DNA from: Paralichthys olivaceus
Taxonomy: Eukaryota; Chordata; Actinopteri; Pleuronectiformes; Paralichthyidae
Reading direction: 5' to 3'
Length of the DNA stretch: 64,000 bases
NCBI RefSeq assembly: GCF_024713975.1
Contig: NC_091109.1
Coordinates: 20,925,760-20,989,759, forward strand
This document shows, one piece after another, positions 1 through 64,000 of the stretch (within the stretch, counting starts at the first letter, position 1; each line of letters opens with the position of its first letter). The translations under genes were made by a program, and so were the position numbers. The notes beneath the pieces are model-generated. The model searched no databases, had not been told where the DNA came from, and worked only from the letters and a program-made list of their open reading frames with translations.

Positions 1-143
1 CCTGTTCTCTGTTGCGATGTGTCGACAGGCGCTCCCTTCACAGGACGACCTCCACAGACAGTCGGGTCGAGGACAACCCGTACGACTTCAGACATCTGCT
101 GAGGAAGACCTCTCAGAGACGAAGGCTCATCAAACGGTACTGA
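1..143 (+). CDS. myo3a: Myosin IIIA, C-terminal coding exon (partial)
   Basis: This is the last piece of the coding sequence of class III myosin, a kinase-myosin motor of the tips of actin protrusions in photoreceptors and hair cells. The frame with codons starting at position 3 is open to a TGA at 141-143 and ends with PYDFRHLLRKTSQRRRLIKRY, which I recognise as the basic C-terminal tail of MYO3A. A likely splice acceptor is the AG at 27-28, so the exon may begin at 29 and bases 1-28 may be intron. The gene lies directly upstream of gad2 on the same strand, as in human 10p12, which supports the call. The motor and kinase parts are outside the window. Confidence 0.82.
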   Translation, partial: CSLLRCVDRRSLHRTTSTDSRVEDNPYDFRHLLRKTSQRRRLIKRY

Positions 144-595
144 ACGCAGGACGGAACTTTTTTTTTACCCGTTTGTCGTGAAGCATCAGACGCATCCATG
201 GTACACAGTTTTAACAAAATATCCCGAGGATCTGATTCCTCACAGTCACTGCCTGTTCAATTCAGCACGACAGAGGTTTTCAAGGAAAATATATATAATA
301 ACATTTTACTGTTTAAACTTTCAGGGAATGATGCTTTTATTTGTGTCATTTGTAAACTTTTCTTTTATTAATTTTCTTTCTTTGCTTGTCAAAAACCGTG
401 TGTGTTTATTTAAACATCAGATGTCATTTTATATAATGTCCATACTGTAGATCATGTAAATATGCAGAATCCTGCTCTTAACACTTTCACCGTTTTTTCA
501 TGAATGTATCTTTGGAAAATCGGCTTCGGTGTCGTCGTGCTGTAAGAAATGTGAATTCTTCTGTCGGCTGCAATCATCTGGTTTTTCCATTTAAA

Positions 596-601
596 AATAA
601 A
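596..601 (+). terminator. polyA signal of myo3a
   Basis: AATAAA in an AT-rich context about 450 bases after the myo3a stop, followed by a T/GT-rich stretch. It is the best candidate for the transcript end. Bases 144-620 would then be 3'UTR. I see no other gene in that stretch. Confidence 0.55.
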
Positions 602-624
602 ATATTTTCAAATTCCTTGTCGTG

Positions 625-1480
625 TTTAATTGATCTCATATTTATCACCGTGTAAAGTGAGATTATTTTGAAGTGGTAATTTGCTGTGCATCCTCTTCAT
701 CTGTGTCGTGTTTACCAAACCAGTTGAGTAAAATCCTCTTTCATATTCACTTAACATTTTCCTTGAGATACAAACTTTGACCTTTACGTGACATTTGAAA
801 AGAGAGAGGCTCCCTCAGGGGGTGTGAGTGAGTCCCAGACAAAACACTGACACAAAAACTACACACACAACCACAAACATCCTGGAACTCACACAAAGAC
901 CACTGATGATCCAGTTTTATTATGACCCTGAAAAGCTGAACAGATTGTTGTTTCCACGGATGATTCCTAAGAATAAAAAAATACACCTTCTTATGCACAA
1001 AACATTAAGTCTGCAATGCAAATATTAAAACACAGGGATAATTTGATGCTATAACCCCACTTTAAAGAATCATAGATGTACACACAGATTATCATGGCTT
1101 TGCCAGAGGGGTCACTTTATCGTAATCATTCTTTTTGGCATTAGATGGTTGTTGGTGATTGCCTCCATGAATCATAACAGATGTGACTCTGTGTAGTTCT
1201 GATGCCTGGAGGCTGCACTTGCTCTCATTCATGCAGAATAAAAAAAACAGTGCAGGAGGTGACAGTGGTGGATTGTAACGAGTAATCTGTGTAATTAGGT
1301 TGTGACACTATTTAAAGTATTGGTTTGTTTTTCTTTCTTTGTTTGCTTCACCTAAAATAAACCAGTATCCGTAATTATAATGAAATAATTGGTGCAACAA
1401 TAAAAACACATGTGTGGCTTCTTCTTCTTGGAGTGAGGCTACAGTGCGTAAAACAAGTCCTGGGTAATAAGATACTTTTG
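625..1480. other. Spacer between myo3a and gad2
   Basis: AT-rich sequence with no coding exon I can recognise. It separates the presumed myo3a 3' end from the GC-richer gad2 promoter. Short open frames here lack splice context or family resemblance. Confidence 0.6.
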
Positions 1481-1676
1481 GAATGACGCGCCCGTCTCAG
1501 AGAATTGCAGAGAGGAGGGACACCGTGCGCACTTTACGCGTCTGAGCCTCGTCTTCTCGCCGCTCCGCTGCTTCCATCAAGCCGGAGGCGGGCAGTCCGA
1601 GCTGCGGGTCCCCGCGAAATAAGCCGTGCGATCGCCGGGCGGATGAATTAGTTGTCATTCGGTGTCTGCATGGAGG
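1481..1676 (+). promoter_or_regulatory. Putative gad2 promoter and non-coding first exon
   Basis: A local rise in GC and CpG content begins about 900 bases before the gad2 start codon. A perfect donor-like GTAAGT begins at 1677, and a pyrimidine-rich acceptor ends at 2353, 19 bases before the ATG. Together these suggest a non-coding exon ending at 1676 and a 5'UTR intron of 1677-2353. No TATA box is convincing. This is inference from splice signals and composition only. Confidence 0.35.
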
Positions 1677-2372
1677 GTAAGTTCAGCGCGCAGGGGACAG
1701 AGTGTCGGGGATGGAGCTGCTGTGCGGAGTCACGACGTGCGACGCAACGCGGCTCGTCATCATGACCTGAAGAGAATCACGATGGGATTTCTTTAGTGAC
1801 GTGAAATTTAGGTTGGATGCAATTAGACATGGTTTTATAGGCGCTGCGTGTTTCACCAGCAGCTGAACATTATCGCTGCTTTTTTAAATCCACGTTTCTG
1901 CACCATCTCCTGGTTTTTTGTGCTTTTTTTTAATTTTACGCACGTTTCCACCAACCGCAGAAATTTCAGAGTAGATTTTTTTGCACCTTGACTAACTTGC
2001 AATATTCATTTTTTTCAATTAACGTTTTTTGATTTTGATTTTTTTTATTCCGTGAAGTGGCTGCGCTGTGCGTGCAGGAGGCGCTGACATTGCGCGCCGG
2101 TGAAGTCAAGTGTTTTGCGGATTTCTGTGGGAACACAACGCTCCGTGCACCTGTGGACCAAACAAAAAAAACATCCAGCTCCAAGATCATTTTTGTTTTT
2201 CACACATAAACACCGTGGTTTAATTTTTTTTTAGTGTTTCCTTATCATCATAACGCGTGAGTCGGATGCTCGGTTGCACCGTGAGCAGTCGGTGCTCTGA
2301 CCACATTCAGCCGCCGCTCGACGCGTGTGGATGGGCTCTGTCGGTCTCTTCAGCTCCTAACTACCGGTAACG

Positions 2373-5248
2373 ATGGCATCACACGGTTTCTGGTCTCTTG
2401 GTGGAGATAATGCGGGGGCCAACACCGGGAGTCAGAGCCCCAGTACGCGTGAGTGGCTCTTTTTTATTGTCTTCAAACGAAAACCTCTGGATCCAGGCGC
2501 ATGCAGCACAATTCATTCCAGTGCGTTAGACCTGCAGGCCTGTTGTATTCACACTGGGTGGTTTTATTCCAAGTTGCATGGCGCCTTTTGTGCGTTTCAT
2601 CCATCTTAAAGTTGGACTGATACACGCACTGCTCATGCTTATTTAATCTGTCCCTCCTTATCTTGCAGCCAGGGCTTGGTGCCAAGCGGCGGCCCAGAAA
2701 TTATCCGGAGGACTTGGATCGAAATTATGTGGTAGGTCGTGCAGGGATTAATGTGCATGTGTAGCGGATTCGAGCCTCTTATTTCCAGCATTATATCCAC
2801 ACGCTGGTTCGCAGGATAATACGAACATGTGTGTTTTTGTGGTTTGGCAAAGCGCTGCTCAATGTCGGGGAGGTGGAGAAAGCCGCCGAGCCCGGCTCCG
2901 CCAAGCAGCCGCCGGAGGCGACTACAGGCGACTGCGGCTGCAACAAATCCTGCAACTGCACCAAAGCTGCCGTGGGCTTCTCCGACCTCTATTCAACAGG
3001 TACACAAACACACACACAACACAACACATGCATGGCCCTGCATGGACGAGCTGCATTCACCCAGTGTCACAGTAAAACACCACAAATCCTTTCTTATTGT
3101 TATTCTTCTGAAATTAATTTTAAAAAAACTGGCACATCTGGAAGTGTATGCATTTTGCAAATATCCTGCCCTTTAATAAAACACAATAACTATTATTATT
3201 GTATTGAAATACATTGTTTAGGCCTGCATGGAAAATTAGATATAATCAACTGACTAAACATGTGATTTTACGCATGAAATAATAAAACAGATATCCAGAA
3301 TTTATATTTGCAAGATATTGTTGAATGTCTGAGCGGTGGACTAGATTTCAGAGAGGTCACCTTCAGCAGAATCTGATCTGAGCTTCGTTCAAAAGGCAGA
3401 AACCCGTCCTGCAACAACTGTTTAATTATAACAACATGATTTTTCTTTAAGGTTGTTGGCCTGCAGGAGGATTTCAAAATAAAATTCACCTCGTGTCGCC
3501 ATTTTAAGGCCTGAACACACATGCATGAAAAAATAAAATCACTCAGTCACATCTGGAATCGCAGAAGCACGAATTACAAAATGTCTCCCCTAGCAGATGT
3601 TTTATTATTTATTTATTCTGTATTCATTCAGACCTGTTACCTGCCATGGACGGGGACACCAAGACGATGACCTTCCTGCAGGAGGTGGTGGATATTTTAC
3701 TGGCCTACATCGTGGAGTCGTTCGACCGGGAAACGAAAGTGATCGACTTCCATTATCCCAACGAGCTGCTGCAGATGAACAACTGGGAGCTGCAGGGCGA
3801 GCCTGCGACTCTGGACGACATCCTGATCAGCTGCCGAGCCACACTTAAATACGCCATCAAGACAGGTAGGACAGCATCTGGGTTACAGTGAAAACATCTG
3901 GATTACAGTGAGCTGCAGAATGCACGATATAAAATACAGAACACACCCTCTGGTTTTTTTAAAAGCTGGATCTTTTCATCTTTGAGGCAGAACAGGCCTT
4001 AAAATCTGGCCTGATCAAATATGTAGAAGTTTAAAACCTTATTAAATGAATTTTATATATATATAAAATAAATAATTGTAAAATAACAAATGCAGCAAAA
4101 AACAAACAAACACTATTATAACAAATCTCCTTAAGTCATGAAAAGATCAATATCAGTTTTTATTGATATTAAACATATGAAAGTGAATAAAACAAAGAGT
4201 GGATCAGCGTCATGAACAGGGTGTCCTGGGTGAGAAAATAATATCTCAGAATAAATCTGAGAACCAGTAATAATCAGAAGAATCAGAAGAAGCAGCAGCA
4301 GCAGGCCTCGCCTCATGGTCTCCTGACTGCAGACACGTGAGGTTACAGCTGCAGCCCCAGATTGATTTCACACCAGCAGGTGTATTGATCTTTGATAAAC
4401 TGATCTTTTTATTTCATCTTTTTATCTGTTTTGTTCTGGAACATTTTACCCTGAACAAGCAGCATTTAATAATACTTTAAACGGTTTATAGTTGTCAGCA
4501 GATATAAGGATATTTTAGTCATATTTAAGTGTATTGTAATTATAATCTCATTTTTTTACTATGTTCTTTATTGATTTATCTATAAAACCTCAAACCCTCA
4601 TAATTTCTAAAGTTTTTTTTAACAGTTTATAACACACAGGCAGAATATTTATGTTTATTAGTGTTAAGTTTTCTATTTTAATTTAAACCTTATGAAGAAA
4701 TATACAGTAATATTTTGTATTTTACAAAATGATTATTGATAATCTGTGTGAACACCACCAGCAGCCAGTGACAGGAGGAGCTGTGCAGCAGTGTTTGGGA
4801 TATATTAACTCTTTGATTTCAATATAATCACATTTATTGAATAAAGTAAATGTGTTAAGGAAACATGAAAGGCTGTGGAATTCATTTTAGAAGCTTCTCG
4901 GCCTAAAACAAAGGTGAATGATTTTCAACATCTCTTCACGCTGCTGCATTTCTCACCTTCAGTGTTCGACGATTTTTCAGCATAAACGCAGAGGACAAAA
5001 AAAAAAAAAAAGAAATCATATTTCAATTGATGTGTCCTGCCTGCAGATAAGACGCCCCCCCACCTCACACCCTCTGCCTCCTCTCTTTCCACCCAGCCCA
5101 CCCCAGGTACTTCAATCAGCTCTCCACAGGATTAGACATGGTCGGACTGGCAGCCGATTGGCTCACATCCACCGCCAACACCAACATGTGAGTGTATGCT
5201 GCCTGGCTCATCACGATTTTAAATGGTGATAATGACGATGACAATGGA

Positions 5249-5299
<51 letters not shown>

Positions 5300-8200
5300 G
5301 TCTGCAGTGGCTGATAGCAGCTTTTTTCTACCCCCCCCCCCCCCCTTTTGTTCACTCAATCATTCCAAATGAAAAGGGGTGAAATGAAAGGCAGACCCCT
5401 CCCCTCACCCTCCCCTCTTCACTCCCCCTGCCGCACCCCTCCCCTCCCCTCCCCTCCATCCCTCACCCCCCTCCTCCCCTCTCGCCCCTGTGGGGATTCA
5501 AGGGGAGAAAATTAGCTCCGAAATTAAATTCAAACTAATCTGGAGCTAATTTCACCGTGTGTGTGTTTTTTGGGGCGATAAAGGCCGGGCGAGCGTCGGC
5601 CTTGGCAAGCGTGAGACAGTGCAACATAAACCTGATGTTGACGGGTTTTTAAAATGAGAGCAGCTAATACACCGTGGACTAATGGAGAAATGTATCAGCA
5701 GGAACATACTGGGAATGTACTTCTCATTTAAAATATGCAGCAGGGATGAAAATGTGAAACTACTGTATAACACAGAGAATATATGAGGGCAGACATGTTG
5801 CCTTCAGGGTGTAGAAAAGGAAATGTAAATCCTAACCCTTTCCCAAACAGTCTTTAAATGTTTGCTGCTCAGGTTGCAAATTATTCCTTCATATTAATGT
5901 CGATAGCTGCAGAAGCCCGACGTTATGTTGCACTTTGTTTAGCGTGTTATCATTTACAAACAAATACTTTCACATTCATGTGCATATTATTGATCACATC
6001 TTTTTGAGCTACACTTTTTTGATGTCTTATCGTCTGCACCTGACTGCGAGCCAGTGGGGGATCTCGGATTTTAAATCTAAATCAGAGATCCACAATTTAC
6101 ACAAAGGGGCCAATTATTTGTCCAACATCTGTGCAGGAGACCTGATTGAGTCCTTGTTTCAAACCAAGTTTGTCACCTGAGATCTAAACATGAAACACAC
6201 AAACTGCAGAGGAAAATAACTGAGGAGAATGTTTGTTTCGGGACGATGAGTCATGGCGTGTTTTGTGTAACCGGCGCCACGTGATGTCCCTTGTGTGACG
6301 TAGGTTCACCTATGAGGTGGCTCCCGTCTTTGTGCTGCTGGAATACGTCACTCTGAAGAAGATGAGGGAAATCATTGGCTGGACTGACGGAAGAGGAGAC
6401 GGCATTTTCTCTCCTGGTACGTTTGCATGTGTGAGGCGTCGCCCACCCTCCCAGCACCCCCTCTGTTTCACTGCAAATGGAATGTGTGTGTGTGTCAATT
6501 TGCATTTTGATGATATAGATGGAACTCATTTCAAAGCCAATTGGCATGGAATCATTTTCCCAACCTCGGCCCCCTCCTCGTTAAGGCCCCAGTGTTTAAT
6601 TGTGGTTGTCACATGATGAGGACCAATCACTGCAGAGTTAAATGTCCGACTGTGATTGGCTGGAATGTGCAGCTGTGATGCTGCAAACAAAAGATTTTAG
6701 TCTTTGTTGTTGTTTCACAGTTTTAAAGACACAGAAACTCAGCGTCGCTCCCGTGAGGCCTCTCTGTGATAAATCACCCTGACCCTCTCTGTCCTGTAGG
6801 TGGTGCTATTTCCAACATGTACGCCATGCTGTTGGCCCGCTTCAAGATGTTCCCTGAAGTGAAGGAGAAAGGAATGTCATCTGTTCCCCGACTGGTGGCC
6901 TTCACGTCTGAACACGTAGGCATCGAATCAGCTGACAGTCAATATACGTATCATATTAATCACTGGTCCATATTTTAGCTGTTTCCTGTTATCAGACGTC
7001 AAAGATCTTCTCCTCCAGTGCGTGAAAAACAGAAAATGGCTCATCCGTTAGCCGTGGCTGTGACTTTCACAGATAAAAACCTGACGTCGTGTGTCGGCCT
7101 GAAGGACACGAGGTCACTTCACCTCTTTCATCCGTTAAAGGATGTTTGAAAGATGCTGTGAGCAAAAAGCCACAAAAAGCAGCAAAACCTTTTTCTTATT
7201 ATAATTGAATCAGTTTAAATCCCCGGCCTCCTGTGATGTGCTGTCACACTGATTTTTCCTCCGGTATCTTTCAGAGCCACTTTTCCATCAAGAAAGGAGC
7301 AGCAGCTCTCGGCATCGGGACTGAAAGTGTGATCTGCATCAAAGTCGACGAGAGGTAAAGTCAACCTTTTATCTCAGTATATGAATTGCAGTACTTTTAC
7401 TTGAGTACTGTGCTCAAATACAGTTTTGGGGTACTACCATACAAATAGTATTAATAATGATGATGATGATAATAATAATAATACATTTAATTGTATGTTC
7501 TCTTTCTAAACACCCAAGGACAATTTAAAGTAAATCATATAAAAACAAAAATAATTAAATTAAAATATTAACATCATTCAGAGGAACACACCTTACAATA
7601 CATTGCATATAAATAGTAACACAATAAACAACTTGTGCCACCAATAATTTCCTATTTTGATTTAATGAAAGCATTTTCTTCTGCGTCTGAATTCACAAAC
7701 AACCCAGTAAACAAGTGTTGTGTTCTCACAGCGGTAAACTGATCCCAGCCGACCTTGAGAGGAGAATACTGGAGGCCAAACAGAAGGTAACGTGATGCAC
7801 GTCTGAATCCCATCAGCCACCGGGACGAGGAGGGAAAGCATCGCTTCACGTGCACCGATTTTTCACGTGTGTTTGTGTTCACGCAGGGTTTCGTACCTTT
7901 CTTTGTGAGCGCAACCGCTGGAACAACCGTATACGGAGCCTTTGACCCGCTCATCCCCATTTCTGACATCTGCAAGAAGTACAACATCTGGATGCATGTG
8001 GACGTGAGTAAAAATAAGCAGAAATCTACACACACACACACACACGTGATGCAAAGGGTCTCAGGACTTTACTGAAGGAACACACAGAAAACACAGAGCT
8101 CACCAGAGAGTCTGACAAATCTATTACGTCTGTCTCGCCTCTAACTGCCTGCGGTTGACCCAGATAGGAGCCGGCCATTTCCTATCTAACACTGGAGATT

Positions 8201-11200
8201 AGAAAAACTGGAGCAGAGGCCGTAAATCATCTCCCTCCCCTGACTTTGCCATCATGGCCTCTCTCAGTGAAGCGTCTATTAATGAAGGTGATTTAGTCCT
8301 GACGGGGGACACACACACATCTATTAGGAGACAGAGACGGCCTTGTCCCGGCCTCCTCCACTGGCTCAGACGGGGAAACACCACGTCCTGTTTGTGGCAC
8401 ATGACGATGATGTTGTTGGTAAACATGTGTGAGACGTTGGAGCCTGTTTGTCGACACCTGACCGAGGCAGTAATCTTCACGATGAAGATGCCGACATGAA
8501 TCTGTCTCTGGACGTTTTGTTGACAGGATCATCACACATGTGTGCTGGTCTCCATTACACAGTTTGTCCACTAGAGAGCAGCGGCAGGTTTATCTGTCCA
8601 GTGCAAAACATCTTGTACAAATCATGTTGTGTTCGTACTTAACGTTAAATGCACAAGTGGACTCACAACCAAAGCTTTAACGTGTTTTCACTGTGTCAGG
8701 GTGCATGGGGAGGAAGTCTGCTGATGTCCAGGAGACACAGGTGGAAGCTGGACGGAGTCGACAGGCGAGTTTTTCTTCCTTTTTCCGTGGAAACGCAAAC
8801 AAATGGATTTTGATGAGGGTTTGAAATAATGATGCATGATGGTTGTTTGTGTTGTTTTTGACTGCAGAGCTAATTCAGTCACATGGAACCCACACAAAAT
8901 GATGTCAGTCCCTCTGCAGTGTTCGGCCCTGCTGGTCAGAGAGGAGGTACGTCCCCTAACACGGCCCACAGGGTCACTGCGTTCTACTCAGGGAGTTCAC
9001 GACATGTAACCGTCATGGTGGCTGTGATTCCTCCGCAGGGTTTGATGCAGAACTGCAACCAGATGCACGCCTGCTACTTGTTCCAGCAGGACAAACAGTA
9101 CGACCTCTCCTACGACACCGGGGACAAGGCGCTGCAGTGTGGACGCCACGTGGACATCTTCAAGCTGTGGCTCATGTGGAGGGCCAAGGTGAGAGGAGGC
9201 TCAGTGCTACAGGTCAAAGTTGTTGATTGGTGCTTTCAAACAGGAAAAGTGAAAAACCAACAGGGAGCCACAGCAAATTTCAAACACTGAAATATCACTA
9301 GCTTGTTCTGTTCAAACTATTTATTTTGTTTATTTTATCTTTTTAACATTTCATACACACGGTGGATTGGCAGTTTAATGTCTTAGTTAGAAATAAAAAG
9401 TATAAATAAGAGTAATTATGAGTTATAATGTGAAGAGGTCTGAGTTAAAATCACTGGTTTGTGTGTTTTTGCTGCCAGTTGTTGGAAGTTTTATTTATCT
9501 ATTCACAACACTCCCGCCCTGCGTGTGTGTCTGTACACTGCGCGGTTCAGTAAAACAGAAACTGACGACAGGGATTCAAGTCAAAGCTGAGACTCTGGTG
9601 ATTTATCCGACTTGTCAAAGCAGCACAAAGAAAAACAGACGGATGAGCTGCAGCAAACAGAGAACGAAGGTTAAAGAATACATGATTAGAAAATCACACA
9701 GAATCTTATTCTTATCGCATCATAGTCAAATTTCAATTGACATGAAGGTCTTTATAAATGTTATTATACAATATAAACTCCAGGATGCTCTCGGTGTAAA
9801 GTGTCTTATCGCAGAAAAATGGAAAACATAACAGACAGTGAAATCAGATGTGACTAATTTCCCTCTCAGGGCACCATCGGGTTCGAGGCTCAGATTGACA
9901 AGTGTCTGGAGCTGTCGGAGTATCTGTACAACAAGATCAAGGACAGAGAAGGATATGAGATGATCTTTAACGGGAAGGTACGTCCACGTTCCATCATCCG
10001 CAGCAGCTCCCTCCACGCTGCTGCTTCTACCTCAGTGTGTCCAGTTGCATGATGGGAGACTTGATTGGCACACAGCGTTGCTCTCGCTTTGTGTCGGCTG
10101 AATGCCATTTTTTACCTCTGGCTGCCAGTGTAATGTGCTGCTATTATGTTTAATGAATAGCATAATGGCCTTTGATTGCTCATCTGCATATGAATAGCAC
10201 AGAGTCTGAAAGATCCTCCACCGAGCGGAGCTGCAACAACACAAACATGTGCGGGTACGACGGGTTATTAAGCTAAAAAACTCTCTTGCTCGGACGCTCT
10301 GAGTCGTTTACGGCGAGCGCTCTTTCTCTTGTTGTTTTCCTGCCGAGACACAAAAGGCTAAAAGCATCATAACCCAGAGGGCTGATGGGAGAAACGCCAA
10401 GTGCTCTAGGCAGCGGCCCAGGTGTTCACTTGTCTGTGGCTCCCATTAAGCCTTTACATCAATGTGCTGTTGAATATACAAGCATCAAACCAGCCGTATA
10501 AACGAGGCCGGTGTGCACGACTGCTCATCTGTTGGAATGGATGCTTCCAGTTGTGAGGTGTTTTCAGACAGAGAGGAGGAGGAGGAGGAGCAGGAGGAGG
10601 AGGAGGAGGAGGAGGAGGAACCTGTCTGAGGCCGGGAACACAAACTGGGTTTAATTTAGTAAGATGTGAAATCTGTCAACAGAAAATCAGCTCGTAGGTG
10701 AAATGGATGCACTGCTTTTATTTCCAGCATTTCTTCTTTTCGAGGAATCTGTAGGATTTCAGACCAGATTTAGAATTTTTGTTTGTATGTTTGTATGTTT
10801 GAATATTTATTTGACACTTTTACCGTTTTACCGTGATACTGATCCGTTCTGTTTTCACGATGATGTGATTCCACAAAACATAATTGCCTCCCTGCTCTAC
10901 ATGGTGTTTGCTGTCGTGTGACTGTGACTCGTGTTGACTGTGCGTCTCCACAGCCTCAGCACACCAACGTCTGCTTCTGGTACCTCCCTCCTGGGATCCG
11001 CTACATGGAGGACAAAGAGGAGAGAAAGAAACACTTGCACAAGGTGGGTGAGCCGAGATAAGACGCCTGACTGCAGTCAAAAAAAGAAAAGCACCTTTCA
11101 CGTGGCCTGCTAACCTTTTTCTTTCATGTCCAGCCTGACCGTTACATGTCCCCCTCATTAGGGACGACAAAGACGTTCAGTTACACAAAAACCCACTTGT

Positions 11201-12263
11201 GAAGACTGGTTTAGAAGTGTGACGGAGAGGAGGGAGATCACATAGCAGACTCGGAGGGAGTGAGGTTATTCAGTTAGCTGAGGTGACGGCCGTTCAGAGG
11301 GTCCCTCAGCAGCAGGGGTCCACTAATTGACAATTAGGACAAACAGATGGAGTACGTGCCAGCCATACAAACGAGCCCCCTCCTCCCCGACGTTAACATC
11401 TTTGTCATAATCCGTCTCATGGAGAGGTTAGAAAGAGCAGCGTCATCGTGCTTCAGCGGCCGAGGGGCCGACCAGATTCTTCTTTTACTCTGACTCAGAC
11501 ACCGAGCTCGAGTCGAGACGTGTCCCAAATGTTTTTTTCTGAATTTCCACTGACTCTTTCTCGAGGAACCTGGAAAAGACGTAAACCTGCAGCTGCTGAC
11601 TGATTATTTTCCAGCTCGACACCTGCAAGACATTTAGAAATGACTGATTCTGTGATGAGAAGTGTGACACGCCTGCCTCAGCGTCTACATGAGCCTCTAT
11701 GCATGACTAACTACTCCAGCAGACTGTAATTGTACAAGTGAAATTCAAACCAACTCTTATTCCTTAAGGAACTTCCTACACCTCCAGAGTTATTACATTT
11801 CATTTACCTTCGGGGATCAAGAGTATATATATACATATATATTAAAATTCCTCCAGGTTATTTGAGTCTCAGCTCTGAAGCTGAAGCATCTTGTTACTGA
11901 ATCTTATGCTGAAGTCACGTGGATTTATCGAAAAATACTGACAATGATTCCTAAGATGTTAACGTTACGATAAATAATTATTAATGAAAAGAAAATACAA
12001 ATACAACCAATTGAACTCATTAACCCAGAGTTAAAATAAACACGTGTGTTGTCTCATTCGTTCACTCTGGACGTGTCTGGATCTTTCAGGTGGCTCCGGT
12101 GATTAAAGCCCGGATGATGGAGTACGGGACGACCATGGTCAGTTACCAGCCACAAGGGGACAAGGTCAACTTTTTCCGCATGGTGATCTCAAACCCCGCC
12201 GCCACCTTCGAGGACATCGACTTTCTTATCGAGGAGATCGAACGACTCGGCCAAGATCTATAA
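2373..12263 (+). CDS. gad2: Glutamate decarboxylase 2 (GAD65), complete, 16 coding exons
   Basis: PLP-dependent enzyme that converts glutamate to GABA on synaptic vesicle membranes of inhibitory neurons. Exons: 2373-2448, 2669-2731, 2853-2999, 3632-3865, 5097-5187, 6304-6416, 6800-6915, 7275-7354, 7732-7786, 7887-8003, 8700-8764, 8868-8946, 9039-9188, 9870-9977, 10954-11043, 12090-12263. They join in frame to 1758 nt, 585 residues, the same length as human GAD65. The start is ATG at 2373, encoding [11 protein letters not shown]. The N-terminal membrane-anchor region keeps Cys30 and Cys46, equivalent to the palmitoylated pair of GAD65, plus a later cysteine cluster. The PLP-lysine motif NPHK places the lysine at 396, and Asp364 ends exon 10. 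The protein ends [10 protein letters not shown]. Intron 11 has a GC donor (GCGAGT at 8765). Substitutions near the active site are reported separately. GAD1 is less likely because the N-terminus and exon 15 match GAD65. Confidence 0.97.
5252..5295. repeat. (TG)n microsatellite in gad2 intron 5
   Basis: Uninterrupted TG run of 44 bases just after exon 5. It is followed by a 15-base C run at 5331-5345 and a C-rich tract to about 5490. Confidence 0.95.
5509..5552. promoter_or_regulatory. Inverted repeat with homeodomain-like cores, gad2 intron 5
   Basis: Arms AAATTAGCTCC (5509-5519) and GGAGCTAATTT (5542-5552) are exact reverse complements of 11 bases, separated by 22 AT-rich bases. Each arm carries an ATTA core. 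A candidate enhancer element; function is inferred only. Confidence 0.35.
6498..6545. promoter_or_regulatory. POU octamer plus 10-bp palindrome, gad2 intron 6
   Basis: A perfect octamer ATTTGCAT (6498-6505) lies 30 bases before the palindrome GCCAATTGGC (6536-6545), inside a non-repetitive block just after exon 6. It resembles a neural enhancer, but conservation cannot be tested here. Confidence 0.3.
8162..8187. promoter_or_regulatory. Inverted pair of GATA sites, gad2 intron 10
   Basis: AGATAGGA (8162-8169) and TCCTATCT (8180-8187) are exact reverse complements separated by 10 bases, giving two opposed GATA motifs. GATA2 and GATA3 are known selectors of GABAergic fate in midbrain and spinal cord, so this is a reasonable candidate site. 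Confidence 0.35.
10123..10205. promoter_or_regulatory. Enhancer-like unique block, gad2 intron 14
   Basis: An AT-balanced, non-repetitive block with several homeodomain ATTA/TAAT cores, a CCTTTGATT TCF/SOX-type motif and a GCATATGAAT POU-like motif. It looks like a conserved non-coding element, but this rests on motif density alone. Confidence 0.25.
10573..10620. repeat. (GGA)n purine tract, gad2 intron 14
   Basis: Nearly perfect GGA triplet run of about 48 bases with one GCA interruption. Confidence 0.9.
11323..11337. promoter_or_regulatory. Perfect homeodomain palindrome, gad2 intron 15
   Basis: CTAATTGACAATTAG is a perfect inverted repeat around a central A and carries two opposed TAATTG sites of the type bound by DLX/LHX homeodomains. 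It is a candidate GABAergic enhancer core. Confidence 0.35.
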
Positions 12264-14258
12264 GACTCGTCTCACCTCGTCCTCACGTTCTTTTCCCCCT
12301 TGACGGATGAATTGTTTGTCGTGAATGTACCGGTAAACGTTTCTTTTTTCTCTCTTTCCTCCAAAGTCACATATTTAAGAATATATTTGAGAAAAAAAAA
12401 CAGATAAATCCATATATTATGTATCGTAGCTTTGCCGTGGGCTGACTTGGTCCAAAACGATGTAAAAGTGCTTCTGTCTGCTTCTCCTGTAGTGTAGATC
12501 CCAGAGTAGTGTCGGTGATGTAACTTGTACTTTTTTGTGATATGAAGGCTTGTGCAATAGGTCGATGAGGAAGAGTTTATTTTTCAATCATCTCTCATTT
12601 GCCCAGTTTGTTGTTTAAGTGCCAAACGTGGTTGTGTTCTATTGTAACTTTAACTTTTAAACTTCTGGTTTTAAAACTTTGAAAAGAGAAAAAAAAAAGC
12701 ACTTCACCTTACCTCAGCTTATTCAACTGCCTTCACATCTGCACATAATCCTCCTCGCAGTGATTCTCATGTAGTGAACCAGCACATGTTCAAAAAATAA
12801 TCCCCACTGGAGCGCACGGTTGTTTGGATTCGGAAGAAAAACTGATTTTCAGTAAATGCCAACGACAGAAAAGTAAATTCAAAGGATGTTGGTCCATGCG
12901 GATCTCAACATGTGCATCACGAACAGGCTTTATATTCATAATAATCTAAGATTAGAACGATCAGCACTTCAGAGGTTCATGTGAAGTTATTATCCTTCAG
13001 ATTTTCTTCAATTCATGTGGTCGTTTTATAATATATTTGGAGATTTTCTCTCTTAATATGAGTTTTAATTGTTGGCAGAGATTTGACCTTGACAGACCTT
13101 TTCATTTTGGATGTAATAGATTTTAAATTATCAAAAAAATCTTTAATTTCCGACATCCACGTCCAAAATAAACCTTATGCACAAACTCCAGCTCGAACCC
13201 AAAGACCCAAACAACTGCAAATTGGGTTTATTTCCACTCGTCATTCATTTAAGTTGTGATCTGTGAAATCTGATTCCAGGTCCGTCTTTTTGCTGGTTTA
13301 TGCTCAAGTTAGCCGGCTGGACAGATTGCTGCTCCTTCTCTGTGGTATTCGACAGGATCGTCTGGTTAGCAGAGATGTAGTTTGATATTCTCGCCCACGC
13401 AGTCCTCGTCTATGATGGGAAGAATTGTGTGAGAGCCAGCGGACAAACTTTAACACAAACTTTTTATCTTTGCAGAATTTTTACAATCACAAAACAAAAC
13501 CATAAAATGGAAAAAGAGGAAAGAAAAACTTGTCTTCTTTAAAACGTTTTGCCGTTACCCTCACTAACACGACTGAATCTTAAGGATGATAACTTTATAT
13601 TCGCAAACCTGTCATTAGTATAAAATATATTAGAGAGGTTGTTCTGTAGTTGGGTTTTTGGGTGAAGCACTTAACTGGAAGGTCGAGGATTGATCTTTAG
13701 AAACTGGGGCAATAATCGTTTGAGTTAATTCCCTTCACCAGATCTGCAGCGACTGTAAACCTGACATCACTTGCACTAAGTCACCAGGGGACGAAGAGCA
13801 TCCCTTAGCATTGCAACTGAGATTTAATCCATTCGCAAGCAATATATATATATTCCAGTGTGGGTCCAATCTTATAAAACCCTGCAGACATATTAAAAAG
13901 TGACGGTGAACTCACGTGTTGACGATAATCAAGTCTCCTGACCAAATGTTCCGTAGCTGGCAAAAAAATAAAATAAAGTTTAGAACATGCTTGATGTAGG
14001 CGGGTTAGAACAGAGGTTCTGTAGCATTTCCATTAGTTAGAAAAGCACAATTTGCTCAACATGGTCGGTCAGTGTACAATCACTTTTGATCATAGATTGT
14101 AAATAGTATTTCAAGATGTCCTGAGTACATATCTTTGTGTATACATATATGTATATAAGACGTATAACCAGAGAATATTTGTGAGGTAAAGTTATTCATA
14201 TTTTCTCTATCTCCGATATAGATTTACTTGTATTTTCATCCTGTTTGTCCAAAAGGCT

Positions 14259-14262
<4 letters not shown>

Positions 14263-14323
<61 letters not shown>

Positions 14324-14325
14324 GT
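14263..14325. repeat. (TG)n microsatellite, gad2 3'UTR region
   Basis: TG run of 63 bases with one T interruption. A second TG run lies at 14493-14520. Confidence 0.95.
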
Positions 14326-14490
14326 CACATACTTGATTATTTGGTGTGTGACAGAAAACGTGTTTCAGGGACTGGCTTTAAACAAACCGACGAGTCGCAG
14401 ACGAACAACGAGACTCTGACGTTTGGATCTTACGTAAATATGCAAAGCCATTTAAACTCTGGAGCCCTGTGTTTATTTCTTTGTTTTTCC

Positions 14491-14521
<31 letters not shown>

Positions 14522-15636
14522 TCAAGTGATAATTGACAGTATGTGCCAACGTTTACCGTAGTGTGTTTGTAACTGTGTTGCCTTAGTATAAATTTGCCAG
14601 TATTGTCTAGTTTTTCCTCCGCAGGGGAGGTCGTGCACTTTACAGTATACACATGACCTAATAACGTGCAATGTCCAATGGTTGTCGATGTTTTAAACGA
14701 TTATTATATTCCAAAAAAATGTAACTTTAAGCTCTTTGGTCTGAATGTGACAAGAATCAAGGGTCTTTACAGAAGAGGGAAGGATTATTTGAAGCGTTAA
14801 TATTTATACATGAATTTGTTTAACTACCTTTAACTAGCCTATAATTATCGATCCCATTGATTTTACCTTTCTGAAAACTAAAATTTGGCGTTCACACTGT
14901 GACACGGACAACATCAGATGTGAAACAGCGACAAAGGAATCTCACTGTGGTAGTCCTGGAAAACCAGACGCGTTGCACCTCTTGCTGCTGCTGCTCGACT
15001 TTGCTTCCTTTGCACGTGCATGCGATGCCTTGCCTATCCAGCTTGTTTGATATACAGTGTCCTCTATATCTATTTATATATCCATATATATACAAATATA
15101 CATTATGTGTAGCACCTGTACTTATAGCTTGAGTGTCTGATGTATAGCTTGTAGCCTGTAGACTAGTGCACCGTCGCTCTGGCCTTTACATGTGATCTCT
15201 CGTGTCTTTGGGCTTCCTATAAAGTGTCTCCGTGCCGCCAGCATGCTAACCTCGCCTCGCATTGTATACCTCGCCGCGCTTGATCTGACTATCTCTATCC
15301 TCCGTCTTTCTCTTCTGCTCGACGACTGTCGCCGCTTCTGAACGTAGAGTATTATATATCTATATACGTGTGTAGTCCCTCAGCATGTCTCTCCGAAAGC
15401 TCGTCTCCGCTTCCGCACCTGTACGACCGTTTTTCTATCTTTCTATCTCTTCCGCTTTCGCCCTCTGGTAGCAGCGAGAACGTCTCTCCCGCGCTTTCCT
15501 CTCAACCTTTCCACGGCCTCCCGCTGTCGTTCTGTTTGTTGTGTCTGAGGCTGGTAATGTTGACTCGTGTCATGGTGCCACGGCATTTTGTTTTCCCAAG
15601 ACCCTTGACTCTACGGGATGTATGAGAAAGAGAATT

Positions 15637-15642
15637 AATAAA
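15637..15642 (+). terminator. Candidate distal polyA signal of gad2
   Basis: AATAAA in the context AATTAATAAACATTTTTT, followed within 25 bases by T/GT-rich sequence. It is the best distal signal after the gad2 stop. Confidence 0.5.
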
Positions 15643-15664
15643 CATTTTTTGGCTCGATTGTCCA

Positions 15665-18600
15665 AAAACATGTCTGATGCAGGTGTTCTTAGCCTTTAGC
15701 ACAGAAACAGAAAACGTGTTCCCTGGTTTCTTGCTCACAGGAAGTATTGTTTGTTTAAGAGAACAATTAAAACCCCGACTACTCAGAGTGCAGTTCATTT
15801 TCACTGAATATAAATCATATATTCTGCAAACTGCTCTGCTAGCTTCTCTAAAACATTCATCTGTCCTGAACTAATGTTACTCCTGGGAAAATAGAAATAA
15901 ATATTGTCTAAACAAACGTGTTTGAATCTGTCTTCTTTCTTTTTGCTCTCACACAAACAGGAACATTTCTCACCGGCACCTTTATTATGCTTCATATAGA
16001 AGCTTCATTTCTGTTTCACTGCGAACAGAGAAAAAGTAGAAATTGTTATGTAACATGGTGCAGTTGGTCCTTGAAAAGGAAAAGTGGCCCTTTGAGGCCA
16101 TTCTACGAGGGAAGGACGTGTCAGCAGCGTCGGAACAGCAGCGTTCATATTTATATTTTATTTTCTGGTCTTTTATGAAATAATGTGAGTAAAATAAGAT
16201 GAAGTTTATTTATCCCACGCTGCAGAGATTCACTTGTTACAGCAGCAGGTTCACTATCTGACAAGATAACATGTGAAAGTATTAAAAAAAAAAGTAAATA
16301 TGTAGTTAACATACGACTTTCACTATAGATTGAATATTATGAAAACGACTGAAGTGAAGTGGCACAAGTGTATTTGTGCATTTTGTATGAGGAGATGTTG
16401 AACCCTAACCCTAACCCTTAGAATGTGTTGAATAGATCTCTCACAGCGTCACTGGAAGATTAGGAGCTTCTCTCTAGGTGGCACTGTTCCCTCAAAAACA
16501 GGGAGTGAATCTCAGACAAATGAATTTTAGACAAATAGAAATGATTTTCCATCACTGTCTCAATGAGATGCTGTTTTACATTTTTCTCTTAATTATCTCT
16601 GATTACACAATGTAGGAAACTTCAACTCAGACTATGTGAAACGCTACCAGATGTGTTATCTCATCTCCCCCCCCCCCCCCCCCCCCCCCCCCCAGACACT
16701 CACAGTAGACAGAGAGAATATCCACTCAGATTGAGAAACACCCTGTTTATTAAAGTGTCACAAGGGCCCAGATAAGAAGGTGAAACCTGTGATTTCATAA
16801 AAACATCTGTGGAGCACACAGTCAGAGGGAACGGCTGATTTTAAACCGAATCTGTCCAGTAATCAGGATAACTGTTTACACGACGAGGTCCAGCAGCACA
16901 GGCCTTGATCAATCTCCAAAACCTGATCAGAGGAGAGCTGGTTCAGACTCTCGCCGCTGAGTCTCCCTTCAGTCCGCTGATATCGATCACGTTGACACAT
17001 GAAGCACTGACACACAAACGTCTGGACAAACCTTTGGACCTGCTGCACACGGTCCAGATGGGTTTTCACGATTCACAACAACTTGTCCAGCTCATCCTCC
17101 ATTAATTATCATCAAGTGATTTACCTGTGTATTCTCAACATCACTTTGTGTCACGAGGCCTCGAAATTAATTTCAAACAACCTCGACCGGCTGCGTCTCA
17201 TTCTTCCGCGCGGTCTAAATATTTTCTCCACTGCCCTCGGAGAATAATAAGAATAATGATTAAATAACCAGGTCTGGCGTTTCTCAGAGACTTCCCCCCC
17301 TGCAAAGTTTCACCTATGTTCCCACATGAGCAGTTTATCACGGCAGCGTCTGCAGCAAACCCCCCCACCCCCCCACCACCACCACCACCACCACCACCAC
17401 CATGTGACAGACATGGCCGGCCCTGAGGAGGCCTGACGCTCTAATCCTACCATGCGATTACACAAAGAGGGAAGGAGCAGCTCTGTCCAAACTCACAGCG
17501 TGAAGTTAGAAGAATTGTAGCAAATATGTCATAAAGTTGAAGACGGCGACGTTACTCTGCTCTCAAACTCGCCGGAGATTTACGAGCAAACCGGCAGATG
17601 GTAAAATCAGGGTGGCTGGAGAGAGGCTCACCAAAGCATTCTCACAGAAAGGCCAAAGGATTCTCATGGTCATATAAACGACTGAAGTGTGTGTGTGTGT
17701 GTGGGGGCAGATAAGCCGAGCCACATGTTGGAATCGGTGACGTTCACCTCGCGGTCCTCCGGGCCTTACTCTGCCTGAACTCTGCCTCTGCCCTCATGCC
17801 AACCCAGAAGCTGGTGGGTCATCCGTTAGTGTTTGGTTTCACTCAGACGCTGCTCGGCTCCCACATGAAAGCCTGCTCCCCTCAGGGGAGAGGCCGCATG
17901 CTTGGCTGACAGCAGAAGAAGTTGCTTTTTCTTTTTGGTGTTTATCAGCCGTGGAGGTTCGAGCTTGGATTTGTTGGTCTGTAGGTCAAAAGACGTTCAT
18001 GGTGTTTCAGTTTAAAGTTGCACAGATCTATATTTTTAAAATTGACAATGACCAGACATGACCTGTGGGTGACGTCCGTGGAATTGGCTCCAGAGTTTTT
18101 CTTTCTCACAAGCACAAAACCGCAGGAGGTTTTTTCAGAACAGCTACAAATCCTCTGCATTGCTCAGGGAGAGGTGGAGCGGCAGACAGGAAGGGACGTA
18201 TTAACTCCGCTGCGGAGATCACGTGAGATTAACTCTCCAGACATCTTCGTCGGTGTCGTCTACGTGTATGTCTCCGCTTTTTCACCGGGAGATATTTGTT
18301 TTATTTTGCTCATTTTAGCATCTGAGGATCTCCTGCTGTGTTCTCATGAGCTCACCCAGACATTAGCTACAGTTTTCACTCGGAGGCTGGCCGGAGAAAC
18401 TTTGGAGAAAGTGTCTCCTGTCTTCTTGTCTCCAACTGGAACATTTGCGTTCTCACGTACGCTCACATTCAGCCCCTCCAGAGTTTATCTGGAGTTCAGT
18501 TCATGTCTGAAAGCATCAATTGTTGTCTACTCAACCTCCTGGGTCAACTCTGACTTATATTTTCCGTAGCTGTACATAAAAAGTGTTCCTGTGCGATGGA

Positions 18601-21600
18601 AAATTATTATTATTAACATTTCATATGTGCTCAGTTTCAGTTTTACCTCCAAATTCCTCGGTTCAGATAATCTGGTTAAACGGAACCTGTTGGAGCCATC
18701 ATGACGTCCATCTTTATAGAGTCGATGCCGTGAATTCATAAATGTAAGTAATTCAAGTTAGAGCCGCTTGTGTTCAACAATCTTGTTCTTGTTTGCCACC
18801 CTGAGGTCGATTATTGCAGAAATTCAAACAGAAACTCGATAAAAAGATTCTCAGGAGCGATCTGCTGACGGTAAACTTCCTCAAGAAGTCTCTGATTAGT
18901 CTTTCTGCAGTTGGCAGCAAGTGATTTTGTCGTCTACGATGTTGCCTGTATCGACTAACTGTTTCCATAACTATAATATTTTACTCCATCACACTTCTGT
19001 AAGTACGACGTCACTAAAAGACGCTCATAATTCAGTGTCTTGTTTTCTGCTGATCCCACTTTGTTCGCACTTTGTCGTTCTCGTTAGCTGCTCTGACTTC
19101 ACTGTGCACCCGGCCTGCTACACAAACCTACGCCATGTTCTGTCGCAAAGCAACACACACACACACACACACACATCACTCAGCTCAACTCATCGTGGTA
19201 TATGCAGAGTCATTTGTATGGATGCATTCAGTGAGATAGTTAATCTGTAAGCGCCTGCCGGAGAAAGCAATTAACCTCGCGGACCACCGGGGAGTCGATG
19301 TGAGTGAGAGAGCATCTCTCCGCCGTTTAAATATACACCAGAGGGACTCGCTCGCTCACTTTCAGCCAAACGATTATTCATCATCAGCGCTTTCAATGGC
19401 CTCTGCATGAAGACAGCAAGACAGCTCTCACTCCCTTTTACTTACACACACACACACAGGTATTTATTTCCACACCCACACTGACTGATCCCAGGGCTCT
19501 GGAGTTTCAGATTGCCCTTGACGCAGAAATGATTAAGGTCAGCTAAAGAACAAGAAAATTAAACGCTGCATTCCTGGTGATCAGGGGAATTTACCAGATA
19601 CTGGAGGGAACTATGCACAACTCCTGCCAAGTCTGAGAAAGCGACACGGAGCATGTCCTGCATGATGATTTTCAACGTTTGCTCAGAGTAAATATTCCAC
19701 CGGCAGCGTTTTTTAACTTTTATACGATGAGAGAAACTTTTCTCTTCTTCCTGTTCAGTGCCAAAACTGGAACTTTAAAGGAGCTTTGCTGGTTAAACGT
19801 ATTTTCTAACGTTTGTTAGACCCGGAAAACTTTTCACAGGCCTTTTCGATATGAAGCCCAGTCTGTGTTTGTGGCGGCCGATCTGCCAGCTCATTCCCTC
19901 ATGCATCAGTAACTCCTCTAATGAGGAGAGAAACACCGGCACAGATGGACGGAGGAGGGGAGGAAGATGAGGGAGGACGATGGAGAGTTTGTGATGAAAT
20001 GAAGACTGAGAGAAAGCCAGTTAGAGACGTGGAGCTACAACTAATGACTTGATTATTACTCACTTTATAATTTGCTCTATGAAGTGTAGTTTATAACCTG
20101 TACTGCAGACAGCCACCAGGGAGCTTTCATGTCTTTAATCATTTATATACAGTCTCTGTTACAGAAGGTATTTTATTTTTATTTTAACGTGTCCACTGCT
20201 CAAACTCCCTGAAATCAAAATGTGACCAGAACGCACTTTGTTTGTTTCTTCATTAAAGCTCTTTATAAGAAGGCGTCACTCACACAGGCATCAACGATCA
20301 CACTGAGTTTGAAAAGTTGAGAAAGTAAAACGTCACCTTTAAGTGGTGAAATAGCCACAGTGCATGAAAAAAAAAAAAAAATCCCCGTTGTGTCAGGTCC
20401 AATGAGAAATTGCAAAAGCTCTCGGAGCATCTGGAATCTCACCAGCAGAATGATGCAGCCTCATACTTTCGCCTCCAACACAATTATCTCTCACAGTCAG
20501 TCAATGGCACATGCACTCGGTATCACAGCACAACATACTAAATATGGCCAAACCTATAAAAGAAAGTGGTAAAGTGAGTATTTGTTGGTCATTAAGAACA
20601 TTTCAAACAGATCTGTGCCAAGGTTTCATTTAATTTATGTCATAATAAAATGCTGCAGCATGTTTCATGATCCAGTAAGTTTACATACAAACCAACCGAC
20701 CAACAAACGGACCGGGGTGAAAGCGGAACCTCCTCGTTGGTCGTAATGAAGACATCAAGGTGGATTTCATTTCCCTGTTTGGACTGTGATGTGATTTATC
20801 CTCAAAAGAAAACCAACAATCTGGGTAAAAAAAATAAAATTACCATCATAACAAATTTCTTCACACCCCATAAATCCAGTGTGGATTCTCACTGTAAAAC
20901 ACAGCGGAGAGGTCAGCAGCATCAAACCTGAACACATGGGCTCAACATGTCCCCCTGGACAAGAGGCCTCGGCTCTTACACAAACATCCGCTTCTGATTA
21001 AAACAAGCCCGTCTCCGGCTTTGAGCAACATCTGAGCAGACCGGGGTCAGGAAGGTGCTCGCCGCCACCACGTTGCTTTCTCTCAGTGACCAGATTCAGG
21101 GTTAGAATATTGTACTGAGCATGAAATAGCGGGTGAATCGGTTTTTGAGCTTTTGGAGATGTCAGTTGTGTTGCAGGAAACTCTCTCGCGTGCCATCGGC
21201 TGTTTGAGTGGTCTCCAAATCCTCAGAAAGCAAATAAACTCACAACAGATGCATTGCGGTGATGAATGATGTCTTTCTGCTCTGCCACAGAAACACTAGC
21301 GTGCAAGTCTGCGGCCCGTCGAGCCGCATGGCACCTTTTTGTTTTTCACACACACACACATTATTTCTGAATCGAATGTGTTTATGAAAGAGGAACTCAT
21401 ATGTGACCCAGCGTGATAGAATGCAGCAAACGTTTGCTTCTAAAGCTGATCACATGAAAGACTTGTCCATAATGAACCCAGAGGGAATTATTACCCAGCT
21501 GCACTCACTTCGGCGCAGCTTAACAGCGACTGTCGGCTCATTTGTTTTTGTTTTTCGGGCCCACAACTACTCTTTTGGTTAAATCTTGTTGCTCTAATAG

Positions 21601-23714
21601 CATTTTTTCCAGTTGCACAAAGCATCTGTTTTCTTGTGCAGTAAGCTAAACAGTATAAAACCCACCTGCACTCTGCCTCCCCGGCACCAAATGGCAGACG
21701 GACAAAGTTAATAGCGGAACATTTGGCAACTGAAGAGCCACATAGTTTCCTGTGGTGGACACCAAAACCAGCTCTAAAGGGGGCGGGGCTGACATTCACC
21801 AGGTGCCCAGAGACGTGACGACTAATTAAAGATAATTGTGCTTCATTTTGGCTGAATCAGACTCTTTGCTGACAGGTTTTCCATAAGAGGAATTATTTAA
21901 AACGTGTTTACGGCCTGCTCCTGAGAGGCCAGAGAAGGTTCTGTAGCTGCAAGGCAAACAAACTCATTTGATTTCACTATTGGATATACTTACTGTATTT
22001 TCCGTGCAGCCAATCTGATGCAGAATGTTTAAATATAACATAAATAATGCTCTCGAGACTTTGGATAAAGTATAATACTGTAAAAATGTCTGTCTGTGAG
22101 CAGCATTTCTCAAAAACTGCTGAACCAATGTCCATTAAATAAGAATCCATAACATTTTGTAGTGGATGCAGATCTATGGGTGGAACCGGGATTTTATTTT
22201 CACTAGCTTGAACATGGCCAGACCATTCATTAGCCTTGAGGTGGAGGTATTCCGCCCTCTAGTTTAGGCCCCAGGAAGGCAGCGTGAAGCGAGTTTCTTT
22301 TTTTGTTTTTTTGCAGGAAACAGCTGCTGGAAATGAGGCTGTGACAGTGGAATTTGTCAGAAGTATAACCAAAGCTAAAAGATGCAAACTAAAAAAGCAT
22401 GGCAGCGCAAGGGGGGAACGACAAAGTTCGGTGGAGACTGGCTGCAGCTTCATCACTACAAGAGAGCCCATTTGTTTCAGCGTCGATAGAATAGAATATA
22501 TTGATTCGAGCAGCTTTAAAAGACAAAGTTTTCAATAGACTTTTCTTCCTGCTCTGACTCTCTGTCCCCATTCCTCCGTCTGATGTCTGAACTTCTTCAT
22601 GTGCTGTTGCTCTCATTTGATCTAAAGCGTCAGACATCTGGAGCACTGCTCCGCCGAAAAACACCTGTTTTCAATCCGAGCAACCGACAGAAACATTTGA
22701 TTGTTTCTTACAAGCAGACACTTTTTTCTCTCTCTCATTGACTCAGTGTGTTTGTTATGTTTAAGCCAGAGAACGTCTCTCCTATAGGTAATAGATGGAA
22801 GAATAATTTGAACTTGATTAAGACCAATTCAGGGGAAAATGCAGACGATGATTTTCCAGGTATAATGTCGGGTATTTTGGCACCTCTGCTGCTGAATAAC
22901 TGTTTTTAAAATAGGTTCAGTATGTGTGAGATTAAATGGAATGAGGTATGTCTTTTAACTTAATAGAAAATAATGGGCATTCAGTATGAAATTTTGATTG
23001 TCATGTTGCACAAGTTCACTGTAAAGTAAAGCTCACGAGAGAGGATGAATCATGTGGCCTGACAGGAATTCATTATGTGCACATTTCGCTCGATAAAAAA
23101 CAGAAATGCTAATCATTAAACATCAGCGATCGTTCAGGGCATCCAGTGAAACTTGAGGTCTTGTGTTTCACCCTATAACTTGACGTCTGTTGGAACAAAA
23201 CCAACAATAATATTTGTAAGAGTGATAGTTCTTCTCTGGCAAAAACCACAGTACGTGTACATTTTATTTGGTGCTGAACGAGAATACATGCTTCAATGTG
23301 CAGAGAGCCCGGCAACACAAACAAAGAAATTCATTACACACAATGATGTGAGAATAAAGCAGAAGAATTTCACTGCCAGCTTCCCGAATCACTTATTAAT
23401 GTCTAATTGTTGAGAGGACAGAACACACACAAAGGCAATTAGGGAGGATATGCATGGGCAGCTCTTCACAAAGTATGATGTTTGCACTTTCCATAATACT
23501 GTTATACTTGTGCAGATAAGTGTATGACAGAGGCTGTCACTGCAGGTACTTGAATATCAACACTGTCTACTCAGTGCGTTACCGTCTAAACCAAATATAA
23601 GCATTCAATAGAGTCAATACAAAAGTCCTGTTGTATGAAAGGCAAATAAATATCATCAAAAACATCAAGTACAAAAACTCTCATTGAAATTTAATGACAC
23701 TGTGTTCATGAAAA
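15665..23714. other. Intergenic, no gene recognised
   Basis: About 8 kb between gad2 and the next repeat cluster. It holds a 28-base C run (16667-16694), a CCA tract (17360-17402), short CA runs near 19145 and 19445, and three telomere-like CCCTAA units near 16403. The longest open frame (18018-18569, plus strand) has no domain I recognise and no splice context. A degraded copy of a repeat family also seen near abi1 lies at about 22090-22262. Confidence 0.55.
22090..22262. repeat. Degraded dispersed repeat copy
   Basis: Its end, with GCCTTGAGGTGGAGGTATT followed by CCGCCCTCTAG, resembles the end of the copy at about 63400-63480 (GGGCCTTGGCGGAGCAATG then AGCTCTAG). This is a teleost repeat type whose class I cannot assign. 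Confidence 0.5.
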
Positions 23715-24165
23715 ACTCTTCAGCTTTTGGGAAACGTGCACATTTTGGCAGAAAGTTGGACGATGATGTTTGATACCACTCTCTCACATGTGCGCTAAAT
23801 ACGAAGCAATGGGTGGCACAGTGGTAAAGAGGTCAGCACGGTCGCCTCACAGCAAAAAAGGTCCTGTGTTTGAACTCAGTGGCCGACCAGGTCATAACTG
23901 AAGACTCTCTGTGAGCCTGAGTGGTGGTTTGTTTTTGTATATCAACCCTGTGATGGACGGGCGACCTGTCCTGGGTGTACCGCGCCTTTCCAATCTCAAG
24001 CTGGGATTAGTTCCAACGAGCCTCAAAGGATGAGCCGTACGGATAATGGACGATGGGATGAAGCTGTCAAGAGCAGCATTTTAGCTTAGCTTAGCACAAA
24101 TGCTGAAAAGAAACGGGCGGCCTGACTCTGTCCCAAAGTAAAAAAAATTAGCACCAGTTAATTGG
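23715..24165. repeat. Older dispersed repeat, split by a SINE
   Basis: The left part (23715-23807) and right part (24065-24165) form one element: a GGAAA start, a TTTGATACCACTCTC block, then TTAGCTTAGCTTAGCA and a CTGTCCCAAAG block. A second partial copy at about 39390-39515 has the same order of blocks without the insertion (GATGAGAAGACTGATAC, then GTTAGCTTAGCATAAAG). Class unknown. Confidence 0.65.
23808..24059 (+). mobile_element. tRNA-derived SINE
   Basis: A 252-bp element flanked by the direct repeat GAAGC (23803-23807 and 24060-24064), which fits a target-site duplication. An RNA polymerase III A box (TGGCACAGTGG, 23814-23824) and B box (GTTTGAACTC, 23868-23877) lie about 44 bases apart, as in a tRNA-derived head. 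The body has the block GCGACCTGTCCTGGGTGTAC, common in teleost genomes. It sits inside an older repeat and is presumably inactive. Confidence 0.8.
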
Positions 24166-24935
24166 AGTGTGGTATCGATCCCCTGAGGCCGGAGACACAC
24201 TTGCTTTAAATTACGCGCACGTATCACGACTGCATCTGTGCGTCGGTTGTGCACGTCAACGCTACACATCCAAAAGATGCAATGCGCACATGAACGGCAG
24301 CAGAAGTCTATTCTGTCATGACGTCATTGATTTTACACGTCTGGTTGTAGGGATGCGAACACGTGACTGAAGTATATTTCCGGCTTTACTCTCAACCAGG
24401 AAATGAATAAACAGATTTCCCAAAGTACCAAACTACTGCTTTTACTACTGCTTCATTATATAATACAAAAAGGCTTGTTACTTACAGTATGTATGTTAAG
24501 TGTATGCAGGGATATACATATCAAAAGACTCACACACATATGCAGAAGTAGGCATGCCACTGTGTCTCACACATACACACACACACACACACACTATACA
24601 AGCACCAGTGCACACAGATGTACACACACACACACACACACTTAGACATTCAATAAAGAATTGGTCACTGCTCAACCAGCCGAAGTACTTCAAGCAAAAG
24701 CAGTACTTATTTAAATCATACACAAAAAACATTTCACCATAAAAATCTAAAAAAAGAGATGAAATATACATTTAAAACAATAATATGACAAAATATGTGG
24801 AATACGTTTTTCATCAACCAGTATTTTTCCTGGATTTGGTAAATTGTTGAATCTGCTCTGCAATTCAATAATGTGCAAAACTGTCTTTCTTTCCTTTGAC
24901 CAACTGTTTTAGTGACATTCAGGCTCCGGGAGGCT
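24166..24935. other. Intergenic, CA-rich, 3' side of the unnamed gene
   Basis: No exon is recognised. CA microsatellite runs occupy about 24561-24641. As the gene at 24936-28584 is read on the minus strand, part of this is probably its 3'UTR, but I found no minus-strand AATAAA close to the stop. Confidence 0.5.
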
Positions 24936-27900
24936 TCACACCGCCACCCAGAGGATCGAGATGTTAGTGCCTCCCTCGTGTGTTATCTGGTTAACACGCC
25001 CACGGATACAGTCCAGAGTCACGTACACAGCTGTGCCGTTCTGCACCTGAAATGAGGCCCTGAGCCCGATGCTGGCCCACTCGCTGCCTTCAGGCATGTA
25101 TCCAGACACCTGCTGAGCCACAGGACCCGCCTGCCCACTCTGACCTGGGCCTGCCACCTGCTGCAACGTGAGTTTTACTATGTTACAGGAGTGGATCAGC
25201 TTCAGGTTGAGCGCGACGTTCGCTGTCCCTTTCTCGTGGAATATAAAGTTCTTCCGGCCGCTCGGCGCGCCTGAGCGGGCCAAGTGAACCTGCGGCGTGT
25301 CTGAGCTGATCTGCTGGAACAGCAGCGGTTTGTTCCTCACCGCTCCGAAGGGAAGACCGGTCCTGGACACGGTAGCGGTCAAAGCCGACGACACAGCTGA
25401 AGGAATCCAGATGAGGCTCAGCATGCTGATGCCGGTGCTGTCCCCGAAATAACGGATGTTGCACTGGGAGGGAGACGTGATCTCGAAGCTGAGTGTGTCT
25501 CCCCTGTCCACGCTCACGGCGCCAGAGAGGGTGATGGAGGTGTCCCTGTAGTTGACGCCTGTCTTGAAGGCCTGCGTCGCCTCCACACCCGTCCCGTTGC
25601 GGTTAGTGTAAGCGATCAGGGAGAAACCCTCTCGAATGCAGGTGTGGCCCATGGAGTACAGCGCCTGCTGGAGGATGAACTTCACCACGCCGCTCTCTGT
25701 GAAGCGCACGCCGCGGCTGTCGTGGGTCAGGCTGATCATGTACGGGTCAGACACTGAGGTCATACGGAACGTCGGGCGGTAGCTGGTCTGGTAGTGGACC
25801 AACAGGGACATCTGAGCTGTCATGGCAACAGCGCCGGTATCATGAGACAACCAGAGGAGACTCAAAGAGGGAGCGGTGACGTCGTACACATGAAGATCCT
25901 TGCTCTGGTTGCAGTGTTGATTCGGACTCTTCAGCAGGAGGGTGAGGGTGTGATTAGGCTCAACCTCGACTCCGCTGCTGACGCTCACCCCCTGAAAGTA
26001 CTTCCCATCGGGCTGTTCGATGCGGACGCCACTGAGATCCTGACCCTCCTCCTCCTGGCTGCCGTTGAGCCTCATCCCAACCTGGAGGAAGTTCCTGCAG
26101 CTGTGCTTTAATGCAAAGTTATGATCCAACCACACCAGGCCGTGCTGCAGGAAGGTCACCTGCCCCGCTTCGTTGGAAAGCAAATCGCTGCTCTCCTTCC
26201 CTCGGATGTTCAGCTGAAGCCCCTGGAAGATGTTGGTGCCGGTGGTCCGAGCAGACGGAACTGCAACGTTCGCCGCCCAGGACTGAGAGAGTCGGCTCTC
26301 TGAACTCTGGCTGCACACAGCGTCGCTGACGGCCGTGCACGGGACAGAGACAGGCTCTCCGTCACAGTCCGAACAGGCCTGGCACTCCTGCAGCTCCTGG
26401 TTGTAGAAGTAGTCGTGGCCGCACATGCCCAGCTCCACTTCCCTCTCAGACACCCCCAGACACCTGAAGCCTCCTGAGCCAGAGAGAAAATATGATTGTT
26501 TTGTGTGGATGAAAAATACTTAGATTCTTTTGGTTTTAAATAAACTGGTGTGAATGGATTCTAAGATAAAATCTGTCCATGATCGTAGAATAACTTGTGT
26601 TTGTCATCAGCGCCATGTTTTAAACTCACCTGGGGTGTTCAGGCACTTCACTCGCTCCCCACAAATGTTTGGTAGCTCAAGGCATTCGTCTCTGTCCTGT
26701 AATTCATACAGATTCATTTTATCTTCATGAAAACATTCTGATATTAATAAAAAATCTTTTCCAAAAACCTGCAATACCAATATCTGCTTAAGTTCTGAAG
26801 CTGTAAGTAGACATTCTGTGTTTGTGTTTGAAATTGAAGACAAGGATCAATCATTCAGTCTCTGAGAGGTCAGTACCTGGCACATGCGGTCTGCAGTGGA
26901 TGAGCACTGTGAGATGAGGAAGAAGCCAGGTGGACACATAGTGCATTTCTCACACTGAGGCGGGTCCCTCTGAAAATCACAGAACTCCTCTGGTCCGCAG
27001 GGCGAAGGGCATCCCAGCAGAGGTTGAGGGAAATTCGCCTCCCCGACCACGTCCATCACCTTCGTGTCCATGTCCACTTTGTGGACGGCGTAGGACTTCT
27101 GCAGGTGGCTGCGGGCCTGGCTCTGCAGCCCCGCCAAGTGGCTCTCAAAGTAGCTCTGCAGCTCGCCCTGCAGGCCCTGGAAGGACACCTGTTTGACGGT
27201 GTCCGAGAGGAGGCTGTACTGGGCCTTCACCACGTCCATCTGCTCGTACATGCGCCGCTGCTGCTCCAGGATTTCGCGCTGCTGGGACAGAAGGGCGTCC
27301 TGTTGGTCCACGAGCTTCTGCTGCAGGTCGCGGATGACCACCTGCTGGGCGCGCAGGGCCTCCACCAGCTTCTCCTGCCCCTTGGCCAGCTGGAGGTGCA
27401 GGATGAGGGCGTCCTCTGAGGGGACTTCATTCTCGCCTGCGATGAAAATAATGCAGAGTGAAAGACGGGAACACACTTGCTGTTAAACAGTGAACTGGAG
27501 GAAATGATTAAATGAGATTAAGTCTGTAGCAGAAGTCTGATTTCAGTGAGGTGCTGGCCCCCAGTGTGTGAACACCCAGTGACCCCGCCGACATGAAAGA
27601 ACTAGAGCTTTTCTGGACAATTGACTTTGAGACATTGTTCCAGTTGAGCTGCTCTAGATGCCCCGCAGATAACATTGACTTCTAAAGGTCGACAGAGTCC
27701 TACCTTGGTTTACAACCCCCACGGCTGATCACAGGTGGAGGAGGTTAAAGCCAATAAAGTGCAGGAGGTGAATTTAAAGGAAATTCAGTGAAAATAATAC
27801 TTTTTGGATGATTGACTCCTTTGTGTCCTCTTTGGACATTTGGAAAAAGTAAATCAGCCTGAGATCGTCTACACACAACAGATGATGCTGATGATGGAGA

Positions 27901-28584
27901 TAGCAGACCTGGCTTGATGTCACATGTGAGCTGGACACCCAGAGGCGCGCCGCCAAGTTCCGACGAAGAATATCCAAACTCCGGGAAGTCTCCCAGGAAC
28001 TGCGCGGCTCTGTCGGACAGATGCACGGGAGGACGCTGGCTGGAGACGCTCTCCTCTGAAGCGGCCAGACAGCCCTCACCCACACAGGACTTCGCCCGAG
28101 CTTTTGGCCGGATCCTCGGGGGCAGTCTGCACTCGATCCCTCTGCAGTCTCGGGTGTCGTTAGTGGGTTGAAATTGCTTGACAGGAGCGGCGCAGCCCGC
28201 GTCCGTGCACCCTGCAGGTAGAGGGAGGACCTCGGGCGCTCTCATCCGTGCGCCTCCACCTCCTCCTCCTCCGCCGCTGATGTTTCCGTGTCGCCCGCGT
28301 AGAGGCTGCGCGGCCGGGTAGGCTTGCGACGCAGCTCTCGGAGAACCCGGGTACGCGTGATGTTGGCTGGCCACTATCTGCGCCGCTCTCCCCTGCGTGG
28401 TGGGGTTGAATTGCCGCGGCTGCCTGGAGGATCTGCCCCCCGGACAGTGCTCTCCGGTGCACGGTCTCGGATCGCTCGCGTCCCCGCCGAAGCAGTGCGT
28501 CCCCCGGCAAAAATCTGCTGCAGCTTGCGCGGTGTTGTGCAGCGAAACCCAGGAGAGCAGCAGCACTGATGTTAGTAAAACCAT
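24936..28584 (-). CDS. Secreted mosaic protein: CX4C repeats, coiled coil, TNFR/EGF-like modules, triple C-terminal domain
   Basis: I do not recognise this gene. Exons in transcript order: 27909-28584, 26877-27436, 26630-26696, 24936-26473. They join in frame (phases 1, 0, 1) to 2841 nt, 946 residues. Residues 1-21 look like a signal peptide. Residues 26-172 hold five C-x4-C motifs (CRGTHC, CTGEHC, CTDAGC, CRGIEC, CVGEGC) in a Pro/Gly/Arg-rich stretch. About 235-325 is a Gln/Leu-rich coiled coil. 368-411 is a cysteine module with TNFR-like CxxCxxC spacing. 413-442 is EGF-like (DRDEC...CLNTPGGFRC) but lacks the usual fifth Cys. 452-488 is a TNFR-like six-Cys repeat. Residues about 515-946 are three similar beta-rich units. 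The layout suggests a secreted oligomer, comparable in plan to thrombospondins or EMILINs, with TNF/C1q-like ends. The donor of exon 1 is weak (GTCTGC). An acceptor ending at 28614 suggests an upstream 5'UTR exon. The gene lies between gad2 and apbb1ip, where human has none that I know of. Confidence 0.8.
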
Positions 28585-28615
28585 GTTTGCATGAGAAAAA
28601 AATCCTTCTCTACCT

Positions 28616-31260
28616 GCAAAAGCAGAAAATGCACGTTTAAGCTTATTGGTTAACCAAATGGAAAATCTGGGAAAAAGCTGAAGTTAATCATAAAAAAACA
28701 AACTTTATCTCAGTTGATGTGCAGCTCCTGACACGACATCACCTCCAGCTGCAGGTTTGGTGAGACTGACTTCCCTGAGTGTCAGTGAGGAATAAACACA
28801 TTGGACATTACTGCTGCTGCCTCCTGAGCCTCTGAGCTCCTGCACTGTCAGGATGAGGAATTCCAAAGCTTAATTAGCATCAGGTTTCCCCAGCCCCGAA
28901 TTAACCCTTCAGCTTCCCTGCATCTCCACACAGGACCTCCCCATGAAGACAGAAAGACAGAATACACTTATTTATTTCAAATGATCCCTCTGTTCTCTTT
29001 TCAAAGTGTCATGCTTTATGGCAGAGTTTTGGAGTCATGCTAAGAATAAATGAGGCAGATTTATTTTTCTTTTGCATTTCCAGAATAAAGTCAACAGTTT
29101 GAGAATGACATCATTTTTTGGAAATATTGAAGCATATAGAAGAAACATCCAACTGCAGGAGGGGGAGATTTTCTTGTATGTTGTAAATAAAGTTGTGATG
29201 CCAAAAATGAAGGAAGTGGAAATGTCAAAGAATTAATTCTAAATGTCAAAGAATAAATTCTAAATGTCAAGAAAAACGTCCAAAAACTTTGGTGTTTTCT
29301 AAATAATTGAATAAAAAACATTGAATTATTGATAAAATTCATTTTTTTTCTTTGAAATTTCAAGTTTATTCTCAACATTTCACCTTAATTTTCTTGTCAT
29401 TTAGTTTCTTACGCCCACCACTCTTCACTTTTGCTCTAATTCTCTTCCGTACTTTCCTGACTGTCACTTTTCATTTCCCTCACTGTTGACTCTCCTTCCT
29501 CCCAAAAAGAAAGTGATTGTTGAGACAGCTGCTGGTCCTCAACCCTGTATTCTCCATGTTATACAGGCCTTGTCAACACCGAGCTGCCCTCGTTATAGAC
29601 AAAGCCAACAAAGGTCAAACTTTTGTTGAAGGGACTTGTGGCAGAAGTCAGGAATGTGAAATCCGCAGCTGCTTTCTCCTAATAAATCTCATCTCAGTGT
29701 TTCCAACCTCAGGTCCGGTGGGGGGGTTATCTGAGGCTGATGTGTGGGGTAGTTTGGCAGATTATGTTGTAAATGTCTGTTTGAAAATGTGGAGGTCAGG
29801 TAGGGAGTCAATTACTGCCAAGTACAGAAAAGTTGAAATGATGACATCTATTTCCTCCCATTTACTTTGATTATCCTCCAACTTTTACAAACTCGTTTCA
29901 TCATAATATCAAAAACATGATTCATCTTGTTTTGAATCTCAGAGCTTTGACATTTCTTATCTCACAATTTGAACTTTGACTCATTGTATTTGACGTGGAT
30001 TTCCCTTAATGTTGACATTTTATGATCTCTCATTATTTCCATTAACTTTCTTTTCCACATTGAAGTTTCACTCCTGTTAAACAAAACAAACCTCAGTTTT
30101 CTTGTTTTCTGGAAACTGTTGGTAAATAAGTGCTGCCAAAGAGAGCGGAGGGGCTCTGAGGAATCAGCTGCATACGTACAAAAACATCCAGTTAATTGGT
30201 CGTTATTCTTCTGGTGCAAAAGAGCAGCGTGGATTATTTCACCGCAAAAAAAAAAAATAAAAAAAGCACTGCGGCCGGTCTGAGCTGCTCCACACCACCC
30301 ATAGAGTTCAATGGTGTTTGGCATGTACAGTACAGCAGAGTACAAACAGAGGGCACTGCAACACTCCCACTTTTCACATCATCAGAGTGACAGTTTGTCC
30401 TCTGCAGTATTACATTTACCTAACGCTCTATCGTTTTGCAAGGTGCCCACTGGTTTTGTCATTATCACCCCATTTTCTTCTCTGTGCCCGAGCCCAGGGA
30501 AGGTGTTTAGAGGGTGTGTTGGAGCGCTCAGATTCAACATGACAGAGAATAATGATTTAAAAATATGCCCTCTGGTACATCTCTCACCTTAACATCTGGG
30601 GTTTGTAATTTTTTTCTTAAATCTAACAGACTGCTCTTTGTTAAGAAAGGTCTTGGCTTTGCAACCAGTTCCTACTTCGTTGTATTAAGGTGACTAAAAA
30701 TAACACTCAGTTTCTTGACTGTGTGCTGTGACACATGTTGGATAACAACATCAGTGCCCCTCTGTTGGACCACCCTCAGATGCAGTGAAGCGCGGCTGCA
30801 AAGACACAACAAAGCGGAAAAAAAAAAAAAAGAAAATCACCCCGCACTTGAGAAATGTTCTCTGAGGCACCAGCGTGCTCGTGTTTGGGAGATTCTCTGG
30901 TCTCTGATCCTTTTGGTGTCCATGTGTTTGTCAACCCCTGAGAGAGGGAGGAAATGAGGGCGGTCGGGACACATGGAGTGTTTGTTTAATGCATCACGAG
31001 TCATGAAAGGCTCTCCAACGCATTCAAGGTTATTTGGTTTCCCCCCCATGGAGCTCAACTTCGCTGTATGATGACAGGATTTCAACACAGAGAGAGAGTG
31101 GTCGGCCTTTCCCCTCGGAGCTGAGGGTGTCTTGAGGCAAAATAGGACACAGAAGTGCTATTAATAGTGAAATAATGCAGACAGAGACTAATGTTTTCCT
31201 GGAAAATGACGGAATCAGCATCATAGGGCATCATAATGCTAATTATTCCCTCAGTTTCCT
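28616..31260. other. Upstream region of the unnamed gene, no exon recognised
   Basis: AT-rich sequence with A runs and no coding exon. A TTAATTAG core at about 28869 lies in a unique block that could be regulatory. Confidence 0.45.
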
Positions 31261-31375
31261 AATATTTTGACATGTTGTTGATTTGAGCTGCACACCAAGG
31301 CCCTGTGAGCTGAAGGAAGATCACAAAGAGATGTGAAATCTTGATTCTTGGCCTCCCAGGTTGACTCAAGGAGAA

Positions 31376-31418
31376 ATGCAAATAAATACAGCTATCTGTG
31401 TCTGCATGGCCAGATAAG
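31376..31418. promoter_or_regulatory. Octamer/GATA cluster upstream of apbb1ip
   Basis: Within 43 bases there is a perfect octamer ATGCAAAT (31376-31383), a reverse GATA motif CTATCT (31392-31397) and a forward GATA motif AGATAAG (31412-31418). APBB1IP is known mainly from blood cells, so a haematopoietic enhancer is possible but inferred. Confidence 0.3.
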
Positions 31419-31419
31419 A

Positions 31420-34400
31420 GCTGGAGGCTATTCATACCTTGACAGCTTGACTTTCCTTGGCCCCCCCCCCCCCCTTGAAGATAAATGACCTTGTTGCACC
31501 ACACCAGTGTCTTAAGATATTCCTTCCTGATTTCAAGACCAGAAGGTTGTACATTTTTTAATTGCACGGAAGATGTGTGCTTTATTTCTGCTCTGGTATC
31601 CGTCAGCGCTGTGACGTGCCACATGACCACTCCTGTCCACAGACCTGCAGTAAATCAGTTTCTATGAGGTGAATTATTAACCGAGGCCCGTCACATTCTC
31701 CGTGCTGAGTCAGCGTTCCCTTCAAATCTCACCAATACTATTTCATTTCTCTCCACACACTCAATCATCTGCTCAAGCGGTTGTCAATCACCGACATGGT
31801 CGTGAATGAGAGTTTTCTCCTGGTGAGACTGAAACAGTTGCAGTGCAGATAAGAAGCACTGTGAGGTGGGGGGGGGGGGGGGTGGCAGCCTAGCGCTGCC
31901 CTGACAAGACTGTTGTGAAAGTGTGGAGGCTCTTTGCAAGAATGCAGTGACAGGTCTAGACCTGAACTTCCGCATTGAGCAGGAAGAAAATCAACAGTCA
32001 GAGAGCCAGATGCAATCCAAATCAGCACACCCTGCATGTAACTGCTTTTTACTGGTGTAGAGCTTCATCACAGGGTAATATTCGGTCCATGAAGCGGTTA
32101 TCTTGAAACTAACTGGAGTAACAAGGATTAAAACAATCTGCAGAGGTGAGTCCCGGCTCTGTTAATCTGTACCTTCAGTTAACGGTGAACACCCAGAGCT
32201 GCTTTCCTGACTCTGACTACTCTGTGTACGATGGTTTGTTGTTTTCAGTTGATGGCGCTGTCAAACAGAGCATTTGTTTCCCTGCCTCAGTCACAGCAGA
32301 TATGCAGATATGTCAGTTAGTGTTTGTTGTGGCTGAACATCCGAGGCATTCTGTCAGATTTAATGATTCTAAAGCTTCCTTTTTCAAAAAAAAGTTGTCA
32401 AACCAGGATCAAAAAAATGTCCAAAAACTGTCATGGTAGTTTTCTACGATCTTTTTGTTCTGGTGAGATAAATCTAAATTAGTTTGCTGTACCACAAATA
32501 AAAAATACATTAGGCGTATTTCAAGATGACAAGACGGGTGTTAGTTCATCTGTGTTCCTGTCTACGGTCCAACAGGGTGGAGCCAGCTCTAATGTCAGAC
32601 TGCGACATGACTCAATGACCACGAGAAACCGATAGGCCTGGCCTCTTATTTTTAAAGCTCGCAGTGCTGTCAGTTTGTCACTGATGATTGGAACATTTTG
32701 TACATTTGGCTTCTGAGATGAGACGTAATCACAGAGGAACACACTGAATCACTTACATGGTGTATCACAGAACATGTCTGATTCAAAGGATGGACTTAAA
32801 ACCACTTAGTTGATGGTGTTTTTTTCTTGTTTTGGAGCGTCGTCAAGCAATAAAACACCTCAGTACATGTTTATACACACTGTCCAATGACTCCTATGGA
32901 CTATTTGACTCATTTGCACTAAAAAAAGTACATATCCCTGTTACTCAGTTACTGTAGGTCTTGTGTTTTTAACGGCCCAGTTTGATTCTAAGACAAACCC
33001 TCTTCAGCAATCTCAGATATGATCTTGTGTATTGTTAAATGCCAGTTATGATTTGAGGATTTTTATCCCCTCCAGCACTTTGTTTCAGAGTCCCTGACTT
33101 CTCTTCTTCACGGTAGCGTTCGACCAGTTCTGTAAACACATCTGCATGAGAGTACAGTTTCTCAATCTGAGTGAAAGAAGGAGTTTCACTACATTATGTC
33201 AAACACTCTTTGCCTTGTGTTATTGTCTGGTTTCCATTTTCTTGACTTATGCATGTGCAGGCTTATAAAAAAAGGCCGAGACATATATTTGAGCTTATTT
33301 AGGAGGGAGGAGGGGAAACTGTTTTCTGGAGGAATGCACTTGCATATATATATATACTGTATATGTCCAGACTTTAATTTCAGCGAATACCAGAAGTATG
33401 TGGTGTGTTCTCACAATGCGTCGTGCGAGTCTGGAGAGTTGCCAGTATTCATGCCTGAGTGTTTCCAATAATATTTAAAAATGCTGACAAATCACATATT
33501 CTCAGGGCCGTTTCTGCAAAAAGGCAGTGAAACTCTTTAGTGAAAGTATTTCTTCATCCAAAAATAATGTGAATCATAAGTTCACGTCCATGAAAATTGT
33601 TGTGCACTGCAGCTATTGCTAGAAAATCCTGTCCAACAAAGTGTGGCCCTTTAGAGAACTGGATGCATCAATATATTTCTGTCAGATAGCATTAGTCATG
33701 CCAGTGTTCCACTTCCAACTAAGACGTTCTCCGAAGTTCCTGATAAGAATCTTTTGAATGATTTTGCAACAGATCTCTGTCAAACCCGATTTCTTGTGCC
33801 AAAGATGTTGAAGAGTTTTATTCATGTTTTTATGAACATGGTCGGACTTTTGGAGAAATTAGCTTGTTCCCTCTCTCTCTTGCTGAGAGTTCGGTGACGA
33901 GATGAGATGAGGCAGTTTTCAAGATCTGACCAAATGAAATACTGATCCCCTCCGACTTCTCTTTGCCACATGAGGGTTGAAAGAGCTCAGTTTAATGTAT
34001 TTGGACTCTAAAAGCATACAGGCATTTTTCTCCTTCTCTGAAAAGAGAAACATTCCTTGATCAATCTATGAACCACAATTAAACCAGTTAAATTAAAATG
34101 TGACGTTATACCAGTTAGGTAAAACCCTTACGTTAAGTTTGGAAGTGGCTCATGTCATCATTTCCTGCTCGATTTCAACATAGCACATTGGCAGGAAGTT
34201 TACGCTTCACCACTTCCTCCCAAAGTGTAAAGCATCTGTGTAAAAAGGGTGGAGGCGCACAAGCTCAAAGAGTACGAAACCCACTCATGAATATGTCACA
34301 TGGAAATTAAGGCTTGACACCAAGACGTTCGTACACATCACAGAGTTGTGTTATATCATCACATTCAACCACACATGCAGACGTCATCTGTTAGTCGGAA

Positions 34401-36197
34401 CAATATTGATCCATTTCACATTCAAATGGGAAACATCATGTCACAACAGCCTCTGAGCTCTGGCCTGGAACAGCTTCAGTCACACTCGTCTCCACACTGT
34501 GACCGAAGGTTTTTGCCTCGGGTGTCTTTTGATTAAATTCTTGCAAAGCGTTTCTCTCTCTTCTGTTGCTGGATCTTACAGTTTACTGCACATGAGTCCA
34601 CACTGAGAATCATGTGCAGCCACTTTGTTAAAGATAATATTTTTCATATCTAATGTATCATAGCAGCAAAAAAAAAACAAAACGTGAAGAGTTATTCAAA
34701 CATGTCTGAACGAGCATGAACAGCATTACAAAAAAAAACTCTTTCCAAAACAAACCTGAACGCAACTCTGTTCAATTTCATAAAGCATATGAACACATGA
34801 ATGTTAAATCAGTGTGCCAACCTTCCACTTTTCATATGTATTGTACTGCATTGAATAACCTTGTTGTTGAGAGGTACTATACAAAAAACTAAATTTTCTT
34901 TTGTAGTTCCAAAGTTATTTTGGTTCTGACAGGTCCAAGTTAGCAAAGTCAATCAGAAGGAAATTGATTTTTGTACGATCGTGAATCAAAAGTTGTCCAG
35001 TAAAGTCCAGTAACAGCTGCAGAAGCACCGGTACAAGGTGAGACCTTCATGTTCACCGGGCAGTTGTCTTTACCTGCTCTGCGTAAACTCACCATCACAA
35101 TCCTACAGGAGGATGATGAAGGTGGAGCGTGCACAGTTGCTCCCCATCTAATACTGACACTGACTGAACTCCCGCTCACACCTTCACTGAAGTCACGCTC
35201 CCGACTACTACTGCTTATGTTCCACTGTAAGAAAACAGGGACTCTGTTTTGACTGCATATTCTCGCCCATCATAACATTTGCTTTGAGAAATGAGGCTTC
35301 AAATGTTACATGAGAGACAGATTACTCACATAATCTAAGAAGGAAACCTTGAGTGAATCTCCAGGAGTTGTTTTCAGAGATAACACGGCTACTATTGTTG
35401 TCCCTCAGTGTGTTGTGCCGCCAAATTGAAATAATGAACCTTGATGATGCTGATATTACCCTCACATGTCTGAGTTTTGAATTTTATTGTTGCATTAAGC
35501 TTTAGAAAATAATTCGTTTTGTTAGATTTAATGCAATAATTGTAATTATGCAGTGTTTGTGCAAACATTCAGCATGTTAATGTCATCATGGGACTCAATG
35601 TGTGGCTTAAAATAACCTGTAACTTGCAGCATTCAGAAGAGGGAAGGTTAGAAGATGTCAAAATTCAATTAGTACGATGGTTTGATGAAGACAACTACAG
35701 AAATAGGCCCAGATCCATAAATAATACTGTACATTTTATTCCTGACGCTCTGAGAAAATGAAATAATATTCCCTTCCCCAGTTCAGCTTACAAGATGTGA
35801 CAAGATCCAGCAAAACAGAAGAAAAAAAAAAAACACACGCCTGCAAGTTATGCATTCAAAGTTTTCTCCGTTCGATCTTGGCTGGAGATGTTTCAGGAAA
35901 GCAGAGCCTCGGGGCACAGATTACAATCGCACGCATTTCAAAGTAAAGCAGCAGCAGTACTGTGTTTCTACCACAAGCCACCCGCTGCATTTTTAACATT
36001 CACGTCTCCATGCAAATGGATTCACCTCTTCATTCCATACATTCCTTCACCATCACTTGTCACGACAACCGAATCCAATCAATTGCACCAATCGCTACAG
36101 TCTATTGATAAACACTGTGCTCTAATAGCTGCATGAGAAAAGAGTCTGATCTCTGAGCTTTTTCTGTGTCTGACATTTCTGTTGTTGCTTCGACCAG
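31420..36197. other. Non-coding region 5' of the apbb1ip start codon
   Basis: No coding exon is seen. It probably holds the apbb1ip promoter and non-coding first exon(s), because the ATG at 36198 directly follows a splice-acceptor-like CAG. A donor-like GTGAGT at 32146 is one possible end of a non-coding exon. There are short A, C and G runs, and a TA run near 33343. Confidence 0.4.
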
Positions 36198-50724
<14,527 letters not shown>

Positions 50725-51051
50725 TCTGAGCAGGTCATTTGTGGAGAATAAATAAGAACTCTGTCGAACGAAGAGTAATTTAAAACTTAATCTGCATTTT
50801 CCATCCGCAGCTGTTCTAATGTCACATCTGGAGATCAATACACACATTGATCCACTTATCCAGAGCATTGTGGTGATTCATCTGTAGTCCAGCCTGGTAA
50901 CTGTTTTAAACTTGGTTAGAAATCAGTGACAGCTGTAAGAAAACATTCAATCTTGCTGCTGTCATCATAGTTTTTTTATAGAGTTGTATATATTGTCATG
51001 TTTACCTGGTAGAATACAGAGTGTTGTTATTTTTCAAATGACTGTCATCTA

Positions 51052-51057
51052 AATAAA
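51052..51057 (+). terminator. polyA signal of apbb1ip
   Basis: AATAAA about 330 bases after the apbb1ip stop. It puts the transcript end near 51075, roughly 240 bases from the converging selenoo signal. Confidence 0.7.
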
Positions 51058-51318
51058 AACTCCTGAACAAATATCTTCTGATTCCTGGTGGCATAAGAAA
51101 AAGACAAACTGAACATTGTCTCTGACTGGACTGAATCTTTGGACTTGACTGACCTCTTTAAAATCTTTTCTTATCGTGATAACTGAACAGAACTAAAGTA
51201 CAGGACCTAGTTTCCATGTTGTACCTCTGCTGTGTGTGAATACAGTGGAACTACACTGTAGATGAGCCTAGATCCATAAGAATGCAACAGAACAGCCTCT
51301 CAAAGCAGCATCTTCCTC

Positions 51319-51324
51319 TTTATT
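51319..51324 (-). terminator. polyA signal of selenoo
   Basis: Minus-strand AATAAA (TTTATT on plus), about 175 bases after the last selenoo stop. The 3'UTR is therefore short and any SECIS element should lie within about 51325-51498. Confidence 0.6.
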
Positions 51325-51349
51325 TCGGTGTCAAATAGACAAAAGGGAT

Positions 51350-51401
51350 GGATACAATATCATCAGCTAAAATAATCTGATCTCTGTTGGTCACTGTATC
51401 C
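51350..51401 (-). other. Stem-loop candidate in the selenoo 3'UTR (possible SECIS, unproven)
   Basis: On the minus strand GGATACA (51401-51395) and TGTATCC (51356-51350) are exact complements. Inside them GTGA follows the 5' arm and TGAT precedes the 3' arm, as the SECIS quartet should. The expected second helix does not pair well, so this is only a candidate. Confidence 0.25.
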
Positions 51402-51498
51402 ACACACACAGTGGGTTTTTCTCCGCAGACATTTTGGAGGAAATATGTTCCACTAACCTAACGCACGAAACATCAGGGAAAGTTGTGACGCCTTCATT

Positions 51499-55426
<3,928 letters not shown>

Positions 55427-56003
55427 GTCCAAAGGAAGTGCAGTACTTGTCAGAGTTAGTGTTAAATACCAATAAATGTCAGTACTCAGGAAAAGTACAC
55501 GCACCTACAATAGTACTTGAGTAAACGTACTTAACTATTTAATGTAAACAATTCATGAACCTAAGTTCACTTAAGATAAAAACTAAAGTAAAACATAAAG
55601 TATCACAGTTATACTGAGTAAATTAAGTAGTTTAGTCGATTAATTCGTGAAAATGTCCCAATAAATAAAAGTTAGCTGTTCTGAAAACACTTGCGGCTAG
55701 TAGTTCTGTTAAATGTTAGCTAACAGCTGTTAGCCTGATCCCAGACACAACCAGTTGGATGTTTTCTGGTGGAAACAACTATCATGTGAATCTACTGCCG
55801 GGTTTCTGATTTCAGATAAATATTTTTTAAGGAAATGAATCATGTTTTAACTCGTCTGTCGCCATCAGACCGCCGTGTTCACTAACGCCGCTAACGCTAC
55901 TTCCGTGTTACGCGGCGTCATCAACCGGCGCCCGCTGTTCAGCTTCCGGTTCCGCTCGGAGGTGTCACCCGAAGCGGACGCGTGCGCTGCGGCAGCGGGT
56001 GTC
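55427..56003. promoter_or_regulatory. Bidirectional promoter of selenoo and pdss1
   Basis: The two start codons are head-to-head, 577 bases apart. The 55860-56003 part is CpG-rich and has two ETS/GABP-type motifs, ACTTCCG (55899-55905) and CTTCCGG (55943-55949). GABP is a known regulator of nuclear genes for mitochondrial proteins, and both genes belong to that class. A YY1-like ATGGCGG overlaps the pdss1 start codon. No TATA box is seen. Confidence 0.6.
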
Positions 56004-59000
56004 ATGGCGGGTCCGTGGTGGATCCGCTGTCGGAGCTTGGGCACAAACTGTACGAGGGCGGGTGTGATAGAAACCCTGCGGCGTGCGAGCGGCAGGTCTG
56101 CGGCTCTCGGCGCGTCCTCCCCGGGGCCGGCGTGCTGGAGCTCCGGGCTCGGGAGCGAGGTGAGTGTAGCGGCCGGGCGGGAGGACACCGGGGCGGGGAG
56201 AGAGTGGCTGTCAAACTCGGGAAGGTCAAACATGCAACCGAGGCTCCGGCGGGTTCCGGTGACCGGTGCTTTAATCCGCTTCTGCTCCAGTGTCCGTTTC
56301 GCAACAACCGATTTCATAAGTGCGTGTGTTCTTGTTTCCCGTGTTACGAGACGTTTCCTGGAATGAGTCGTGACTTGTTGAGTGAGAACATGTTGAACTT
56401 CTGCTAAAGGTCAAGATCCGAACCTGAGATCCTTCACTGAGATCTGACCTCCAGTCAGCTGACCAACACACTCTCACCAGGGCCTGAGCGAGTTCACGTT
56501 TTATTTAGACGTTTCTATCCCAACATTCATTCATTCATTCATTCATTCATTCATCCATGTGTGTGCTGTTCCAGACTTCCACAACAAAACACTGAATTTG
56601 AGAAAATTCTAATAAATCTAAACATTTCAGACTTGGTTCACATATGCACAACATAAATATATGTCTAATACTACTGATAATATTAATATCAATAATAATT
56701 ATTGAAGAAAAATAACCAAAACTTGATGCAGATATTGTTTAAATTATTCAGATTGTTCAAGTTGTATTATAGCAGGCTACTGTTCACGTAATTAAAAAAA
56801 AAACCTCGATACACAAAAATATACTAAAACAGACAAAAGCATAAAATAGACAGAATCGTATGGAATTCAGAAGCAAAAGTTAATAATAGAAAATATGTTT
56901 TCTTTTTATATATGAAAGCTGCCGGGAACTTAATTCTTAAAATTGGTCCATACAATACACATGTGTGCAAGTTGTCATCTATAGAATATAAGTTATGTTT
57001 CTAAAATTGATGACATGATCTCAGTTTGACAGATTAGTATATTAAATTATTACTAATTAGCATTTGTTTGATTTGCAGCCGGTTCCTGAATTTATTCGTC
57101 TCTTTGCTCTTTTTACTTTCAGGCACAGCCGTCGTCATCCACACAGACAAACCTGAAAATATTCAACTTTACCTCATCTCTGAACAGGTGAGTTGTGACC
57201 AGAAGCCTTGATTCTTACATGATATATTCTGATGTGTATGATTCAGTGTATTTTAACATCTTTGTGTCTCTCTCTTCAGACACAAGTCACGGTTGCTGTG
57301 TCCCACACTACATCTGTGCTGCAGCAGAACGATACACAGCGACGCAAAGGTCAAGGACCCGTTCACGTTAGCCCAGAAAGACCTGACGAGTTTATATGAC
57401 GATATCAAGAAGGTGTGTTTGTTTTTCAGCTAAAAGTATCGATCAGTCAAATTTGCATTTGATTTGACCGTGCAGCTGCAGTGACAGTTCAATAACAGAC
57501 AGTGATTGAGTTTGTGTTGAAACAGACGCTGGTTAAAAAATGACCTGGAGTCATTTCACTGTCACATGGTGTTTGGCAGATGTTTATATCAGACATTTTC
57601 ACGACTTCTGTTTACAGGAGCTGTTTGTGTCTAAAGAAGAGCTGAAGTTTCTATGTGATTACTACTTCGATGGAAAAGGAAAAGCAATCCGACCCATGAT
57701 TGTAGTTCTGATGGCGCGGGCTCTCAACATCCACAGCGACCGAGCAGGGTGAGATTTTATTTCAACACAATATGTTTAGTGTTTTCACCAACTCACCCAC
57801 AACTGACCTTTGATACCGTGAAGATGCACCACACCTTGTTAAAGGATCTTTTAAATTGTTAAGTATGAATCATCCAGGGTTTTATTTCGTCTCACTTCCT
57901 GGAATCTGTCGTGTCCCCTGCAGAGATCTGCTCCCGGGGCAGAGGGCCATCGCCATGATCTCAGAAATGATTCACACTGCCAGTCTGGTGCACGACGACG
58001 TCATAGACGGGTCAGATAAGCGCCGTGGAAAGGGAACGATCAATGATGTGTGGGGTGAAAGAAAGGTAACTGGTGTGAAATGAAACCAGCTCAAAATAAC
58101 ACTTGTTTTTATTTGAAGATGTGCATATATGAGTATGTGTCCTCTCTTCCAGGCGATCTTGGCTGGAGATTTCATCCTCTCAGCCGCCTCCATGGCGTTG
58201 GCTCGTATTGGTAACATCACTGTGGTTAAAGTTCTGTCGCAAGTCATAGAAGACTTGGTCAGAGGTAAAGTAAAGAACTCAAATTACTGAAAGATTTAAC
58301 AACTGTATAAACCATTTATGTACATTAAGAAATATATTGTCAAAACCCGTCCTGCTTCCAGGGGAATTCATGCAGCTGGGCTCCAAAGAGAACGAGAACG
58401 AGCGATTCAAGCACTACCTCGAGAAAACTTTCAAGAAGACGGCGAGTCTCATTGCAAACAGTTGTAAAGCAGTATGTACGTTCTGTCTCCACACAAATAA
58501 AACAGACATGGAGTGAAGACTCAGTTTCTGCATGTAATTATTTTTGTTGACTGCCTGTCCTGATCTTTTTTTAAGGTTTCCATTCTGGTAAACCCTGATC
58601 CTGAAGTTCATGAAATCGCCTTCCAGTTCGGCAAGAATGTCGGCATCGCATTTCAGGTACGTTCCGATGTCGTAGCAGCTTGACTGTTTATTTCTGTTCT
58701 GTCTCTACCTGATAAATCACATCAGCTATATATCATTTATTTAATCTGTATTAAACATCTTCAAATGAGAAACAACAGAATCTTCTCAGGTGGAAAATAA
58801 CATCAAATCATCAAACCTATGACCAACTTTTAAAAAGTTTACTTATTATTCAACATTTTAATTTAATAATTCAATATTATTTTGAAGTAGCTTCTCATTG
58901 TTTTAATTGTTTTTAAGATGTAAACCCAGTTGAATGAAATTAGATGTCAGTGTTACAGAGTTGTGAGTTTCTCTGTGTGTCCGGCAGCTCGTGGACGACG

Positions 59001-59701
59001 TGTTGGACTTCACATCAGGAGCCAGTCAGCTGGGGAAACCTTCAGCCGCAGATCTCAAACTGGGTTTAGCCACTGGACCAGTTCTGTTCGCCTGTCAGCA
59101 GGTCAGCGATCATTTTAAACTGGTTTTCACTGAACCTGAACATCGAAATCATGTAACATACATCATGTATGAGCGTCTTTACCCACAGTGTATGTTCCTG
59201 TTTTCAGTTTCCTGAGCTTCATGCGATGATCATGAGACGGTTCAGCTCTGATGGAGATGTAGATCGAGCCTGGAAATACGTCCTTCAGGTAAAAAGTGTA
59301 AAAGTTAAACAAGTTTATTTTTTAAAATGCAGATTAAAGACGTTCCAAACATTTCTACTAATTTTTTAGTCACAGATGGTTAAATCCTCAAACTACAAAG
59401 GCCGAGCTCAGTCCTCCGCCCAACAATCATCCTAAATTCACTTGAGCCAAATAACTCAGTCAGACAACACCAGATTCTTTTTCACCGTCACTCATTCCCT
59501 GGGAAACTGGTGAAAATGTCAAGACACTTTATGCCCCATCTTCTTCTCTGTCTGTCTTAGAGTGACGGCGTGGAACAGACCAACTTCCTGGCCCGGCGCT
59601 ACGGTCAAGAAGCCATCAGACACGTCCGTATGCTCCGGCCGTCCCCAGAGAGAGACGCCCTCATCAGGCTCACTGAGATGGTGCTCACCAGAGACAAATG
59701 A
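56004..59701 (+). CDS. pdss1: Decaprenyl diphosphate synthase subunit 1, 11 coding exons
   Basis: Catalytic subunit of the mitochondrial trans-prenyltransferase that makes the polyprenyl side chain of coenzyme Q; it acts with PDSS2. Exons: 56004-56159, 57123-57187, 57280-57412, 57618-57748, 57924-58065, 58153-58264, 58362-58471, 58576-58656, 58988-59101, 59208-59288, 59561-59701; 421 residues against about 415 in human. The first exon encodes an Arg-rich, acid-poor leader fitting mitochondrial import. The family motifs are intact: GKGKAIRP (about 137-144), the first Asp-rich motif DDVID (186-190), the [16 protein letters not shown] region, and the second motif DDVLD (313-317). The C-terminus is EMVLTRDK. 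The ATG at 56004 was chosen because it matches the human start context; the upstream in-frame ATG at 55875 would lie within the shared promoter. The 3'UTR carries a MITE-like element. Confidence 0.96.
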
Positions 59702-60102
59702 ACCTCCTGTGCCCGGGGCTTCACTTCAGGCAGCTACCTGCGGAAAAGCAAACTCACCCCCACCCCCGTGAGTCTGCACAGGCTGGGACGAAGACGGCAA
59801 GAGAGAGAGAAAGAGAGAAGCGATGGACATTTGGTTCAGAGGGACCCCTGCTGCTGGTTTTTGTGCCAAATGAAAATGGCAGTGAGCTCGATTGTTTCCG
59901 AGCAGTTGATCAGAATCACGGGATCAGAACGGCACTCGGGGGTCTTGTCTGAACTGACACCTGTCGTTTCATGACTCGACATAAACTCTGATAATATACA
60001 CACGAGGGTGAGTCACCTCGTAATGCTTTGTCATATAAATACACACGTGCACATCCTTTAGATTTCAGGTGGAATCAAAGAGATGGTTTTGAAATTAAGC
60101 TG

Positions 60103-60388
60103 AAAGCAACACTATGTAACTGACTGAAGTACAGCGCCCCCTGCAGCCACACACGATAAAGTGTTTTTAACTGATCTCCAGTTCATTGCTGGACCTGATT
60201 CTGACAATTGAAGTCAGTTCCACACTCCTCACAGGGAAACGTACCCACTCACCACGGTTACATAGAACAGACGTCCAGGGTGAGTTGAGCGAATGAAAGA
60301 GGAAAAATTCTCAATTTTCAAAAATTAATGAAACATCAAATTCCTTCTGAAGCTGCTGTTTTAAGGTAAAGTTTCATAGTGTTGCTTT
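60103..60388. mobile_element. MITE-like element with 14-bp terminal inverted repeats
   Basis: AAAGCAACACTATG (60103-60116) and CATAGTGTTGCTTT (60375-60388) are exact reverse complements bounding 286 bases with no coding potential. This fits a non-autonomous DNA transposon of a type common in teleosts. It lies in the pdss1 3'UTR. I could not define a clear target-site duplication. Confidence 0.75.
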
Positions 60389-60652
60389 AAATCACCGGAT
60401 GCCACCGCATCACAGTACTGTACCTGCGGCCGCCTCCCACGCCTCAGTGTGGGGTTGCTGCAGATTCTGTTTAATTCTGTTTAATTCCAAATAAGATGCA
60501 TAATCGTCAGCGGGAGTTCGTCCGGATCCGTCCGCACCGTGAAGGCCAAAGTCACATCTAGTTTTTTTGACTTAAGTGTTCTGAGGAAACTTCTGTAAAG
60601 CAAAGTGCCGTTTTCCAACCCAGGCCTTAACTTCTGGAACGACCGTGTGCTC

Positions 60653-60658
60653 AATAAA
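60653..60658 (+). terminator. polyA signal of pdss1
   Basis: AATAAA about 950 bases after the pdss1 stop, followed by a T-rich stretch. Confidence 0.7.
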
Positions 60659-60744
60659 AACCAACAGTTTTTGTTTTTTATTTAACCCGTCGCTCTGTCT
60701 CGATTCCTCCGAGTGACCACACGTGCATGTCGTACATAGAATTG

Positions 60745-60750
60745 TTTATT
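60745..60750 (-). terminator. polyA signal of abi1
   Basis: Minus-strand AATAAA (TTTATT on plus). Between it and the abi1 stop I see only non-coding sequence, so 60740-62120 is the presumed abi1 3'UTR (about 1.4 kb). It faces the pdss1 signal about 90 bases away. Confidence 0.55.
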
Positions 60751-62120
60751 ATAAAAGACTGTACATTAATTTTTCAATCATTTCGTATGTACAAGGGCAG
60801 ACAGAGATCTCAATATTTCTACCCATGAAATTGAGCCGGAACACTTTAATAATTGGAAATAACACAAATGGGTAAAACATGAAGGCTTCAGCTGCGAGAT
60901 CATGTTAGATGAGTGTGGGCGGGCAAACAGGAGAAGAACGATGTCATCAAGATGATTCAGAGACCTGAGTGAAACCTACTGCTGATTGGCTGATTTGACT
61001 TGAGTGTTAAATGTGTAAACCTGTGGCGAACCCTGAGCGGGTCGTTGCTTAGAGAAGACGGAGGAGGTATTAGAGTTGTTTATTGGTCTGAATTGTCACA
61101 TGGCAGTGTTAGGCACGACAATCTCACCCCTTCCTTTCCACCCCCCTCCCCCCGCACGCCACCCGCTGTCTCATCAGAGCCGGCGCTTGTTGTTGCCAGT
61201 CACCAAAGGATCGCACAGACTTGTGATTAGTTTTTAATTAATGACAGTGATGTGACATAAAGAAACTGCGGAATGTGTTTTCTTGATTGGATCTAAATGT
61301 GCGTCAGAGCAAAACTCAATTTCACTTTTAGCTTCAAATGCAAACGAGCATTTTAAAGAGGTGAGATTCGACCTGAAATTCACTTCAGGGTCCAAAAAGT
61401 TCAGTGACAACAACAGTGGAATAAAAAAACAAAAAAAAAGGTGAATACACTTACAATATAATGGAAGCATAATGGCAACAAAGTTAAGATTACATTATAT
61501 CTCTTTAAATTCAGCATGCTGTAACGCCAGGAGGAGTCATTTTGTTTTTCTCTACAGTATTTAAATTTGTAAATTATCGACACGGCGTCTGTGTTCGTTT
61601 CCCGTACAAATGGGCCTCGGGGCGAAAAGTTATATAATCGACATTCACTGAATTTACATTACAGGAAGTGGCTGCAGCTCACGTTATATACAACCAACAC
61701 TTCAACCCGAGGGTGCGTACATGACATTAACATTTGCTCTGTTAAAAACCTAAAACACAGAATCTTTGTCCGGGCAGAGTGTACATCCTTCAGCTTCGTC
61801 TTTGTTAGTTCAGCCTACGAGAGCACGTGCAGTCCAAACCTTTTTCTTGTCGCTGTTTTTTTTTCTTTACATATTCCGTTAATGTCCCCCACCCGCCCAT
61901 ATAACACCAAAATAAACTAAATAGATATTACTTTAAATTTTATTTGCAATCATTCAGGGAAAGAACATTCTGTCATATCAAAAAAGGGGGAATCATACAG
62001 TTACGTCTAAGCGTCTCAGGAGTCAGGGGGGGGGGGGGGGGGAGGGGTCGCTGCTGTCTGTCTCTCGGTGGATTATGATATGACTGAATAAATAGACTGT
62101 ACTGTCGCTGCCGGGTCCCT
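60751..62120 (-). other. Presumed 3'UTR of abi1
   Basis: No coding exon on either strand. AT-rich, with a G run at 62026-62042 close to the stop codon. Confidence 0.5.

Positions 62121-64000
<1,880 letters not shown>

Follow-up and report, generated by a model that had tools for sequence, protein, structure and literature searches.

A minus-strand gene with four coding exons, located in a 64,000-nucleotide stretch of the Paralichthys olivaceus genome (the window), encodes a protein of 946 residues with a signal-peptide-like start, two TNFR_c6 repeats and three related C-terminal repeats (R1 to R3), the second of which is probably a TNF-superfamily jelly roll. We propose, with about as much confidence as doubt, that the product is a secreted oligomer built on a heptad helix, combining TNFR-type modules with three TNF-like jelly rolls, and that it works outside the cell as a multivalent ligand or adaptor. 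A bolder claim, tentative and rather more open to doubt, is that the gene represents an unrecognised secreted family whose oligomeric chain unites the ligand side and the receptor side of a single signalling system, as three TNF-like jelly rolls in tandem and as TNFR repeats, respectively. This family would predate the teleost genome duplication, would have retained both duplicates and would apparently be absent from the corresponding interval of mouse and human.

The four exons (28584-24936) join through GT...AG introns of phases 1, 0 and 1 into 946 open codons (Table 1), which confirms the in-phase join given in a preliminary description of this DNA. The position between gad2 and apbb1ip given there is also confirmed by the best matches of flanking exon peptides. 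Exon peptides of gad2 at about 3.5–12.2 kb have glutamate decarboxylase 2 as best match (E 3e-112, PDB) and exons at 41.1 and 46.4 kb have APBB1IP; both neighbors are on the plus strand, but the gene between them is on the minus strand. Eight donor/acceptor combinations leave a frame of over 900 codons without a stop, and the splice set used here is the choice made in the preliminary description, backed by the second gene copy described below. Scored against the donor consensus, donors 1 and 2 match at 6/9 positions and donor 3 at 9/9. Around the start codon, position -3 is A and position +4 is G. Twenty-nine bases 5′ of this ATG lies an acceptor-like site, with 10/11 pyrimidines ahead of its CAG, and the second copy also has an acceptor-like site just 5′ of its ATG; these sites make an intron in the 5′ UTR, ahead of the first coding exon, probable. 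The ORF of the last exon spans 527 codons, compared with a longest ORF of 294 codons in 200 first-order Markov simulations of the same stretch.

Table 1. Features of the gene in window coordinates (residue numbers refer to the 946-residue protein)
Feature	Position	Strand	Content
Coding exon 1	28584-27909	-	Signal peptide; Cys/Gly/Pro-rich region with CX4C motifs
Coding exon 2	27436-26877	-	Heptad helix (about residues 234-310); first TNFR_c6 repeat (residues 372-411)
Coding exon 3	26696-26630	-	Start of incomplete calcium-binding-EGF-like module (residues 413-434)
Coding exon 4	26473-24936 (stop included)	-	Rest of EGF-like part, second TNFR-type repeat, R1-R3
Exon 4 start	26313..26473	-	Rest of EGF-like module (cysteine 439); second TNFR-type repeat (cysteines 452-488)
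R1	25833..26297	-	Residues 494-648; cysteine pair 560/622
R2	25392..25832	-	Residues 649-795; cysteine pair 713/772; TNF-like by profile comparison
R3	24939..25391	-	Residues 796-946; cysteine pair 864/923
Stop codon	24936..24938	-	
Probable 5′ UTR part of first coding exon	28585..28613	-	Predicted to follow the acceptor-like site TTTCTGCTTTTGCAG (next base G)

A second full-length copy independently confirms this gene model. We searched the fish's own genome (588 Mb in 25 contigs, with the window on contig C17) at the DNA level with the locus and at the protein level with exon 4, and found the copy on contig C16 at about 16.96 Mb; no other copies were found in this genome, where the two further exon-4 protein hits (E 2.55 and 2.57) are chance matches. 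The six-exon model of this copy encodes a 943-residue protein that is colinear with the window protein from the signal peptide through the last repeat, and 492/916 residues are identical in a pairwise alignment. The C16 copy retains each of the window protein's 35 cysteines and has two more. Three introns are common to both copies, at the same residues and in the same phases, and the C16 copy has two additional phase-0 introns within its equivalent of exon 2. Across 916 codons (NG86), dN is 0.387 and dS 1.955, corresponding to dN/dS of about 0.2 (0.10–0.29 per segment), a ratio that is approximate for this pair since dS is near saturation. Among the C-terminal repeats, identity between copies is 47% in R1 and 55–65% in R2 and R3. 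This comparison indicates that both copies are under purifying selection. Because the C16 copy is colinear, shares introns and cysteines with the window gene, gives a dN/dS of about 0.2 against it and lies beside the closest abi1 SH3 copy, as a genome-duplication pair would, we regard the window gene as old and constrained and not an artefact. Weak donor sites (two of three) would suit the view that unrelated ORFs or a pseudogene were strung together by eye. A full-length second copy that matches in exons, cysteines and intron phases, at a dN/dS of about 0.2, makes that reading scarcely credible, however, and it is already refuted in practice.

The simplest reading of the two loci is that they form a block from the teleost genome duplication, with gad2, apbb1ip and pdss1 lost on the C16 side. 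A tblastn search with 1304 ORFs from the window (E cut-off 1e-3) against 230 kb around the C16 copy returned the gene itself and a stretch resembling abi1, besides a handful of short and weak matches; no exons of gad2, apbb1ip or pdss1 were found in these 230 kb. The abi SH3 exon on C16 is the closest to the window abi exon after that exon itself (89%), followed by those on C24 (88%) and C10 (80%). At both loci abi1 lies ahead of the gene in the direction of transcription, with matching order and orientation. Further out on C16 are a Patched-type ORF and an annexin ORF (both by Pfam), together with an ORF that we take to be GPR158-like, a label for which Pfam gave no confirmation. With just 28% identity, a Patched-type protein on C17 (20.46 Mb) is of no help here. 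No copy of the gene was found on C24 or C10, where abi and RA/PH relatives mark possible 2R paralogues.

Published accounts of this interval extend the comparison to other vertebrates. For mouse chromosome 2, one table names Gad2, Apbb1ip, Pdss1 and Abi1 in the interval and no other gene (PMC6914690). As far as this single table goes, which is not a dedicated search, it is in line with absence of the gene from mammals and with the earlier remark that no gene was known here at the human 10p12 locus. In gar, gad2 adjoins myo3a, and the passage concerned makes no mention of the window gene (PMC4962313). If the gene is absent from mammals, this would reflect either lineage-specific loss or a fish-specific invention within an otherwise stable gene block.

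Features of the N-terminal half point to an extracellular protein. By inspection, a signal peptide occupies about residues 1–21, and the highest 19-residue hydropathy window after residue 30 reaches 1.54 in the window protein and 1.51 in the C16 copy. By hydropathy, neither copy has a membrane-like segment after the signal peptide, and no type I transmembrane segment or cytoplasmic part was found in either; the chain stops right after R3. No type II membrane anchor was found on inspection of the N terminus, which reads as a cleavable signal peptide. These results support the description of the gene as secreted and multidomain. The CX4C-rich region described earlier is also present, with a corrected count of five motifs in exon 1 (residues 26, 42, 126, 147 and 167), and all ten of their cysteines are present in the C16 copy. 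At E up to 1, the only matches of exon 1 in the fish's own genome are the two gene copies.

Evidence for the remaining N-terminal modules varies in strength. For residues 234–310, hydrophobicity with a period of 3.5 is reached by just 17/2000 shuffles of the window protein and 5/2000 of the C16 copy, compared with 332/2000 and 26/2000, respectively, at a period of 3.6. The coiled-coil a/d score is reached by 86/500 shuffles and so is not above chance. Of the coiled coil claimed earlier, then, the heptad periodicity holds in both copies but the a/d score does not bear it out, and the segment is likely a coiled coil formed by an amphipathic helix. The TNFR-like cysteines and TNFR-like repeat were correctly recognised, with two stretches matching Pfam TNFR_c6 (PF00020) at 50.3 bits (cut-off 29.4; E 3.1e-13) and at 46.3 bits in the C16 copy. 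TNFR_c6 is the sole Pfam domain above cut-off in both copies. Between these stretches, the EGF-like part has 4/6 cysteines (417, 424, 430 and 439) before the next module starts, and Pfam EGF_CA scores 23.2 bits in the window protein and 22 in the C16 copy, below the cut-off of 27. We therefore reject a complete calcium-binding EGF module, and the EGF-like module of the preliminary description is reduced to an incomplete one. Exon 3 and its phases are kept in the C16 copy.

The three C-terminal units, described earlier as beta-rich, prove to be related repeats. In local-score shuffles (n = 500), the R1–R2 score was reached by 0, the R1–R3 score by 2 and the R2–R3 score by 207, and hhalign comparisons of repeats from both copies gave P = 2.1e-4 for R1–R2, P = 0.0059 for R1–R3 and P = 0.063 for R2–R3. 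Because R1–R2 and R1–R3 stand out in both the shuffles and the profile comparison, these similarities indicate that the three repeats are kin, linked through R1. No Pfam match was found for R1, R2 or R3, either alone or in the C16 copy, and neither gene copy is among the 20 places where Pfam TNF (PF00229) scored in the fish's own genome. NCBIfam gave no match for exon 4. PDB profile searches stayed at chance level (best E 0.25 for the repeats and 0.058 for exon 4 of both copies), with no TNF or C1q chain among their matches. A single-sequence AlphaFold2 prediction of exon 4 alone (pLDDT 33.5) gave no structural support for a TNF fold.

We first spotted a resemblance to TNF ligands by eye in R2 and tested it afterwards by profile comparison. 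R2 from both copies aligns with a set of eight human TNF ligand sequences over 75 columns (hhalign probability 81%, P = 1.2e-5), a score reached by 0/60 column shuffles and 0/100 block shuffles, while reversed profiles gave P = 0.096–0.16. Under a jackknife of the human set, P ranged from 1.2e-5 to 0.0027 with a nearly constant register and matches of 75–90 columns; against single human ligands, P ranged from 0.0056 to 0.63. Eight TNF-domain ORFs found by PF00229 in the fish's own genome match R2 only weakly when used alone (P = 0.006 for all eight; P = 0.021 for six of them, a score reached by 1/60 block shuffles). Human and fish TNF together gave P = 4e-6 over 90 columns, or P = 1.5e-4 and 0/60 shuffles with six fish sequences. 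As a yardstick, the accepted kinship of TNF and C1q gave P = 9.5e-5 and 2.1e-6 by the same procedure. The R2–TNF alignment takes in the strand G-[AV]-x-x-[LV]-x-x-G-D-x-L. R1 and R3 do not match the TNF profile clearly by themselves (P = 0.039 and P = 0.31, respectively), and the whole repeat set aligns to TNF over 26–32 columns only. We conclude from these alignments that R2 is probably a TNF-superfamily jelly roll. For R1 and R3 a TNF-like jelly roll is likely, though not proved, by repeat kinship only.

A C1q identity of the repeats, our first guess, was rejected. Adiponectin scores were reached by 543 (R1), 673 (R2) and 178 (R3) of 1000 shuffles, and C1q profiles gave P = 0.3–0.6 against the repeats (0.5 for R2) in hhalign, with scores within those of shuffles. 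Of the TNF/C1q-like ends proposed earlier, the TNF part probably holds for R2 and the C1q part is not supported.

The preliminary description suggested an oligomeric extracellular ligand or matrix protein, a reading that remains an inference. As a ligand or adaptor, the protein would work as follows. The chain would be exported, and the helix and CX4C cysteines may link chains into an oligomer. Each chain would then display an arm of TNFR-type and EGF-like modules and, C-terminal to it, three TNF-like domains in tandem, which could be arranged against each other within one chain much as the subunits are in a TNF trimer. Outside the cell, the resulting particle could be a multivalent ligand or adaptor in which TNF-family partners might be bound by modules of one kind or the other. 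A chain of this kind could also be self-masking, or could cross-link TNF-family ligands and receptors extracellularly.

Comparison with known families sets this architecture apart from each of them. Like members of the TNF receptor superfamily (PF00020), the window protein and its C16 copy have two TNFR_c6 repeats above the curated cut-off, but the window protein appears to be secreted, has no membrane-like segment and no death domain or intracellular part, and its repeats have an EGF-like piece between them and follow the heptad helix and CX4C region. R2 aligns with the TNF ligand family (PF00229) over 75–90 columns, whereas the protein as a whole is missed by the Pfam model, has three domains in tandem with a cysteine pair per repeat, starts with an N-terminal signal peptide where ligands have a type II anchor, and carries TNFR repeats on the same chain. 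To our knowledge, TNF ligands and TNF receptors are separate proteins. EMILIN/multimerin and other C1q-domain proteins are also extracellular and combine a helix, an EGF-like part and a beta-rich C terminus, but no C1q or EMI domain was found in the window protein, and it has TNFR repeats.

The main rivals to the ligand or adaptor reading assign the C-terminal repeats a lesser role or a different fold. If these repeats were only an oligomerising or matrix-binding tail, the protein could be a soluble TNF-receptor-like decoy whose TNFR repeats bind a TNF ligand, on the model of osteoprotegerin, which has TNFR repeats without a membrane anchor. TNFR_c6 as the sole Pfam domain above cut-off, the lack of a membrane-like segment and the helix available for oligomerisation are all consistent with a decoy. 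However, there are just two TNFR repeats, split by the EGF-like part, and the C-terminal repeats are unlikely to be a mere tail because they make up about half of the protein and are conserved like the rest of it (identities above); we consider a decoy improbable. Alternatively, the product could be a structural matrix protein whose beta-rich repeats are a new fold unrelated to TNF, the R2 score reflecting convergence on a short strand-turn-strand pattern. The absence of separate TNF matches for R1 and R3, the weak match of R2 to fish TNF alone and the short alignment of the repeat set as a whole fit this alternative, but the R2–TNF match extends over 75–90 columns in a register that stays constant whichever TNF is left out, and it is comparable to the TNF–C1q yardstick. 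A matrix protein of this kind thus also seems unlikely to us.

A divergent relative of EMILIN/multimerin would account for the comparable order of module kinds, since that family has a cysteine-rich N terminus, a coiled coil, an EGF-like part and a C1q-type C terminus, and would also account for the heptad helix. TNFR repeats are, as far as we know, foreign to that family. The C1q and EMI domains are named as a pair in one table (PMC11788884), but neither protein copy has an EMI or C1q Pfam match (for EMI, also with the N-terminal 230 residues alone), and the comparisons with C1q profiles and adiponectin given above are at shuffle level. Such a relationship is very unlikely.

The window gene is apparently uncharacterised. 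Apart from the C16 copy, we found no full-length match to its protein in the libraries searched (PDB, Pfam and the fish's own genome). Peptide-pattern matches in viral and genome contigs yielded no bacterial, archaeal or viral relatives, with 0 confirmed by tblastn, and the literature searched names no gene in this interval and no protein of such architecture. It is quite possible that the gene is automatically annotated as an uncharacterised protein in other fish. The modules recognised in the protein are all of known kinds, and the novelty is their arrangement: a secreted chain with both TNFR repeats and TNF-like domains, if true, would be an extracellular regulator of a new construction and one more secreted fish protein still to be characterised.

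Elsewhere in the window, Rfam and ARAGORN gave no match anywhere, and the exons at 59.6 kb (plus strand) and 62.1 kb (minus strand) are presumably pdss1-like and an ABI-type SH3 exon, respectively, as named from their sequence. Within the gene, GC3 is 0.66, 0.83, 0.59 and 0.77 in exons 1–4, with high values in exons 2 and 4, whereas the introns are rich in AT, with GC contents of 0.44, 0.32 and 0.33.

The duplicate of the gene under study on another contig of the same genome, C16, carries two additional phase-0 introns within the region equivalent to exon 2 of the window gene, and this region is also shorter in its middle. Among the three related C-terminal repeats of the protein, the sequence around the first cysteine includes H-S-C in both R1 and R3 and H-T-C in R2. 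The second cysteine of R3 occupies a different alignment position from that in R1 and R2.

Protein searches of the fish's own genome found no copy of the gene on contigs C24 or C10, each of which holds relatives of the apbb1ip PH exon and of the abi SH3 exon; these two contigs are probably the raph1/abi2 paralogous chromosomes. The window also contains a stretch that resembles a piece of a common teleost interspersed repeat (motif GGGTGGCACAGTGG ... GTCGCCTCACAGC ... GTGATGGACGGGCGACCTGTCC), and an ORF spanning it also matches a site on C16, about 12 kb downstream of the duplicate gene.

Features in the window and on C16 (L006, a stretch of C16)
Feature	Position	Strand	Remark
Candidate interspersed-repeat fragment	window about 23825-24035		resemblance to the repeat motif
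Full-length duplicate	L006 5078-8823 = G000:C16:16959077-16962822	+	
R1, R2, R3	window 26297-24939		one cysteine pair per repeat
60- and 96-base tandem repeats	window 50139-50379		within plus-strand ORF 49878-50726

The tandem repeats, within this ORF, fall in the span expected to hold the proline-rich end of apbb1ip. Near the apbb1ip RA exon is a perfect (AC)53 microsatellite (window 41715-41820).
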